Shown here one piece after another: positions 1-64,000 of a stretch of 64,000 nt of DNA (positions are counted from its first letter, which is position 1; the number at the start of each line of letters is the position of its first letter). The stretch is from Candidatus Zhuqueibacterota bacterium (GTDB taxonomy: Bacteria > Zhuqueibacterota > Zhuqueibacteria > Zhuqueibacterales > Geothermadaptataceae). The DNA lies in NCBI GenBank assembly GCA_030950365.1, contig JAUZRQ010000095.1, forward strand, positions 1-64,000. Direction: 5' to 3'. The position numbers were made by a program, and so were the translations under genes. Below the pieces are notes generated by a model. It ran no database searches, had not been told where the DNA came from, and saw only the letters and a list, made by a program, of their open reading frames with translations.

Positions 1-1436
1 GGCACTTGCAAAAACTCCGGCTCGCTGATGGCATACTCCTTCAGCGCTGGCATTTCATTGGCCTCGATGATGTCGATACGCGCGCCGTTGATTTTTCGCA
101 GAGTCACCATGGTCGGCCGGGTAACGTCGGAAAAATAATCGATGTAATATCGGAAATTAGGAGACAACACCACCCGGTGCCACCCAGGCCGGCGGCTGAT
201 GCGCCAGCGCTTCTTGCCATTGAATTTGATGCCGAACAGGTGACGTTCCAGCGGGCTTACTTCGGTGGACATATAGTAAATCGTTTTGTGTTTTTCATCC
301 ACCCCGACGATGGACACGGCGTCCCACTCGCCGCGGGTGATTGCCCGCAGATCGCCGGTCTGTAAATCGCACATATACAGGTGCTTCCAGCCATCGCGGC
401 GCGACGACCAGATGAAATGGCGGCCGTCGTTCAAAAAGCGCCAGTCGTCGGTGATATCGATCCAGCCGTTCTCCATGCGCTCCTCGAACAGCACGCGCGT
501 GCTCCCGGTGACCACATCGGCTAGCAGAAATTCGAGATGGTTCTGATCGCGGTTGAGGCGCAGAATGGCCAGAGTCCGCGGGCTTTTCGTCCATTTGATG
601 CGCGGGATGTAGATATCGTCATTGTCACCGAGATCCATCCAGGTGGTGGCTCCGGTTTTCACCTCCACCACGCCAATCTGCACGATGGAGTTGGGATCGC
701 CGGCTTTGGGATAACGCATGGTTTCCACCTGGTTGTGCGTGGGAATGTAATCCACGATGGGAAACTCGGGCACGCGGCTCTGATCCAATCTCCAGAAGGC
801 GATGCGTTTGCCGTCCGGGCTCCAGAAAAATCCGGTGCGGATTCCGAACTCTTCCTCATACACCCAGTCGAACTGGCCGATGAGGATGGTTTCGCTGGCG
901 TCGGTGGTCAGTTGCTTCTCCGCGCCAGTGCCGATATCGAGCACGGTCAGGTTGCCGTTTTTCAAATAGGCCAATTTTTTGCCGTCCGGCGAGAACTGCG
1001 GATCGCGCTCGCGCGCCTCGTCGTTGGTGAGCCGCTTGACTTCGCCGGTCTTGCTGTCGTACAGATACAGATCATTGCCCGAAGGCAGCAGAATGTGCCG
1101 CTGGTCCGGCGACCAGAAGTAGTTGCCGAGGGTAAAGCGTTTTTCCCTGCGCTCTTCGGCCAGAACGCCGACTTTTTCGGAATCGATGAAAATCTCGCGC
1201 TTGCGCGTGCGCACATCATAGCTCCAGATATTGCGCCGGCCGGTCTCCGGATCGCGCTGGTAATAGGTGAATTTCCGGCTGTTGGGCATCCATTGCAGGC
1301 CGGAGACGTATTTGCCGCGCAGGGCTGGGTTCTCGTAGATATCCTCGACGGTCAGTTGCTTTTGCGCAACGGCGTCGAGATGGGATAAAAGGACAGCGCT
1401 TAACGCAAGGCCAACCCAAAAGCGTTTCCGTATCAC
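1..1436 (-). CDS. DPP IV-type S9 peptidase, N-terminal part (cut by window edge)
   Basis: The frame is open from a GTG at 1436 to the left edge, giving about 478 residues. The GTG is preceded by a strong AAGGAGG ribosome site, and no ATG fits. The product begins with a hydrophobic signal peptide ending near AVAQ, then shows repeated beta-propeller blades (SPDQRH, FSPDGKKLAY, WSPDGKRIAFW). The segment FDWVYEEEF matches the double-glutamate motif with which dipeptidyl peptidase IV enzymes hold the substrate N-terminus. The catalytic Ser-Asp-His domain would lie beyond the edge. The likely role is periplasmic or secreted removal of Xaa-Pro dipeptides from peptides. A second S9 peptidase lies at 16564. 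The family call is firm; activity cannot be judged without the C-terminal domain. Confidence 0.9.
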   Translation of the reverse strand, partial: MIRKRFWVGLALSAVLLSHLDAVAQKQLTVEDIYENPALRGKYVSGLQWMPNSRKFTYYQRDPETGRRNIWSYDVRTRKREIFIDSEKVGVLAEERREKRFTLGNYFWSPDQRHILLPSGNDLYLYDSKTGEVKRLTNDEARERDPQFSPDGKKLAYLKNGNLTVLDIGTGAEKQLTTDASETILIGQFDWVYEEEFGIRTGFFWSPDGKRIAFWRLDQSRVPEFPIVDYIPTHNQVETMRYPKAGDPNSIVQIGVVEVKTGATTWMDLGDNDDIYIPRIKWTKSPRTLAILRLNRDQNHLEFLLADVVTGSTRVLFEERMENGWIDITDDWRFLNDGRHFIWSSRRDGWKHLYMCDLQTGDLRAITRGEWDAVSIVGVDEKHKTIYYMSTEVSPLERHLFGIKFNGKKRWRISRRPGWHRVVLSPNFRYYIDYFSDVTRPTMVTLRKINGARIDIIEANEMPALKEYAISEPEFLQV

Positions 1437-1608
1437 ATTCTCCTCCTTAAGATTTCCAGACAATTTACTGTTGGTCTTTGTTTTGACTCAGGCATAATCA
1501 AAATAGAAAACCTCTCGCGGCGGCGCGGAGTGCGTAGGGATTTTTCAAATCCTGATAAACCAAATAAGCGCGGGCGTTGGTGTCCTTAACAGACATCATC
1601 CGCGCTTG

Positions 1609-1626
1609 ATCCGCGTGCATCCGTGG
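1609..1626. repeat. Dispersed intergenic repeat, copy 1
   Basis: The 18 bases ATCCGCGTGCATCCGTGG match 34369-34386 (ATCTGCGTCCATCCGTGG) at 16 positions. Both copies lie between genes and on the same strand. Short intergenic sequences of this type recur in many genomes; no function is visible. Confidence 0.4.
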
Positions 1627-1688
1627 CTCTAAAAAGCCTTCGATCCATGCTTCATCCGAAAACCAGGATGCTGAACCCCAAATCAGCT

Positions 1689-2372
1689 CTATTCGGAAAC
1701 ATCCGATGTTTGCTCTGCGGCGAGGGCGTCTTTTTCCTGCTGATCCTTCAAATCGGCGGCCTGCAGCAGACTGCGCAGGGCCATGATCGTGAAAAACAGA
1801 ATGATCACCGCGCCCAGCATGCTGGCCTGCAGCAGGGTCCCGCGACGGATCATTTCGATAAGGATCAACACGGCGATGATGATGCGCATTTCGGTGGGAC
1901 CGAGCTGAAACGCATCGATGCTGTACGAATCGGTGATTTTGTAACGCAGCAGTGCGATCAGCATCAGTCCGCCGTACGCCAGCAGGAACACGAACGGCAG
2001 CCACCGGTAGGTGTCAAAATACACGTAAAAGCCCATCACCACCAGAAACATGGACAGCCAGTCCACCACGATATCGAGACAGAAGCCATACCATTTGCGC
2101 GGGATGTTGCGGTAGTAGGCCAGCCGGCCGTCCAGCGAATCGCCGAACCAGTTGACGGCCAACCCAATGATGCTGATCAGCAGGGCGATGCGCAGATAAT
2201 GTCCCATCCAGAATCCGGCAAACACCAGAAGCGATCCCAGCACCCCGATGGCCGTGAGCCGGTTCGGTGTGATCCAAGCGGGCATTCGTTCGCAGAGATA
2301 TAAAATCAAGCTGGATTCGTAATATTTTAGAAAATTCGTCCGCTCCCGGTCGGAAAAGACTTTTTCAAACAT
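1689..2372 (-). CDS. CDP-alcohol phosphatidyltransferase family membrane protein
   Basis: The product is about 227 residues. It carries the family signature D-x2-D-G-x2-A...G-x3-D-x3-D at D78, D81, G82, A85, G96, D100 and D104, starting at DSLDGRLA. The usual Arg after the Ala is Tyr here. Several hydrophobic helices surround the motif, as in inner-membrane enzymes that exchange CMP for an alcohol during phospholipid synthesis. The alcohol substrate cannot be told from sequence. I prefer the ATG at 2372 (MFEKVFSD), preceded by CAGGGC, over an in-frame ATG at 2405 that has only AT-rich sequence before it. The C-terminal tail is charged and probably cytoplasmic. It stands alone and is divergent from the hydrolase at 2471. 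Confidence 0.85.
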   Translation of the reverse strand: MFEKVFSDRERTNFLKYYESSLILYLCERMPAWITPNRLTAIGVLGSLLVFAGFWMGHYLRIALLISIIGLAVNWFGDSLDGRLAYYRNIPRKWYGFCLDIVVDWLSMFLVVMGFYVYFDTYRWLPFVFLLAYGGLMLIALLRYKITDSYSIDAFQLGPTEMRIIIAVLILIEMIRRGTLLQASMLGAVIILFFTIMALRSLLQAADLKDQQEKDALAAEQTSDVSE

Positions 2373-2470
2373 GGAATGCCCTGATTTAATCATTGAAAAT
2401 ATCATTTTTTTTAAATATATAAAAATGAGCGGCTAAGACAAAGAAAGAATTGCCTGAATAAGACAGAAAT

Positions 2471-3295
2471 ATGAAAAAATCGGGACTTCAGACGGATTTT
2501 ATCAAATTTTTGGGAACCGGCGGCGCGCGTTTTGTGGTAACCGAGCAACTGCGCGCCAGCGGTGGCGTGTGGCTGTCTCTGGATGGCGTGAATCTGTGGC
2601 TCGACCCCGGGCCCGGCGCCCTGGTGCGGGCGCTAAACAGCCGGCCCAAACTGGACCCGAAAATCCTGGATGCGGTTATCCTCAGCCACCGGCATATTGA
2701 CCATAGCAACGATGTGAACATTGTCATCGAAGCGATGACCAACGGCGGCTTCCAGAAGCGTGGTACCGTGTTTGTACCTCTGGATTGCATTGGCGAAGAT
2801 CCAGTAGTGTTCAGCTACGTACGCGACTACGCGCAGGAGCTGCAAATCCTGCAGGCCGGCGGCCGCTACCGCGTACGCCATATCGAATTTGAAACCCCGC
2901 TGCGGCACCAGCATCCGGATGAAACCTATGGTTTCAACTTTTTCTGGAAAGGCCACAAAATTTCCTGGGTGATCGACACGCTGTTTTTTAATGACCTGCT
3001 GCAGCATTACGACGGCGAATTGCTGGTGCTGCACTGTGTGCGGCTGAAACAGCGCGAAAACAAGCCGATATTGCACCTGCATCTGGATGATGTTCGGCGG
3101 TTCCTGCGCGAGGTGCGACCGAAAATGACCGTGCTGACGCACTTTGGCCGCACCATGCTGAACGCCAGACCCTGGGAGCTGGCCGAATCGCTGAGCCAGG
3201 AATTTGGCCTGCCGGTGCGCGCCGCCAGCGACGGCTGGACTCTAAACTTGCGCGATGTCTTCCCTGAAGAGCTGCCGAATCCGGACGAAACATAA
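2471..3295 (+). CDS. MBL-fold metal-dependent hydrolase
   Basis: A 274-residue cytoplasmic protein with the metallo-beta-lactamase signature HRHIDH at residues 73-78. A later Asp in the VIDTLF segment and a His in LTHFGRT complete a likely two-metal site. The N-terminal GTGGAR resembles the start of RNase Z-like and phosphodiesterase-like MBL proteins. No signal peptide is present. The substrate is unknown; a phosphodiester bond in RNA or a small molecule is possible. It lies 144 bases before ddl on the same strand and may share a transcript. The ribosome site is weak. The family assignment is firm, the function is not. Confidence 0.85.
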   Translation: MKKSGLQTDFIKFLGTGGARFVVTEQLRASGGVWLSLDGVNLWLDPGPGALVRALNSRPKLDPKILDAVILSHRHIDHSNDVNIVIEAMTNGGFQKRGTVFVPLDCIGEDPVVFSYVRDYAQELQILQAGGRYRVRHIEFETPLRHQHPDETYGFNFFWKGHKISWVIDTLFFNDLLQHYDGELLVLHCVRLKQRENKPILHLHLDDVRRFLREVRPKMTVLTHFGRTMLNARPWELAESLSQEFGLPVRAASDGWTLNLRDVFPEELPNPDET

Positions 3296-3439
3296 TACAA
3301 ACGGCGGCATGAACTGCTATCGTAAAGCGGGTGCCTTCTCATTGCGATTCGGTCCGCTGCTGAATCCATCTGTGAACAACCCTGTTTGGCGGAAGCCAAC
3401 GGATCAGGATGAAGGATTTGACTTGAACAGGAGCCATTC

Positions 3440-4537
3440 ATGTCCACCAAAATTCATGTAGCGTTGCTCATGGGCGGCCAGTCTGCCGAGCATGAAGTGT
3501 CGTTGCAATCGGCCAAAAACGTTTACGAAGCGCTGGACAAGAGCAAATACGAGGTCACAATCATCGGCATTGATAAAAATGGCGCCTGGCACTGGCTGGA
3601 TGCCGGCGATTTCCTGCTCAACGCCGATAATCCCAAAACGATTGCGCTGCGGCTGACGCATCGCCATCTCGCGATTGCCCCGCATCATCCCACGGAGCCA
3701 TTCCGTGAGGCGGACAGCGGGCGTTCGGTGGGCCGCATAGATGTGGTGTTTCCGGTGTTGCACGGGCCTCTGGGAGAGGACGGTACCATTCAGGGGCTGC
3801 TCAAGATTCTTGATTTGCCGTTTGTCGGGGTGGGAGTGCTGGGCTCCGCGGTGGGCATGGATAAGGACGTCATGAAACGGCTTCTGCGCGACGCACGGTT
3901 GCCCGTGGGCGATTTTCTGGTGTTCACCCGCCAGCAGAGCATCGATTTCGACATAGTGAGCCAGCGACTGGGGCTGCCATTTTTCATCAAACCGGCCAAT
4001 CTCGGCTCATCGGTTGGCATCCACAAAGTGCGCAACCGCGGAGAATTTGAACCGGCGATCAACGATGCGTTTCGCTATGATATCAAGGTAATTATCGAAG
4101 AGTACATCCCCGGTCGCGAAATCGAATGCAGCGTGCTCGGCAACGAAGATCCGGTGGCCTCGTTACCGGGTGAGGTGGTGCCGCATCATGAATTTTATTC
4201 CTATGAGGCCAAGTACATCGACGATCAGGGCGCGGATCTGAACATACCGGCGGAGCTGCCTCAGGACGCCATTGCCGAGGTGCAGAACCTGGCGGTGCGG
4301 GCGTTCCGCACCCTGTGCTGCGAAGGCATGGCGCGAGTGGACTTCTTTCTCCGCAAGGACGGCCGGCTGTTTATCAATGAAATCAACACCATCCCTGGTT
4401 TCACGCGCATCAGCATGTATCCCAAATTGTGGGAAGTGAGCGGTCTGTCCTACTCCCGCCTCCTCGACCGGCTCATCGAGCTGGCGCTGGAGAGGCACCG
4501 GCGCGATCGCGCGTTAAGTTCACAAATGAATTTTTAA
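3440..4537 (+). CDS. ddl: D-alanine--D-alanine ligase
   Basis: A 365-residue ATP-grasp enzyme that joins two D-alanines for the peptidoglycan precursor in the cytoplasm. The N-terminal ALLMGGQSAEHEVSL, the central FPVLHGPLGEDGTIQG and the C-terminal FINEINTIPGFT (metal-binding Glu and Asn) are typical of Ddl. SSVGIHKV corresponds to the loop that closes over ATP. Length agrees with the family, usually 300-370 residues. Ribosome site AGGAG lies a few bases before the ATG. It is one of several peptidoglycan genes in the window, with the bifunctional PBP at 10371 and the lytic transglycosylase at 22144. No VanA-type signature is evident, so a D-Ala-D-Ala product is expected. Confidence 0.95.
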   Translation: MSTKIHVALLMGGQSAEHEVSLQSAKNVYEALDKSKYEVTIIGIDKNGAWHWLDAGDFLLNADNPKTIALRLTHRHLAIAPHHPTEPFREADSGRSVGRIDVVFPVLHGPLGEDGTIQGLLKILDLPFVGVGVLGSAVGMDKDVMKRLLRDARLPVGDFLVFTRQQSIDFDIVSQRLGLPFFIKPANLGSSVGIHKVRNRGEFEPAINDAFRYDIKVIIEEYIPGREIECSVLGNEDPVASLPGEVVPHHEFYSYEAKYIDDQGADLNIPAELPQDAIAEVQNLAVRAFRTLCCEGMARVDFFLRKDGRLFINEINTIPGFTRISMYPKLWEVSGLSYSRLLDRLIELALERHRRDRALSSQMNF

Positions 4538-4871
4538 GCAACATCAATTACAAAATTTTCATTTCTGATTCGGCATCACTGTCCCCACAGGTACACTGCC
4601 TGCCAGACGTGACCGGATCGGGACAGGGTTTGCAACACTTTGAATGCGTTTCGTGCTGAAATTTAAGAATCTGTTTAAATTCATCTGCGATGGCACACCA
4701 TTTGTTTCCTATCCTGCATCGCATTATGAATTTTTGCTGATGACTTTCATAAAAGTTCCCAATCCGTGCTTCATGAAAATCGTGCGAATAGCGGAGCCGT
4801 TCAGCCAATGCCCGTTGCACCCCTGAAAGCCGCCTTTTGAAATCGCTATTCGCAACATCATGGAGAACGCC
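4538..4871. other. Intergenic region with an 11-bp inverted repeat
   Basis: These 334 bases hold no convincing gene. Perfect inverted arms (TGCGAATAGCG at 4783-4793 and its complement at 4844-4854) are 50 bases apart and end 18 bases before the esterase start. They could form a leader structure or be an operator pair. No clear promoter or terminator is seen. Confidence 0.4.
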
Positions 4872-5852
4872 GTGTTTACGAATCGATTCTATTGTATTGT
4901 CGTGCTGACAACCACCCTCATTCTGCTGGGGATATATGCAGACAGCCTCGCCCAGAAACGCCTGCCACGGCAGCGCAAAAAGTTCGAGTGGGTCAGTCCG
5001 ATCGTTGAGGTGCCCGGTGTGCACCAACGCATCTTTTACAGCAAGATCGTGCAATCCAGGGTTAGCTATCACATTTATCTCCCGCCACACTATGAAAAAG
5101 ACGCCAACCGCCGCTTTCCCGTGCTGTACTGGTTGCACGGCAGCGGCCCGCGGCCGATAACGAGCATCCGCTTTCTTGTCAATTGGTTTGATGAAGCGAT
5201 CGGGGCGGGGAAAATGCCGCCGGTTCTCGTCGTGTTTCCTTATGGCAGGCAGACCATGTGGTGCGATTCTAAAGATGGCAGTGTGCCCATAGAAAGCGTG
5301 TTCATTAACGAGCTCATTCAGGATGTTGATTCCACCTTCCGCACCGTACCCACGCGTAAAAGCCGATTGATCGAAGGTTTCAGCATGGGCGGCTACGGCG
5401 CGCTACGTCTGGGATTCAAATATCCCGACCTGTTCGGCACCGTTTCCAGCCTATCCGGTGGGCCACTGCAGCCGGTCTTCAGTTTTTCGCTGCGGGCCAG
5501 CGATCGCCTCCGCAAAATGGTGCTACGGCGCGTGTATGGAGGCGACATGGAGTATTTCAAAGCACAGAGCCCATGGCGGCTGGTTGAACAAAACGCCGAT
5601 GCGATTCGTGGCCAAATCCGCATCCGGCTGGTCATCGGAGATCAGGATGCAATGTTGCAGGTCACGCGCGCATTCGAGGCCCATCTGACCGAACTGAATA
5701 TTCCGCACTCGTTTACAATGCTGCCTGGCGTTGGCCACAAGCCGGAGGCCGTTCTCAACGCTCTCGGCGGGGCCAACTGGGAATTTTACCGCCAGGTTTT
5801 CCAGATGCAATCCACAGTATCCAAAAACGACAGCAGCACGGTAGAGCATTAG
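4872..5852 (+). CDS. Secreted esterase, alpha/beta-hydrolase (esterase D/feruloyl esterase type)
   Basis: The product is about 326 residues. The nucleophile motif GFSMGGYGALRLG puts the catalytic Ser near residue 171. An acid in VIGDQD and a His in GVGHKPE complete the triad, as in the putative-esterase family (PF00756-like) that includes carbohydrate and acyl esterases. YWLHGSG supplies the oxyanion region. I choose GTG at 4872 because GGAG lies six bases before it and the result starts directly with a signal peptide (FTNRFYCIVVLTTTLILLG ending ...SLAQ). The ATG at 4860 has no ribosome site. The enzyme is probably periplasmic or secreted. The natural substrate is not predictable. Confidence 0.88.
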   Translation: MFTNRFYCIVVLTTTLILLGIYADSLAQKRLPRQRKKFEWVSPIVEVPGVHQRIFYSKIVQSRVSYHIYLPPHYEKDANRRFPVLYWLHGSGPRPITSIRFLVNWFDEAIGAGKMPPVLVVFPYGRQTMWCDSKDGSVPIESVFINELIQDVDSTFRTVPTRKSRLIEGFSMGGYGALRLGFKYPDLFGTVSSLSGGPLQPVFSFSLRASDRLRKMVLRRVYGGDMEYFKAQSPWRLVEQNADAIRGQIRIRLVIGDQDAMLQVTRAFEAHLTELNIPHSFTMLPGVGHKPEAVLNALGGANWEFYRQVFQMQSTVSKNDSSTVEH

Positions 5853-5950
5853 TGTTGTGATGGTAATGACCGATTGGCTCAAGGACTCTCTATATTGAGG
5901 CCTAAACCGAAAACTAATCAATTTCATTGTTTTACGCCATAAGGAGAGCT

Positions 5951-7435
5951 ATGAAAGGAGCAACGCAAACGCAGAACATGAGGTACACCTCGGCCGGAGA
6001 ATGGAAGCCGCGTCCGTTTCCATCTGCGGCCAACTGGGGTCGCACCCAGGCACAGCACCTGTTCATGCGCGCCGCCTTTGGTGCCTCACATCAAGAATTG
6101 AAAGGTATCCTCGATGCCAATATTCCGCGCACGCAATTGGTGGACATTCTGCTCAAGGATGAGCCTCTGCCACCGCCGCCCGGTGACTGGATCAACGAAC
6201 CGTACATCCCACGCGGACTGACGCGCGACCAGCGGCGGGAATTGCAGCGCAAAAACCGCGAGCGTCTGCGCGATCTGCTGCTGTGGTGGATGACACTGAT
6301 GGCCAAAACGCCTTTGAATCTGCGTGAGAAAATGGTGCTCTTCTGGCATGGCCATTTTGTGGTGGAAGCCAGCGTAGTCAAAGTCGCGCAATTCCTGTAC
6401 CGCTACCTGCACATGTTGCGCAAAAATGCGCTCGGTAATTTCCGCACGTTTTTGAAAGAAATGTGGCGCGATCCAGCTATGATGATCTACCTCAATGGCA
6501 ACCAGAACCGAAAACAAAAACCCAATGAAAATTTTGCCCGTGAGCTCTTGGAACTGTTCACCATGGGTGTGGATACCCTGTACACCGAAGAAGACATCAA
6601 AGAGGCGGCTCGGGCTTTTACCGGTTGGCAGGTGAGTGGTGAGACCCTGTCCAGCTATTTTGTGCCCGGCCGGCACGACTATGGCGTCAAGTCGTTCCTT
6701 GGCAGGCGCGGCAATTTTTCCGGCGATGATATCGTGGATATTATCCTGGAACAGCCGGTGACCGCCGAATTCATTTGCCGGAAATTGTATCGCTTTTTTG
6801 TGTCGCCCGAGGTAAATGAAGAGCACGTGAAAGAACTGGCGCAGATTTTTCGCATGAACGATTATGAAATCAAACCGGTGATGCGCGAGATTTTGAATGC
6901 GGATTACTTTTATGATCCGGGCAACATGGGCTCTATCATCAAATGTCCGATTCAACTGGCCATCAGCCTGCTTCGACAAATGACGCCGGACAGCGTGGAT
7001 CCGCTGTACATCTACTCCGCCTCTAAAACTCTCGGCCAGGTCATGCTGGATCCGCCCAATGTGGCCGGCTGGCCCGGACAGCGCTCCTGGATCAGCCCCA
7101 TCACCCTGGCGTCCCGCGCTTATTTTGGCGAGGCAGCCATCCTTGGCGGCCGCATCGACCGTAGCAATTTCAACCGCCGCCAGAAGCCGATCCAGATCGA
7201 TGTCATGGCGTTTGCGCGCTCGTTCGGCACCGATCATCCGCGGGAATTGTTGGACCGCTGGCTCGAGCACCTGCTGCCGCTGGAGCCGGCGCCAGTGACC
7301 AAAGATTTTCTGCTCAGCGTGCTTCTGGAAGGCTCGGCCGAGAACGACTGGTCGCTGGATTACACCGGCGTGGAAACGCGAGTGCAAAATTGCCTCGCGG
7401 AAATTCTCAAACTGCCCGAATACCAACTCATGTAG
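5951..7435 (+). CDS. DUF1800 family protein
   Basis: A 494-residue protein recognised as DUF1800 by FWHGHFVVEAS, NFARELLELFTMGVD, EAARAFTGWQV and CRKLYRFFVS. Start ATG 5951 follows AAGGAGAG; an in-frame upstream ATG lacks such a site. No ordinary signal peptide is visible at the N-terminus. The gene is 20 bases before a DUF1501 gene, and the two families occur together in many environmental bacteria. Their biochemical role is not established; in some lineages they are linked to cell-surface or polysaccharide functions. The near-adjacent start with its own strong ribosome site indicates one transcript. Confidence 0.9.
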   Translation: MKGATQTQNMRYTSAGEWKPRPFPSAANWGRTQAQHLFMRAAFGASHQELKGILDANIPRTQLVDILLKDEPLPPPPGDWINEPYIPRGLTRDQRRELQRKNRERLRDLLLWWMTLMAKTPLNLREKMVLFWHGHFVVEASVVKVAQFLYRYLHMLRKNALGNFRTFLKEMWRDPAMMIYLNGNQNRKQKPNENFARELLELFTMGVDTLYTEEDIKEAARAFTGWQVSGETLSSYFVPGRHDYGVKSFLGRRGNFSGDDIVDIILEQPVTAEFICRKLYRFFVSPEVNEEHVKELAQIFRMNDYEIKPVMREILNADYFYDPGNMGSIIKCPIQLAISLLRQMTPDSVDPLYIYSASKTLGQVMLDPPNVAGWPGQRSWISPITLASRAYFGEAAILGGRIDRSNFNRRQKPIQIDVMAFARSFGTDHPRELLDRWLEHLLPLEPAPVTKDFLLSVLLEGSAENDWSLDYTGVETRVQNCLAEILKLPEYQLM

Positions 7436-7455
7436 GCATAAATCAAGGAGATGGC

Positions 7456-9006
7456 ATGAAACGGCGCGAATTCATTCAATGTCTGTTGCCGCTGGCAGGA
7501 ATGCCGCTGGTGTTTCCCATGTGGAGCGTGGCCAATGCGCTGGGCCAATCGCGATTGCGCAAATTCGCTTCCGTGCCCGATGACGGCCGCGTACTTGTGC
7601 TAGTACAACTGGCCGGCGGCAACGACGGCCTCAACACCATTGTGCCCTATGGTCATGATGAATATTACAACTTTCGACCCCAGCTCGCCATTCCGAAACA
7701 GGACATCCTCGATATCAACGGTGAAATTGGTTTTCATCCTTCGCTGTTGAATCTGAAAAGGTTGCTGGACAACGACCGCCTGGCCATTGTCCAGGGCGTG
7801 GGTTATCCCAATCCCAACCGGTCGCATTTTAAATCCACGGATATCTGGCTCACTGCCTCGGACTCGGACCAGCTTCAGGAAACCGGCTGGCTCGGCCGGT
7901 ATTTCGATCGCGTGTGTCCGCCGGAAGAGGATGCGACCGGCGAAGGTTGCGTTTCCACCGGGCCGCCCGCCATTCAAATCGGCCTGACGTCCTCGCTGGC
8001 CCTGCTGGGCAAAAATCCGCGCGGCATCGCGCTGCGGGACCCGCTGGCGTTCTACAATCTGGTTTCACGGCAAAGCGATTCACACGGCAGCGATCCGTCG
8101 CCGGTACCGCAAACCGCAGCCGAACGCGAGCTGGCCTTTCTGCGAGAAACGGCTACGGCCGCGTTCAGCTATGCAGACGATATCAAAAGCGCATCGGAGC
8201 TGGGCCAAAACACGGTGGACTATCCCTCGACCTCGCTGGCCGAGCAGCTTGCCATCGTGGCGCGGCTCATCGCCGGCGGCCTTTCCACGCGGATTTATGT
8301 GGTGTCCATCAAAGGATTTGATACGCACGCCAACCAGCCGGGCGTGCACGCCAGCCTGCTGCAACAGGTGGCGGATGCCATCTGGGCCTTTCAGCAAGAC
8401 CTCGATAACCTGGGGCTGAGCGATCGCGTGATTGGCATGTGCTTTTCGGAATTCGGTCGGCGTGTTTATGAAAACGCCAGCTCCGGCACCGATCACGGTA
8501 CGGCCGCACCGATGCTACTGTTCGGCAAACCGATCAAAGGCGGCATCTATGGGCCGCATCCCAGTCTAAGCGACCTCGATCGCGGCGATTTAAAATTTGT
8601 GTACGATTTCCGCCAATTGTACGCCACGCTGCTGGATCACTGGTTGGCTTACAGCTCGGCCGAGGTGCTGGGGTCAGCTTATTCCACGCTGCCGGTCATT
8701 GAGAGCAATACCACAGGCACCCGCGGTGAAAATATCATTCCCGACCGCATCTATCTGGCGCAAAACTATCCGAATCCGTTCAATCCGGCAACGACGATCG
8801 AATACGGGCTGCCATCACCGGCCGAAGTGGAAATCTCGGTGTTTAGCATTCTTGGCCGGCGTATCAAGACGCTGTATCAGGGGCACCAGTCGGCGGGGGT
8901 GCATCGCATGCAATGGCGTCCGAATGGGCTTCCCAGCGGCACGTATCTGATTCAATTGCGTGTGGGCGGCGGGAAGTGGGTGCGGAAAGCGCGCTATGTG
9001 AAATAA
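7456..9006 (+). CDS. DUF1501 protein with a C-terminal T9SS-type sorting domain
   Basis: A 516-residue exported protein. The N-terminus MKRREFIQCLLPLAG is a twin-arginine-like signal. The body has DUF1501 hallmarks: GGNDGLNTIVPY, GYPNPNRSHF, GFDTHANQ, FSEFGRR and GTDHGTAAPM, a fold related to sulfatases. The last roughly 85 residues begin LAQNYPNPFNPATTIEY and end in a basic strand, the form of type A T9SS sorting domains in Calditrichota/KSB1. Surface secretion is inferred. Start 7456 follows AAGGAG with a 5-base spacer. It is paired with the DUF1800 gene. The partner and any substrate are unknown. Confidence 0.92.
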   Translation: MKRREFIQCLLPLAGMPLVFPMWSVANALGQSRLRKFASVPDDGRVLVLVQLAGGNDGLNTIVPYGHDEYYNFRPQLAIPKQDILDINGEIGFHPSLLNLKRLLDNDRLAIVQGVGYPNPNRSHFKSTDIWLTASDSDQLQETGWLGRYFDRVCPPEEDATGEGCVSTGPPAIQIGLTSSLALLGKNPRGIALRDPLAFYNLVSRQSDSHGSDPSPVPQTAAERELAFLRETATAAFSYADDIKSASELGQNTVDYPSTSLAEQLAIVARLIAGGLSTRIYVVSIKGFDTHANQPGVHASLLQQVADAIWAFQQDLDNLGLSDRVIGMCFSEFGRRVYENASSGTDHGTAAPMLLFGKPIKGGIYGPHPSLSDLDRGDLKFVYDFRQLYATLLDHWLAYSSAEVLGSAYSTLPVIESNTTGTRGENIIPDRIYLAQNYPNPFNPATTIEYGLPSPAEVEISVFSILGRRIKTLYQGHQSAGVHRMQWRPNGLPSGTYLIQLRVGGGKWVRKARYVK

Positions 9007-9057
9007 TGCAAGTGGTCCATTCCGGCCCCATGGCCGATACAATCAGGGCATAAAAAA

Positions 9058-9093
9058 CGCTCCAATGATAGGTCCGGGCCTACCATTGGAGCG
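9058..9093 (-). terminator. Hairpin terminator of the decayed phosphoesterase gene
   Basis: Arms CGCTCCAATG and CATTGGAGCG pair perfectly, with an inner TAGG/CCTA stem. On the minus strand the hairpin is followed by a run of six T. It lies just after the pseudogene stop at 9112, so it survives although the gene is broken. Confidence 0.8.
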
Positions 9094-9111
9094 GTGTCTG
9101 CTCTAACTAGA

Positions 9112-9876
9112 TTACCGCAAATCCCCGAATTCGACGGAACCTTCCTGCGTGTCGATCACCGCGTAATAGCCTTCCTGCAAAGGCGCGGGCGCCACAACCA
9201 GGGTGTTGCCAATCCGCATTTTGCCTTTTTGGCGGCTTTCTCGCGTGCAAACCACGACATGCGGATCATAGGTTTTAAGGATGTCGCTGATGATGTCCGA
9301 ACCGGCTTCCTCTATCGCGGGTTCAAATTTTTCTTTGGGCGGAGTATGGAAGAGCAAAATTTTATCCTGAGCCAGGTGGCGGAGAAAGTCAAGCGAAAAC
9401 TCCGCCTCCCAGCCGGGATACATCAGAAACATTTCGTGCCCTCGATGATCGTCGGTGATTTCGCCGCCGAAGCCGGCCACAATATAATTGCGGCCCAGCG
9501 GCGCAAAACTGCAGTGCACCATGAAAATGTTGGGAGAGATGTATTCGTGATGGAATACGGCTTGCAGGAAAAAGCGCTCCGGCGCATCATGCTTGCCGGG
9601 AACGATGAACGTCGGCCGGTTCAACTTACTGAGCAGGATAAAAAACGTTTTGAGAGATTCAACGTCATTTTCGCATTCGCGGGCCATTTTGGCTTACTGT
9701 AAATTGGGATTCCAGCCTTCTTCGAGCGCCTTTTGCCATTCGTCCTTTCGGGCCTCCGCCTGCAGAATGTTGCCGGCAAAGAGAATCGCGTTGATGTTCA
9801 GCTTTTATGCCTCCTCGGAGAGCTTCTCGAGATACTGGAACTCTTCATCCAGATTCCCAATGGCCAGCAGTTTCAT
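9112..9876 (-). pseudogene. Metallophosphoesterase, decayed (two in-frame TAA stops)
   Basis: Reading from ATG 9876, which follows AAAGGAG, one frame gives MKLLAIGNLDEEFQ..., a TAA at 9805-9807, 36 more codons, a second TAA at 9694-9696, then an open frame of 191 codons to 9112. All pieces are in the same frame and align as one Icc-like phosphoesterase. The expected metal ligands are also altered: the N-terminal D-x-H motif is absent, FAGNIL stands where FAGDIL is usual, and PGKHDAPER where PGNHDAPER is usual. The C-terminal part (MVHCSFAPLGRNYIVAGFGGE) is well kept. I infer recent inactivation by stops after earlier loss of the active site. Other genes here end in TAA, so recoding is unlikely. 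Confidence 0.75.
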
Positions 9877-10090
9877 ATCCATCACTCCTTTCGTTGATGT
9901 AGTTCAATCCCTGATCCGGGTTTCCGTATAATTTGATGATCCAGCCCGCAAAAAAGCTTCCAACCGCTCGCTGCCTGAGCATACATGCACAAAGCCCGGC
10001 TCATGGGGAGCCAGGCCTTTTTCGACAAAGATCTGTGAATCCAATCATTTCGCTTTTGTTTTGCCTCTTTATGCCTCCTGACTTCCTTAT

Positions 10091-10119
10091 CTCCTTCCCA
10101 AGTTAAACTTGGGAAGGAG
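10091..10119. repeat. Palindromic intergenic repeat, copy 1
   Basis: Arms CTCCTTCCCAAGTT and its exact complement, 14 bases each, surround a single A. Related copies lie at 24105-24143 and 34739-34771, all between genes. This behaves as a REP-like dispersed palindrome. Confidence 0.65.
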
Positions 10120-10256
10120 GGGAGACGAAACAGGACTAAAAAAGCGGACTAAAAACCCAATGCCAGTTGATGGCCAAGCCCTCAAGTTAATCCGGCCGAT
10201 CTTGTTTATCCTGACAGGAAACTAACCACACAAAACGACACAAAACGAAAAATATC

Positions 10257-10287
10257 TTGACATTTTGCCAGCATTTTTTCAAATTAT
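10257..10287 (+). promoter_or_regulatory. Possible promoter before a short transcribed unit
   Basis: TTGACA at 10257-10262 is a perfect -35 box. The -10 is weak: CAAATT at 17 bases or AATTAT at 19 bases. A transcript from here would reach the terminator at 10320-10350 after about 60 nucleotides. Confidence 0.3.
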
Positions 10288-10319
10288 GGTCCCAGTTAAA
10301 CAATTTCCCCCACCTTGAC

Positions 10320-10350
10320 AAGGGAAGCATCGTCCGATGCTTCCCTTTTT
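10320..10350 (+). terminator. Strong hairpin terminator or attenuator upstream of pbpC
   Basis: Arms AAGGGAAGCATCG and CGATGCTTCCCTT pair over 13 bases with a 2-base loop and run into TTTT. It ends only 20 bases before the pbpC start, with no plus-strand gene before it after 9006. It may end a small RNA or attenuate pbpC. Confidence 0.75.
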
Positions 10351-10370
10351 GTCTTAATGGCGTGAATCTC

Positions 10371-12713
10371 ATGCAACTGGCCAGACCTCTTAAGTGGCTT
10401 CATTGGTTGTTATTCTCCGGGCTCTTTTTCCTGGTGCTCTCCACCTTCTTCCCGATCCCGGCCTCGCGGCTGACGTTTCAGGAGATGCAATCCGTGCGCA
10501 TCGAGGACCGGCGCGGCGAACTGTTGCGCGAACTGCTGTCGCCACGGCAGGGCTATGGCCGCTGGCGGTCGCTGCAAGAAATATCGCCGGATTTCATCAT
10601 AGCCATATTGGCCGCCGAGGATCACCGGTTTTTCCTGCACCGCGGCGTGCGGCTGCGCGCCATCGCCCGCGCGGCGTGGCAAAATCTGCGCGCCGGTCGC
10701 ATCGTCTCCGGCGGCTCCACCATCACCCAGCAACTGGTTCGGCAAATCTATCCCATCCAGCCGACGGTTTTTAGCAAATTGCAAGAAATCTGGCTCGCGC
10801 TGCGGCTGGAACACACGCTGTCCAAAGTCGAGATTCTGGAGCAGTACATCAACCGCGTTCCTTTTGGCAATTTGAATTACGGCATCGATGCGGCGGCGCG
10901 GTTTTATTTCGGCCGGCCGCCGGCGCATCTATCTCTGGCCCAGGCCAGCTTTCTGGCCGCCCTTCCTCAAGCTCCCAGCCGCCTCAATCCCCTGCGCCAT
11001 TTCAAGGCCGCGCAGCAGCGGCAGCAGCGCATTTTGCGGGCCATGCGCAAACTCGGCTGGATCGATTCGCTTGCGCACGCCGAAGCCCTGAGCATGCCCA
11101 TCCGACTGGCGGTTTCGCGGCAGGCGCTGCAGGCGCCGCATGTGGTCACTCTGGTGGCCCAAAAACTCGAAACATGGCCAGCGGTGGCGCTGCCGTCCCG
11201 GATCGCCCTCCATCTCGATGACCATTTGCAACGGACGCTGCAGCTCATCCTGCAACAGGAATTGAAACCCTTACGCGCCTATGGCGCCGGTAATGCTGCC
11301 GCGGTGGTCATTCACAATCCCACCGGTCAAATTCGCGCCTGGGTGGGTTCGGCGGATTTCTTCGACGCAGAGCATGCGGGACAGATCGATGGCGTGCGCA
11401 TGCGACGGCAGCCCGGATCGGCGCTGAAACCGTTTACGTATTTGTTGGCCTTACAAAATGGCTTCACGGCTGCCACCCTGCTGCCCGATCTCCGGCTCGA
11501 TGCCAATACGCCGGCCGGCGATTATGCGCCACGCAACTACGACGGCCGTTATCACGGGCCGGTGCGCCTACGTACGGCACTGGCGTGTTCCTACAATATT
11601 CCCGCAGTGTACCTGGCGCAACGGATGGGCACCGATTACCTGCTGCAATTCCTGCGCAATGCCGGCTTCCATTCTCTCGAGCATGAGGCCGCCTTTTACG
11701 GGCCGGGACTCACCCTGGGCAATGGTGAGGTCAGCCTGCTGGAGCTGACGCGCGCCTATTCTGGCCTGGCGCGCGGTGGCGAACTGCCGCAACTGCGCCT
11801 GGTGCAATTCGGAGATCCGCTGCTGAACGAGGCATGGCGCCGCGGCGGCCGGTTTGCGGATGAACGCCATGCGGCCCTTATTGCCCATATTCTGGCCGAT
11901 CCACAGGCACGCCTGCCGGCTTTCGGTGACGATAGCGTGCTCAATTTGCCGTTTCCCTGCTCGGTCAAAACCGGCACAACCAAAAATTATCGCGATAGCT
12001 GGACGGTGGGATTTACATCGGAATACACCGCGGCAGTATGGGTGGGCAATTTTGACGGGCGCGACATGCAGGGGATTTCGGGCATCGCCGGGGCAGCGCC
12101 GATATTCCGCGATATCATGCTACACTTGCACCGCGAGCGCGATCCGGGCACTCTGCCCATACCCGACGGCCTCGTCGAGCGGCCGATCTGCCCGCTGTCC
12201 GGGAAAAAACCGCGGCCGCTTTGCCCTTCCCGGAAAATGGAAATCTTTGTCGAAGGCACGGAGCCGCGCGAATGGTGCGACTTTCATTACATGCTCAGCC
12301 ATCCGGAAACCGGCGAGCCGTTCGTTGCCGTGGTGTATCCGCCGGAGTATCAGGCCTGGGCGGGTGAAAATGGCATTCCGCAGCCGCAATTTGTGCGTGC
12401 GCTGGCACAAATCGAGCTCGCGACACTGCAGCCGGTTTCGGCGGTAACCGCGGGCCTGCGCATCCGCTTTCCGGATCAGGGCGATATTTTCAAACTCGAT
12501 CCGACTCTGCCGCCGGCATATCAGCGCATCAAACTGCAAGCCCGGGCCCCGGAGACCGTGTCGCAGCTTGAGTGGTATCTGGACGGGCGGCTCATTGGCC
12601 GATCATCGCGGCCGTTTTTCTTGTTCTGGCAACTCATCCCGGGCCGGCATGAATTGCAGGTGCGAGCCGGCGAGTTGCGTTCCCCCACGGTGGAATTCCG
12701 GGTGCTCCCGTGA
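10371..12713 (+). CDS. pbpC: Penicillin-binding protein 1C (glycosyltransferase/transpeptidase)
   Basis: A 780-residue inner-membrane enzyme that polymerises glycan strands and cross-links peptides. After one N-terminal membrane helix (WLHWLLFSGLFFLVL) comes the GT51 domain with AAEDHRFFLHRGV, holding the catalytic Glu, and GGSTITQQLVRQ. The transpeptidase domain has the nucleophile in GSALKPF, SYN in ACSYNIPA and the KTGTT box. The C-terminal domain after about residue 690 is the BiPBP_C type found in PBP1C. I start at ATG 10371 (MQLARP), directly before the membrane helix; the ribosome site is poor. The gene is convergent with the M16 protease, 12 bases away, without a terminator in between. 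Confidence 0.95.
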   Translation: MQLARPLKWLHWLLFSGLFFLVLSTFFPIPASRLTFQEMQSVRIEDRRGELLRELLSPRQGYGRWRSLQEISPDFIIAILAAEDHRFFLHRGVRLRAIARAAWQNLRAGRIVSGGSTITQQLVRQIYPIQPTVFSKLQEIWLALRLEHTLSKVEILEQYINRVPFGNLNYGIDAAARFYFGRPPAHLSLAQASFLAALPQAPSRLNPLRHFKAAQQRQQRILRAMRKLGWIDSLAHAEALSMPIRLAVSRQALQAPHVVTLVAQKLETWPAVALPSRIALHLDDHLQRTLQLILQQELKPLRAYGAGNAAAVVIHNPTGQIRAWVGSADFFDAEHAGQIDGVRMRRQPGSALKPFTYLLALQNGFTAATLLPDLRLDANTPAGDYAPRNYDGRYHGPVRLRTALACSYNIPAVYLAQRMGTDYLLQFLRNAGFHSLEHEAAFYGPGLTLGNGEVSLLELTRAYSGLARGGELPQLRLVQFGDPLLNEAWRRGGRFADERHAALIAHILADPQARLPAFGDDSVLNLPFPCSVKTGTTKNYRDSWTVGFTSEYTAAVWVGNFDGRDMQGISGIAGAAPIFRDIMLHLHRERDPGTLPIPDGLVERPICPLSGKKPRPLCPSRKMEIFVEGTEPREWCDFHYMLSHPETGEPFVAVVYPPEYQAWAGENGIPQPQFVRALAQIELATLQPVSAVTAGLRIRFPDQGDIFKLDPTLPPAYQRIKLQARAPETVSQLEWYLDGRLIGRSSRPFFLFWQLIPGRHELQVRAGELRSPTVEFRVLP

Positions 12714-12725
12714 TTCGTTAGCCTG

Positions 12726-15407
12726 CTACTCCGGCAGGCCGCCGGCCATGGCGATCGACATGTGCTCGGGGCGGATCAGCCGGCGCACAGCCTCATGCAC
12801 CTGCTCCGGAGTCACCGATCGAATCCGATCTTCATACTGATCCATGTATTCGATGCCCAGCTCTTCAATCACCACGCGAAGTAACTGATTCGCCAGTGCC
12901 CCCGAATGCAGCCCGTTAATCACCTTGAATTTGCCAATCAGGGTCTGTCTGGCATCCTGAATTTCTTTTTCGCTCGGTCCTTCTTGCAAGTACTGTTGCA
13001 CTAATTCAACAACCGCCTCCCGCGCCTTTTGCAAATCCGGCGGCGATACGGCCATGTAAATGCCCCAGTAGCCGTCGGCCAGATTCGAAGTGCTCACGAA
13101 AGAATAGATGGAATAGGTCAGCCCCTGCGTATCGCGAATCTGCACCCCCAATCGTGATGATAACGGAGAATCGCCGAGGATGTGGTTGCCGATCAGAAGC
13201 GGGATGTAATCGGCATCGCCGAGGCGCGGCACCCCGGCATGGCCGAAATACACATCGATATTGGGCTTATCCTGCATTCTGAATGCGCGTTCCACCGCAT
13301 CGTTGGCCGGCACCCGCGGTACCTCAGGCGCCGATTTTCCGCCATCCCAGTCGCCAAACAGCCCTGGTGCCAGTGCCTCGATTTGCTTCTCTGAAATATC
13401 GCCCACCACGGCCAGACGCAAGCTGCGACCGCCGTAGGTCTGCTGATAGAATTGCCGTACCTCGTCGAGCTGAATCTGCTCAATCTGCCTGATTAACTCT
13501 TCAAACGGGAGATCCCAATATGGATGCCCCTGCGGAAAAATCGCCTGCATGAGCAGATTGTGCGCCCGTGAATGCGAGGTATCGGACTTCTTTTTGAAAG
13601 ACGCGATGAGCTGCTTTTTCACCTGATGAAATTCATCCTCATCAAAAGCCGGCTCCCTGAGAATTTCACCCAGTAGCGAAAACACGTTTTCGGTGTGCTC
13701 GCTCAAAAACCGCCCGCGGATGTTCAAATGAAACGTGCCGCAGTTAAAGGACAGCTCGGCCCCCATGTGTTCCAGCGCTTCCGCCAGTTCGAACTTGTTG
13801 CGCCGCCGGGTGCCGTGATCCAGCAACTCCGCCGTGATGCGCGCAACCATGCGCTTTTCGGGAGGCTGAAATACCTCCCCGGCTTTGATGGCTCCCCGGA
13901 TGGACACCACCTTCTCCACACCGGTTTTGAGCAGATACAACCGTGCACCATTGTCGAGTGGCAATTCACGCACGCGATCGGCAAAACGCAATGGATGGCT
14001 GCCGCCTTCATGGGCGGCCGCGGTGCCGGCAAATCCGGCGGGACTGTAACCGGCCGGGCCGGGCACATCTGCGGCGGGCATGCTGGCGGCCGCTGGCTCG
14101 CCATTGCGGATGGGCACGAAGTACCCCACCACCCGGTTGTCCTCAACGAAATACTTCTGCGCCACAGCCTGCAGGTCCTCACGGCGAACGGCCTTGAGCT
14201 TATCGAGATAGGTCACGTAAAATTCCCAGTTGGCCGAGGCAATGGCCTCATTCAGGCGGCTGGCATAAGCATACGAACCGTCGCGGTCATAGGCAATATC
14301 GGCGATGAGCTGGTTGCGTGCGATGTTAAATTCCTTTTCGCTCACGCCCTTTTCCTGAATGTTGCGGTAGTGCCGTATGATGATCTCCTCCACCTGCTCG
14401 TGCCTGGCGTTGGGCGTGAGGGTGACCTGCGTGATGAGGAGCGATGGATCGCGCAGTTGATACACATGCGAATATTGCGTAAGCCCCAGGTTTTGATGCA
14501 CGATATCGCGGTAAAACCGGCTGCTTTTGCCCATGCTCAGCACCGCGGAGAGCAGGTCCAGCGCCGGGATATCCGGATGCAGGGCTTCCGGGGTTTTGTG
14601 GGCAATGGCCACAATGCCGAGCTGCCCAGACCGGCGCAGCTTGAACCGCACCTCGCCCTGCTGCGGCGGCTCGGTGGTGTACACCTCGGGAATGGGATGC
14701 GGCGAACGCGGAATCGGCCCGAAATAGGTTTCGATGAGCCGGAAGACCTCGGCATCCTCGAAATGGCCGATGACGCTGACCGTGGCGTTGTTGGGCCAGT
14801 AAAACGTGTTGTAAAACTCTCGCAGCCGTTCGGTGGAAACGCCTTCGATATCGGAGCGCCAGCCAATAGTGGAGTGATGATACGGATGCGCGATGTAGGC
14901 ATGCGCAAACAGCCGGTCGTGCAGCACGCGCTCCGGCCGGTTCTCGCCGATATCAAACTCATTACGAACCACGGTCATCTCGCTTTTATGATCCTCTTCG
15001 CGGATCATGCTGTTGCGCATGCGGTCTGCTTCGATTTTCATCGCCAGTTCAAGCTGATCCGTGGGCAGGATTTCGTAATAGTTGGTGCGGTCGAACCAGG
15101 TGGTGGCATTGAAAAACGCTCCCACTTTTTGCAGCTCCGCCGCGATCTGTGTGCCTTTCTCGCGGTTGAAAGTAGGCGTCCCTTTGAACATCATGTGTTC
15201 CAGTAAATGGGTGGCTCCGGTGTGGCCGGTGGCCTCATTGCGGCTGCCCACCCGGTAGGTCACCATGAACGTCACCACCGGCGCCGTATCATCCCGGCGC
15301 AACAGCACGGTAAGATCGTTTTTCAAAAACCGGTATTCGCGAATCCCTCCCAGCTCTTTCACAAATTCAAATCCAACGGGCGTTTTTTCCTTCTGTGCCT
15401 TTGCCAT
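12726..15407 (-). CDS. M16 family zinc protease (two-domain, insulinase/pitrilysin type)
   Basis: An 893-residue protein with two M16 halves. The first half has the inverted zinc motif HLLEH at residues 67-71, with the third ligand expected in RNEFD about 75 residues on. The second half repeats the fold from about residue 470 but lacks the zinc motif, as in fused alpha/beta processing-peptidase arrangements. No signal peptide is evident, so cytoplasmic peptide degradation is likely. The start ATG 15407 is preceded by AGGAGTG; an in-frame ATG at 15440 has no ribosome site. Length fits long bacterial M16 enzymes. Confidence 0.92.
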   Translation of the reverse strand: MAKAQKEKTPVGFEFVKELGGIREYRFLKNDLTVLLRRDDTAPVVTFMVTYRVGSRNEATGHTGATHLLEHMMFKGTPTFNREKGTQIAAELQKVGAFFNATTWFDRTNYYEILPTDQLELAMKIEADRMRNSMIREEDHKSEMTVVRNEFDIGENRPERVLHDRLFAHAYIAHPYHHSTIGWRSDIEGVSTERLREFYNTFYWPNNATVSVIGHFEDAEVFRLIETYFGPIPRSPHPIPEVYTTEPPQQGEVRFKLRRSGQLGIVAIAHKTPEALHPDIPALDLLSAVLSMGKSSRFYRDIVHQNLGLTQYSHVYQLRDPSLLITQVTLTPNARHEQVEEIIIRHYRNIQEKGVSEKEFNIARNQLIADIAYDRDGSYAYASRLNEAIASANWEFYVTYLDKLKAVRREDLQAVAQKYFVEDNRVVGYFVPIRNGEPAAASMPAADVPGPAGYSPAGFAGTAAAHEGGSHPLRFADRVRELPLDNGARLYLLKTGVEKVVSIRGAIKAGEVFQPPEKRMVARITAELLDHGTRRRNKFELAEALEHMGAELSFNCGTFHLNIRGRFLSEHTENVFSLLGEILREPAFDEDEFHQVKKQLIASFKKKSDTSHSRAHNLLMQAIFPQGHPYWDLPFEELIRQIEQIQLDEVRQFYQQTYGGRSLRLAVVGDISEKQIEALAPGLFGDWDGGKSAPEVPRVPANDAVERAFRMQDKPNIDVYFGHAGVPRLGDADYIPLLIGNHILGDSPLSSRLGVQIRDTQGLTYSIYSFVSTSNLADGYWGIYMAVSPPDLQKAREAVVELVQQYLQEGPSEKEIQDARQTLIGKFKVINGLHSGALANQLLRVVIEELGIEYMDQYEDRIRSVTPEQVHEAVRRLIRPEHMSIAMAGGLPE

Positions 15408-15768
15408 CTTCGCACTCCTGCGTTTATAATAGAATTCCAAAAACTTCCAAGTAGCAATTATTCATCGGTTACGAAAGGAACCAATTGGCATTTGTAAGGG
15501 TAATGAGCCCCACATCCGGTAAGAGGTGAACTCTGCAATGCCGTAATTTCCTCAGACATGGCTTTAAAACGCCGTGATTTCACCGACTGTTTAGCGGAAT
15601 CTTTACAGGAAATTCGGAGAGTAACGGACTCTTTAAAGACAAAAATAGAAAAATTCAAAGGAAAAAACAACATGAAGCTGGCCTAATTGGAAGGCAGGAT
15701 ACATTGTGAATTTCGAATTGATTGGAACTAAGAGTGGAGAATGAAAAGAATTCCCCCTATGAGCTTAG
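15408..15768. other. Intergenic region with a doubtful small frame
   Basis: A 42-codon frame on the plus strand (15558-15686) would encode a hydrophilic, possibly coiled-coil peptide starting MALKRRDFTDCLAES. It lacks a ribosome site and the frame is open upstream to 15507. I do not call it a gene. Nothing else is seen in these 361 bases. Confidence 0.3.
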
Positions 15769-16365
15769 CTACGATTTCATATTTTTCTTTACATGTTTCT
15801 CATAGCAATCCGGGCAAATGCTATGGCTGAACGAAGCATCGGTATATTCAACCAGAAAGGCTTCGACCTGTTGCCAGTAATTCTGATCGTTCCGGATTTT
15901 TTTGCAATAGGAGCAAATCGGCAGCAGGCCTTTGAGTTGCTTGACTTCCGACAGCGCTTTTTCCAGCTCCTGAATGCGCCGATTCAAATTCTCCTGCAAC
16001 TGAACCACCCGGATGCCCACATTCAGTCGCGCCCGCAGCTCCCCCTGGTCAAACGGCTTGGTGATGTAATCATCGGCTCCGGCGGCGAGACCGGTTATCA
16101 CATCGCCGGCTTTGTCGCGGGCCGTCAGCAGGATGATGTACAGCGAATCGTTGCCCATGCCGCGCACGCGCTCGCACACGGCTGGACCGTCCAGACCTGG
16201 CATCATCCAATCCAGCACCGCTAGCCTGGGAGCGCCTTCCGAGGTCAATACATCGAGGGCATCCTGTCCGTTCTCAACCGCTATCACCTCATGTCCCCAT
16301 TTTCGAAGATTCGCTCCCAGGATTTCCTGTGAAATCTTGGAATCATCCGCAATCAATATCTTCAT
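15769..16365 (-). CDS. Response regulator with Cys-rich C-terminal domain
   Basis: A 198-residue cytoplasmic protein. Residues 1-120 are a receiver domain with acidic D7/D8, phospho-acceptor D52 in LAVLDWMMPG, Thr in LLTARD and Lys in TKPFD. A short coiled coil (EKALSEVKQLKG) follows. The tail holds CSYCKK and SHSICPDC, four Cys and a His that could bind zinc. This tail also occurs at the end of other sensor and regulator proteins and has no known output activity. There is no DNA-binding domain. Start ATG 16365 follows GGGGAG. The S9 peptidase at 16564 is divergent. No histidine kinase is nearby, so this is an orphan regulator. Confidence 0.92.
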   Translation of the reverse strand: MKILIADDSKISQEILGANLRKWGHEVIAVENGQDALDVLTSEGAPRLAVLDWMMPGLDGPAVCERVRGMGNDSLYIILLTARDKAGDVITGLAAGADDYITKPFDQGELRARLNVGIRVVQLQENLNRRIQELEKALSEVKQLKGLLPICSYCKKIRNDQNYWQQVEAFLVEYTDASFSHSICPDCYEKHVKKNMKS

Positions 16366-16502
16366 CCCATCATCTCCCCAAAAGAGCGTTTGATATACCG
16401 TACACCACACATACAGCTTTCGATGCCGGTTACTTCAATCCCCGGCTTTAAAGGTGTATCGGATTTTTTTAATAAAACTAAAAATGTTTAGACTAGATTC
16501 GC

Positions 16503-16531
16503 TTGATTCCAAACCGCGCAATGCGTATGTT
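16503..16531 (+). promoter_or_regulatory. Predicted sigma-70-type promoter of the S9 peptidase
   Basis: TTGATT, 17 bases, then TATGTT. A start near 16538 leaves a short leader containing the AAGGAGG ribosome site of the gene at 16564. Confidence 0.45.
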
Positions 16532-16563
16532 TGGGCGAACCTTTTTGCAAGGAGGACGACTAT

Positions 16564-18963
16564 ATGAACCCACGTTTTTTCAGGATCATACCGATTTGGT
16601 GTTCCGTTCTGTTTTTGCTGCTTTTTGTAGGTCTTTTGGTGCCTGCATCCATGGCGCAGACGCTGCAACTGGATGTGGCCACCATCATGCGTGATCCGCA
16701 ATGGATCGGCTCGTTTCCCAACCGGCCGTTCTGGTCAGAGGACAGCAAATGGATCTATTTTTACTGGAATCCCGAAAAAGCCGATGCTGACTCGCTATAC
16801 CGGATGTCCTTGAAAGCGCTGCATGCAGAAAAGGTGCCGTTGCCGGAGCTGCAAACCATCCCGCCGGCCGGCGGCGTGTATTCCCGCGATTACCGCTTCA
16901 AACTGTTCCAGCGCAATGGCGACCTGTTTTTGTACGACATCAAACGCAAACGGCTGCGGCGGATCACGCGTACCGCCGAACGCGAATCCAATCCGCAGTT
17001 TTCGCAGGATGAACGTTCGGTGATTTTTCAGCGTGGCTGGAATTTGTTTCGCTGGGACCGCGCCACCGGCGAAATCACGCAACTGGTGGAATTTAAAAAG
17101 GGCAAAAAACCGGATCCCGATCCCAAACCCAAAACCGATCAGGAAAAATTTTTGCGGCAGGAAGAACTGTCGCTGTTTCAGGTGCTGAAAGAACGCAAAG
17201 AAAAGCGCGACCGGCGCCGTAAAGCACGCGAACAGCTCAAAACCGGCCCGCCGACGATTTACGTTGGCAACCGCTCGGTGGAAATCCCGCAGCTCTCGCC
17301 GGATGGCAAATACATTACCCTGCGGCTGAGCGAACGAAACTCGAAAGCCAAACGCACCATCGTGCCGAATTATGTCACCGAAAGCGGCTTCACGGAAACC
17401 ATTAGCGCGCGCACCAAAGTGGGCGCGCCGCAGGGGAAAAGCCAGTTCGCGTTTGTGGATTTACAGCGGGACACGTTAATCATCATCGAACCGGATAGCC
17501 TGCCGGGTATTTTCGATGTTCCGCCCTATACGGTTCCGCCCAAAAAAGAGAAAATAAAGCAAAAAGAGGCAAACAAGCACTCGCGCCCCGTGACCTTTCA
17601 TGGGCCCTACTGGAGCCCCGATGGCCGGCGCGCCTTTGTGGTGGTGACGTCGGATGACAACAAAGACCGCTGGTTGGCGTTGTTGCATCTGCCGTCGGGA
17701 CGTCTGGAGCCGTTCGAGCATCAGCACGATGAAGCGTGGATTGGCGGACCGAACATCATCGGCTGGGGCCGCCCGGGGCTCGTCGGCTGGATGCCCGATA
17801 GCCGCCGCATCTGGTTCTGCAGTGAAGAAACCGGCTACAGCCATTTGTATGTGTATGATGTCATCACCCGCAAGAAACAAGCGCTCACCCGGGGCGAGTT
17901 TGAAATTTACAATCCTTTCCTGTCGCGCAACAAAAAATTCTGGTATTTTCACGCCAACCGGGAACATCCAGGCGAACGCCATTTTTACCGCATGCCGGCC
18001 AATGGCGGCAAAATGGAAAAACTGACCAGTCTCTCCGGCCGCAACGACGTGGTGCTCTCCCCGGATGAAAAGTATCTACTCATTCGGCGCTCGTTTTCGA
18101 ATCAGCCGCCGGAACTGTATCTGCAGAAAAACTCGCCCCGGGCACGACCGCGGCAACTTACCGAATCCACCACCCAGGAATGGCGGCGCTATCCGTGGCG
18201 CATTCCGGAAATCGTACGCATTCCCGCCCGTGATGGCGCCCGGCCGTATGCGCGCCTTTACCGGCCAGAAAAGCCCAATGGCGCCGCCGTGATCTTCGTT
18301 CACGGCGCCGGTTACCTGCAGAATGCGCACAAATGGTGGTCCAGCTATTTTCGTGAGTACATGTTCCACAATTTGCTCGCCGATCGCGGTTATTACGTGC
18401 TCGACATTGATTACCGCGGCAGCGCCGGCTATGGCCGCGACTGGCGCACGGCGATTTACAGGCACATGGGCGGCAAGGACCTCGACGACCAGATCGATGG
18501 CGCGAGCTGGCTGGTCAAAGAATTCGGCATCGATCCGAAACGCATCGGCATTTACGGTGGTTCTTATGGCGGTTTCATCACGCTCATGGCCATGTTCACC
18601 CAGCCCGATGTGTTCGCTTGCGGTGCAGCACTGCGGCCGGTCACCGATTGGGCGCATTACAATCATCCCTACACCTCGAACATACTCAATATTCCGCAGG
18701 CCGATACCCTGGCGTTTCGGCGCAGCAGTCCCATATATCACGCCGAAGGCCTCAAGGGCCGGCTGCTCATCTGCCACGGTATGATCGACACCAATGTGCA
18801 TTTTCAGGATGTGGTGCGGCTGGCCCAGCGACTGATCGAACTGGGCAAGGAAAATTGGGAGCTGGCGGTGTATCCTCTCGAGGGCCACGGTTTCCGAGAG
18901 CCCAGCTCGTGGACGGATGAATACCGCCGGATTTTGAGGCTTTTTGAAGAAACCTTGAGATAA
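16564..18963 (+). CDS. Secreted S9 peptidase (prolyl oligopeptidase/DPP IV-like)
   Basis: A 799-residue protein with a signal peptide (hydrophobic to about residue 30, ending SMAQ), a long beta-propeller and a C-terminal alpha/beta-hydrolase domain. The catalytic triad is visible: Ser667 in GGSYGGF, Asp742 in MIDTNVH and His775 in EGHGF. ATG 16564 lies behind AAGGAGG. It probably cleaves peptides after proline or related residues in the periplasm or outside the cell. A lysine/arginine-rich insert (KERKEKRDRRRKAREQ) near residue 215 is unusual for the propeller. It is followed after two bases by the methyltransferase gene at 18966, which suggests co-transcription without obvious functional link. 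Confidence 0.93.
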   Translation: MNPRFFRIIPIWCSVLFLLLFVGLLVPASMAQTLQLDVATIMRDPQWIGSFPNRPFWSEDSKWIYFYWNPEKADADSLYRMSLKALHAEKVPLPELQTIPPAGGVYSRDYRFKLFQRNGDLFLYDIKRKRLRRITRTAERESNPQFSQDERSVIFQRGWNLFRWDRATGEITQLVEFKKGKKPDPDPKPKTDQEKFLRQEELSLFQVLKERKEKRDRRRKAREQLKTGPPTIYVGNRSVEIPQLSPDGKYITLRLSERNSKAKRTIVPNYVTESGFTETISARTKVGAPQGKSQFAFVDLQRDTLIIIEPDSLPGIFDVPPYTVPPKKEKIKQKEANKHSRPVTFHGPYWSPDGRRAFVVVTSDDNKDRWLALLHLPSGRLEPFEHQHDEAWIGGPNIIGWGRPGLVGWMPDSRRIWFCSEETGYSHLYVYDVITRKKQALTRGEFEIYNPFLSRNKKFWYFHANREHPGERHFYRMPANGGKMEKLTSLSGRNDVVLSPDEKYLLIRRSFSNQPPELYLQKNSPRARPRQLTESTTQEWRRYPWRIPEIVRIPARDGARPYARLYRPEKPNGAAVIFVHGAGYLQNAHKWWSSYFREYMFHNLLADRGYYVLDIDYRGSAGYGRDWRTAIYRHMGGKDLDDQIDGASWLVKEFGIDPKRIGIYGGSYGGFITLMAMFTQPDVFACGAALRPVTDWAHYNHPYTSNILNIPQADTLAFRRSSPIYHAEGLKGRLLICHGMIDTNVHFQDVVRLAQRLIELGKENWELAVYPLEGHGFREPSSWTDEYRRILRLFEETLR

Positions 18964-18965
18964 GT

Positions 18966-20096
18966 TTGGACGAGTATCGATATTTTGTGCCGGCCGCGCG
19001 TGGCCTCGAAGCGGTGGTGGCTGACGAATTGAAAGCGCTGCAGGCAACCGAAGTGCAGCCGCAAATTGGCGGCGTGGCCTTTCGCGGCTCGCTGGAAGCC
19101 GGCTACCGGGCGAATCTGTGGCTGCGCAGTGGCGTTCGGGTGCTACTGTTGCTGAAGGAGTTTCAAGCCAGCAGCGCGGATAAGCTGTATCGGCAGGCAT
19201 TGGAGGTGCCCTGGGAAAAGTATTTCCATTTGCACAAAACCTTTGCCGTACAGGCCAACATCCGCGATTCCGCGCTGCGGCACTCGCATTATGTGGCCCT
19301 CAAGGTCAAAGACGCCATCGCTGACCGGTTTCGCCGCGTTTTCAACCGGCGTCCCGATGTAAACACCTCAGCGCCGGACATTCTAATCAACGTGTATTTG
19401 AAAGCGGATCATTGCCAGCTTTATCTGGACATGTCCGGGGAAAGCCTGCACCGGCGTGGCTACCGCACCGAAAAAGGCGCGGCTCCGCTCAATGAGGCGT
19501 TGGCCGCGGGCATGCTGGCCATCGCTGGCTACACCGGCCGGCAGCCGTTCGTCGATCCCATGTGCGGCGCGGGCACGCTGCCCATCGAGGCCGCGCTTAT
19601 TGCTCGCCAGATCGCACCGGGGTTGCTGCGCTCCTCGTTTGCCTTTCAGCACTGGCGCAAGTATGATGAGCGTCTGTGGCAATCCCTGCTGGATGAGGCC
19701 CGGCACCGCCGGCTCCTTGCGGCGCCAGCGCCCATCGTTGGCTCGGACCTGCAGCCCCGGGTGCTCGAAATTGCCCGCGCCAATGCCCGTCGCGCCGGGG
19801 TTTTGCAGGATATCCGCTTCGAGCAGCGTCCGCTCACGGAGGCGCGACCGGTGGGGGACCATGGCATTCTCATTTGCAATCCACCTTACGGCGAGCGGCT
19901 GGGCGTGGAAAAGTCGCTTGCCGAGCTGTATAAATCCATCGGCGATCTCCTCAAGCAGCATTTCAAAGGCTACACAGGCTTTGTTTTCACCGGCAATTTG
20001 AACCTGGCCAAACGCATCGGCTTGAAGCCCAGACGCCGGCATATTCTGTACAACGGTCCAATTGAATGCCGGTTACTGGAATTCCCGATTTATTAG
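18966..20096 (+). CDS. rlmL: THUMP-domain 23S rRNA guanine-N2 methyltransferase (RlmL N-half type)
   Basis: A 376-residue enzyme expected to methylate N2 of a guanine in 23S rRNA. The N-terminal part (AARGLEAVVADEL, then a THUMP region to about residue 165) binds RNA. The methyltransferase half shows SGESLHRRGYR, PFVDPMCGAGTLPIEAAL (SAM site) and ICNPPYGERLG, the NPPY catalytic motif. It corresponds to the first half of E. coli RlmKL, without the second methyltransferase. The start is a TTG two bases after the preceding stop; no ATG is available before the conserved N-terminus. Specificity for G2445 is an inference from the family. Confidence 0.88.
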   Translation: MDEYRYFVPAARGLEAVVADELKALQATEVQPQIGGVAFRGSLEAGYRANLWLRSGVRVLLLLKEFQASSADKLYRQALEVPWEKYFHLHKTFAVQANIRDSALRHSHYVALKVKDAIADRFRRVFNRRPDVNTSAPDILINVYLKADHCQLYLDMSGESLHRRGYRTEKGAAPLNEALAAGMLAIAGYTGRQPFVDPMCGAGTLPIEAALIARQIAPGLLRSSFAFQHWRKYDERLWQSLLDEARHRRLLAAPAPIVGSDLQPRVLEIARANARRAGVLQDIRFEQRPLTEARPVGDHGILICNPPYGERLGVEKSLAELYKSIGDLLKQHFKGYTGFVFTGNLNLAKRIGLKPRRRHILYNGPIECRLLEFPIY

Positions 20097-20170
20097 CTGG
20101 AACTCAAACGGCGCAAAATCGTTATTCAAAATAAATTGATGCGCAATCACCAAATCCAGATGGAGGTCGG

Positions 20171-20653
20171 ATGACACTGGTATTTCAGGAGAGGCAACCA
20201 CTCGAGCGGTGGGTGAGCTATCTGGTCTGGTTGGGCATCTGGGCCTATGTGATGATGGCCATTGCAGTCACGTTGCTGCTGCATCCGCCGGCGCTGATTT
20301 TAATCGGCGCTTTTGTCAGTTTCATTGCCTTCGTGTTTGCCGCCTATAACTTCCGCAGCCTGAACATCCGCATCGAAAACGACGGTATTTCTTTCGGTTT
20401 CGGCGTGTTTCGCAAGCACATCCGTTGGAACGAAATCGAAAGTATTTCGGTTCAGCCCTATCTGTTTTCGCGATTTCTCGGCTGGGGGATCGTTCTGGAT
20501 TTGCGCGGCACCATCGGGTTTATTGCGCGGCGTAGTCTGGGGGTGGAATTGCAGCTCAAGAACGGCCGCAAATTTTTCTTCAGCACGTGGCATCCCTACG
20601 AACTGGCCGACTTGATCCGATCGCGGTTGCACCATCCAGAAACCAAAAAATAG
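20171..20653 (+). CDS. Membrane protein with PH-like domain
   Basis: A 160-residue protein with two close membrane helices (about residues 18-60), followed by a soluble segment resembling bacterial PH domains (IRIENDGISFGFGVFRKHIRWNEIESISV...). Such proteins sit in the inner membrane with the PH-like part in the cytoplasm. The function is unknown. ATG 20171 follows GGAGG. It stands 74 bases after the methyltransferase and may be read from the same promoter. Confidence 0.7.
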   Translation: MTLVFQERQPLERWVSYLVWLGIWAYVMMAIAVTLLLHPPALILIGAFVSFIAFVFAAYNFRSLNIRIENDGISFGFGVFRKHIRWNEIESISVQPYLFSRFLGWGIVLDLRGTIGFIARRSLGVELQLKNGRKFFFSTWHPYELADLIRSRLHHPETKK

Positions 20654-20762
20654 ACGTGCATCTCCCCCTTGCATCGGATCGCACGTGCCTGCGCCACATC
20701 GTTCAGCCGTCCATTCGGGCGAATGAGCGCCGCCCTGCGTGCCGATTTCCATCTACCGGGCC

Positions 20763-21140
20763 TCAACGCGCCCAGCGTCGAATATGGGTTTTTCGTCCGC
20801 CCTCTGATCGGGAGCGATAAAACAGCCACAGCAACATACCAATGAATAACAGTACCACGACCACCGTGGTCAGCGGATACGGATAGGCAAACGACACCTC
20901 TTCATACGGCCGTTCCAGAACGCTGACTGAAAGCAGCATTGCTTTCGCCGATACCGTATTCGTTGGGGAAAGATAGGAGGTCGACTCTGCCGCTGGGGTG
21001 GTCGTACCAGGGAAGGTATTTGTGATGCCGGGCTGTACGAATGCAATCACTAGAACAAGGATGCAAAGGATCAGCGGAAAAACAAAACTGATGGAAATTA
21101 TGGAGCGACTACTTCGTGGTAAAGATGAATCAGGATCCAT
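20763..21140 (-). CDS. Small membrane protein, unknown function
   Basis: About 125 residues with two hydrophobic helices (SISFVFPLILCILVLVIAFV and TTVVVVLLFIGMLLWLFY) separated by a Thr/Ser-rich stretch and ended by a basic tail. I do not recognise the family. A credible promoter lies upstream (21222-21250), and GGGAAGGA precedes the double ATG at 21143/21140; the second ATG has the better spacing. The next gene upstream on the same strand (21308) encodes a HAD hydrolase, but the promoter between them indicates independent transcription. Confidence 0.6.
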   Translation of the reverse strand: MDPDSSLPRSSRSIISISFVFPLILCILVLVIAFVQPGITNTFPGTTTPAAESTSYLSPTNTVSAKAMLLSVSVLERPYEEVSFAYPYPLTTVVVVLLFIGMLLWLFYRSRSEGGRKTHIRRWAR

Positions 21141-21221
21141 CATTCCTTCCCGATTTGATTCAACTTGCCCATTCAGCAACCCTCGCAAAGCATAGCACGT
21201 GCTTTTTCAGGGTTTCAACCT

Positions 21222-21250
21222 ATTATAATCAACTTGTTACCGCTTTGCAA
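21222..21250 (-). promoter_or_regulatory. Predicted sigma-70-type promoter
   Basis: On the minus strand TTGCAA (21245-21250), a 17-base spacer and a perfect TATAAT (21222-21227) point toward the small membrane protein gene. The leader contains the 10-base palindrome AGCACGTGCT near 21195-21204. Confidence 0.7.
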
Positions 21251-21307
21251 GCAAAATTTTGCAAATGATGCATTGCGATTTTTCTAATAATTTTGTTGCG
21301 CTCGGGG

Positions 21308-22012
21308 TCATCCAGGATCAATGTGATCCAGAATATCCATGAGACGGCGGATGCGCAGGCAACCGACATCCTGCGCCACTTCGAAGGGATCGAGGATAAC
21401 CGGCATCATGCCGGCGTTCGCCGCCCCCTGTCCATCTATAAGCCACTGATCCCCGATGTAAACACAGGTTTCGGCCGTCAGTCCCAGTATTCTGGCCGCC
21501 TTAAGAAAAATACGCGCATCCGGCTTTTCGATGCCGACCACAGCCGAATCAATGATGCATTTGAAATAGTCATCCAGCTCCAGGTCTTGTAGCATTTGCT
21601 GAATGGTTCCATCGGCATTAGAGATCACGCCGAGAACGAAACCCCGTTCTCGCAAACGAATCAAAACCTCAGGAATGCTTGGCTCGAGAGTATCCCACAA
21701 ATTCCGCTCCTCATGCCGCTGGCGAATGGCTGCATAAATAGCCGGCAAATGCGAAGAGTCCACGCCCGCAGAAATGAACCACTCGGTAAACCACATCTTG
21801 TATGGATTGGTCGGATTTTCGCGGTAGGCTTTTTCTTTGACCCGGGCACCGAGTTGCGCAAAGTCATCAAACGGCATGCTGCTGCCGTAGCTGACGGCCA
21901 GGTCATAAAAAAACTTGCCATTGGGAAAGAGTATGGTATGGCCCACATCAAACAGCACGGCCTTTGCTTTTACTTTGACTTGACTGTTTGGAGCAGTCGA
22001 TTTACCCGTCAT
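21308..22012 (-). CDS. HAD-superfamily hydrolase
   Basis: A 234-residue cytoplasmic protein with the HAD core: FDVGHTI (nucleophile D22), VISNAD for motif II, GIEKPDARIF for motif III and YIGDQWLIDGQGAANAGM for motif IV. The second Asp of the usual DxD pair is Gly, a variant seen in several subfamily I members. The cap between motifs I and II is helical, pointing to subfamily IA. It may act on a small phosphorylated metabolite. The ATG at 22012 has no clear ribosome site; an internal GTG just before VLFDVG is possible. Confidence 0.85.
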   Translation of the reverse strand: MTGKSTAPNSQVKVKAKAVLFDVGHTILFPNGKFFYDLAVSYGSSMPFDDFAQLGARVKEKAYRENPTNPYKMWFTEWFISAGVDSSHLPAIYAAIRQRHEERNLWDTLEPSIPEVLIRLRERGFVLGVISNADGTIQQMLQDLELDDYFKCIIDSAVVGIEKPDARIFLKAARILGLTAETCVYIGDQWLIDGQGAANAGMMPVILDPFEVAQDVGCLRIRRLMDILDHIDPG

Positions 22013-22143
22013 TGAAATTTGAGCGAAAGTTAATCTCTATGGGGACTTGCTTCGTTACAGGTTCTCCATTGGTCTTCTGTTCGACCAAGAAGATTACAAT
22101 TTACTGCGCATCCCTCCTATTCGCAAGCGATAACTTTCCCGAA

Positions 22144-23652
22144 TCACGGCCCCACCTCCTCTTTCTGCAACACTGATTGCAGCGGATTTTCCAGATCGAA
22201 ACCAAACAGTTTTGGATTTTCTCCGATCACGGCCGCAGAGAAAATATAAAACACATAATCGCGGGTTTCACGCGGCAGCTTGTATTTTTTCATCAGATTC
22301 CAGAAATTACGTTCTCGCGGATTCTCGGGCAGCTTGCTGATCAAACGCCGGACTTTTGTCTCACCCCAGTTGTACGATGCCATCACCAACAACCCGGATG
22401 CCTGCGCTTCGGTGGTATAGAGAAATTTGATATATTTGGCCGCGGCTCGGGTGGATTTCCGCACATCATGCCGTTCGTCTTTGGGATCCGGCCGACGCAC
22501 TTCCACCAGCGGCCCAAGCTTGAGGCCAAAATATACCGCAGTGGTGGGAATGAATTGCCACATCCCCTTAGCAATCCCGTAGCGCGTGCGCGGCCCGCAT
22601 CGAAAAGGATCGAAATCGCTTTCCTGCATGGCCAGGTACATGAAATGTGGCGGAAGGTGATGCTTGAGCATGGTTCTGGCGATGAAGCTTACATAACCAC
22701 TTTCCAATGCACGCGTGATCGCCTTCCGGTAGCGAGGTGTCGTCCGCCATTTGTTGATATAAGCCCGAACCTGCTGAACAAAATCTTTTGGTGCATTGAG
22801 CTCGCATTCGCCAAACACCCGTGCCATGCGCAAAATGATGCGTTCGTCTTCAGGCATGGACTCGTCACCGAAACCGAGTTCACGTAGATAGGCATCGTAC
22901 TGTTTGCTCATTCGTTCAAACTGGGTCCAGAGCCGGTTGTTCTGTTCGATGAGTGATGAATCTCCTGTCGCTTCGATGATCTTTTCGGCACGCGAAATCT
23001 GTAGCTCGATTTCCTTCATCTGGTAGAAAATATCCTCGGCCAGCTTATGCATCCGGTTGATGCGCACCTGCTGGTGATAGAAAAACGCGCCAGCAGCGAT
23101 TCCCATCACCGTCATACTGATAATAATATTGCGCAACCGCCGCTGGTATTTCTGATCCAATCGGTGAAACCAGCGGCTGACAACCTTGCGCTGATAAGGC
23201 TTCTCGGCAGCCGCTTTTGCCGCAGCCGCCATCATACTGGAGTGCGCGGCGCGCATATCACGCAAGGCCATCCTGAGCACCGGCTCAGTATCTGATTTTC
23301 CGTTTTCAATCAATCGAAATCCCGGGCCCATGAGTTTTCCTAGAAACACAATGGCCTGTGAAGGCAACGGCACACTACCGCGCACCCGACGATCGTTGAT
23401 CCACACCTGGCAACCTTCCTTGATATCAAGAATCCACTGCCCCTTTTCGCGACGTAGAGTACAATGGTGCGCCCGGATGCCTTCACCGGTGATGCAAATA
23501 TCGCATTTTTTAGATGAGCCGATGCGAATTTCGCTCTTGTCCAGTTCTGAAGGCAAATGCTCATGGTTACAAAGGACGTATTCGAAACGAGCCACAACCG
23601 AATTATCGGCTTGCTGCTTTTCCAAAAGAGAATTCCCATTATGCTGGTGCAT
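22144..23652 (-). CDS. FHA domain - membrane helix - lytic transglycosylase fusion
   Basis: A 502-residue protein with an unusual order. Residues 25-115 look like an FHA domain (IRIGSSKKCDICI, then AHHCTL), which reads phosphothreonine in the cytoplasm. Residues 175-193 form one membrane helix. Residues 195-260 are a likely coiled coil. Residues 330-480 are an SLT lytic transglycosylase with catalytic Glu344 in AMQESDFDPF, then GIAKGMWQFIPTTA and ASYNWGETKV. The topology would put the sensor inside and the peptidoglycan-cleaving enzyme in the periplasm. The start codon lies about 12 bases after AGGAGA. Regulation of wall cleavage by phosphorylation is an inference; no Ser/Thr kinase gene is in the window. 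Confidence 0.88.
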   Translation of the reverse strand: MHQHNGNSLLEKQQADNSVVARFEYVLCNHEHLPSELDKSEIRIGSSKKCDICITGEGIRAHHCTLRREKGQWILDIKEGCQVWINDRRVRGSVPLPSQAIVFLGKLMGPGFRLIENGKSDTEPVLRMALRDMRAAHSSMMAAAAKAAAEKPYQRKVVSRWFHRLDQKYQRRLRNIIISMTVMGIAAGAFFYHQQVRINRMHKLAEDIFYQMKEIELQISRAEKIIEATGDSSLIEQNNRLWTQFERMSKQYDAYLRELGFGDESMPEDERIILRMARVFGECELNAPKDFVQQVRAYINKWRTTPRYRKAITRALESGYVSFIARTMLKHHLPPHFMYLAMQESDFDPFRCGPRTRYGIAKGMWQFIPTTAVYFGLKLGPLVEVRRPDPKDERHDVRKSTRAAAKYIKFLYTTEAQASGLLVMASYNWGETKVRRLISKLPENPRERNFWNLMKKYKLPRETRDYVFYIFSAAVIGENPKLFGFDLENPLQSVLQKEEVGP

Positions 23653-24308
23653 GCTGTGAAACCTATCTCCTGTTGCGGTTGCTTTTCACTAATTAGAAAA
23701 AGGTGACATCGAGAGCATGGTTTGTGTAATCTATCCTTTGAATCGGCAGAAACAGATGAGAGGATGAGCTTGAAATTGATATGCCATAGAGGGAACACAT
23801 AAAATAAAAAAGCGCAGCACAGAGGGGGATCGTTGCCGTTTTCGATTCCGTAGTCGCTGTCGTCGCAAGTTCCGTTGAGTTCCGGTTTCAGTCGCTTTCC
23901 GATGTTTTCTCTGTACCGTCTCCGAATTCGCCCTCATTTCCGTCCTTCACCACACCTGAACACAATCCGTGTGCTGCGCGTTTTGTCTGCATTCGCTGTT
24001 AAACTCATCGGACAAATTTTAAAAAGCTTTAAAACCGTACCATGGGATTCGGGGCGACTTTTTAGTAGCGATTCATCCACATCAGCAATGATCCCTTTCT
24101 CCACTTTCTCTCCTTCCCAAGCTAAGCTTGGGAAGGAGAGAAAAGTCATAAAACCACCAGGGTTTTTTCCTTTTTCTCCCTCCCAACAGATGCAGCTATC
24201 GATTCATGTTGGCGCAATAATTCCGTTATTTGAAATGGTAAGAAATGGTATTGAATCGGGAGAATTGTAAAACGCAGTGAAAAACGCCACGTCGGGAAAT
24301 GGGCTGCT
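23653..24308. other. Long intergenic region without genes
   Basis: These 656 bases have no convincing gene on either strand. They hold the longest copy of the palindromic repeat (24105-24143). Short open frames here carry low-complexity or repeat-derived peptides and no ribosome sites. Confidence 0.5.
24105..24143. repeat. Palindromic intergenic repeat, copy 2
   Basis: Perfect arms of 19 bases (TTTCTCTCCTTCCCAAGCT and complement) flank a single A. The core CTCCTTCCCAAG is shared with the copy at 10091. Confidence 0.65.
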
Positions 24309-25097
24309 TCAGGTCTGCAGCCGGCGGGCAAAGGTAAGAAAGGCCGTATGCGCCACCATGCGGAGATTCGGCCGCACACTCAATCCTTCGATGTTCCACT
24401 CACGCAACAGGGTCTCAAGCGTCTGAAATTGCGTAAAACATTTCAGTCGCCGCAGGGTATCAACGGTTTCTTTCACCTGCAGCACGGTCGGCGAATAGGA
24501 ACACACGATAGCGCCTGGACGCAAATGCGGGGCCGCTTTTTCGATGGCGCGCCACGGCTCCGGAACATCGAGAATCAATCGATCGACGTGATCATCGACG
24601 AATTCTTCGTAGATATCCATCTGGCGGATGATGTGATTTTTCTTCGGGCCGATAAAATTGTGCAGATTGCGGGTGGCATTGCGAATAAAATCGCCGCGGA
24701 TTTCGTAGCTGATCACCTTGCCGCGGGGCCCGACGGCCCGTAACAGCGCTGAAGTCATGGCACCGGAGCCGAGACCGCATTCCACCACTGTGGCACCGGG
24801 ATAAATATCGGCCCAGATTAAAATCATGCCAAGGTCTTTCGGATAAATGACCTGTGCGCCGCGGGGCATGAGCCGGGTATGCTCGCCGAGGGTGGGCCGG
24901 AAAATGCGGTACGGCGTGCCGCGCTGGGACTCCAGAATGAATCCCTCTTCCCTGCCAAGAATGTCGTTGTGCTGCAGCAAATCGCCGCGGATATTGGTGA
25001 CCTTGTCCTTCTCCAGAATATCATAATATTCGCGGTCTTTCCGATCCAGAATCAGAACCGGTTCGCCTTTGGCAAACGGCTTTCCGTAGCGGTTCAT
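24309..25097 (-). CDS. trmI: tRNA (adenine-N1)-methyltransferase
   Basis: A 262-residue enzyme that makes m1A58 in the T loop of tRNA. YPKDLGMILIWADIYPGATVVECGLGSGAMTSAL is the SAM-binding entry, and LILDVPEPW is the family-specific active-site motif. The N-terminal small barrel (GEPVLILDRKDREYY) is typical of TrmI. Length agrees with bacterial and archaeal TrmI. Its start codon overlaps the thiI stop in ATGA (25094-25097), so the two tRNA-modifying enzymes are translationally coupled. Confidence 0.93.
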   Translation of the reverse strand: MNRYGKPFAKGEPVLILDRKDREYYDILEKDKVTNIRGDLLQHNDILGREEGFILESQRGTPYRIFRPTLGEHTRLMPRGAQVIYPKDLGMILIWADIYPGATVVECGLGSGAMTSALLRAVGPRGKVISYEIRGDFIRNATRNLHNFIGPKKNHIIRQMDIYEEFVDDHVDRLILDVPEPWRAIEKAAPHLRPGAIVCSYSPTVLQVKETVDTLRRLKCFTQFQTLETLLREWNIEGLSVRPNLRMVAHTAFLTFARRLQT

Positions 25098-26284
25098 ACC
25101 GTCTCGGCATCCTCCTCGTACAGTCGAAACTCTTTTACCTCTGCCGATTCAATGGCTTTCTTTACCAGGGTTTCGTGATCGATCTGCGCATCCAGGCGAC
25201 GAACCATATTCAGGTTAGCGCGGGTTTCCGGATTGCCTGGCACAAACAGCGAGCAGCAGTCTTCATACGGCGCGGTGGAGATTTCAAACGTGCCGATTTC
25301 GCGCGCTTTCTCGATGATCTCGATCTTGTCATCGCCAGCCAGCGGGCGCAAAATAGGCAGACTGGCTACTTCATTGATGGCGCGCAGGTTCGGCAGGGTT
25401 TGCGAGGCCACCTGCGCCACATTTTCGCCGGTCACCAGTGCCAGCGCCTTGTGCCGGTGCGCCACGGCCTCGGCCATTCTCAGCATGGCGCGGCGGTACA
25501 TGATCACCCGGTACGGCGCCGGCACCACGCTGGTGATGTGTTGCTGATAGTCCAGAAACGGCACGAGATACAGCCGGGAACGGTACTGGTATTGATTCAA
25601 AATGCTCACAATGCGCTCAACGTTTTCCTTTGAGGCCATGCTGGTGTATGGCACGCTGTGGAAATGCACAAAAATGATCTGAATGCCCCGCTTCATAATT
25701 TTGAAAGAAGCCACCGGCGAATCGATGCCCGATGACAGCAAGCTCACCGCCCTGCCACCTGTTCCAATCGGCAGACCACCAGCTCCAGCAATTTTTTCCG
25801 TAAAAATAGCCGCCTGGTTGTCGAAAATTTCGATATTGATGGTCAGTTCCGGATGCGTTAAATCCACGCGCGCGCCGGAAGCGGCCTGCACCTCGGCACC
25901 GATCACGCGATTGACTTCCATGGAATTCATGGGAAACGCTTTCTGCGAACGCCGCGTATCCACCTTGAAACTCTCGAAACGGTGATCACCCAGATGCTCC
26001 ATCACGCGGCTGCGGATGGCCTCGATGTTCTGCTCCGCCAGCGAAATCGGCGCAAAGTAGGCAATGCCAAAAACGCGCCGGAGCGCATCGAGAATGGCCT
26101 GGCGATTCGCATGCGGATTCAGCGACACAATCATCCGGCCGCGCAACCGCATGACGCTATGTATGCCATACGGACGTAGGAACGCGGCGATGTTGCGCTG
26201 GAGCCGTTTTTCAAACAGGTCGCGGTTGCCGCCTTTCAGGGCGACTTCATGGTAATGGATGATGATTTGATCGAAATCGTGCAT
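25094..26284 (-). CDS. thiI: tRNA 4-thiouridine synthase ThiI (short form)
   Basis: A 396-residue enzyme that adenylates and thiolates U8 of tRNA and can also supply sulfur for thiamin. The order is NFLD-THUMP (residues 1-165) and PP-loop ATPase (SSGIDSP at 184-190). The C-terminal rhodanese domain of E. coli ThiI is absent, as in many other bacteria, so sulfur must arrive by another route, perhaps from a cysteine desulfurase. Two class-V PLP enzymes are encoded at 56806-59361. The gene lies 23 bases after a beta-barrel gene and overlaps trmI by four bases. Confidence 0.94.
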   Translation of the reverse strand: MHDFDQIIIHYHEVALKGGNRDLFEKRLQRNIAAFLRPYGIHSVMRLRGRMIVSLNPHANRQAILDALRRVFGIAYFAPISLAEQNIEAIRSRVMEHLGDHRFESFKVDTRRSQKAFPMNSMEVNRVIGAEVQAASGARVDLTHPELTINIEIFDNQAAIFTEKIAGAGGLPIGTGGRAVSLLSSGIDSPVASFKIMKRGIQIIFVHFHSVPYTSMASKENVERIVSILNQYQYRSRLYLVPFLDYQQHITSVVPAPYRVIMYRRAMLRMAEAVAHRHKALALVTGENVAQVASQTLPNLRAINEVASLPILRPLAGDDKIEIIEKAREIGTFEISTAPYEDCCSLFVPGNPETRANLNMVRRLDAQIDHETLVKKAIESAEVKEFRLYEEDAETV

Positions 26285-26307
26285 GGTCTAATGGATAATC
26301 TCCACTG

Positions 26308-26979
26308 TTAAAACACCAGTTTGAGGCCGCCCTGCCAGTGGAAGCCATCCAGATTCAACCGCTCCCGACCAATGCGGGTTTTGATCAGGTCCACTTCCTG
26401 CGGCTCGTATTCGCCCATGAAATAGGAAAATTCCGTATATATCTTCAGCAACTTGATAACCCGGTATTCAAAGCCCAGGTACGGATGCAACGCATAGCTA
26501 TTGCCCTGGCTGCCAGAAAAATAATCGGTGGCATCAGGATTGATAAATTCATTGTCTATCTTCAGTGTGGTACGAAAAACGCCAAAATCGGTGCCCATGT
26601 AAATTCGTAGGCTGCGTTCCGGGGGGCTCAGGTAATATTGAAACCCGATAAGAATGGGCTCCACCGCGATGCTCATGACCGAGCTTTTCTGTTCCCCGTT
26701 CTCGACGGACTCCCAGGAGTATTGCCGTTTCCAGTGAGCATAAGACAACCGCAGGTGCAGCCTTTCGGTCATGGAAAAGTCGAAGCTCAGTCCATACGTT
26801 CGATTGCTACCGGAACGTTCGCTTTGCGCTCCCTGGGCTTCTGCCGCACGCAGGATATCATCCACAACATCGAGCCTGGGGCTATACGCGCCCAGATTGC
26901 CGCCCAGCGACACCGAAATCTGACCAAGGGCCTGGCCTGCCAGTACCATTTGTAGCATCAAAAAACCAAGAAGGCGCAT
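26308..26979 (-). CDS. Outer-membrane beta-barrel protein, unknown function
   Basis: A 223-residue protein with a signal peptide (MRLLGFLMLQMVLAGQALG) and alternating hydrophobic strands ending in LKLVF, the aromatic end typical of BAM-inserted barrels. It resembles the protein at 27221 in length, in an N-terminal pattern of Gly-rich strand plus A/G-R-A segment, and in the barrel, so the two are probably paralogues. GGAGGG precedes the ATG. It is followed 23 bases later by thiI. Its role is unknown. Confidence 0.75.
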   Translation of the reverse strand: MRLLGFLMLQMVLAGQALGQISVSLGGNLGAYSPRLDVVDDILRAAEAQGAQSERSGSNRTYGLSFDFSMTERLHLRLSYAHWKRQYSWESVENGEQKSSVMSIAVEPILIGFQYYLSPPERSLRIYMGTDFGVFRTTLKIDNEFINPDATDYFSGSQGNSYALHPYLGFEYRVIKLLKIYTEFSYFMGEYEPQEVDLIKTRIGRERLNLDGFHWQGGLKLVF

Positions 26980-27020
26980 GTTTCATCCCTCCGATCCGAG
27001 CATTGATTTGAGCTTCTCCA

Positions 27021-27048
27021 AATATAAACTTTTTAAGCATTTTCGCAA
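27021..27048 (-). promoter_or_regulatory. Predicted promoter of the barrel-thiI-trmI unit
   Basis: On the minus strand TTGCGA, 16 bases and TATATT precede the gene starting at 26979. Spacing is one base short of ideal. Confidence 0.45.
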
Positions 27049-27153
27049 TCAATCTTTTGCGGGCGGCGGCGAGATTGGTGCAGCCATGGGGGAATGAACC
27101 GAAAGCATGCGGAATTCAATCCAGTCAATTCAGCAAGAACATCCCGGAACAAC

Positions 27154-27178
27154 AACGCCGTTTCTCCTGAACGGCGTT
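27154..27178 (-). terminator. Hairpin terminator after barrel gene
   Basis: Arms AACGCCGTT and AACGGCGTT with a 7-base loop lie 43 bases after the stop at 27221. The following minus-strand bases are TGTTGTTCC, only moderately T-rich. Confidence 0.55.
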
Positions 27179-27220
27179 TGCCTTCCGCAATGCAGCAATC
27201 AGCAAGCAGCATTCAACAGG

Positions 27221-27907
27221 TTATAAGCTCACCTGCGTGCCCAACGAAACTACCAGACCATTCAGACTAACTTGACCGCGTTCGGTTTCGCCGGTGATTG
27301 TGTCCGTACTAATGATGGCATAATTGCTGAATTTATAACCTGCTTCGAGAAAAATGGCCAGGGTTTTGCTAGTACGAAATTGCAGGCCAACAAACGGGAA
27401 CGTCATGAAATCGCTGCCTGTGGCCGCGCTGGAGCTCAAATTCGGTGGTTCATCGGTGATACTCAGCAGTACCGAGACCACATTGCGAACCAGAACCATG
27501 CCAGCCGCACCTCCGATGTACGGCCGAATAAGCGAGCGTTCCGGTAGCAAAAAATATTGCGCGCCGAGCAGGATCGGCAGCAGGCGCACCTGATTGGTTA
27601 TTTGAATTTCACCCCCTAAATCCGTGGCCGTTCCCCGGGCCTGATCGTGCCAGAAAGCAAGACTGACCCGCCAGTAAAAATTCGGCGACACCCGGTAGGC
27701 CAGATAGCCCCCGGCAAGAATGCCCCCGTCGGTGTTTTCAACCTTGGCGCCATTGGCTCTGGCGCCTTCAAAATCCGCATCAATTTTATCCAGAGAGGCG
27801 CGATAGAAGCCGATCGAAGCGCCGATGGATACGCCCTCTTGCGCTTGCAATGGCGCCATGCCCGTCAGCATGAATGCGGCCAGCAATACAAAGACGGATA
27901 TTTTCAT
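27221..27907 (-). CDS. Outer-membrane beta-barrel protein, unknown function (paralogue)
   Basis: A 228-residue protein with a clear signal peptide (MKISVFVLLAAFMLTGMAPLQAQ) and barrel-like strands through LGTQVSL at the end. It is probably paralogous to the gene at 26308. The ATG follows CGGAGG. A hairpin terminator and a promoter separate it from the next barrel gene, so it is transcribed alone. Small barrels of this kind include opacity-like and lipid-modifying proteins; no catalytic residues stand out. Confidence 0.75.
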   Translation of the reverse strand: MKISVFVLLAAFMLTGMAPLQAQEGVSIGASIGFYRASLDKIDADFEGARANGAKVENTDGGILAGGYLAYRVSPNFYWRVSLAFWHDQARGTATDLGGEIQITNQVRLLPILLGAQYFLLPERSLIRPYIGGAAGMVLVRNVVSVLLSITDEPPNLSSSAATGSDFMTFPFVGLQFRTSKTLAIFLEAGYKFSNYAIISTDTITGETERGQVSLNGLVVSLGTQVSL

Positions 27908-28253
27908 TCTATAAACCTCCGGGTAAATTGGAAAAATGGGATTTTAGCGTTTATGAGTTATCGGGCACACATTCTATTCTTCATCAGAGGCAACTCTGAA
28001 ATGGACTTTTTCATGCTGGCTTTATGTCCGGCAGCGAAGGTAGCATGGCGAAAAATACCGGAATCTCCTTCCCTGAATAGTCAGGATATGAGATTCCGGT
28101 ATTTCAGCGTCTCTCTTGCGATCGCCGCTGAAAGCCGGACTGACAAATAGCAGCACATGCTAAACCCTTACTCGATAAGAAATCGAGGTGATTGAAAATG
28201 TTGATATTTTCCACCGGAATACATCACAGGTCTTCTGAAAAATCTGGACTTGC
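27908..28253. other. Intergenic region with a long hairpin
   Basis: These 346 bases hold no gene. The main structure is the hairpin at 28053-28104, which probably ends the operon at 28254-34228. Confidence 0.5.
28053..28104 (-). terminator. Long hairpin after the glyoxylate operon
   Basis: Perfect 15-base arms (AAATACCGGAATCTC and complement) enclose an inner CCTGA/TCAGG stem. The minus strand continues with TTTCGCC. It lies about 150 bases after the stop at 28254, rather far for a terminator, so a repeat is an alternative. Confidence 0.5.
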
Positions 28254-30119
28254 TCAATCCGGTTTTTGGCGAAACGGTGCCAGCGCCTTCAAAAATGCTT
28301 CATCCACTTGAGCGCCGAGTTGAACAGCACGATCGCAGTGGGCAATGGCCAGGTCATAGGATCTGCGGGCAAAATAGGCAATGGCGAGATTCAGGTGGGT
28401 TTCGGCTTGGTCCGGATCCAACGCCAGCGCGCGCCTGAGCACCACCAGGCCCTGATGCGTTTTTCCCATTTTAGACAGCAAAACACCCAAATTGTTGTAC
28501 GCCTCCACAAACGAAGGGTTCAGCTCGATGGCCTTCTGGTAAAATTCAATTGCTCGGCCATGCTCCCCCTCATCGCGCAGCCGGTTGGCCCGGTTGAAAA
28601 AGACCGCGGCAAGGTTCACCCGTGCTTTTACAAATCCCGGAAAATAGTGCAAACTCTTGCGATACGCATCTTCCGCATGCTGCATCTGCCCGAGGCGATA
28701 ATAGGCATTGCCCAGATTGAAATACGCCCGCGCGTAATCCGGTTTCAGCTCGATGGCGCGCCGGTAAGCGCGCACGGCCTCGTCATACGCCTGTTTTTGC
28801 ATGAAAAGATTGCCCAGCCCATAGTAGGTAAACGCCGACCGCTGCGCGCTCGTCTGCATGGTCCTCCAGAAATGATCCGGATTGGCAAAGGCACGAGCAT
28901 AGGTCCAGGATTGCAATAAAAAGAAACCGGCGACCCCCGCCAGCAGCACCGGCCGCCAGCGCTGCGGGAATTTAAACCACTGCCATTGCACCTGTGCCAG
29001 AAACAGCAGCATGCCGGGCAGCGCCGCATACATCCGCGGCTCCAGAAAATTGATTTCCTCCGCGCCCTGAACAAATGTCGGCACCAGCCAGATGCCAAAC
29101 CACGCCAGCCCGAACCATGCCAGCCGGCGATCGCGAAAGCCCGCATAGCTAAACACCAGTAGCAGCATCAAGGCGCCGGCTTCCCAGGTCAGGGCGATGT
29201 CGTGACTCACCGGATAGGGCGATAATCGCAACGGCAAAATGGCCTTGACCACATATGTGGACAGTCCAAGGAGGGTCTCCAGCGGCCCGATAAGTGGGAA
29301 ATGGCCCACATCAGGCGCGCCGGTTAAGGCCTGCTGGCGCAACCAGAACCAGAGGCCACTGGCTATCATCCAGCCTGCGATTGCCGGCAGAAGCAATGTC
29401 GTCAGCCGCGGTTGCCGCAGACTAAAAAATAGCAAAACCGCCACCAGCGGCAGCACCACCGCCGTTTCTTTGGTGAAAAGCGCCATCAAGAAAAAAAGCA
29501 AGTGCAGGATGAAATGCACAATATTTCGCTTTTGCAGCCAGTCGAGCCAAAAACGCAGACTCAAAAATGCCACGATACCCAGCAACACATCGTTGCGGCC
29601 GGGAATCCACGCCACAGCCTGGGTGTTCACCGGATGAATGGCAAAAAGCAGCGTGAGCATGAAGGCCGTAAGACGATTCGCGAGTAATCGCTGCAACAAC
29701 GCGAATAAAACCCACACGGCCAGAAGATGATACAGCAAGTTAGATGCATGGAACCCGGTCGGCAGGGGGCCATTGATCCGGGCATCCAGCCAGAACGACA
29801 GCATGAGCAAGGGCCGGTAAAACGGCGTCTGCCGGGGATTCACCAGCGTGGGCTCGGTGAAGAAGTGCAGCGGCGAATTCGTGGATTGCAGCTCCGGTAG
29901 CCGGTTCAGGATCAGCGCATCGTCATCATAGCCCGTGAAATCGAAACGGACGGTCTGCCCAAAGGCCAGCAGCGCAGCAACCAGCAACACGGCAACGGCC
30001 CACCGGGATTGCGCGAGGCGATCCAGTCGCGAACCTTGCTTAGATTCAGCCGTCCGGATTTTGCGCGATTTCGATTTTCGGTCTAAGACCGTTTGCCGCG
30101 ACAATCGCTCGCTCCTCAT
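28254..30119 (-). CDS. TMTC-like multi-pass membrane protein with TPR repeats
   Basis: A 621-residue protein. The first 60 percent has about ten membrane helices and motifs shared with TMTC-type glycosyltransferases: YDDDALI near the first loop (the acidic catalytic site of GT-C enzymes), HPVNTQAVAWIPGRNDVL and TKETAVVLP. The C-terminal 190 residues are TPR repeats (EAVRAYRRAIELKPDYARAY and others). TMTC proteins in animals add mannose to extracellular domains; bacterial relatives are uncharacterised. The start overlaps the end of the dehydrogenase gene by four bases (ATGA), so it is co-translated with metabolic genes, an odd pairing. A basic N-terminal stretch precedes the first helix. Confidence 0.82.
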   Translation of the reverse strand: MRSERLSRQTVLDRKSKSRKIRTAESKQGSRLDRLAQSRWAVAVLLVAALLAFGQTVRFDFTGYDDDALILNRLPELQSTNSPLHFFTEPTLVNPRQTPFYRPLLMLSFWLDARINGPLPTGFHASNLLYHLLAVWVLFALLQRLLANRLTAFMLTLLFAIHPVNTQAVAWIPGRNDVLLGIVAFLSLRFWLDWLQKRNIVHFILHLLFFLMALFTKETAVVLPLVAVLLFFSLRQPRLTTLLLPAIAGWMIASGLWFWLRQQALTGAPDVGHFPLIGPLETLLGLSTYVVKAILPLRLSPYPVSHDIALTWEAGALMLLLVFSYAGFRDRRLAWFGLAWFGIWLVPTFVQGAEEINFLEPRMYAALPGMLLFLAQVQWQWFKFPQRWRPVLLAGVAGFFLLQSWTYARAFANPDHFWRTMQTSAQRSAFTYYGLGNLFMQKQAYDEAVRAYRRAIELKPDYARAYFNLGNAYYRLGQMQHAEDAYRKSLHYFPGFVKARVNLAAVFFNRANRLRDEGEHGRAIEFYQKAIELNPSFVEAYNNLGVLLSKMGKTHQGLVVLRRALALDPDQAETHLNLAIAYFARRSYDLAIAHCDRAVQLGAQVDEAFLKALAPFRQKPD

Positions 30120-33055
30120 ATTTGCAGTGCATCGCGCAGGATTTGCGCCGGGTGCTTCGCTTTACGTCCGGCGCCGTGCTCGATCTGGCTGCGGCAACTG
30201 AAGCCTGGCGCGGCCACCACGGCCTGCTCGGGTGCCGAACGAACGTATGGCAGCAACCGCCGCTCGCCAATGGCCATGGATATCTGGTAATGCTCCTTCT
30301 CATAGCCAAACGAACCGGCCATGCCGCAGCATCCGGAATCGACTTCATCCACGCCATCGCCACTGATGCGGCCAAGCAGCGCTTTCGTGGCGGCCGTGCC
30401 CACCAGCGCCTTCTGGTGGCAGTGCCCGTGCAGAATGATGGGCCGATGGTCCGGCTTGATGTTCAATTGCACTTCGCCGGAATCCAGCTTTAAGGCCAGA
30501 AATTCTTCAAACAGGAAGCTGTTTCGGGCGATGGCGTCCACATCGGCGTTGCCGGGCAAAAGATATCGGTATTCATCGCGCAGCGTCAAAAGGCAGCTCG
30601 GCTCGAGGCCAATGATGGCCGTGCCCTGGTCGGCGAATCCACGCAGCGCCCGTACGGTGGCTTCCGCCGCGGCCCGGGCTTCGTTAACGAGCCCCTTAGA
30701 AATCATGGTGCGGCCGCAACACTCATGCCCGGAAAGCACCACGCGGTAGCCCGCGGCTTCCAGTACCTGCACAGCCGCGATGAGCACATCCGGTTCGTGG
30801 TAGGTGTTGAAACAATCATAGAAGATAGCCACGGTCTCGAGATCCGTCCCTTTGGCGTTCGGGCGGCCATGGAACCATTCGAGAAAATCCTGGTTCGCGA
30901 AGGTTGGCAGGCTGCGCTCGCTGGTGAGGCCAAGCAGGGTTTCCATCAGTTTGCGGCTCAGCCCGTTGCGCACCCCCAAATTGGCCAGCGGCTTGAGCCG
31001 ACGCGCGCGTTTCTGCCAGACATGAAAGTTGCCCAGAATCTGCGACCGCAGCGGCACGCCGTGCTTTTCGTAGTAATGCGCCAGAAATTCAAATTTGACC
31101 TTGGCCATGTCCACGGAAGACGGGCACTCGGCCTTGCAGCCCTTGCACTCGATGCAAAGATCCAGTAGCTGGTACATGTGCGGACTGGTGAACTCTTCCG
31201 GCGGCAACAATCCGGAGAGCGCGGCGCGCAACGCATTGGCGCGGCCACGGGTGCTGTGCATCTCATCGCGGGTGGCCATGAAGCTGGGACACATGGTGCC
31301 GATGGTGCGCTTGCGGCAGATACCGGCGCCGTTACACATTTCCACCGCACGGTGAAAGCCCTGGTCCTCACTGAAATCGAGATGCTCCTGAATTGAAATG
31401 GTGGAATATCCCGGACCGTAGCGCAAATTTTCGGTCATTGGCTGTCCATCCACAATGATGCCGGGATTGAGGATTTGTCCTGGATCGAAGATCTGTTTGA
31501 CGCGTTTGAACAGCGCATACATCTCGCGGCCAAAAAACTGTTCGTTAAGCCAGCTTCGCGACCGACCGTCGCCGTGCTCGCTGGACAGCGCGCCGCCATA
31601 CTGCCCCAGCAGCTCCACGGCAAACTGGCTAATTTTCGGCAGTTTCTCCACATCGGCCGCGTCTTTGGCGTTGATCACCGGACGGATGTGAATGCAACCG
31701 GCGCTGGCGTGCGCATAGTACGTCACCCGATTGCCAAGATCATTGCAAAATTTCTCGATGCGGGTCACGTATTCGGCCAGATGCTCCACCGGCACCGCTG
31801 CATCCTCGATGAACGGCAGCGGCTTGTGATCGCCCTTCATGCCCATGATCAGGCCCAGGCCCACCTTGCGCACGGCCCACACATTGGCCTGATGCGCTGG
31901 CTCAATCACCGGCACGATTTCCGTGCCCACCCGCTGTTTTTGCAAATGCTTCCGCAGCCGTTCCACTTTGGCCGAGGCTTCCTGCGGCGTATCGCCATAG
32001 AATTCCGTAATCAGCACGCAATGGGGATCGCCGCTGATGAAGGTTTTCAGCAGCCGCGCGTATTCCGGGATGTTCCGGCTCAGCCGCAAGGCGAGCTGAT
32101 CCAGCAGTTCTACGGCCGATGGATCGGTTTCCAGAATGACCGGCGTGGCCGCCAGGGCATCGTACAGGGCATCAAATTGTACGATGGCCAGAGCCGTGTG
32201 CTTCGGTTTGGGCACGATGTTCAATTTAACTTCCGTGATCACCGCCAGAGTGCCTTCGGAACCGGCAATCACCTGAGCCAGGTTGAAACGTGGATCGCGC
32301 GGATAACGAAAGCTCGGTCCATCCACGAAGCGGTCGAGATTGTAACCGCCGCAGCGCCGCCAGTGCCTGGGGGTTTTCTCACGAATCAGGTTCTCATTTT
32401 CATGAACAAGTTCGTGAAATTCACGGTATATCGTACTCTCAAAACCATTGCCCGATTTTTTCTGCTGCAAATCGGCGGCGCCGACCGGTCCAAAGGTGGC
32501 CTGTGAACCGTCGCTCAGAATCACGGTCACTTCCAGCAGATGGTCGGCGGTCATGCCGTACAGGATGGAATGGCTGCCGGTGGAATTGTTGGACACAATG
32601 CCCCCCATGGCCGCACGGTTGCTGCTGGCCGGATCCGGGCCGAATTGCAGGCCGTATTTGGCCAATGCCAGATTCAATTCATCCAGCACGCGCCCGGGCT
32701 GCACGCGCACCCAGTGTTCTTCAGGATTGATCGCCACAATGGCATCCATGTGGGGCGTGAAGTCGATAACCAGCGCTTCATTAACGGCCTGGCCAGCGAG
32801 ACTGGTCCCGGCCGTGCGCGGCAAAATTGGCAGTTCGAAGCGATGCGCTAGCTCCACGGCAGCCTGTACATCATCAACGGATTTCGGAAACAGCACGCCC
32901 AGCGGCATCACCTGATAAATACTGGCATCGGTGCTATACAGCACGCGCGTGTAGCGATCGGTGCGCAGTTCGCCATCCACGCGCTTTTTGAGCTCGTTAA
33001 AAAAATCGTTCAACTTTTCCTGCGATAGCATCGGTCGATTCGCTTTTCCGCTCAA
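30116..33055 (-). CDS. FAD and Fe-S dehydrogenase of D-lactate/glycolate type
   Basis: A 979-residue fusion. Residues about 45-190 bind FAD (PRTAGTSLAGQAV and GGIVSNNSTGSHS). The oxidase C-terminal domain reaches about 540. Two ferredoxin-type clusters follow (CNGAGICRK...MCPS near 573 and CIECKGCKAECP near 631), then two CCG domains (ECCGRT near 780, SGCCGMAGSFGYE near 907), as in GlcD-GlcF or YdiJ-type enzymes. It oxidises a 2-hydroxyacid to a 2-oxoacid and passes electrons to the membrane pool. The start is TTG, six bases after GGAG; the ribosome site overlaps the stop of the preceding aminotransferase gene. That neighbour favours glycolate as substrate, but D-lactate or D-2-hydroxyglutarate remain possible. 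Confidence 0.9.
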   Translation of the reverse strand: MSGKANRPMLSQEKLNDFFNELKKRVDGELRTDRYTRVLYSTDASIYQVMPLGVLFPKSVDDVQAAVELAHRFELPILPRTAGTSLAGQAVNEALVIDFTPHMDAIVAINPEEHWVRVQPGRVLDELNLALAKYGLQFGPDPASSNRAAMGGIVSNNSTGSHSILYGMTADHLLEVTVILSDGSQATFGPVGAADLQQKKSGNGFESTIYREFHELVHENENLIREKTPRHWRRCGGYNLDRFVDGPSFRYPRDPRFNLAQVIAGSEGTLAVITEVKLNIVPKPKHTALAIVQFDALYDALAATPVILETDPSAVELLDQLALRLSRNIPEYARLLKTFISGDPHCVLITEFYGDTPQEASAKVERLRKHLQKQRVGTEIVPVIEPAHQANVWAVRKVGLGLIMGMKGDHKPLPFIEDAAVPVEHLAEYVTRIEKFCNDLGNRVTYYAHASAGCIHIRPVINAKDAADVEKLPKISQFAVELLGQYGGALSSEHGDGRSRSWLNEQFFGREMYALFKRVKQIFDPGQILNPGIIVDGQPMTENLRYGPGYSTISIQEHLDFSEDQGFHRAVEMCNGAGICRKRTIGTMCPSFMATRDEMHSTRGRANALRAALSGLLPPEEFTSPHMYQLLDLCIECKGCKAECPSSVDMAKVKFEFLAHYYEKHGVPLRSQILGNFHVWQKRARRLKPLANLGVRNGLSRKLMETLLGLTSERSLPTFANQDFLEWFHGRPNAKGTDLETVAIFYDCFNTYHEPDVLIAAVQVLEAAGYRVVLSGHECCGRTMISKGLVNEARAAAEATVRALRGFADQGTAIIGLEPSCLLTLRDEYRYLLPGNADVDAIARNSFLFEEFLALKLDSGEVQLNIKPDHRPIILHGHCHQKALVGTAATKALLGRISGDGVDEVDSGCCGMAGSFGYEKEHYQISMAIGERRLLPYVRSAPEQAVVAAPGFSCRSQIEHGAGRKAKHPAQILRDALQI

Positions 33056-33064
33056 CCTCGTCTC

Positions 33065-34228
33065 CTATTGCGCTTGCAAATGGTGAAGTGCTTCTTTCAG
33101 GGCATGCAACAGCAACGCCACGTTTTCTTTGCGACTGTTGTAGCCCATCAGACCAATGCGCCACACTTTTCCGGCCAGCTGCCCGAGGCCACCGGCCATT
33201 TCGATATTGAATTCCGAGAGCAAAAATTGCGTCACCTTTTTGCCATCGACGTTTTCCGGGATGCGCACGGTGGTCAGCGAAGCCAGACGAAATTCTTTTT
33301 TTACATGACATTGCAGCCCGAGTTCTTCCAGGCCCTGCCACAGCAGCTCGGCATTTTCCCGGTGCCGCTGCCATCGCGCCTCGAGACCTTCTTCGGCCAC
33401 CAGCCGCAGCGCCTCGCGAAAGGCGTAATTCATGGCAATCGGCGCGGTGTGATGATAAGTGCGTTCGCTGCCCCAGTATTGGCTGACCAGGGTCAGGTCG
33501 AGATACCAGTTGGCCACTTTGCTTTTGCGATGGTGCAGTTTCTCCCCGGCGCGCTCGTTGAAGGTCAGCGGTGCTATGCCTGGCGGACAGCTCAGGCATT
33601 TCTGGCTGCCGCTGTAGGCCGCATCGATGCCCCACGCATCGATGAACAGCGGCACGCCGCCCAGACTGGTGACCGTATCCACCAGCAACAGGCAATCGTT
33701 CTCACGGCACAGCTCTGCCACTCCCTCGAGAGGCTGTCGGGCGCCGGTGGAGGTTTCCGCATGCACCAGCGCCAGGATCGCCGGCCTGTGCGCTTCGATG
33801 CCCTGTCGAAGTTCATCCAGCGTGAACACCTCGCCCCATGGTTTTTCGAGCCGCCGCACCTGGGCGCCGTAGCGTCCGGCCATGTCCACCAACCGTTCGC
33901 CAAAATAACCATTGACGCCCACGAGCACGACATCGCCCGGCTCCACCAGATTGGCCAGGGTGGCCTCCATGGCCGCGCTGCCGGTGCCGCTTATCGGAAT
34001 CGTGAGCGCATTTTGCGTCTGCCACACATAACGCAGCAGCTCCTGGATCTCGTTCATCAGGTGGATGAACCGGGGATCCAGATGGCCGATGAGCGGCATG
34101 GCCATGGCCTGCAGCACGCGCGGATGCGCATTGGATGGTCCTGGCCCCAGCAGCAGCCGCGGCGGTGGATCCAGCGGTTCCGTTTGTAAGCGATGTGTAT
34201 CGTTTATTTTGGGTTGAGTATCTGACAT
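33065..34228 (-). CDS. Alanine/serine--glyoxylate aminotransferase family
   Basis: A 387-residue class-V PLP enzyme. LLLGPGPSNAHPRVL at the start, HAETSTGA, DTVTSLGG and the PLP lysine in SGSQKCLSCPPG are typical of alanine--glyoxylate and serine--pyruvate aminotransferases. It converts glyoxylate to glycine with alanine or serine as donor. It is the first gene of a three-gene unit, with the dehydrogenase nine bases downstream. Together they would oxidise glycolate and aminate the glyoxylate, a glycolate salvage route. AAGGA precedes the ATG. Related hydrogenase-associated or phosphonate aminotransferases are less likely given the motifs. Confidence 0.92.
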   Translation of the reverse strand: MSDTQPKINDTHRLQTEPLDPPPRLLLGPGPSNAHPRVLQAMAMPLIGHLDPRFIHLMNEIQELLRYVWQTQNALTIPISGTGSAAMEATLANLVEPGDVVLVGVNGYFGERLVDMAGRYGAQVRRLEKPWGEVFTLDELRQGIEAHRPAILALVHAETSTGARQPLEGVAELCRENDCLLLVDTVTSLGGVPLFIDAWGIDAAYSGSQKCLSCPPGIAPLTFNERAGEKLHHRKSKVANWYLDLTLVSQYWGSERTYHHTAPIAMNYAFREALRLVAEEGLEARWQRHRENAELLWQGLEELGLQCHVKKEFRLASLTTVRIPENVDGKKVTQFLLSEFNIEMAGGLGQLAGKVWRIGLMGYNSRKENVALLLHALKEALHHLQAQ

Positions 34229-34368
34229 AGCTGTGTCCTTATTTCAATGCGATAGAATAACTGTTCTGTCATTTCTGTGTGCTAAAACGTTCTTTTTGGC
34301 TTTCCGCTTATCGTCAGTCTTTTCTCACTGAATGGGCTAGTTGATATCATTTACGATGAATATTCAAA

Positions 34369-34386
34369 ATCTGCGTCCATCCGTGG
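34369..34386. repeat. Dispersed intergenic repeat, copy 2
   Basis: ATCTGCGTCCATCCGTGG matches the copy at 1609-1626 at 16 of 18 bases. Confidence 0.4.
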
Positions 34387-34738
34387 ATTAAACCAAATAT
34401 CAATCCCCTCTTCCGGCCTCAAAACTTGAGTATCAGTTTACAGAATTTCCGGTACCCTGTCAAGGCAATTTTGGCTTTATGAACCTTACTCGAAAACCAA
34501 AGTTAAAGAAAGTCCAAACGGGTTGTGCAATTTAATTTTCTCGCGGTCAAGCTAATTTTTTTTACAGGATTTGCAGGATTAACAGCAAAAATTCCTGGAC
34601 CAAAAGGGCAATGTCTCGAATCGATCCAGTCAATCTTATTGATCCATTCGGGGAAATATCTCTACAAAGTAACATGAGCGCTATAAAAGCCATAAGCATG
34701 GCATGTCTGTCCATTCCTCCTTTCTGATGTCTCTCCTA

Positions 34739-34771
34739 CCCTCTCTCCCAAGTTGAACTTGGAAAAGAGGG
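34739..34771. repeat. Palindromic intergenic repeat, copy 3 (imperfect)
   Basis: Arms CCCTCTCTCCCAAGTT and AACTTGGAAAAGAGGG pair at 14 of 16 positions around a single G. The core is shared with copies at 10091 and 24105. Confidence 0.55.
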
Positions 34772-34819
34772 AAAAGGAGGGAAGAAAACCAGCTCCCATG
34801 AAATTTTTGAAAAAACGCT

Positions 34820-34847
34820 TTGACTTCTGATAAAGATTACTTACTTT
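34820..34847 (+). promoter_or_regulatory. Possible promoter of tetR and the efflux operon
   Basis: TTGACT followed after 16 bases by TACTTT. The -10 is weak. The first operator-like palindrome begins at the next base. Confidence 0.35.
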
Positions 34848-34883
34848 GATGAACATTTAGTCATCAAATGACCAAACAGTCAT
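34848..34883 (+). promoter_or_regulatory. Twin TetR-type operators
   Basis: Two inverted repeats of the form TGA-N8-TCA lie 19 bases apart: GATGA-N8-TCATC at 34848-34865 and ATGAC-N6-GTCAT at 34868-34883. They cover the expected transcription start before the TetR gene, fitting autorepression. Confidence 0.6.
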
Positions 34884-34906
34884 ATTTTGACCCGAGAGTC
34901 GAGTTC

Positions 34907-35557
34907 ATGAGCATCCCATCCGATCTACCCCGCAAAGAGCGGGAAAAACTTCTCCGCCGGCAGGCCATTCTAGATGCGGCAAGCCGTATCTTCGCTCAGA
35001 AAGGCTTTGAGCGGGCCACGCTGGACGAAATCGCCGAAGCGGCCGAATTCGGCAAAGGTACCATTTACAATTATTTCTCCAGCAAAGAGGAGCTGTTTTT
35101 TACCCTGCTGGAAGAAGGCCGACAATATTTTCAGGAGCTGATTCAGCAGGCACTGAACCGCGCCGAAACTGGGCATAAAAAAATCGAACGCTATATTGAT
35201 GTGTGTTTTGAGTTCTTTCGCACGCATGAAAATCATTTCAAAATATTCTCAATCGAAGTGCACCAGCCGATGAACCATTTTTATGGCGACATCCAACAGC
35301 GGCTGCAGACAAACATCGAGGAGAGCATCCAGTTCCTGGCCGATATTCTGCGGCAGGCCATGCAGTCGGGCGAAATTGTGGAAAGCGACGCAAAGCGGCT
35401 GGCGCGAGCGCTACTCGGCCTGATTTACAGTCAGATCTGTGAAGTGATCACCTGTACGCAGGAAAATTTTGACGATTCGGCCAAAATGGTGAAACACATC
35501 TTTCTGCACGGCGTACTCAGACGTGATGCCTCGCCGCCGCCAGCGCGATGCTCCTGA
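34907..35557 (+). CDS. TetR/AcrR family transcriptional repressor
   Basis: A 216-residue regulator. The N-terminal helix-turn-helix is ILDAASRIFAQKGFERATLDEIAEAAEFGKGTIYNYFSSKEEL, the conserved TetR DNA-binding region. The C-terminal ligand domain is variable. I start at ATG 34907 rather than ATG 34868, because the earlier codon lies inside the second operator palindrome. It precedes tolC by 98 bases on the same strand, so it probably represses itself and the efflux operon and is released by a toxic ligand. The ligand is unknown. Confidence 0.92.
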   Translation: MSIPSDLPRKEREKLLRRQAILDAASRIFAQKGFERATLDEIAEAAEFGKGTIYNYFSSKEELFFTLLEEGRQYFQELIQQALNRAETGHKKIERYIDVCFEFFRTHENHFKIFSIEVHQPMNHFYGDIQQRLQTNIEESIQFLADILRQAMQSGEIVESDAKRLARALLGLIYSQICEVITCTQENFDDSAKMVKHIFLHGVLRRDASPPPARCS

Positions 35558-35655
35558 CCATGGCGGCTGTGCTTTACTGGACGACGAACCATTGCAAATG
35601 ACGCCATTCTATAGGACTACGGTCAGAGTGGATTAGACAAAAGGAGAAGCAAGCG

Positions 35656-37020
35656 GTGAATGTCTGGATTCGATATGATGGACCATTTATTGGATTGCTG
35701 TTGATCGTATTCGCGGTCTTGTGGCCGCAGGCGCTCCTGGCACAGCAACCACTGTCGTTGAAGCAGGCCATTGCACTGGCCCTGGAGCGCAACGAAGATA
35801 TTCTCATTGCCAAAACCGATTATGATGCAGCGCGCGCCAGAGTGCGCGAGGCCGTTGCGGACGCGCTGCCGAACATTTCGGCCAATGCGCTGTACATCCG
35901 CAACATACAGCGTCCGGTTTTCTTTTTCCCGAATCCCATCACCGGAGAGCAAACGGCCTTTCGGGTAGGCAATATCAATGCGTTTTCCGCAACAGTCAAC
36001 ATCCAGCAACCGTTGTATCAGGCGGGCAAGGTTGGCCGCGCACTGAAGGTGGCCAAACTCTTTCGCCGCTTTAGCGAAGAGGGCTATCGCGCCACCCGCG
36101 GCGATGTGATTCTGGCCACCATTGACGCCTACTATCAGGTGCTGCTGGCACAAAAGCTGATAAAGGTGAATCGGCAAACTTACGAGCAGGCGCTGGAGCA
36201 TCTGAAGAACGCGCGCCTGCTGTTTCAACAGGGCCAGGTTTCTGAGTTCGATACCCTGCGGGCGTTCGTGGAAACGGTGAATCTGCAGCCACTGGTACTC
36301 AGCGCGGAGAATCGCTACCATATCGCGCTGAACAATTTGAGCGATATCATCGACGCGCCATCGGATCAGCCGCTGACGCTGACGGATTCGCTGGTATATC
36401 GGCCGGAGCCTCTTCCCTCTCTCGAGGACGCCTTCGCCACGGCCATGCAGAAGCGTCCGGAGCTGAACCAGATTACCCTGGAAGCCGAGATGCGCAAGCA
36501 GAACATTGGCATTGTTCGGGCCAATATTCTGCCCAAGCTGTATCTGAACGGCTCATGGCAAACGCAGGCGCAAAGCGACAAATTCGACGCCGGGCCGCAG
36601 GGATTCAAAAACAGTATCAGCGCATCGGTGCAGCTTTCCGTGCCGATATTCGACGGGCTGCGAACCTACGCGCAGATCGATCAGGCGCGGGCGGAGTACC
36701 GCAAGGCCATATACAATCTGGAAAAACTGAAAGAACAAATTCGCCTGCAACTGAAATCGCTGTTGTTCAGTCTCGGAGAAGTCGAAAAAAGCATCGAAGC
36801 GCAACAACAGAACATGGCGCAGGCGCGCCGCGCGCTGGAACTGGCCAACTTGCGCTACCGCGAGGGCCAATCCACCTATCTCGATCTCGGCGACGCACGT
36901 GTGGCGCTGAATCAGGCGCAGTCGAATTACTATCAGTTTGTGTACAACCACCATGTCCTGAAGGCGCAGTTGTACCGCGCCATGGGCGTTTTATCGCAAA
37001 AATTTGAATTCAACCAGTAG
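35656..37020 (+). CDS. TolC-family outer-membrane efflux channel
   Basis: A 454-residue protein starting at GTG 35656 behind AAGGAG. A signal peptide (IGLLLIVFAVLWPQALLAQ) is followed by the repeated helical hairpin domains of outer-membrane efflux proteins, with the pattern LSLKQAIALALERNEDI at the start of repeat one and EDAFATAMQKRPEL in repeat two. It would form the outer-membrane exit duct of the RND pump encoded downstream. The adaptor gene begins 33 bases later. Confidence 0.93.
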   Translation: MNVWIRYDGPFIGLLLIVFAVLWPQALLAQQPLSLKQAIALALERNEDILIAKTDYDAARARVREAVADALPNISANALYIRNIQRPVFFFPNPITGEQTAFRVGNINAFSATVNIQQPLYQAGKVGRALKVAKLFRRFSEEGYRATRGDVILATIDAYYQVLLAQKLIKVNRQTYEQALEHLKNARLLFQQGQVSEFDTLRAFVETVNLQPLVLSAENRYHIALNNLSDIIDAPSDQPLTLTDSLVYRPEPLPSLEDAFATAMQKRPELNQITLEAEMRKQNIGIVRANILPKLYLNGSWQTQAQSDKFDAGPQGFKNSISASVQLSVPIFDGLRTYAQIDQARAEYRKAIYNLEKLKEQIRLQLKSLLFSLGEVEKSIEAQQQNMAQARRALELANLRYREGQSTYLDLGDARVALNQAQSNYYQFVYNHHVLKAQLYRAMGVLSQKFEFNQ

Positions 37021-37053
37021 TGTTGGGGAATAGTACACACCATGGAGCAAGCC

Positions 37054-38139
37054 ATGAAAAAATCCGTTTTGTGGAGCATCCTTGGCATGCTGCTGTTAGC
37101 GGCAGCAGGCGCCACTCTGAATAGCTGTGGTGATGAAACCGGGGCTTCGGACCTGGAATCGTTCTCCATCGGCGACCAGCAGGAAAAGCCGACCAATGTA
37201 GAAGTGCAAGTGGTCAAACCCTCTGACTTCGTGGAATACATCGAAGTGCCTGGGACGGTCGAGGCCGACATTGCCACCACGATCTCCGCCGAAGAAGCTG
37301 GAAAAGTGGTGCGAATCGGCTTTAAGAAAGGCGAGCAGGTGAAACAGGGCGATGTGCTCATCGAGCTCGATAGCGAGGTGTTGCGCAAGACCTATGACGA
37401 GGCACGCGCCGCCTTCGAGTCGGCTCGGATTCGCTACGAGCGCCAGAAAAACCTGTTCGAGCAGAATGCCATTTCCGAACAGCAGTATCTGGATAGCAAA
37501 TATGCGTTCGAGCGTGCCGAAGCCGCCATGCAGGCGCTGAAGGCGCGGCTGGATAAAATTGCCATTCGCAGCCCGATTGCGGGCATTCTGGACAATCGCT
37601 ATGTGGACCTCGGCGAATTCGTTTCGCCGGGCATGCGCGTGGCGGAGGTCATCAAAATCGATTTTGTCAGGGTGGTCGCCGGGGTGCCGGAACGCTACAT
37701 TACCGACATCCGCATGGATTCACCGGTGATCACCAGCATCGACATTCTGGGCGATCGCACCTTTCCGGGCAAAATCACGTTCATCGGCTCGACCATCAAT
37801 CCGCAGAGCCGCACGTTTCCGGTGGAAGTGCGCATTCGTAACCGCGATGGCCTGATCAAGCCCAACATGCTGGCCCGGCTGCACATCGTGCGCGAGACCT
37901 ACACCAACGGCATCGTGGTGCCGCGGGATGTGCTGATCGAAACCGAGATCGGCAAGCAGGTGTTTGTGGCTGAAAATGGCCTTGCCAAAGCCAAAAAGGT
38001 GGAAATTGTTGCCAGTTCGAGCAATCAGGTGCTCATTCGCGGCGAGGTGCAATTTGGCGATCGGTTGATCGTTCGCGGCCACCGCGAGCTTGTGGATGGC
38101 GAGCGCATCGCCGTGCAAAACGAAAACAGCGCGCAATGA
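37054..38139 (+). CDS. RND efflux periplasmic adaptor (HlyD/AcrA family), lipoprotein
   Basis: A 361-residue protein. The signal ends in a lipobox-like LNSC, so it is probably anchored by lipid in the inner membrane. The biotinyl-lipoyl-like halves (VVRIGFKKGEQVKQGDVLIELD and RSPIAGILDNRYVDLGEFV) flank a coiled-coil hairpin. A beta-barrel and a membrane-proximal domain follow. ATG 37054 has GGAG eight bases before it; the upstream in-frame ATG at 37042 is less likely. It links the TolC channel to the RND pump. Confidence 0.93.
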   Translation: MKKSVLWSILGMLLLAAAGATLNSCGDETGASDLESFSIGDQQEKPTNVEVQVVKPSDFVEYIEVPGTVEADIATTISAEEAGKVVRIGFKKGEQVKQGDVLIELDSEVLRKTYDEARAAFESARIRYERQKNLFEQNAISEQQYLDSKYAFERAEAAMQALKARLDKIAIRSPIAGILDNRYVDLGEFVSPGMRVAEVIKIDFVRVVAGVPERYITDIRMDSPVITSIDILGDRTFPGKITFIGSTINPQSRTFPVEVRIRNRDGLIKPNMLARLHIVRETYTNGIVVPRDVLIETEIGKQVFVAENGLAKAKKVEIVASSSNQVLIRGEVQFGDRLIVRGHRELVDGERIAVQNENSAQ

Positions 38140-38167
38140 CGTACGATTCAGCGATTGAGGACAAACC

Positions 38168-41100
38168 ATGAAGTTGACGCGATTTTCATTGCTCCATAAA
38201 CCGGTGATTTTCATTTTGATGACCATCCTCATCATTCTGGGGCTACGCTCCTACACCAGTTTGCCCCGTGAGGCCTCCCCCAGCATCACCATTCCGATGG
38301 TGGTGGTCACCACAACCTATTTCGGTGTGGCTCCTGGCGATATCGAAACCTTGATCACGCAGCGCATCGAAAAAAAGCTCAAGGAAATCACCGAGATCAA
38401 AGAAATCCGCTCCACCTCGGCCGAAGGATTTTCGTCCATCCAGGCCGAGTTTAATCCGGATATCGATATCGACGAAGCCGTGCAAAAAGTTCGCGAAAAA
38501 GTCGATCTCGCGCGGCCGGAATTGCCGGAAGACGCCGACGATCCGGTTATTTCGGAAATCAATTTCTCCGATTTTCCCATCATGCTGGTGAACATTTCCG
38601 GTGATTACGGACTGGTACGGCTGAAGAAGATCGCCGAAGACCTCGAGGAGATCTTCGAAACCGTACCCGGGGTGCTGGATGTCAAAATCACCGGCGGGCT
38701 GGAACGCGAGGTCAAGATCAATGTCGATCTGGACCGCATGAAGTATTACGGCATCTCGTTCAAAAAAATCATCGATGCCGTACGCGATGAGAACACCAAC
38801 ATCCCTGGCGGCGCGGTCGAAGTGGGGCGACTCAAATACACCGTGCGCGTGCCCGGGGAATTCAACGATCCAAGCGAGATCAACGATATCATCGTGAAAG
38901 TGGTGGACGGCAGGCCCATTTACATCAAGGATGTGGCCACGGTGGAATTCGGCTTCAAAGATCGCACCAGCTATGCGCGCCAGAACGGCGTCGAATGCAT
39001 CACCTTGAGCGTGGTGAAGCGCTCCGGCGAAAACATCATTCAGGTGGCTGACGGCGTCAAGGCGAAGATCCAGGAAGTGTTGCCCACCCTGCCCCCCGGC
39101 ACGCGGATCGACATCCTCGCCGATCAGTCGAAAATGATTCACCGCATGGTTAACGAGCTGGAAAACAACATTATTTCCGGTCTGATTCTGGTCGTCAGCG
39201 TGCTATTTCTGTTTCTGGGCTTTCGCAATTCCGTACTGGTGGCCGTCTCCATCCCGCTGTCCATGCTGATTTCATTCATCGTGATCCAGGCCATGGGCTA
39301 CACTCTCAATATGGTGGTGCTGTTCAGCCTGATTCTGGCGCTGGGCATGCTGGTGGACAACGCCATCGTCATTGTCGAAAATATCTACCGGCACCGTGAA
39401 GAAGGCTACCCGCTGCTGGAAGCCGCTTACAAAGGCACCAAGGAAGTCGGCGCGGCCATCGTGGCCAGCACGATCACCACCCTGTGCGCTTTTGCGCCCA
39501 TGCTGTTCTGGCCGGGCATCATGGGTGAATTCATGCGCTTCCTCCCCATTACCCTGATCATCACCCTGGCCAGCAGCCTGTTTGTGGCCATCGTATTTAA
39601 TCCAGTGCTTGCCGGCCAGTTTATGAAGCTGAGCGCCAAACAGGGTCACCGCCGCGTGGATCATCTGCTCAACCGGGTAATCGCCGCTTACGAGAAAACC
39701 CTACGCTATGCGTTGACTCATGGCAAGCTGACCATTCTGGGCTCATTTGCTGTTCTGATTTTCATCATGATTCTTTATGGCTTTCTCGGCAAGGGCGTGG
39801 AATTTTTCCCGGATGTGGATCCACAGCAGATTTATGTGGAAGTGACCGCACCGATCGGTACGAACATTGAGGAGTCCAACGCCATCGTCAAGCAAATCGA
39901 AGAAAAATTGCCGCCGTTTCTGGGCGATGTGAAGAGCTATACGGCCAACGTTGGCTTCTCCATGCAGGTGCGACCGTCGGAAGGCGGCGGGGGCGGAACG
40001 CCGCACAAAAGCCGCGTGACCATTGATTTCGTGGACAGGGAGTACCGCAAACAATCGTCCAAGCTCACCATGGAGCAAATCCGCGAAGCCATCAGCCGCA
40101 TCCCCGGGGCCCGCATCGATGTGGAAAAGCAGCGTATGGGACCGCCCACCGGGCCACCGGTCAATATTGAAATCGCCGGCGAGGACTTCGAGACCCTGGG
40201 CGAACTTGCGCGCCGGGTGCGCCAGCGCATCCGCAACATACCCGGTCTGGTGGATTTGCGCGATGACTACGACACCGGTCGCCCGGAATTGCGCGTGGTG
40301 ATCGACCGCGAAAAGGCGAACCTGTACAATTTGAACACGGCCAAAATCGCGCGCACCATACGGACGGCCATCAACGGCACCAAGGCCACAAAATACCGCG
40401 TGAACGAAGACGAATACGACATCCGCGTGCGGCTCGATGAAAAGTGGCGGCAATCTCTGAAGCAACTGGAGCAACTGGTGATTTTTCACGAGGGCAAGCA
40501 GATTCCGATCACCTCGGTGGCGCATTTTGAAATGCGCGGTGGGCTGGCCAACATCAATCGCAAAGATCTGAAACGGGTGGTCACGATTTCCGGAAATGTG
40601 CAGGGCCGCCTGGCCAATGATGTGCTCAACGATGTGCAGCGCACGCTGAAATCCTTCGACCTGCCAACGGGCTATTCCATCGCTTATACCGGCGAGAATG
40701 AAGATCAGGAAGAAAGCAAGGCGTTTCTCAGCAACGCTTTTCTCATCGCTCTTCTGCTGATTTTCCTGGTGCTGGTGTATGAATTCAATTCCGTGGCCAC
40801 GCCGTTTGTCATTATGCTTTCGGTGGTGCTATCGCTGATCGGCGTGCTGCTGGGGCTGATGGTCACGCGGCTGCCCTTTGGCATCATCATGACCGGCATC
40901 GGCGTGATTTCGCTGGCGGGCGTGGTGGTCAACAACGCCATCGTGCTGCTGGATTACACCCTGCAACTTCGCGCTCAGGGCCTGTCCAAATATGACGCCA
41001 TCATCAAAGCGGGCAAAACGCGTTTTCGTCCGGTGCTGCTCACGGCCATTACCACCATTCTCGGCCTCATCCCGCTGACCACCGGCCTGAGCTTCGATTT

Positions 41101-41329
41101 CTTCTCGGGCAAAATGAATTATGGCGGCGAGAGCTCGCAATGGTGGGGCCCCATGGGCGTTGCTGTGATCTTCGGCCTGGCATTCGCCACATTTTTAACC
41201 CTGGTCGTGGTTCCCGTGGCTTATTCCATTCTGGATAGCGTGTCGGAGCGCGTGCGCGCGTTGGTGGGGATCAAAAAGCAGGAACTGGAAGAAAGCTCAC
41301 TCAAAGCGCTGCCTGAAAGCAAGGCCTGA
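38168..41329 (+). CDS. RND efflux pump inner-membrane transporter (AcrB/MexF-like)
   Basis: A 1053-residue proton-driven exporter. It has the two-fold RND plan: helix 1, a large periplasmic loop, helices 2-6 with LALGMLVDNAIVIVENIYRH (the proton-relay Asp motif), then a second half repeating the order with GVISLAGVVVNNAIVLLDYT. Length is typical. ATG follows TTGAGGA. A Gly-rich loop (RPSEGGGGGTPHK) in the second periplasmic domain stands out. Substrates may be drugs, bile-like compounds, dyes or metals; the sequence does not decide, though the sequence style is of the hydrophobe/amphiphile group rather than the metal group. Confidence 0.95.
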   Translation: MKLTRFSLLHKPVIFILMTILIILGLRSYTSLPREASPSITIPMVVVTTTYFGVAPGDIETLITQRIEKKLKEITEIKEIRSTSAEGFSSIQAEFNPDIDIDEAVQKVREKVDLARPELPEDADDPVISEINFSDFPIMLVNISGDYGLVRLKKIAEDLEEIFETVPGVLDVKITGGLEREVKINVDLDRMKYYGISFKKIIDAVRDENTNIPGGAVEVGRLKYTVRVPGEFNDPSEINDIIVKVVDGRPIYIKDVATVEFGFKDRTSYARQNGVECITLSVVKRSGENIIQVADGVKAKIQEVLPTLPPGTRIDILADQSKMIHRMVNELENNIISGLILVVSVLFLFLGFRNSVLVAVSIPLSMLISFIVIQAMGYTLNMVVLFSLILALGMLVDNAIVIVENIYRHREEGYPLLEAAYKGTKEVGAAIVASTITTLCAFAPMLFWPGIMGEFMRFLPITLIITLASSLFVAIVFNPVLAGQFMKLSAKQGHRRVDHLLNRVIAAYEKTLRYALTHGKLTILGSFAVLIFIMILYGFLGKGVEFFPDVDPQQIYVEVTAPIGTNIEESNAIVKQIEEKLPPFLGDVKSYTANVGFSMQVRPSEGGGGGTPHKSRVTIDFVDREYRKQSSKLTMEQIREAISRIPGARIDVEKQRMGPPTGPPVNIEIAGEDFETLGELARRVRQRIRNIPGLVDLRDDYDTGRPELRVVIDREKANLYNLNTAKIARTIRTAINGTKATKYRVNEDEYDIRVRLDEKWRQSLKQLEQLVIFHEGKQIPITSVAHFEMRGGLANINRKDLKRVVTISGNVQGRLANDVLNDVQRTLKSFDLPTGYSIAYTGENEDQEESKAFLSNAFLIALLLIFLVLVYEFNSVATPFVIMLSVVLSLIGVLLGLMVTRLPFGIIMTGIGVISLAGVVVNNAIVLLDYTLQLRAQGLSKYDAIIKAGKTRFRPVLLTAITTILGLIPLTTGLSFDFFSGKMNYGGESSQWWGPMGVAVIFGLAFATFLTLVVVPVAYSILDSVSERVRALVGIKKQELEESSLKALPESKA

Positions 41330-41368
41330 TTTACAGCTACGAAAAACACAAGGCACCTCTAAACATAT

Positions 41369-41389
41369 CAGGCACCTGAGAGGTGCCTG
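41369..41389 (+). terminator. Terminator of the efflux operon
   Basis: CAGGCACCT, a GAG loop and AGGTGCCTG, followed by TTGTTTCTTTG, 40 bases after the RND stop. Confidence 0.8.
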
Positions 41390-41447
41390 TTGTTTCTTTG
41401 ATTACCCTTCGTAACAATTCAGCCCTATCTACAAGCTATAATTAGGA

Positions 41448-41495
41448 CCCGTCATTGTGAGCCTTCGCCGGCTGGCGGATCCTCGCAATGACGGG
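41448..41495. repeat. GTCATTGCGAG-type palindromic repeat
   Basis: Arms CCCGTCATTGTGAG and CTCGCAATGACGGG pair with one wobble over 14 bases. The sequence matches the widespread GTCATTGCGAG intergenic element of many bacteria. It lies between convergent genes. Confidence 0.65.
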
Positions 41496-41553
41496 TGAAT
41501 GCCGAATTCGTTCTTTACAGGTGAATAGTGACTGCCCTTCTTTTCAATCCTAA

Positions 41554-42813
41554 TTACTTCATATCGAATCCCAATTGGCTCAGCATACTCAGGAGATGCT
41601 CACCACTGGCCGGCAGGCTGGACAGAATGCGGGCCTTGTTTTCCACCAGCCATGGGTTCTGGCTGACGCCACTGCGCACGCGGTCATCCATCCCATTGAT
41701 CATCCGCCATTCGCTGACGAATTGTTGGTTGTATTCGGCGAACCGATCCAGTGAACTACCTTGCTTAAGGTGATCATAGATCAGATCGGTGAGCATGGCC
41801 GCCTCGCGAAAACCAATGTTCATGCTCTGAATGCCGGCCGGGCTGGTCATGTGCACGGCGTCACCGGCCAGCCAGACCCGCCCCTGACCGAAACGGTCCG
41901 CCAGCCGTTTTTCGAACCGCACCACAATGCGCCAGCTGATTTCCTCAGGCTCGGCCGTAAACCAGCTCGCACGCTCTTTGAGCAATTGATGGAAACGTTC
42001 CATCGATAGCGCCGGGAATGGGCTGGATGCCATGCTGATGGCCTGCCGTTCCTTCTGCCGGCTTTCTTCGTCGTGCACCTCTTCTTTGATTTCGAAGCTC
42101 CAGCGGCAAAATTGATCAGGCAACGGCCAGAGCACGTTCATGGTGTCCTGGGTGAGGTCCAGGCGCATCTCATAGTCCAGAGCTTGCCGGCATTTAAACT
42201 CAAACACGGCAAAATGCTGGGTATCGCCCACCATCTCGAAAGGTATCTGCAATATGCGCCGGACAAAAGACCGGTGTCCGTCCGCTCCGATGACCAGGGG
42301 TACCTTTACTTTTTCCGATTTGGCTACCACCCACTCAGTGTGAGCAATGGCATATCCCAGGGAGATCTTTTCGAGTTTATCAATGCCCACCTCAACGCCG
42401 TCATCCAGTTGCTGCAAATGCGATACTTCATGATTCCACAGGACCTTGATTCCCTTTTTATTCAAGGCGGTTTCCAGAATCTCTTCCAGCCTGGCCTGTT
42501 CCATGGTGATCAAATACGGAATGTCCGGATCAATTTCCTCCAGATTGATTTCGGCCCGCTTATCCGATTGATCAAAAATTTCCACTTTCTGGATTTTGCG
42601 CCCGTGCTGAACCACTTCATCAAACAGGCCCAGGTCCTTGAGTAGCCGCAAACTCATCACATGCAGTCCCAGGGCATAACTGTGGGCGGCCCGCCGCCAG
42701 TCTTTATCCACAATCATCACCGATACATCGCGGTGCGCCAGATTCAACGCTGTGAACAGGCCAACAGGGCCAGCGCCGACGACCACAACATCCGGATGGC
42801 TCTTCCCAAACAT
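41554..42813 (-). CDS. FAD-dependent monooxygenase (aromatic hydroxylase type)
   Basis: A 419-residue flavoprotein. It has the Rossmann motif VVVGAGPVGLFTALNLA near the start, the middle GADGHRSFVRR (DG motif) and LAGDAVHMTSPAGIQSMN (GD motif), which together define the PHBH/TfdB group of NADPH-dependent hydroxylases. Substrates are usually aromatic or polyketide-like; none can be named. ATG 42813 follows GGGAGG with a 7-base spacer; a GTG at 42828 overlaps that ribosome site and is rejected. No neighbouring catabolic genes are seen. It is convergent with the efflux operon. Confidence 0.88.
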   Translation of the reverse strand: MFGKSHPDVVVVGAGPVGLFTALNLAHRDVSVMIVDKDWRRAAHSYALGLHVMSLRLLKDLGLFDEVVQHGRKIQKVEIFDQSDKRAEINLEEIDPDIPYLITMEQARLEEILETALNKKGIKVLWNHEVSHLQQLDDGVEVGIDKLEKISLGYAIAHTEWVVAKSEKVKVPLVIGADGHRSFVRRILQIPFEMVGDTQHFAVFEFKCRQALDYEMRLDLTQDTMNVLWPLPDQFCRWSFEIKEEVHDEESRQKERQAISMASSPFPALSMERFHQLLKERASWFTAEPEEISWRIVVRFEKRLADRFGQGRVWLAGDAVHMTSPAGIQSMNIGFREAAMLTDLIYDHLKQGSSLDRFAEYNQQFVSEWRMINGMDDRVRSGVSQNPWLVENKARILSSLPASGEHLLSMLSQLGFDMK

Positions 42814-43028
42814 AGCGATTCCTCCCACATTTCATCATCGTTAACAGTTCACACCAGATCTACCATGTCAGCCTTTTCACCTTCCGCTTATCACCTCCTA
42901 ACGGGCAATCCATTGCTCTGCTTTTGCCCTCGCGCAACCATCGTGTGAGGACCTCTCTATTTAATTTAACCGCACGATATCCGGTTTGGTTTGTTCTATC
43001 ATGATATACTGCGTTTGGCCCCCAAATT

Positions 43029-43934
43029 CTATCGCTTCACCAGCAGAGGACGCATTTTCCGTCCGGTTTCGCTGTACAGGACGGCAAAATACCGGCCTGT
43101 GGCGACCGGCAGCTTTGATCGGGACTGACCATCCCAAAGAAATACGCTCTGGCCGGGCGCCAACATGCCGCTGTGCAAGGTGATCACCTTCTGACCGAGC
43201 AAATTGAAAATCGTCAATTGGGCTTGCTGGCGTGTTTTTATTTGCACAATGATGCGGGTCGCACCACTTGCATCGCGGCTGACGAACAGCTCCGGTTCAT
43301 CCAGATGCGAGCGATTAAGCCTGTCGGCAACCGAAACCGGTCCGGTGTACTTGACGATCGCCCTGATGGCAAATTCCAGATCAACGGTTTGCCAGCGATT
43401 GAGCGGTGGAATGATGTGCACAAAACTGTGGCCTTGCGAGCCCCGGGAGACCACCAGCGCCTCCATTTGGCCGGATAGCCAGAAATCGCCGCTCCAGTTT
43501 CGGCTCCAGGCGCTGTCCCGCAAATCCACGGTTTTCCAGTTCGGGAACATATCGTCGGCTGAGCGAATGGGAACCCGGAGGGGGGCGAGCTTATCTCCGG
43601 GCGTGGTATCGGGCCTTGAGGCGCGCAACTGAAAGGTCAACTCGAAATTCGGCGGCGGCTTCAGTGTGGGCACAAATAAAAACTGCAGCTCCAGCCAATC
43701 ATACCGCCGGCCGGCTTCCGGCGAGAAATACACCGCTGCATCATCCACATCGCCGGTGAATGCCACACCAAGCGTTTCGATTTTCGCCGGATGAAAATAG
43801 GATAAGGTGTCGATCTGAGATAGGCCTGGAGCCGACTGGATAAACATCAGGATGGGCAGGAACCACTTCTGTAGCCAGGAATGGCCTCCTTCATCGAGCC
43901 TACGCGCCAGCATGTTTGAAAGGGCCGATCGCAT
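43029..43934 (-). CDS. Secreted protein with T9SS-type sorting domain
   Basis: About 301 residues. After a hydrophobic export segment (WFLPILMFIQSAPGLSQ) comes a beta-rich region of unknown family. The C-terminal 85 residues (IVQIKTRQQAQLTIFNLLGQKV...LPVATGRYFAVLYSETGRKMRPLLVKR) are a sorting domain of the kind cut and attached by T9SS. The annotated start leaves a long N-region of some 25 residues; an internal AAGGAGG near 43890 hints that translation may begin later, but no ordinary start codon is placed well. It has no operon partner. Confidence 0.75.
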   Translation of the reverse strand: MRSALSNMLARRLDEGGHSWLQKWFLPILMFIQSAPGLSQIDTLSYFHPAKIETLGVAFTGDVDDAAVYFSPEAGRRYDWLELQFLFVPTLKPPPNFELTFQLRASRPDTTPGDKLAPLRVPIRSADDMFPNWKTVDLRDSAWSRNWSGDFWLSGQMEALVVSRGSQGHSFVHIIPPLNRWQTVDLEFAIRAIVKYTGPVSVADRLNRSHLDEPELFVSRDASGATRIIVQIKTRQQAQLTIFNLLGQKVITLHSGMLAPGQSVFLWDGQSRSKLPVATGRYFAVLYSETGRKMRPLLVKR

Positions 43935-44098
43935 TTCACGCCCCTTACTTTGGAACTCCCCCTGCCCTAAGTCGATTTATGGCCGTAACCAGTATGATTT
44001 TTCATGCCGGAAACATCATGAAGGCGCATCAACATTTTAGTAAAAATTTTTTAAAATGGCAAGTATTTCCCCGTTTTCCACGCAATTTCGATAAAAAA

Positions 44099-44138
44099 GC
44101 CCCGACCGGCTACAGCGTAAGTGGTAGCCAGTCGGGGC
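44099..44138 (-). terminator. Terminator of the ABC exporter genes
   Basis: A stem of 14 pairs with one C/A mismatch (GCCCCGAC... and GTCGGGGC) lies 22 bases after the permease stop. On the minus strand it runs into TTTTTTAT. Confidence 0.85.
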
Positions 44139-44159
44139 AATATCGTTCTGCAATCCGGC

Positions 44160-45446
44160 TTACGATTGCCGCAGCCAGCGTAACACCTCCGGCAACGTCG
44201 GCCGTTTGCCGTACATCAAAATACCGACGCGGAAAATTTTTGCAACCAGAAAGATGAACAGCAAAATCGAGCCGATCAGAATGGCGACCGATAATAGAAT
44301 TTCCGGCAATGGCGGCATGTCCACTGCAATGCGCGTGAACATGATCATCGGGGCGAAGAAAGGAATCATGGAAAACACAACCGAGATGGTGGTGTGTGGA
44401 TTGCCGATGATGTAGGTGATCATGATCATCGGCACAATCAGCAGCACGATCAACGGCGTCACCAGTTGCTGCGCTTCTTGCTCGGCGTTGACCATGGCGC
44501 CGACCGCGGCATACATGGTGGCATACAGGATATATCCAAGCAGGAAGAACAGCACAAAATAGGCCAGGATCGCCATGTCCAGGTCAATGATCGGCAGGTT
44601 TTTGCCGGTGGCATCCAGGCCGAACATCCCCAGCAGTGCGCCGGAATAGGCCATGATCAGGGCGGCGGTCAGGGCCCAGATGATGAACTGGGTCAGCCCT
44701 ACCGCGCCCACACCAAAAATCTTGCCGGCCATCAGTTTGAATGGATTCACGGATGATACCAGCAATTCCACCACCCGCGAGGATTTATCTTCAATCACCG
44801 CGCGCATCACGAAGGTGCCGTACAGAATCATGGCCATGTACAGGAAGAATACCAGCAAATAGGCAATAATAAATGTCTGTCCGCGTTCCTCTTTCTTTTC
44901 GCCCCCCGGCCCGATCTTAAAGGTTTTCAAGCCAACCTCGCGAGTGATCTCCTCAACGAGTTTAGTATCCAGGCCGGCACGGCGAATACGGATCTCACGA
45001 ATGACCCGCGATGCGGCATTCTGAATCTCCTCATTCTGCTGAAAATTGCTGACATTTTTGGCGTAAAATTCGACCTCGTTACCCTCAAACACATCCTTCG
45101 GAATGATGATGAAGCCGAAAAACTTGTCCTCGTTGACTTCCTCGGTCAGGTTCTGTTTCACTGGCTCCAGATTCTCCGGCTTCACGATCATGCGTTTCAA
45201 CAGGTAAATGCGCTCACCGGCGTCGTTGGTGCGATCGAGTTCGCGCTGCAGGCCGTCGTACACTTCCTGCGTAAAATCGATGACGGCAATGCTCTTCGGT
45301 TCTTCCGACGTCATCACCGCAATCACCGCCGGTACGATGGTTACGCCCAGAATGAACACCGGCATCAAAATCGTGCCGATGATGAACCCTTTGGTGCGAA
45401 TGCGAGTGACATATTCCCGTTTGATGATCGTCAACAGCTTTTTCAC
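44160..45446 (-). CDS. ABC-2 type transporter permease (NatB-like)
   Basis: A 428-residue inner-membrane protein. One helix near residues 20-45 is followed by a large extracytoplasmic region (to about 185) and then five to six helices, the layout of ABC-2 permeases related to NatB, the sodium exporter subunit. The N-terminal KKLLTIIKREYVTRIRTKGFIIGTIL is characteristic. It lies 18 bases after the ATPase gene and ends at a strong terminator, forming a two-gene exporter. The substrate may be sodium, a drug or a peptide. Confidence 0.9.
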   Translation of the reverse strand: MKKLLTIIKREYVTRIRTKGFIIGTILMPVFILGVTIVPAVIAVMTSEEPKSIAVIDFTQEVYDGLQRELDRTNDAGERIYLLKRMIVKPENLEPVKQNLTEEVNEDKFFGFIIIPKDVFEGNEVEFYAKNVSNFQQNEEIQNAASRVIREIRIRRAGLDTKLVEEITREVGLKTFKIGPGGEKKEERGQTFIIAYLLVFFLYMAMILYGTFVMRAVIEDKSSRVVELLVSSVNPFKLMAGKIFGVGAVGLTQFIIWALTAALIMAYSGALLGMFGLDATGKNLPIIDLDMAILAYFVLFFLLGYILYATMYAAVGAMVNAEQEAQQLVTPLIVLLIVPMIMITYIIGNPHTTISVVFSMIPFFAPMIMFTRIAVDMPPLPEILLSVAILIGSILLFIFLVAKIFRVGILMYGKRPTLPEVLRWLRQS

Positions 45447-45464
45447 GGTCGCTCCCTCCAGCCA

Positions 45465-46361
45465 TTATTCTTGCGTTACCGTTCGGATAAAAATTTCATT
45501 CAGCGTTGGTTCAACCAGTTCGAATTTCAGCACCTGCACGCGCTGCAGCGCCGATTTCAGCAGGTCCTGCGCGCGCTTGCCATCGGTCAGATGGATTTCT
45601 ACATAGTTGCCGTAATCATTGACCTTTTTCACGTAATCCAGATTTTCAAAGAAATTGTTTTCACCATCGTACTCCAGGATCACGGTATCCCGGCCAAAAC
45701 GACGTTTGATCTCGCGCAGATCTCCCTGCAGAACGGCCTCGCCTTTGTCAATCAGGCAAATGGCGTCGCACAACCGCTCCACCTGATCCATCTGATGCGT
45801 TGAGAATATGATGCTGCAACCGGCCTCCTTCATTTCCAGCATAATATCCTTTATGAGCTGCGCATTGACCGGATCCAATCCCGAAAACGGTTCATCCAGA
45901 ATGACCAGACGGGGTTCGTGCAGGATGGATACAATGAATTGAATTTTTTGCTGGTTGCCTTTGCTCAGTTCTTCCAGCTTTTTGTCCCACACATCGGTCA
46001 TCTGAAAACGCCCAAGCCACTGGCGGGCCCGCTTTTCGGCTTCGCGGCCGGCAATGTTCTTCAACTCGGCGAAGAAGAGAATCTGCTCGCCAACCTTCAT
46101 TTTGCCATATAGCCCGCGCTCTTCGGGCAAATAGCCCACCTTCTCCAGCAGCTCAGGTGAGTTGGGCTGCTCGAACAATCGGATATCTCCGGAATCCGGC
46201 ATGATGATTTGCATGATCATCCGAATGGTGGTGGTTTTGCCGGCGCCGTTAGGACCGAGAAGGCCGAAAATGGTTCCTTCTTCAATGCTGAGCGTCAGGT
46301 TCTTAACCGCCTGAACCTTTCCAAAGGATTTATGAACATGATTGAGTGACAGCGTTTGCAT
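45465..46361 (-). CDS. ABC transporter ATP-binding protein (NatA-like)
   Basis: A 298-residue ATPase. Walker A is GPNGAGKTT, the signature ELSKGNQQKIQ and Walker B RLVILDEPFSGLD. The C-terminal 80 residues form the extra domain usual in NatA-type exporters. ATG 46361 (MQTLSLNH) follows AGGAGG; the upstream in-frame ATG at 46379 overlaps this ribosome site. It powers the permease encoded at 44160. Confidence 0.94.
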   Translation of the reverse strand: MQTLSLNHVHKSFGKVQAVKNLTLSIEEGTIFGLLGPNGAGKTTTIRMIMQIIMPDSGDIRLFEQPNSPELLEKVGYLPEERGLYGKMKVGEQILFFAELKNIAGREAEKRARQWLGRFQMTDVWDKKLEELSKGNQQKIQFIVSILHEPRLVILDEPFSGLDPVNAQLIKDIMLEMKEAGCSIIFSTHQMDQVERLCDAICLIDKGEAVLQGDLREIKRRFGRDTVILEYDGENNFFENLDYVKKVNDYGNYVEIHLTDGKRAQDLLKSALQRVQVLKFELVEPTLNEIFIRTVTQE

Positions 46362-46470
46362 GTACGACTTCCTCCTCATCCAGGTTCAATTGTCCGTCAG
46401 AAATTTCTTCTATATTACGCAATATTGCCCACTTTGATTCACGATTTTGTGCCGTTTTTAGAAGCGGTCT

Positions 46471-46938
46471 TCAACTCGAGGATATGGGTTTTCCCATCAG
46501 CCGGCGGATGTAAGCGATTTGACCGGTATGATGCATTTCGTGGTAAATGGACTGGAAAATGAACTCATACAGCGGCGTATCGTTTGTGATTACGGAAGGC
46601 ACGGGCGGCTGCAATTGTCGTTCATCGAGTTGATCCAGGAAGGCCCAGAAAGCCTGGCGGGTGGATTCCAGATAGTCCAGAATGGCGTCTCTGGCCGGTA
46701 TGTCCTGTATGCTGCAGTCCTTGCAGGACTTGCCAAAGCGATAAATCGGGGCCTGGTTGTAATAAGTCCAAAGCAGCTTTTCTTCGTATTCCCCGATGTG
46801 CCAGAGAATCCACAGGATGGGATTGGCATCGTGTCGCGGCAGCCAGCGCAGCTCCGGCTCTTGCAATCCTTCGATATACCGCAGCGTGCGATCGCGCGTG
46901 ACTTGCGCCAGTCGTCGGCAGGGATCAAGCCAGTTCAT
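46471..46938 (-). CDS. DinB-superfamily protein
   Basis: A 155-residue four-helix-bundle protein. The candidate metal-binding histidines are His47 in ILWHIGEYEE and His133/His137 in YHEMHHTGQIAYIRRLMG, matching the DinB/YfiT three-His pattern. Family members include thiol transferases using bacillithiol or mycothiol, and many without a known role. GGGAG precedes the ATG. It is transcribed alone or with the ABC genes 110 bases downstream. Confidence 0.88.
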   Translation of the reverse strand: MNWLDPCRRLAQVTRDRTLRYIEGLQEPELRWLPRHDANPILWILWHIGEYEEKLLWTYYNQAPIYRFGKSCKDCSIQDIPARDAILDYLESTRQAFWAFLDQLDERQLQPPVPSVITNDTPLYEFIFQSIYHEMHHTGQIAYIRRLMGKPISSS

Positions 46939-47523
46939 GACAGCTCCCTTCCCTCCTTCGAAGCCGGCTTCGTTTCAGTGCAGACGGCAATATGGATGTT
47001 CACAACTATTCTGCCGTGCTGATGCATTGCAATCCTATCATGGACTCCTGATTGCAGGGTTCTGCCGTGGGGAGAACGGCCTCTTATCTGTAACACCCGC
47101 ATGCCTCTGGCAGCCATGCATGAGAGATGACTACATCGGTCTTTGTATTTCGGGGATTGCAGAATAGTTGTTTAATCCTAAAGCCATCTTTAGCATTTTT
47201 AAATGGTTAAATATTAATAAAAAATCTTTAAAATTCAATAATTTTTCGTAAAATTGGATGATTTTCCCGTAATCCTGCAACCGATGCTGCAATTTATATT
47301 TCCGGTTTTCAGCAATACTGAATACATGAATCTCATACTCGGAGCTTGATGAAAGGGGCTTCCGATATCCTCTGCCAATCCGAATTCGTCGTATGAAAAA
47401 GGTGATCTCGTATTAGTGGGCATGTAGAAATGTTACCCTTGCCCGGCGTTTTAGCCGCACACCAAAAAAGGCTGTCTGCTTCCGTTGCACAGACAGCCTT
47501 TCATTTTTCTATAACCAATCACT
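46939..47523. other. Intergenic region without genes
   Basis: These 585 bases hold no supported gene. An AT-rich stretch lies around 47190-47270. The terminator of the OmpA-family gene is at 47467-47501. Confidence 0.5.
47467..47501 (-). terminator. Terminator of the OmpA-family gene
   Basis: Arms AAAGGCTGTCTG and CAGACAGCCTTT, 12 bases each, lie 23 bases after the stop at 47524. T-rich runs on both sides could stop transcription in both directions. Confidence 0.85.
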
Positions 47524-48984
47524 TTACTCGTCGATTCGCAGGATTTCGATACGTCGGTTGGCGCGGCGCCCTTCGGGCGTTGTGTTGGGTGCAATCGGCC
47601 GGGATTCGCCATAGCCCACCGCAATGAGCCGCTCCGGCGCAATCCCCTTTTTGACCAGAAACCAGCGCACGCTGTTGGCCCGTTTTAACGACAACCGCAA
47701 ATTGGCTTCCTCATTGCCCCGGCTATCGGTATAGCCCTGAATTTCAATAACGATAGACGGATCCTTTTTCAGTTCGCTGGCAACCTTCTCTAGCACCTGA
47801 TAGCTCATGCTGGTGAGCCTGGCCGAACCGCTTTTGAAGGTTACACCCTGCAAAATCATGCGTTCACCGGGTTTCAGCCAGGGTATGGTATCCGGGATGC
47901 CATCGTGATCTTTATAGCCATTCACGGTTTCTGGTTCATTGGGTGCGCCATCTTCGGTATCCGGAATGCCATCGTTGTCATTGTCCAGGTCCGGGACTCC
48001 ATCCTCATCCTGAAATCCATCGAAGTCCTCGGGCTGGTTCGGCGCTCCGTCACGTGCGTCTTCGATACCATCGCCATCGTTGTCCGGATCCGGCGCGCCA
48101 TCTTCGTCCTGAAAGCCGTCAATATCCTCAGGCTCATTCGGCATCAAATCCTGGCCATCCACGATGCCATCGCCATCGTTGTCAACGTCGGGAATGCCGT
48201 CGCCGTCTTCGAAACCATCTATATCCTCGGCGATATTCGGCGCTTTATCATTTGCATCGGGAATGCCATCACCGTCATTGTCCAGATCCGGGATGCCATC
48301 GTGATCCTGAAAGCCGTCGAAGTCTTCCGCCTGCTCCGGAGCGGCATCCATGCGGTCATAAATGCCGTCATGATCGCTGTCGCGATCACCGCCAAACCGG
48401 TAAAACAGTCCAATGCGCGCATTCAAAAAGCCATCGGTATCGTTACTGGCCAGGGTGCCATCCAGCGCATCGGACAGCGTATAATGATAATCGCCAGTAA
48501 CCACCAGCGCCCACTGCGGCGTGATGAGGAATTCCAGACCTGCTCCAGCCAGTGCCACCTCGGCCCAGCCAGAAAATGGGCGACCGTTTTTGTTGACTAT
48601 CGGACTTTTGCGATCGCCTTTGAACGCTTTGAAACGAAAGCCGCCCGCGCCGCCAAATACAAATGGCGATAAGCGCCGCGTGGGAAACAACAGCAGCATG
48701 GCAGACAGTTTGGCGTCCATCAGTGGCGTGTAGAAGGCATTGATGCGAACTTCATCCCGAAGCTCGCCGTAGCCCGACTGCAGCATAAATCCCAGGTACG
48801 GCAGCGGCAGGTATTGCACGGCAAAATTAACCGCCGGGCCATAGCCGCTGCGGCGCAAATCGCCCTCGTAATGCTGAAAGCCAGTCTGTATGCCCAGCGC
48901 CAGATGCCCGCGTTTGTACTGCGCCATCGCCGTCCCGGTCAGAATCAGGCTCCACAGGGTGATCCAGATCAGTCTCCGTTGCAT
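47524..48984 (-). CDS. OmpA-family protein with thrombospondin type-3 repeats
   Basis: A 486-residue outer-membrane protein. A signal peptide (ending TAMAQ) precedes an eight-strand-like barrel to about residue 195. Then come five acidic repeats of about 35 residues (DNDGDGIPD...PNEPEDIDGFQDEDG), encoded at about 47900-48390 and typical of calcium-binding thrombospondin type-3 repeats. The C-terminal OmpA domain has VIEIQGYTDSRGNEEANLRLSLKRANSV, which holds peptidoglycan. It ties outer membrane to cell wall. GGAGG stands seven bases before the ATG. Copy number of the repeats may vary between strains because the DNA is nearly repetitive. Confidence 0.94.
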   Translation of the reverse strand: MQRRLIWITLWSLILTGTAMAQYKRGHLALGIQTGFQHYEGDLRRSGYGPAVNFAVQYLPLPYLGFMLQSGYGELRDEVRINAFYTPLMDAKLSAMLLLFPTRRLSPFVFGGAGGFRFKAFKGDRKSPIVNKNGRPFSGWAEVALAGAGLEFLITPQWALVVTGDYHYTLSDALDGTLASNDTDGFLNARIGLFYRFGGDRDSDHDGIYDRMDAAPEQAEDFDGFQDHDGIPDLDNDGDGIPDANDKAPNIAEDIDGFEDGDGIPDVDNDGDGIVDGQDLMPNEPEDIDGFQDEDGAPDPDNDGDGIEDARDGAPNQPEDFDGFQDEDGVPDLDNDNDGIPDTEDGAPNEPETVNGYKDHDGIPDTIPWLKPGERMILQGVTFKSGSARLTSMSYQVLEKVASELKKDPSIVIEIQGYTDSRGNEEANLRLSLKRANSVRWFLVKKGIAPERLIAVGYGESRPIAPNTTPEGRRANRRIEILRIDE

Positions 48985-49216
48985 GTCGGCACCTCCATGT
49001 GTTTATCAGAAATATCGGCAGAATTGCCATTTCAAAAACCATGCCGCACGGAGAGAACGGTATCATCCAGTAAAAGCAATGGCTATAACTCTTTATTTAT
49101 CATCACAATGGTGAGAATTCGCAGGCTTCGGCCAAAGACGGGAGTTTGGAAAGCCAAAACATTGGTGGGAATGGGCGATTACAACCCTGTAATTTCTGCG
49201 GAATGATGCGATGGAA

Positions 49217-49930
49217 TCAGGCCGGGGCGGAGTGCACCTGTTTGTTGTGCAAACTGGTCAGCACCACTTTCGGCAGGCGCGAACGATGCTGTTCTAAAAA
49301 TTCGGCGAAATCTTCGGGATAATGACTTTCTACCTGCCGTAGTAGCCAGCTCATGGCCGCCTGCACGGCCAGATGCCTTTCTTCGATCACTGGCTCAAGG
49401 AAGGCGAAAATCTCCTGCGCCCCGAGTAGCAACTGGCGCTCTCTAGATTGCGGATCGATGTACACCAGGCTGACAATGGCCGAGCGCCTCCGCCAGGGGT
49501 CCACGCTCTGCAACCAGGGCGCCATGCGCATAACCAGCGACGGATTTTTATGAATGGCAATGGCGCGCACATGGCCGAGCCAGTCGGCCAGCACCCAGTT
49601 ATCCACCGCGCTGGTCCAATGATCCAGCATGCCCCATAGATGCGCATCCACCAGATCGGGTATGTAATACATCAACTGCAGCCCCAAAAGCCGCGCCTCG
49701 AAATATTCGCTGCCCCAAAGGTCCTGCAGAAAGTTCAGCCAGATGAATTCCTCTTCCACCTCCGGCAGGGTGGGCTTCAGCTCGCGAAGAATATCGATGA
49801 GGTCTTCGCGCGACAATCCGGCGATGTGCGCACGCGAACGGATAGTAGCCGCCAGTTCCCTGGCCCGCTCCGAATTGGCGCGCTTGCGAATGGCGCGTTC
49901 AACTTCTTCAACTGCAAATTGTCGCATCAT
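49217..49930 (-). CDS. AlkD-like DNA alkylation repair/HEAT-repeat protein
   Basis: A 237-residue all-helical protein. It resembles the AlkD DNA glycosylase family: DNWVLADWLG and PWRRRSAIVSLVY occupy the places of the conserved Asp/Trp and Arg residues that hold the damaged base. AlkD removes N3- or N7-alkylated purines. The N-terminal part is less conserved, so a non-enzymatic HEAT protein is possible. A weak ribosome site precedes ATG-ATG. It stands alone, with the acyl-CoA synthetase gene on the same strand ending 87 bases before it. Confidence 0.78.
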   Translation of the reverse strand: MMRQFAVEEVERAIRKRANSERARELAATIRSRAHIAGLSREDLIDILRELKPTLPEVEEEFIWLNFLQDLWGSEYFEARLLGLQLMYYIPDLVDAHLWGMLDHWTSAVDNWVLADWLGHVRAIAIHKNPSLVMRMAPWLQSVDPWRRRSAIVSLVYIDPQSRERQLLLGAQEIFAFLEPVIEERHLAVQAAMSWLLRQVESHYPEDFAEFLEQHRSRLPKVVLTSLHNKQVHSAPA

Positions 49931-50017
49931 GAGGCTTCACCGTTGCCATTTGGTCCTTGCTGATCATGTTGTATTATAAAAATTTTTTAGCTTTATCCAA
50001 ACACAATTTTGGGCATT

Positions 50018-52147
50018 TCAGACGGTTTTGTCTTTCGGCGGATGCAACAAAATACGCACATCCACAATTTTGCACTGCTCGCGATCCGGGGCAACAATAA
50101 AGGGATTAATATCAAGCTCCCCGATTTGCGGAAAATCCAGCGCAAGCTGTGACAATCGCTGCAGCGACTCGGTCAGCAGGGCGAAATCCACCGGCGGTTC
50201 GCCGCGAACGCCGCGCAGAATGGCTGCCCCACGGATCGATTGCACCATTTCCTCGGCAATCTCCTGTGAAAGCGGCGCAAAGCGGAAAACCACATCCCGG
50301 AAAACTTCCACCAGCACGCCGCCCAGCCCGAAAGCGATCATCGGGCCGAATTTGGGATTGTGATGGATGCCCAGCATGACCTCGCGATGCCCGCGGGCCA
50401 TTTCCTGCACCAGAAACCGGGCTTCCGGATCGGCATCCTCCCGCCGGGCAAGGATCTCAACGAGTTCGTCGAATTCGCGTCGCAGCGCAGATTCATTGGC
50501 GATATTCACACGCACGGCGCACAGTTCGGTTTTGTGTAGAATGGATTCGCCGGAAAGTTTAAGCACCACCGGATAGCCGATGGTTTGCGCAGCATCCTGC
50601 ACCTCCTGCCAATTGCGGCAGATGTGCGTTTGCGCCACCCGAAAGCCGTAGGCTTGTAGCACACGGTACGCTTCGTGGTCAAGCAGCCGTCGCCGTTGCT
50701 GGGCCACGGCCGCTTCAATTATATCCGCCGCGGCGGCACGGTCCACCGGGAAGGTCACTGGCGGCGAGATGGTTTTGGAACGCCACTGCGCATAATCCAC
50801 CATAGCGCGCAGGGTTTTGGCCGCGCTCTCCGGAAATTCGTACGCCGGAATACCGCGGCGCTGCAGCTCGCGGATGCTGCTGGCCACGCCCTTTACTCCC
50901 ATAAAACAGCCCATGACCGGTTTGTCCGAGCCCTCCATCGCCATCGACACCGAGTGCGCCACCTTGATGGGATCGGTCACCACCGGCGGCACAAAAATCA
51001 CAATCGCTGCGTCGATTTCATCGGTCTGCAGAACGCAGGACAGCGCATACCGGAACTCTTCCTCAGTCGCAGCGGCGAGTAGATCCACTGGATTGCTCAA
51101 ACTGGCCTCGGGTGAAACATGCTTGCGGATTTTTGCCTGGATTTCGTCGGACAGCCTGGGCAACCGGAGCCCCAGATTCTCGCATGCGTCAGCCGCCAGG
51201 ATGCCCGGCCCGCCGGCATTGGTGATGATGGCCACCCGGTTGCCGCGCGGCAGCGGCTGGTTCGCCAATCCCATGGCAAAATCGAACATTTCTTCGATGG
51301 TGTCCGCCCGGATGATGCCGCACTGCTGAAACATGGCATCGAATAGGATGTCGGTTTCTGCCAGCGCGCCGGTGTGACTGGATGCAGCCCGGGCGCCGCT
51401 CTGTGTGCGCCCGGATTTGACGATTATAATGGGCTTTTTGCGCGAAATGTCCTGCGCCAGGCGGATAAATTGTTGCGGCCGTCCAAAACTCTCCAGATAC
51501 ATCAAAATCACTTCGACCGACGGATCATCGCGCCAGTAGTCGAGCACATCGTTGCCGGCGATATCTGCTTTGTTGCCGATTGAAATAAACATAGACACGC
51601 CAAGATTGAGTTTGGCCGCGTGTTCGAGAATGGTCACACCCAGCGCCCCACTTTGAGATACGAAGCCGACGCGGCCACGGCGCGGCACGGCGGGCGCAAA
51701 CGTGGCGTTCAAATTCACATCCGGATCGGTGCAGATCACGCCCATGCAGTTCGGCCCGACCATGCGCATGTTATGCTCGCGCACCACTGCCAGGATTTGC
51801 TCTTCCAGCCTGCGGCCTTCTTCGCCCGTTTCGCGGAACCCGGCGGTAATCACGATGAGGCCCTTCACCCCGGCCTTGGCACACTCCTTCACCACATCCA
51901 GCACCCGGTCCCGCTTGACGGCGATCACCGCCAGGTCCACCCGATCCGGAATCGCCCTGATGCTGGGATAGGCTTTCACCGAATGGACGTAGGCCGCAGT
52001 GGGATGCACGGGAAACACCGGGCCGTTGAAATCAGAATCGAGCAACTTTTCAAAAATCACCCGCCCAATGGCGCCCTCGCGCCGCGAAGCCCCGATCACC
52101 GCCACCGAGCGCGGGCGAAAGATGGCATTTAGAGATTGAGTATCCAT
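50018..52147 (-). CDS. ADP-forming acetate/acyl--CoA ligase, fused alpha-beta
   Basis: A 709-residue fusion. Residues 5-100 bind CoA (FRPRSVAVIGASRREGAIG). The succinyl-CoA-synthetase-like domains hold the phosphorylated His in SSHTGALAE near residue 258. The C-terminal ATP-grasp domain (about 480-700) has YPVVLKLSGESILHKTE. The enzyme makes ATP while releasing acetate or another acid from its CoA ester, or works in reverse. I start at ATG 52147 (MDTQSL); an in-frame ATG two codons earlier is equally possible. It is typical of fermentative and thermophilic bacteria and archaea. It has no operon partner here. Confidence 0.93.
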   Translation of the reverse strand: MDTQSLNAIFRPRSVAVIGASRREGAIGRVIFEKLLDSDFNGPVFPVHPTAAYVHSVKAYPSIRAIPDRVDLAVIAVKRDRVLDVVKECAKAGVKGLIVITAGFRETGEEGRRLEEQILAVVREHNMRMVGPNCMGVICTDPDVNLNATFAPAVPRRGRVGFVSQSGALGVTILEHAAKLNLGVSMFISIGNKADIAGNDVLDYWRDDPSVEVILMYLESFGRPQQFIRLAQDISRKKPIIIVKSGRTQSGARAASSHTGALAETDILFDAMFQQCGIIRADTIEEMFDFAMGLANQPLPRGNRVAIITNAGGPGILAADACENLGLRLPRLSDEIQAKIRKHVSPEASLSNPVDLLAAATEEEFRYALSCVLQTDEIDAAIVIFVPPVVTDPIKVAHSVSMAMEGSDKPVMGCFMGVKGVASSIRELQRRGIPAYEFPESAAKTLRAMVDYAQWRSKTISPPVTFPVDRAAAADIIEAAVAQQRRRLLDHEAYRVLQAYGFRVAQTHICRNWQEVQDAAQTIGYPVVLKLSGESILHKTELCAVRVNIANESALRREFDELVEILARREDADPEARFLVQEMARGHREVMLGIHHNPKFGPMIAFGLGGVLVEVFRDVVFRFAPLSQEIAEEMVQSIRGAAILRGVRGEPPVDFALLTESLQRLSQLALDFPQIGELDINPFIVAPDREQCKIVDVRILLHPPKDKTV

Positions 52148-52527
52148 AATCATTTATCATTCCATTTGATTGTCTCAATTAAAAAATCAAATAGCTTAAA
52201 ATAAAAATTCCTCACAAACAGCCTAGCGTGCGTATTTATAGTAGATCTATCATACGCAATTGCTTTAATTTTAAGCTTCAGTTTGCATTCTGCCATGTTT
52301 CAAGGTTTCTAAATCCGCTAATGGTGTTCTACCCAAAAGGGACATTAAAGCTTCGATCAATGGAAATCATTCCATTTTTCATGATAGATTATTTTATGGA
52401 TTTCAATACGAAATACATACATCTTTATCAGGAACCTCTTGCATTTTTCAAAAGTAATATTTTTTTTGACAAAGGCAACTGACTTTTCTCAAAGGACCCG
52501 TGGAACATCAACGAAAGGAGGATCGCT
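52148..52527. other. AT-rich intergenic region
   Basis: No gene is supported in these 380 bases. The stretch is AT-rich and should contain the divergent promoters of the genes at 52147 and 52528; TTGACA occurs at about 52468 without a matching -10 at the right distance. Confidence 0.4.
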
Positions 52528-53238
52528 ATGTGGATGCAAAGACGCTTCGTAAGTTGGATTTCAATTTTCGCAATTATTGGTCTGGTTGCTTGCTCCAGCA
52601 GTAGTCCCACCGAAACCGAACAGAATAAAGCCCCTGAATTGCCGGATTTGAATAAGCTGAGAGTGACGGTCCCGCAGGGAGCTCCGCCCCAGGTGCAGGG
52701 TATTGCCGCCGCAGCCAACGGTTTTATTGCCGCTGGTTACGGGTGGATAGCTCAAGCCAGCAGTACCAACCCAACGGGCTCAGGTGGAACTTATCAATGG
52801 AGCGTGACCCAAAACGGAGTGACTCTGACCATTAAGGCCGAAGTCCAGAGCGACGGCTCGGTCAAATGGACCGTCACCTTAAATGGCACCGATTCAAATA
52901 GCGGCACCGCGTACAACAATTGGGTAGCGATTTCTGGATCAACGGATGCGGAAGGCAAAAATGGCCAGTTTACGATTTATGAGGAAAATTCTACCAATGT
53001 AGCGGCACAGATCACCTGGTCGGAGGATAGCAACGGCAATCGGACTGTTACTATGTCCAGCAGTGACGGATTCACGTGGAGAATCGTGGCCAATGCTGAT
53101 GGCAGCGGCTCGGTGGTGACCGAAGAAAACGGTAAGAAAACCTTCGAGGCCAATTGGACGGCCAATGGCAGTGGCACCTGGGCATCGTATGATCCACAAA
53201 CCGGCCAGCAAACCGCTTCTGGAAGCTGGAGCTCGTAA
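52528..53238 (+). CDS. Predicted lipoprotein, unknown function
   Basis: A 236-residue protein. The N-terminal signal ends in LVAC followed by Ser-rich sequence, a good lipobox, so it is probably lipid-anchored. The rest is rich in Ser, Thr, Asn and Gly with beta-strand repeats (YQWSVTQNGVTLTIKAEVQSDGSVKWTVTLNG and related units), suggesting a beta-sandwich or beta-sheet array. Acidic DGSG and Asn-rich loops may bind calcium. I do not recognise the family. GAAAGGAGG precedes the ATG, and a strong terminator follows, so it is monocistronic. Confidence 0.8.
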   Translation: MWMQRRFVSWISIFAIIGLVACSSSSPTETEQNKAPELPDLNKLRVTVPQGAPPQVQGIAAAANGFIAAGYGWIAQASSTNPTGSGGTYQWSVTQNGVTLTIKAEVQSDGSVKWTVTLNGTDSNSGTAYNNWVAISGSTDAEGKNGQFTIYEENSTNVAAQITWSEDSNGNRTVTMSSSDGFTWRIVANADGSGSVVTEENGKKTFEANWTANGSGTWASYDPQTGQQTASGSWSS

Positions 53239-53260
53239 GTCAACCAACAACACCGAAAGA

Positions 53261-53298
53261 AAAAACCCTGCCGGGCTCAGGCGCCTGGCAGGGTTTTT
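53261..53298 (+). terminator. Terminator of the lipoprotein gene
   Basis: AAAAACCCTGCC and GGCAGGGTTTTT pair perfectly over 12 bases, 22 bases after the stop. The A-rich and T-rich ends allow action in both directions, so it could also end the convergent operon finishing at 53411. Confidence 0.9.
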
Positions 53299-53410
53299 AG
53301 TTTTTTCAAAATAATACAACCGCATTGAAGAGACATTATGTTCTTTCCTTCTGCCGTGCCAAGTCAGCCTGGCAGGAGAAAAACGATAAAAAGCACCGTA
53401 TTACGATCAT

Positions 53411-53875
53411 TCAAGCGATTGTTTCTAGCGTTTTCAGTACATCCTGCGCATGGCCGGTGACCTTCACTTTCGGCCATACCTTGCGAATCAGCCCTTCGTC
53501 ATCGATCAAAAAGGTGCTGCGCACCGTGCCCATGAATTTGCGGCCATACATGGATTTTTCCTGCCACACGCCGTATGTTTGTTGTACCTCGGTACTCTCG
53601 TCCGATAGCAATTTGAACGACAGGCCATACTTGCTTTTGAAATTCTGATGGCTCTTCTGGCCATCCTTGCTCACGCCCAGAATCACCGCATTGCGAGCCG
53701 CGAATTGTTCGTGCAAATCGCGAAATTCGATGGCTTCTTTCGTGCATCCCGAGGTGTTGTCTTTGGGGTAAAAATACAGCACCACCCACCTGCCCCGAAA
53801 ATCGGACAGTCGCACCGGCTCGCCGTTCTCGTCCGGCAGGACAAAATCGGGCGCCTGGTCACCTTCTTTGAGCAT
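53411..53875 (-). CDS. bcp: Thioredoxin-dependent peroxiredoxin (Bcp/PrxQ), 1-Cys form
   Basis: A 154-residue peroxidase reducing hydrogen and alkyl peroxides. The peroxidatic Cys44 lies in NTSGCTKEAIEFRD. The resolving Cys found five residues later in many Bcp proteins is absent (Ile), so it works as a 1-Cys enzyme or uses a partner thiol. WPKVKVTGHAQDVL near the end is typical of the family. ATG follows AGGAGG and overlaps the end of the cytochrome gene by 17 bases. It is the last gene of the operon from 59361. Confidence 0.94.
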   Translation of the reverse strand: MLKEGDQAPDFVLPDENGEPVRLSDFRGRWVVLYFYPKDNTSGCTKEAIEFRDLHEQFAARNAVILGVSKDGQKSHQNFKSKYGLSFKLLSDESTEVQQTYGVWQEKSMYGRKFMGTVRSTFLIDDEGLIRKVWPKVKVTGHAQDVLKTLETIA

Positions 53876-54305
53876 TTTGATCCTCCTGCATCCCGTTGGC
53901 AGACTCGCGCGCCTGCACCAGTGAGTCGATCTTCTCCCAGTACGTGATGTATTCCAGTACCTGCTCCACTTCTTCCTCGGTCAGTTTATCCGCAAAGCCG
54001 GGCATGGCATCGTCGCCCTCACCTTTACCATGCAAGATGTATTCGCGCACCCTGTCCCTCCCTTCTTTGCGAATGGAGTCGCGGATATCGGGCCCATCGG
54101 AAAGCCAGCTCCCCCGGCCGGTTTTGCCGTGGCAACGAGCGCAACCCACATCCGGATCTTTGTAACCGAGATAAATGTACTGTCCCGGATGTTTGATGTC
54201 TTCCGGGGCCGTTGTTTGACTGATGAAGGTCAAAAACAGGATCGTGCCGGGCAAAAACAATAGCAGCGCCAGCAGTTTTTTATGTTTGCTCTGTAATTTT
54301 TTCAT
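53859..54305 (-). CDS. Small membrane-anchored cytochrome c
   Basis: A 148-residue protein with an uncleaved or signal-type N-terminal helix (LLALLLFLPGTILFLTFI), one heme site CARCH and an axial Met in DAMPGF, so a class I cytochrome c in the periplasm. It can carry electrons between membrane complexes. ATG 54305 lies two bases after the stop of the barrel gene at 54308. The C-terminal tail overlaps the peroxiredoxin start, suggesting coupled translation; the two may jointly handle oxidative stress or serve as a reductant pair. Confidence 0.88.
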   Translation of the reverse strand: MKKLQSKHKKLLALLLFLPGTILFLTFISQTTAPEDIKHPGQYIYLGYKDPDVGCARCHGKTGRGSWLSDGPDIRDSIRKEGRDRVREYILHGKGEGDDAMPGFADKLTEEEVEQVLEYITYWEKIDSLVQARESANGMQEDQNAQRR

Positions 54306-54307
54306 GA

Positions 54308-56206
54308 TCAATCCAGTAAAAGCCAGTTGATGCCCAGACGAAACGTTCGCCCGCGGATGGGCTGACGATCGCGCCAGTTCGCCTGTTGATCCAATATATT
54401 GTCAAAATTCAAAAAAATGATGGCATCGCGGAAATGCAGCCGTAAGGCCGCATCCACCTGCCAGAACCCGCCGATGCGGTGCGTCTGTACAGTCGCCGCG
54501 CTGATTTCGGGCTGCGGCGCCACGCGCGGCCCGTAATAGGATGCCCGAAGCATTCCGGCGCCGGGCAAATCCCCGCCAAACAGCGCAAACCGCACCTCGG
54601 CTTCGGTTCGCAGAAAGGTTTGCGGCAAATACCAGAACAGATAACTGTCGATCATATCATGAAACTGGCGCACCAGCCACAGGCGCAGATTGGCCCGCCG
54701 TAGTACCCACCAGCTTAAAAACACCTCGGCCGCGGGATAACGCACGGCCGCGTTGGAAATGCTCATCCGAAACAAGCTATCGGCCACGGCCAGCGTGAAG
54801 ACCTGTGAAAAGCTATAATACGAAAGCGCCGATTGGAATTCAAGCGTTTTTATGCTGCCACCGACTCGCCATTGAAAGCCAGAAAATTGCAGCGGCTGCA
54901 GGTCAAAATTGGTATCCAGGACGCCCGGGATGTGGTTGGCGTACTCCCCCACTTCCGGGAAAATCGTTCTTCGCTGCAAAGATAGAACCGACAAAACTGA
55001 TGGCCGCAACTGCAACACTAGCTCGGCTCCTGCATTGGTAGCCGCGCCAAAGCGAGAACGATACATCGATTCGACCTGCCCCTGCAAACGCCAACGAGCA
55101 TGCAGAAGCCATCGTCCGGTCAGGCGAAGACGCCCATCTTGCTGCCTGTTTTCCCGGATGCTGCTGGAATCGAAATCAATCGTTTGCCAGCGCGCGTCAA
55201 TCCTGGCCTGCCAGGCTTTTTTCCCAACCCGAGCTTGTGCGCGCACACCCCAAAACTGCCTCCGGTGCTGAAACAGCGAGGACCGGCCGTCATCGCGGAA
55301 CTCCTGCCGCACGTCCCAGTAGAACAATCCCAGCCTCCAAAATTCTACCGGCCGTTCCAGAACCCGATCCTTTAGCGAACCGCGCTTGACCAGATCGATC
55401 TGATGCGAAAGCCGGTATGCCTTTTCCCTGGCCCGGAGGGTGATCGGCCATTCTTCGAAAGCGACCGGCCCCACCACACCACGCTCGGTAACGGTTTTGA
55501 TGAAACGGTGCTGCAATAGCCAGCCGCGCTTTTTCGAAAGATCGTATTCAAACTGGCCATAATACTTCTGCGCATTGAAATCGGCTTCGGTGCCGATGGT
55601 CGTTGGCAAATACGGTTCGGCATTGGCGAACGTGGCCGACCAGCTCGTGCGCAACCGCTGGCTCAGCGGACGCCGGAACCGCACCCGCAGAGCATCGCTG
55701 CCGAAGGGGCCATCCACGTATTCGAAATAGGTCCAGGTGGTGTTGACCGGTCGGGCATCGGAATAAAATTGCAGCCGAGCATGCAAGGGATCGACCACGA
55801 TCCAGTCCGCGAAGGTTTCAGGCAGGACCGTTAAATTAATTTGTCCATAGATGCCCTCAGGCCATGAAATATGGTCAAAATCCAGGCGGGTCAAACGCGA
55901 CGGCAGGCCGGCCAATGCCAGATAGGTCGGATATCCCATATCACCCAGCTTGATTTTCTGCTGCCCTGGCCAGTTCTCGAACAGTTCGGCCAATTCCTCA
56001 AAAAAATAGCGATCTTGTTCGGCAAAGGAAACGACACGGCTAAACGGCGGTGTAAGCGATAGCGACGGTGCGGTTGAGGATACCCGCTCATAAGCCACGG
56101 CAGCCGAATCAGTGGAAGTCGTATGACTGGAATCGGCGGGTGGCGCCTGCCGGGCCAACGTCCAGCAGGGCAGCGCCCATACCAAAAGCAGGATCAGCCT
56201 TCGCAT
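54308..56206 (-). CDS. TonB-receptor-like outer-membrane protein with a degenerate plug
   Basis: A 632-residue protein with a signal peptide (LILLLVWALPCWTLA). Residues about 65-160 look like a TonB plug: ELAELFENWPGQQ and GDMGYPTYLALAGLPSRLTRLDFD correspond to the plug's helix, Arg-Gly-Leu strand and DG-loop, and LPETFADWIVVDP to the closing strand. The remainder is a long beta-barrel ending FRLGINWLLLD. No TonB box is obvious. The gene overlaps the ECF transporter gene by 13 bases, so it probably admits the same substrate through the outer membrane. Function is an inference. Confidence 0.72.
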   Translation of the reverse strand: MRRLILLLVWALPCWTLARQAPPADSSHTTSTDSAAVAYERVSSTAPSLSLTPPFSRVVSFAEQDRYFFEELAELFENWPGQQKIKLGDMGYPTYLALAGLPSRLTRLDFDHISWPEGIYGQINLTVLPETFADWIVVDPLHARLQFYSDARPVNTTWTYFEYVDGPFGSDALRVRFRRPLSQRLRTSWSATFANAEPYLPTTIGTEADFNAQKYYGQFEYDLSKKRGWLLQHRFIKTVTERGVVGPVAFEEWPITLRAREKAYRLSHQIDLVKRGSLKDRVLERPVEFWRLGLFYWDVRQEFRDDGRSSLFQHRRQFWGVRAQARVGKKAWQARIDARWQTIDFDSSSIRENRQQDGRLRLTGRWLLHARWRLQGQVESMYRSRFGAATNAGAELVLQLRPSVLSVLSLQRRTIFPEVGEYANHIPGVLDTNFDLQPLQFSGFQWRVGGSIKTLEFQSALSYYSFSQVFTLAVADSLFRMSISNAAVRYPAAEVFLSWWVLRRANLRLWLVRQFHDMIDSYLFWYLPQTFLRTEAEVRFALFGGDLPGAGMLRASYYGPRVAPQPEISAATVQTHRIGGFWQVDAALRLHFRDAIIFLNFDNILDQQANWRDRQPIRGRTFRLGINWLLLD

Positions 56207-56790
56207 GTCGGTGTCGGCTCAATTCGTTGAGATTGGGTAGGTTCCAGTTGCAAATCAATCCGGTCTTTGAGGGTCTGGATTAGAATGGGGACGATCACAG
56301 CAAAAATGACGGCATTAGCGACGATGTGCGTGGCATAAAACATCCCCCCGATGCTCAACAGTCCCAGAAAACCGGGCCATGAAAACCCCATGGCCAGGGC
56401 CGTACCCAACGTGGTCAGCAGATCGAATTGGATACTGAATAGCGCACCCAGAGCCCCTAAAAGCGCATGTTTTGAAATAGCAGGCCTTTTCCCCTGCCCG
56501 GCAAAAAAACGCGATAACAACCCGCCTACGACGCCAGGAAGCGCCATTCCAAGCACCTGAAAAGCCAGAACCGGCAAAGCAGCGGGCCCGAATGGGTTGA
56601 ATGCCGAAAATAGTCCCTCGGCCAGCACGGCGATCACCAGCCCGTATTTCCAGCCCAGCAACACCCCGGAAATAAAAATCAGCGCGGTCATCAATTCCAC
56701 ATTGGGGATGGAAGCCAGAACATAATTGAGGCTAACGGCCAGGGCGATCAGCGCTCCGGAAAGGGTCATTTTTCGGGTGGTGGGATTCAT
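56194..56790 (-). CDS. ECF transporter S component, vitamin-type
   Basis: A 198-residue inner-membrane protein with about six helices, including MTLSGALIALAVSLNYVLASIPNVELMTALIFISG and GLFSAFNPFGPAALPVLAFQ. These resemble substrate-binding S subunits of energy-coupling-factor importers. No EcfT or EcfA gene lies in the window, so it would share a general module elsewhere. It is 15 bases after the desulfurase gene and overlaps the outer-membrane receptor gene. Candidates are thiamin-, biotin- or queuosine-type substrates; none is proven. Confidence 0.78.
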   Translation of the reverse strand: MNPTTRKMTLSGALIALAVSLNYVLASIPNVELMTALIFISGVLLGWKYGLVIAVLAEGLFSAFNPFGPAALPVLAFQVLGMALPGVVGGLLSRFFAGQGKRPAISKHALLGALGALFSIQFDLLTTLGTALAMGFSWPGFLGLLSIGGMFYATHIVANAVIFAVIVPILIQTLKDRIDLQLEPTQSQRIEPTPTCEG

Positions 56791-56805
56791 CCTTGATGCC
56801 CGTCC

Positions 56806-57954
56806 TCAGCTCCGTCCAGCTTTGATTTTATTCTGCGTTAGCTTTTTCAAGGCCGCAATCAGGTGTTCCACTTCTTCGCGGGTGGTGTAACGCCCCAGGC
56901 TGATGCGGATGGCCGATTGTTGAACCGACCGGGGCAGGCGCATGGCCTGCAGCACATGTGACGGCTCGACTTTTCCGGAACTGCACGCAGAGCCGTTGGA
57001 TACGGCTATGCCTTCGAGATCCAGTCCCATGACCAGCGCCATGTTTTCGAGGCCGGGAAACGAGAGATTCAACACCCCGGGATAGCGCTGTTCCGGATGC
57101 CCATTGAGCACGGCTTCGGGAATCTCTTCTCGCAAGCGCTCAAGTAGCCAATCGGCCAACGCTTGAATGTGCTGCCAGTCCTGCTCCCGGCGGCGTTCGT
57201 AGATTTCCACGGCCTTGGCCAGCCCGACAATGCCCGGTAAATTCTCTGTTCCCGGTCGTAGTGCGAATTCCTGGCTTCCGCCGATCAGCACCGATTGCAA
57301 GGGCACACCGCGCCGCACATACAACGCACCGACGCCTTTGGGGCCATAAATTTTGTGCGCCGCCAGCGATAGCATAGAAACCGGCACCTCGCGCACGTCG
57401 ATCTTCAGTTTGGCAAAGGCCTGAACTGCATCTGTATGAAACGGAATACCGTGCTTTTTGGCTATTTCTGCAAGCGCCTTGATCGGATTGATCGTGCCAA
57501 CTTCGTTGTTGACGTACATGATGGATATCAGCCGCGTATCTGGCTGGATGGCCTTCTCCAGCTCCTCGGGATGCACCATTCCGAACGCATCCACGCGCAG
57601 GAAAGTGACGCGCCAGCCCTTTTTTTGCAAATATTCGCAGGTGCGCCGCACCGACGGATGCTCAATCGATGAGGTAATGAGATGACCGGGGGCATCGGAG
57701 CGGAAAACCGTGCCGAGGAGAGCCAGGTTGTTGGCTTCAGTACCGCCACCGGTGAAAACGATTTCTCGTGGCTCGGCATTCAGCGCACGTGCGAGAATGC
57801 CACGTGCATGATCCAGTTCCTTTTTGGCCTCCAGACCAAACCGGTGGATCGAAGAGGCATTGCCGAATTGCTGCCGGAAATACGGCAGCATGACCTCCAC
57901 GACTTCAGGCTCGACCGGCGTGGTAGCCGCATAATCCAGATAGATGCGTTTCAT
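56806..57954 (-). CDS. Cysteine desulfurase (IscS/NifS type)
   Basis: A 382-residue PLP enzyme that takes sulfur from cysteine and passes it as persulfide. The PLP lysine is K201 in SLAAHKIYGPKG, with H99 and D175 in the cofactor site. The persulfide Cys324 is in SNGSACSSGK on the flexible loop of group I enzymes. Its ATG is three bases after the stop of the paralogous gene at 57958, within a TGAGGAATG junction. It may feed Fe-S cluster assembly or the short ThiI encoded at 25094. Confidence 0.93.
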   Translation of the reverse strand: MKRIYLDYAATTPVEPEVVEVMLPYFRQQFGNASSIHRFGLEAKKELDHARGILARALNAEPREIVFTGGGTEANNLALLGTVFRSDAPGHLITSSIEHPSVRRTCEYLQKKGWRVTFLRVDAFGMVHPEELEKAIQPDTRLISIMYVNNEVGTINPIKALAEIAKKHGIPFHTDAVQAFAKLKIDVREVPVSMLSLAAHKIYGPKGVGALYVRRGVPLQSVLIGGSQEFALRPGTENLPGIVGLAKAVEIYERRREQDWQHIQALADWLLERLREEIPEAVLNGHPEQRYPGVLNLSFPGLENMALVMGLDLEGIAVSNGSACSSGKVEPSHVLQAMRLPRSVQQSAIRISLGRYTTREEVEHLIAALKKLTQNKIKAGRS

Positions 57955-57957
57955 TCC

Positions 57958-59361
57958 TCAAACCACGAAATTAAAAAAATCGCGAAAATCGATATCAAAA
58001 CCTCTCGGCCAGTAATCGCCATGCTCGGGATCCTTGATGTATTCGCCGCTGTAGTCTCCCCGGGCAATTTTGGCTATGGCCTCCAGAAAGTAATCCACTT
58101 CATCAAGGGTATTGTAAATACCAAAACTGGCACGCACGGCACCGGGCAACTCGACATCTTCGTTATTTCGAATTTTTTCACGCAGATTTCGAGCTTCTTC
58201 TTCCGAGTACTTCAGCAGGTATTTCAAATACGGGTGCGCGCAGAAACAGCCATTGCGCACCGCAATGCCGAATTCGCAGCTCAAAATGGCGGCAGTCTTA
58301 CTATGGTGCATGCCTTTCAAATTAAACACGATGACGCCGACGCGCAAATTTTTGTCATAAAAATGCGGACCCACCAGCTCGATTTCGGGGATCGCTGTCA
58401 GCCCATCCAGCAGCCGGGCTGCCAATCGGGCCTCATGCTCGGCCACCGCCTCCATGCCGATCTTTTGCAGGGTATTCGCAGCAAGAGACAGCGCCACCAC
58501 GCCCACGACATTCGGCGAGCCCGCCTCTTCCTTGTCCGGCGGTTCCTTCCACAGCACCTCATCCTCGGCGACAAACTTCACGGCGCCACCACCGACGTAA
58601 TCAGGAGCGCCCAGTTCGAAAATATCCGGCCAGCCAACGATGGCGCCCGCTCCGAACGGTGCATACATCTTGTGCGCCGACAGCACCAGGTAGTCGATCG
58701 CTTCTTCATCGCCACGGCGCCCCATGTGAATCTGCCGATGTGGTGCCAGTTGCGCCGCATCGACCATGATTTCGGCGCCGTACCGGTGCGTCACTTTCGC
58801 CAGCTCATAAATGGGATTGATCAGCCCGGTCACATTCGACGCGCCGGTAATGGCCACCAGCTTGCAGCGGCCCTGATTTTCTTTCAGGGCCTGCTCCAAA
58901 ACCTCCGGCCGAATGGGCGATTTTTCATCGGATTTGATGCGAACAATTTCGGCCTTGCCGCGCCACGGCAGGTCATTGGCGTGATGCTCCATAATCGTCG
59001 TGATCAGTACATCGCCTTGTTGAAACGGGTACCGATTAGCCAATTTATTGATCGCATCCGTAGTATGGCGGCCGAAAATCACCACGCGTTCGGATGCATC
59101 GGCGCCCAGGAAATCGCACAGCACCTCGCGGCTTTTCTCGTAGGCCCATGTCGAAAGCTGGCTTTTAAATCCGGCGCCGCGATGGATGCTGGAATACCAT
59201 TGCATGAATTTTTGCACCCCCTGCCATACCGGCTCCAATACCGGAGTGCTCGCCGCATTGTCGAAGTTGATGTATCGCCGGTAGGTACCATCCAAAAGCG
59301 GTACTTCCAGGTCCTGCCCCACGCTTCGGATATGCTCCAAATTCATCGATAGAATCCCCAT
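57958..59361 (-). CDS. Class-V PLP enzyme, SufS/CsdA-like desulfurase
   Basis: About 467 residues. YINFDNAASTPVLEPV near the start, PLP lysine in LSAHKMYAPFGAG, and a Cys motif RNGCFCAHPYLKYLL near residue 405 show an aminotransferase class V enzyme related to group II desulfurases. An insert and long C-terminal tail (GEYIKDPEHGDYWPRGFDIDF) differ from ordinary SufS. Starts at ATG 59361 or 59346 both precede the conserved region; the longer frame back to 59481 has no ribosome site. It is the first gene of the six-gene unit. It may be a cysteine or selenocysteine lyase or another sulfur-releasing enzyme. Confidence 0.85.
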   Translation of the reverse strand: MGILSMNLEHIRSVGQDLEVPLLDGTYRRYINFDNAASTPVLEPVWQGVQKFMQWYSSIHRGAGFKSQLSTWAYEKSREVLCDFLGADASERVVIFGRHTTDAINKLANRYPFQQGDVLITTIMEHHANDLPWRGKAEIVRIKSDEKSPIRPEVLEQALKENQGRCKLVAITGASNVTGLINPIYELAKVTHRYGAEIMVDAAQLAPHRQIHMGRRGDEEAIDYLVLSAHKMYAPFGAGAIVGWPDIFELGAPDYVGGGAVKFVAEDEVLWKEPPDKEEAGSPNVVGVVALSLAANTLQKIGMEAVAEHEARLAARLLDGLTAIPEIELVGPHFYDKNLRVGVIVFNLKGMHHSKTAAILSCEFGIAVRNGCFCAHPYLKYLLKYSEEEARNLREKIRNNEDVELPGAVRASFGIYNTLDEVDYFLEAIAKIARGDYSGEYIKDPEHGDYWPRGFDIDFRDFFNFVV

Positions 59362-59623
59362 ATTATCTACGTTCAGAAAACTATCCAACAACGCCCCATC
59401 CTGTGCATCCGCGCTGCATGTTCGTCCGTCAGCTAGCGAATTGTAAAATTTAATATAATGCCTGCGCTTTCCAAGGTGCAAGGGATTTTTCCTGAATGCG
59501 CATAATGAGGAGGGATGTCTTTATTTTGAGAGGGGAACAGGGCAGGTAGCCGCTTTATGTTACGCAAAAGAGAAAAGAGCCATATGCAAAACTGCTATAC
59601 GGCGGGGTCTGATCTAAAAAAAA

Positions 59624-59662
59624 CCGAAGGCGATTCATCCTGGTTTTGTGAACCGCCTTCGG
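59624..59662 (-). terminator. Terminator of the GWxTD gene
   Basis: CCGAAGGCG and CGCCTTCGG with an inner TTCA/TGAA stem, 20 bases after the stop at 59682, running into eight T on the minus strand. Confidence 0.9.
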
Positions 59663-59681
59663 CTTTAACTAAACTCGTTTA

Positions 59682-60986
59682 CTATTTTGCTTGAATCCCG
59701 GCCTCGGTATAGAGCTGATAATTGCCAAACCCGCGGTTATCGATAAACACGAATTTGCGTCTGGGATTGAGGTATTGCCAGACTTCATAGGGCTTGTTCA
59801 TGCCCCCGGCCAGGTAGCGCTCGATGGAATCCGGCGGACCGTATTTGATATAGATTTTGCCCTGGTCGGTCTCCCAGCCTTTTTTCTCGGGCGTGCGAAA
59901 TTTCTTGTTGGCATACGACACCCGGCGGTAGAATTCAATCATCAACTCGTTCAGTTCGGTGTCCGGGGTCGGGTCCTTGCTTTTCCAGAACGACAGGATG
60001 CCGGCACGGCGATATTGTTCCGGCAATTTGCGCAGACTGGCAATTTCCTGCTCGTTGGCAATCAGCTCGAGCTGATCGATGAGTTCCATCGAAGTGTAAT
60101 CGCCAAAGGAGAGAAAATCCCAGCCGACCACGAATTCCTTTTGCACGCGCGCCACTTCATCCGGGCGGTGCATATCCTGCACCTCGATTTCCATCACGTA
60201 GCGCCCGCTCTCCAGGTCGGCCACCGGGATGATCACGCTGTGCACACAGCTATTGGCCAGCTTGCGGGTGCGTTTTTGCACCTGCTTTTTGAGCTGGCCA
60301 TCCAGCGTCAAAATGCGGTAGGTGACCAGGAGCGTGCCCGGCCCTTCACTGTCTTCCTGCTGCACGCCGTAAATTTCATAATACAGATAAATGCTGGTTG
60401 CCAGATAGCCGTATGCACGCGACACATTCGGTTCCACAAACCGGCCGTTTTTCACAAACGGATTTTCGCTATCCTCACACATGACGATTTTGCGCGCAAA
60501 TTCGATATCGGAAACGGCCAGTGCGTCTCCGGAAAAATCCCGCAGGGTCACGGGCAGTTCCTGCGTGACTGAGCGCCGCGTTTCCTGATCCGTCATGGTG
60601 AGCACCACCTCATAATCACCGGCAGGCAGAATAAACCCCTGCACGGTGATGCGATATTCGTTGCCGGCCAGAGTGCGATTGAATTCGTGCACAATCACCG
60701 TATCTACAAAGGTCCGCTGCCTCACCACCTCGCCTTCGGCCTTGATGGTGGCCTCGATTTCATAGCTCGCCCGAAAATAGTTTTCCTGCCGAACGAACGA
60801 TAGATCTTTGAAGCTAATCTGAGTGTACAGTTCCAGATAGCTATGGGAATCATCGCCTTTGAAGCCGACATAATCCGCCGAGAACTTTGGGAACCCGTCA
60901 TGATGCGCCTGGATTTGCGCTCCTGCCCATTGAGCGGTTCCGATGCCGATGAGCAGCCCCAGGATCAGAAGAATAACCTGTTTCAT
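59682..60986 (-). CDS. GWxTD-domain protein, secreted
   Basis: A 434-residue protein. A signal peptide (VILLILGLLIGIGTAQWAGA) precedes beta-sandwich-like strands and a C-terminal domain with KKGWETDQGKIYIKYGPPD, the GWxTD signature. The family is abundant in Calditrichota, KSB1 and relatives, with no established function. I place the start at ATG 60986 where the signal begins. Terminator at 59624 is immediately after. The long intergenic region upstream separates it from the PorQ-like gene. Confidence 0.88.
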   Translation of the reverse strand: MKQVILLILGLLIGIGTAQWAGAQIQAHHDGFPKFSADYVGFKGDDSHSYLELYTQISFKDLSFVRQENYFRASYEIEATIKAEGEVVRQRTFVDTVIVHEFNRTLAGNEYRITVQGFILPAGDYEVVLTMTDQETRRSVTQELPVTLRDFSGDALAVSDIEFARKIVMCEDSENPFVKNGRFVEPNVSRAYGYLATSIYLYYEIYGVQQEDSEGPGTLLVTYRILTLDGQLKKQVQKRTRKLANSCVHSVIIPVADLESGRYVMEIEVQDMHRPDEVARVQKEFVVGWDFLSFGDYTSMELIDQLELIANEQEIASLRKLPEQYRRAGILSFWKSKDPTPDTELNELMIEFYRRVSYANKKFRTPEKKGWETDQGKIYIKYGPPDSIERYLAGGMNKPYEVWQYLNPRRKFVFIDNRGFGNYQLYTEAGIQAK

Positions 60987-61146
60987 GATATCACCACACC
61001 TGAAGTTAGTACCGTAATCCGCAGCCTCTTTTTTAAATTGTATCGGTAGCATGCGAATGGCAATTCAGGAGCGGTGTGGTGTTTTCTGTTAAACTTTTTT
61101 AAAGAACCTTATCGGTTAGACTTTTTGCAAAAATTGTTCACTTTTT

Positions 61147-61175
61147 TTGAAAAAAATGGGAACAAATCACATATC
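61147..61175 (+). promoter_or_regulatory. Possible promoter of the orphan RNA
   Basis: TTGAAA (five of six match) and CATATC (weak) are 17 bases apart and point toward the terminator at 61220. Confidence 0.35.
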
Positions 61176-61181
61176 GCATTT

Positions 61182-61268
61182 GTTTTAACTTACGCCCGGG
61201 ATGAAAATCTCGGGGATACGGCTACCAGTGATTCTGGCGGCGCTCACTGGTAGCCTTTTTTTATTTTA
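61182..61268 (+). ncRNA. Candidate small RNA
   Basis: A plus-strand unit of about 87 bases with no protein gene before it. It has a hairpin CCCGGGAT-GAAA-ATCTCGGG (61195-61214) with a GNRA tetraloop and one wobble pair, then a terminator at 61220-61268. All adjacent protein genes are on the minus strand. I do not recognise it as 6S, tmRNA, RNase P RNA or SRP RNA; the 5' end is a guess from the promoter. Confidence 0.5.
61220..61268 (+). terminator. Strong intrinsic terminator, plus strand, without an upstream gene
   Basis: GGCTACCAGTGA and TCACTGGTAGCC pair perfectly over 12 bases and are followed by seven T and then ATTTTAT. The opposite strand has no T-run after the hairpin, so it acts on the plus strand only. 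Confidence 0.9.
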
Positions 61269-61675
61269 TCCCTCCCTGGCGTTTGCTTCGCTACATTCAT
61301 CCATTCTCACGAATCGAAATTGAAATTTCCCGTAGAACCACCAGGATTGCTGAGCTGTTTCTGCAAATTATCCTGAGAATTCACATCTTCGCCCCTTCCT
61401 TAGCAACCAATTGCCCTCTGCGTTCATCCCATATCCATCCACGATTTCAAAACAGCCAGGTCCATCGGCGACATCTGCCATTGCCACAAACGCATTTCGC
61501 CGGTTCACTCGATACCTTTCCGGTATTGAACGAATCGCCTTTTACCTGAACATTTGCCTGTAGCACTGCGCCAAAGGATCAGCAGGCACGATTGCCTAAT
61601 AGCTTAAACGAATGACTTGAAATCAGCAATGACAAAAGAGAGCTTCATGCGAAGGGGAATTTTAGCAGGCAAGAA

Positions 61676-62602
61676 TTAAAATTCGAAGGTAATCGAAAAA
61701 CGATTCTGAGAGCCCACGACTCCGTATGAGGTAAAGGAATAATCGATTTTATACTTTTGATAAATGATCCCCAGACCGGTTGAAAAACCGGCAAACCGTT
61801 CGTCCGCAAGGCCGACTTTCTGCTCTCTGGCGAGCGAATTGTAGCCGAGGCGGAAAAAGAGATTATCACTTAAGGTAAATTCGCCGCCTGCGGCCACGAG
61901 CCAGTCATCCCCCAGATATTTCAGAATGGCCAGAGACCATTCAAACGGTAGGTGCGCGAGCCGTTTGGAAAAGCCAAACTCCACGCGCGTGGGCAGGGAT
62001 TCTCTGGTTTCAATAAACGCCGTGCGCGCCACTCCGAGGTTAAAAATGCCGGCTGCCATTTTCAAATTATCAAAAATGGTGGATTCAACCAGCACGCCGA
62101 CATCCAACGCGAAGCCATCGGCGACGTAGCTTTCCAGGGCCGACCGGAAATACTTTACTGCTCCGCCTACGCGAATCTGGGAATCCAGTTTTCGCGCATA
62201 GGCAGCCGTAAGAATAAAGCTGTTGGCGGAAAAGGTGCCGTCTTCATTGCCGAATTCATCCAGCCGATCCAGCTTACCGTAATCGCGCAAATACAGCGAA
62301 AAAGCGAGATTGCCCGTTTTGAGGGGATGCAAATAAGCACCAAAGCCGCTCTGGATATCGAGAAAATGATTGACGTAATCAAAAGCGCCCTGCCGTTTGC
62401 TGAGCACGGCTAGCGCCGCCGGATTGGATGAAATGGCATGCAGGTCATTGGTCATGGCAATATAGGCATTGCCCATGGCACCGGCGCGCGCACCAACCAC
62501 GGTGCTGAGAAAAGCAAAGCCCTTCAATTGTGAAAATGCGGGGATGGTCACCGAAAAACAGAAAACAGCAGCAAACCAAGTTGGGAGGATATATCCTTTC
62601 AT
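61676..62602 (-). CDS. PorV/PorQ-family outer-membrane protein
   Basis: A 308-residue protein with a signal peptide and the opening motif VGARAGAMGNAYIAMTNDLHAISSNPAAL, characteristic of PorV and PorQ in type IX secretion. The rest is a beta-barrel of the FadL-like type. PorV shuttles or helps process T9SS cargo, and two cargo-type sorting domains are encoded in this window. ATG 62602 starts directly with MKGYILP and has no ribosome site; it lies 39 bases after tRNA-Thr on the same strand. An in-frame TTG at 62614 is an alternative. Confidence 0.85.
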   Translation of the reverse strand: MKGYILPTWFAAVFCFSVTIPAFSQLKGFAFLSTVVGARAGAMGNAYIAMTNDLHAISSNPAALAVLSKRQGAFDYVNHFLDIQSGFGAYLHPLKTGNLAFSLYLRDYGKLDRLDEFGNEDGTFSANSFILTAAYARKLDSQIRVGGAVKYFRSALESYVADGFALDVGVLVESTIFDNLKMAAGIFNLGVARTAFIETRESLPTRVEFGFSKRLAHLPFEWSLAILKYLGDDWLVAAGGEFTLSDNLFFRLGYNSLAREQKVGLADERFAGFSTGLGIIYQKYKIDYSFTSYGVVGSQNRFSITFEF

Positions 62603-62640
62603 AGAAGATGACAATGGTTAGACGTTAGACAAAAAAGAAA

Positions 62641-62713
62641 AGCCACCTGTCGGACTTGAACCGACGACCTGCTCATTACGAGTGAGCCGCTCTACCAGCT
62701 GAGCTAAGGTGGC
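62641..62713 (-). tRNA. tRNA-Thr (anticodon CGT)
   Basis: A 73-base cloverleaf beginning GCCACCTTAGCTCAG. The anticodon stem GCTCA/TGAGC encloses loop CTCGTAA, and the T arm contains GGTTCAAGTCC. The CCA end is not encoded. T-rich sequence follows. Confidence 0.97.
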
Positions 62714-62730
62714 TTGATGGCATTAAAAAG

Positions 62731-62803
<73 letters not shown>

Positions 62804-62887
62804 GGTTGGTCTCATTTCAAACAAACCTAAATATAAAAATCATAAAGTGAAATGCAAGTATTTTCTAAAGCGATTTTTTCTTATGAT

Positions 62888-63817
62888 TTAAAAATCGATC
62901 AGATTGATCAGCTTGATATCCGCTCCCTGTAGCAGGGCACCGAGGTGTCTTTTGACATCCGCGGTGAGGCTGTCCAGTTGCAGCAGCACCCGCTGGGTGC
63001 GAACATACGTCGAGTCATCATATAAAAATTTGGCCAGTGACCCCTCGCGATTTTCCATTTTCTGGTTGAGTTTTTCGAGCGTCAAACTAAAGGCATTCAG
63101 TCGCTGCAGCAGTATTGGCAACTCGGCGAGTGAGGTTTCGAGATCATCCGAGTGCTGCTCCAGAATACGGCTGATAGTTTCGCTGAAATGGCGCAAATGC
63201 TGCAGCGATGCACGAAGCGTCGGTTCCTCCTCGCGAATCAGCCCTTGCACGCGCTGCGCCGATGCGGCCATGCTCTGGATGCTGCTCTGAATCGGCCGAA
63301 TCATTGTTTCCTCATCGAGCATGCGGTTGAGCGCGGCGAAACTCTGCTGCGCCTGATCAAGCAGGTCTTCAACCTTGTTTTTAAGACTGACAAGGTCGGT
63401 CATCATTTGCTCGATGCTCACCACATCGGTGCCCACCAGCGGCGACGGATGATCATTCAAATCCAGTTCCACGCCGGAATCGCCGGGATAGATTTCCAGC
63501 TTGTTCGCGCCCATCAAATCCACCAGAGCGATACGGCATGTCGCATCGGTATAAAGCACGACCTCTGGCTTGAGCAGTGCCGTCACCAGCACGCGATTGC
63601 CCTGCAGCTTCACCGATTCCACCTTGCCCTTTTTCACACCGTTGACCGTCACCGGATCCCCAGGGCGCAATCCGCCGGAATTGGTAAAAATGCACTCAAT
63701 CCGTTGGTAAGCGGCGCCGACGCGCACATCCTTGCCCCACATGATCCCCAAAACCAGAATCAGAATCCCGGTAATGGATACCAGGCCAACCTTGAGTTCA
63801 AGCGATTTCTTTTCCAT
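62888..63817 (-). CDS. mlaD: MlaD/MCE-family lipid-transport protein
   Basis: A 309-residue protein. One N-terminal membrane helix (VGLVSITGILILVLGIMWG) is followed by the MCE domain (IECIFTNSGGLRPGDPVTVNGVKKGKVESV to about residue 115), then a long helical region with coiled-coil character. MCE proteins form rings that pass phospholipids across the periplasm with an ABC ATPase and permease. The tail after residue 130 is longer than in E. coli MlaD and could form a channel-like needle. The end of an upstream gene lies 52 bases before it. Confidence 0.92.
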   Translation of the reverse strand: MEKKSLELKVGLVSITGILILVLGIMWGKDVRVGAAYQRIECIFTNSGGLRPGDPVTVNGVKKGKVESVKLQGNRVLVTALLKPEVVLYTDATCRIALVDLMGANKLEIYPGDSGVELDLNDHPSPLVGTDVVSIEQMMTDLVSLKNKVEDLLDQAQQSFAALNRMLDEETMIRPIQSSIQSMAASAQRVQGLIREEEPTLRASLQHLRHFSETISRILEQHSDDLETSLAELPILLQRLNAFSLTLEKLNQKMENREGSLAKFLYDDSTYVRTQRVLLQLDSLTADVKRHLGALLQGADIKLINLIDF

Positions 63818-63869
63818 GATGGTAAAACGTCCTTAGCGACTGCCCCGCCCATTTCAGTTCAGATCGGTT

Positions 63870-64000
63870 CTATTCAAAATCCCGTTCCAGATAGCGTTTC
63901 AATTCGCGAAAATCCTGTTTCTGTTTTTCTGGTTGTTTCTCGGTAAGTTCCTGAACCTGAGTTGCCAGGTCTTCCACGCTTTTCTGCTTACGGGCCTGAA
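63870..64000 (-). CDS. C-terminal end of a gene upstream of mlaD (probably the ABC ATPase)
   Basis: The last 43 codons are open to the right edge and end in TAG at 63870-63872. The visible sequence is charged and helical (QELTEKQPEKQKQDFRELK). It cannot be identified alone. By context it is likely the ATP-binding or another subunit of the MCE lipid transporter. Confidence 0.5.
   Translation of the reverse strand, partial: QARKQKSVEDLATQVQELTEKQPEKQKQDFRELKRYLERDFE

Follow-up and report, generated by a model that had tools for sequence, protein, structure and literature searches.

The window analysed here is a stretch of 64,000 nucleotides from a Candidatus Zhuqueibacterota bacterium, whose genome (G000) is 4.98 Mb in size and 95% complete. 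Six open reading frames occupy positions 53411-59361, all on the minus strand and at the coordinates given by the original prediction. The spacings computed from these coordinates, in gene order, also agree with that account: gaps of 3 and 15 bases, an overlap of 13, a gap of 2 and an overlap of 17. Two Aminotran_5 domains, ECF_trnsprt, cytochrome c and AhpC-TSA/PrxQ were recognised among the six products with Pfam and NCBIfam. The features are as follows.

57958..59361, minus strand: SufS-like class V PLP enzyme; ATG start, an in-frame TTG at 59481 being possible; genus-specific neighbour.
56806..57954, minus strand: NifS/IscS-type cysteine desulfurase; NCBIfam FeS_nifS, 477 bits; catalytic HK and SAC motifs.
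56194..56790, minus strand: ECF S component, CbrT-like, part of the core; Pfam ECF_trnsprt, profile A4 to 6FNP, AF2 model.
54308..56206, minus strand: OMP1, a BtuB-like plug-barrel outer-membrane protein, part of the core; profile A2 and Foldseek; no carboxypeptidase-regulatory domain.
56194..56206, minus strand: overlap of 13 bases between the S and OMP1 reading frames, from the ORF coordinates; identical in the sister species.
53859..54305, minus strand: c-type cytochrome; ATG start, alternative TTG at 54311; Pfam Cytochrome_CBB3; order-level neighbour.
53411..53875, minus strand: PrxQ/Bcp-type peroxiredoxin; AhpC-TSA, PRK09437 151 bits; family-level neighbour.

The complete six-gene order was found in this genus only. 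In the sister species (G001), the SufS-like and NifS genes lie together at a contig end (L222), and a separate contig (L054) carries the tail of NifS followed by the S, OMP1, cytochrome and peroxiredoxin genes. This species was also among the MAGs titled candidate division KSB1 that were returned when the subset S alignment A3 was scanned against the species collection. Neighbourhoods of up to 18 kb around S were compared in 40 regions of the same class, and then in other classes and phyla. OMP1 lies directly behind S in 40 of the 41 unfused loci from KSB1 classes and other phyla, the sole exception being a locus cut by a contig end, and the pair is also present in loci titled Zixiibacteriota (L211) and Krumholzibacteriota (L209). 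The S component is encoded in a single copy per genome. Among the orthologues, the two frames usually share 4 bases; the window and its sister species have the longer overlap of 13, which suggests from the sequence that translation of S and OMP1 may be coupled. Since the S-OMP1 pair is found throughout the phylum and beyond it, a unit confined to this genus was rejected; conservation of gene order in KSB1, which the original prediction had singled out for inspection, holds for this pair, but for the full set of six it ends at the genus. Likewise, the scattering of orthologues that was to speak against a six-gene unit was found for the SufS-like, NifS, cytochrome c and peroxiredoxin genes, but not for S and OMP1.

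The S component matches Pfam ECF_trnsprt with 35 bits, against a cut-off of 31. When the profile was widened to 27 S components from several phyla (A4), its sole match in the PDB was 6FNP (E=2.3e-12), the structure of ECF-CbrT, an ECF transporter for B12 (PMC5997447). The AF2 model is all-helical with a pLDDT of 94, and the top Foldseek matches are S components with probabilities near 1.00 and E values all above 1e-3. PanT, followed by RibU and BioY, leads this ranking with weak scores, and CbrT does not appear among the best 50 matches listed; since no E value falls below 1e-3, the fold comparison leaves the substrate undecided. NCBIfam returned weak folT-family matches for 11 S members. A small-xxx-small motif (AxxxA) in helix 1, which makes the contact with EcfT, is a defining feature of S components. 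It is found at positions 12/16 in 16 of the 27 proteins and at positions 16/20 in 14 of the 27; in the protein from the window, the motifs are GxxxA and AxxxS. No conserved cysteine occurs in the invariant or nearly invariant columns of alignments A1 and A4.

The barrel encoded in the window gave no significant Pfam match on its own; nevertheless, the TonB Plug domain is matched by 10 of 35 aligned OMP1 orthologues. The best PDB matches of the OMP1 profile A2 are BtuB1 of Bacteroides thetaiotaomicron (1.5e-22) and BtuB of E. coli (1e-20), ahead of other receptors. The OMP1 model (pLDDT 87.5) revealed a plug inside a barrel of roughly 22 strands, and its top nine Foldseek matches are all E. coli BtuB, bearing out the plug fold that had been proposed for this barrel; the match to BtuB has E=3e-27 and TM 0.74/0.79. 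A clear TonB box could not be made out in alignment A2, and the N-terminal region is poorly predicted in the model. Genomes of family f5 that lack S still carry OMP1, and some of them have BtuC. OMP1 is perhaps a receptor in its own right, which may take a different corrinoid, or else a helper of BtuB.

Rfam scans near S-OMP1 detected cobalamin riboswitches and no other type of vitamin riboswitch. Of the 40 genomes of the class that have both, 13, spread over five families, carry a cobalamin riboswitch at most 6 kb from S, with about 0.1 expected, a figure to be read knowing that the genomes are related. In families f6, f8 and f10, S and OMP1 are followed by the riboswitch, a BtuB-like receptor and a beta-propeller protein. 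In other KSB1 classes the riboswitch immediately precedes S-OMP1 at three loci (L193, L195 and L196), in agreement with the vitamin riboswitches that had been suggested beforehand as a check on orthologous operons, and at two more (L198 and L199) a series of riboswitch, BtuB, propeller and S-OMP1 was found. A riboswitch was also looked for in the window itself, where none is present, and none adjoins S-OMP1 in families f1 and f2 of the window's order, the window genome included. The single cobalamin riboswitch of this genome heads an operon for a propeller protein and a BtuB-like receptor, and the latter matches BtuB1 at 6e-38. An identification of the propeller as BtuG by sequence was discarded, there being no significant match to BtuG in the PDB.

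Another aspect of these genomes is the distribution of the usual inner-membrane pump. BtuC, called as FecCD above 290 bits, was found in 8 of 60 genomes, and not in that of the window. Where completeness is 90% or more, S without BtuC was seen in 37 genomes and BtuC without S in 5 (from three families), with no genome having both and 1 having neither; this exclusion gives a Fisher p of 6e-6 with kinship ignored, in a comparison confined to this S family and BtuC. CbiC was not found in any of 40 genomes examined, the window genome included, and B12-binding domains were detected in all 30 genomes searched, with B12-binding proteins in the window genome as well. The bacteria that bear S thus appear, from their gene content, unable to make B12, and because CbiC is absent and B12-binding domains are present, they probably need an external cobamide. 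On contigs other than that of S, the window genome encodes one EcfT (131 bits, two ARG motifs) and an EcfA-like ATPase, which at 275 bits is below the 315 cut-off and well above other ABC ATPases; the equivalent of this ATPase in G008 lies about 1 kb from EcfT. In G016, S is present and EcfT was not detected.

In some lineages, the S component is continuous with an outer-membrane protein. In three species of family f3, S and the riboswitch-controlled BtuB-like receptor form one open frame, of 932 aa in the two complete cases; in two genera of f9 and one genome of f17, S and OMP1 share a single frame of 935, 839 and 776 aa. No stop codon separates the parts, and internal starts are possible in some of these frames. 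Spurious long frames on the opposite strand had prompted a check of the S-barrel frames for artefacts. That the latter are merely stop-free stretches of high-GC DNA was rejected, as gene calls and profile matches place S and the barrel in one frame in six genomes. All six junctions contain a hydrophobic segment ending, as judged by eye, in an A-x-A-like site. The C-terminus of S being inside the cell, this segment is a putative signal peptide that could yield two mature proteins in two membranes. At the level of sequence, the fusions support the view that S and the outer-membrane receptor act in a common pathway. A more specific proposal is that a KSB1-type two-membrane B12 unit has its CbrT-like S component and BtuB-like barrel co-translated and that at least three lineages produce the two as a single polypeptide, which signal peptidase would cleave once it is exported or which would remain as a bridge between the membranes, ensuring equal amounts or physical coupling; we put this forward tentatively, at somewhat less than even odds. 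Within the open-licence literature, we found no description of an inner-membrane S component fused to an outer-membrane barrel and no paper on an ECF transporter with its S component and a fused TonB-dependent receptor; open-licence papers on KSB1, cobalamin and transporters do not report such a transporter in their titles and abstracts.

The reading that we favour, with a probability of roughly 0.84, is that cobamide uptake relies, in place of BtuCDF, on an ECF S component of the CbrT-like type to which a BtuB-like barrel is coupled. The homology, the fold, the adjacency, the riboswitch association, the complementarity with BtuC and the presence of EcfT are computed properties of these genomes. 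Cobamide would cross the outer membrane through OMP1, and through the BtuB under riboswitch control, which together with beta-propeller proteins is encoded elsewhere in the genome; it would then be bound in the inner membrane by the S component, which would dock on EcfT and an EcfA-type ATPase, also encoded elsewhere, to bring it into the cell. Import of this kind would stand in for BtuCDF in the bacteria concerned. We infer that the substrate is B12 or another cobamide and that S assembles with EcfT and EcfA. The general idea of the original prediction, that an S component beside a plug-containing, receptor-like barrel forms a two-membrane importer for a vitamin-like compound, finds agreement in the adjacency of the partners, the profiles and the folds.

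The remaining genes look like lineage-specific neighbours, by appearance later additions; they share a transcription unit with S-OMP1 in the window's lineage, and import probably does without them. The cytochrome c has one CxxCH haem site (CARCH) and is encoded directly behind or close to OMP1 in most of f1 and f2. It may be asked if this protein, perhaps with the peroxiredoxin, works in B12 import in this order, for example by reducing Co(III) corrinoids in the periplasm and stripping the upper ligand before uptake by S, since BtuM provides a known case of a membrane B12 transporter that removes a ligand reductively (PMC6072759). We consider this unlikely: the protein is a generic class I cytochrome, its homologue is on other contigs in f7, and the remaining families have no close homologue. 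The peroxiredoxin has a single cysteine, Cys44, and its cluster (cluster 12) comprises four loci only, the window among them, with adjacency limited to the window's family.

A lower probability still, just under one in ten, is assigned to the possibility that S-OMP1 imports another vitamin or a metal complex (pantothenate, riboflavin, biotin or a corrin-like metal chelate) and is merely clustered with B12 genes. The leading PanT, RibU and BioY matches of the S model, the weak folT-family matches and the window copy without a nearby riboswitch agree with it; however, the riboswitch directly before S, the S-BtuB fusion, the complementarity with BtuC and a sequence match to CbrT only argue for a cobamide.

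As for the desulfurases, the SufS-like enzyme scores 284.8 bits with TIGR01979, below the cut-off of 475, and its gene adjoins NifS in genus g1 only; relatives outside this genus carry it on a different contig or, as in G007, at a distance of about 414 kb. In f1, NifS stands ahead of S, and the arrangement in f2 and f7 is NifS-MnmA(-ThiD)-S; judging from this gene context, NifS is probably a housekeeping enzyme for tRNA thiolation. The desulfurases thus fall outside the conserved unit in which they had been included, and import of a sulfur compound was rejected, the desulfurase and cytochrome genes being scattered across relatives. That the six genes form one operon that imports a sulfur-containing compound and releases its sulfur is therefore hardly credible: in this genus each of the six overlaps its neighbour or almost reaches it, and NifS is upstream of S in three families, but the SufS-like gene is distant elsewhere, the partners of NifS are MnmA and ThiD, most families have cobalamin riboswitches and BtuB instead of a desulfurase beside S, and the matches of S and OMP1 are B12 proteins.

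The proposed cobamide importer shares features with several known systems. It resembles ECF-CbrT from Lactobacillus delbrueckii (PMC5997447, PDB 6FNP) in the fold of its S component, in that this was the sole PDB match of the widened profile, and in being found in organisms without BtuCDF that encode EcfT and the ATPase elsewhere in the genome. On the other hand, CbrT belongs to a Gram-positive bacterium with no outer membrane and has low sequence identity to the KSB1 proteins, whose genes accompany or, in some cases, are fused to that for a BtuB-like barrel of the outer membrane. With BtuB from E. coli and BtuB1-3 from B. thetaiotaomicron, OMP1 shares the plug and 22-strand barrel, as its best profile and fold matches; however, it is far diverged, lacks the carboxypeptidase-regulatory domain and a recognised TonB box, and coexists with a more typical riboswitch-controlled BtuB. 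BtuM from Thiobacillus denitrificans (PMC6072759) is likewise a small S-component-like B12 protein in the inner membrane of Gram-negatives without BtuCDF, and was predicted partly from its co-localisation with btuB (PMC6072759); nevertheless, BtuM works by itself with a cysteine as ligand, whereas no cysteine is conserved in A1 for the KSB1 S component, which is accompanied by EcfT and EcfA. Finally, the BtuG/BtuB system of Bacteroidetes (PMC12751083) combines BtuB with a further surface protein, as does the set of cobalamin riboswitch, BtuB and beta-propeller protein described here. The inner-membrane step is carried out there by BtuCDF and here would involve an ECF S component, and the KSB1 propeller has no significant sequence match to the solved BtuG.

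According to PMC6072759, many B12-dependent Gram-negatives carry BtuB without BtuCDF and import B12 across the inner membrane by means not yet known. S-OMP1 is a specific candidate for the importer in KSB1 and related phyla, in which an S component of the CbrT kind is tied to an outer-membrane barrel. This assignment would also correct a likely misannotation of a widespread gene pair as folate-, riboflavin- or "sulfur"-related. Proteins in which an inner-membrane transporter continues in frame into an outer-membrane receptor would represent an unusual kind of envelope protein. For the bacterium studied here, the predicted importer would account for how B12 may be supplied to a cell without the usual inner-membrane pump.

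The ECF S component, an inner-membrane protein, and an outer-membrane barrel are joined in one reading frame at six loci from families f3, f9 and f17. The barrel partner is BtuB-like in f3 and is OMP1, the BtuB-like plug-barrel protein, in f9 and f17; each of the six fusions contains an internal signal-peptide-like segment.

L072:5799-8597, minus strand, S-barrel fusion
L075:411-3209, minus strand, S-barrel fusion
L068:7253-8464, plus strand, S-barrel fusion
L076:8424-11231, plus strand, S-barrel fusion
L154 (G044:C694), S-barrel fusion
L197:7092-9422, minus strand, S-barrel fusion

Genomes of family f5 that lack the S component also retain OMP1, and BtuC, the inner-membrane B12 pump part, is present in some of them. 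The same DUF1848-like gene comes after OMP1 in both L142 and L076.

L142:8220-10166, OMP1
L143:152-2080, OMP1
L144:3285-5228, OMP1

Regarding the ECF module partners, no EcfT was detected in family f4 (G016, G021, G026); nevertheless, the S component is present in G016, where it may act alone or EcfT may have been overlooked. In the window genome, G000, the EcfT gene adjoins truA, on a contig other than that of the EcfA-like ATPase gene, which directly follows a LarC-like gene (L223:7093-9101, minus strand; G000:C134).

Upstream of the nifS-S region lie a PorV/PorQ-like gene, two tRNA genes and an MCE-type gene (window 61676-63817), an order that is constant across the window's family (L055, L056, L057).

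window 62641-62803, two tRNA genes

In f6, f8 and f10, a divergent small conserved gene (approx. 85-135 aa; protein cluster 4) is found upstream of S; it occurs at six further loci besides the two listed.

L078:4260-4559, minus strand, cluster 4 small gene
L080:7621-7878, minus strand, cluster 4 small gene

Elsewhere in the window, two outer-membrane-type paralogues (cluster 35) stand side by side (26308-27907).

The sole cobalamin riboswitch of G000 heads the operon at L140 (G000:C7:2159-7223, minus strand), in which a beta-propeller protein is encoded along with a BtuB-like receptor and another propeller protein, a small lipoprotein.
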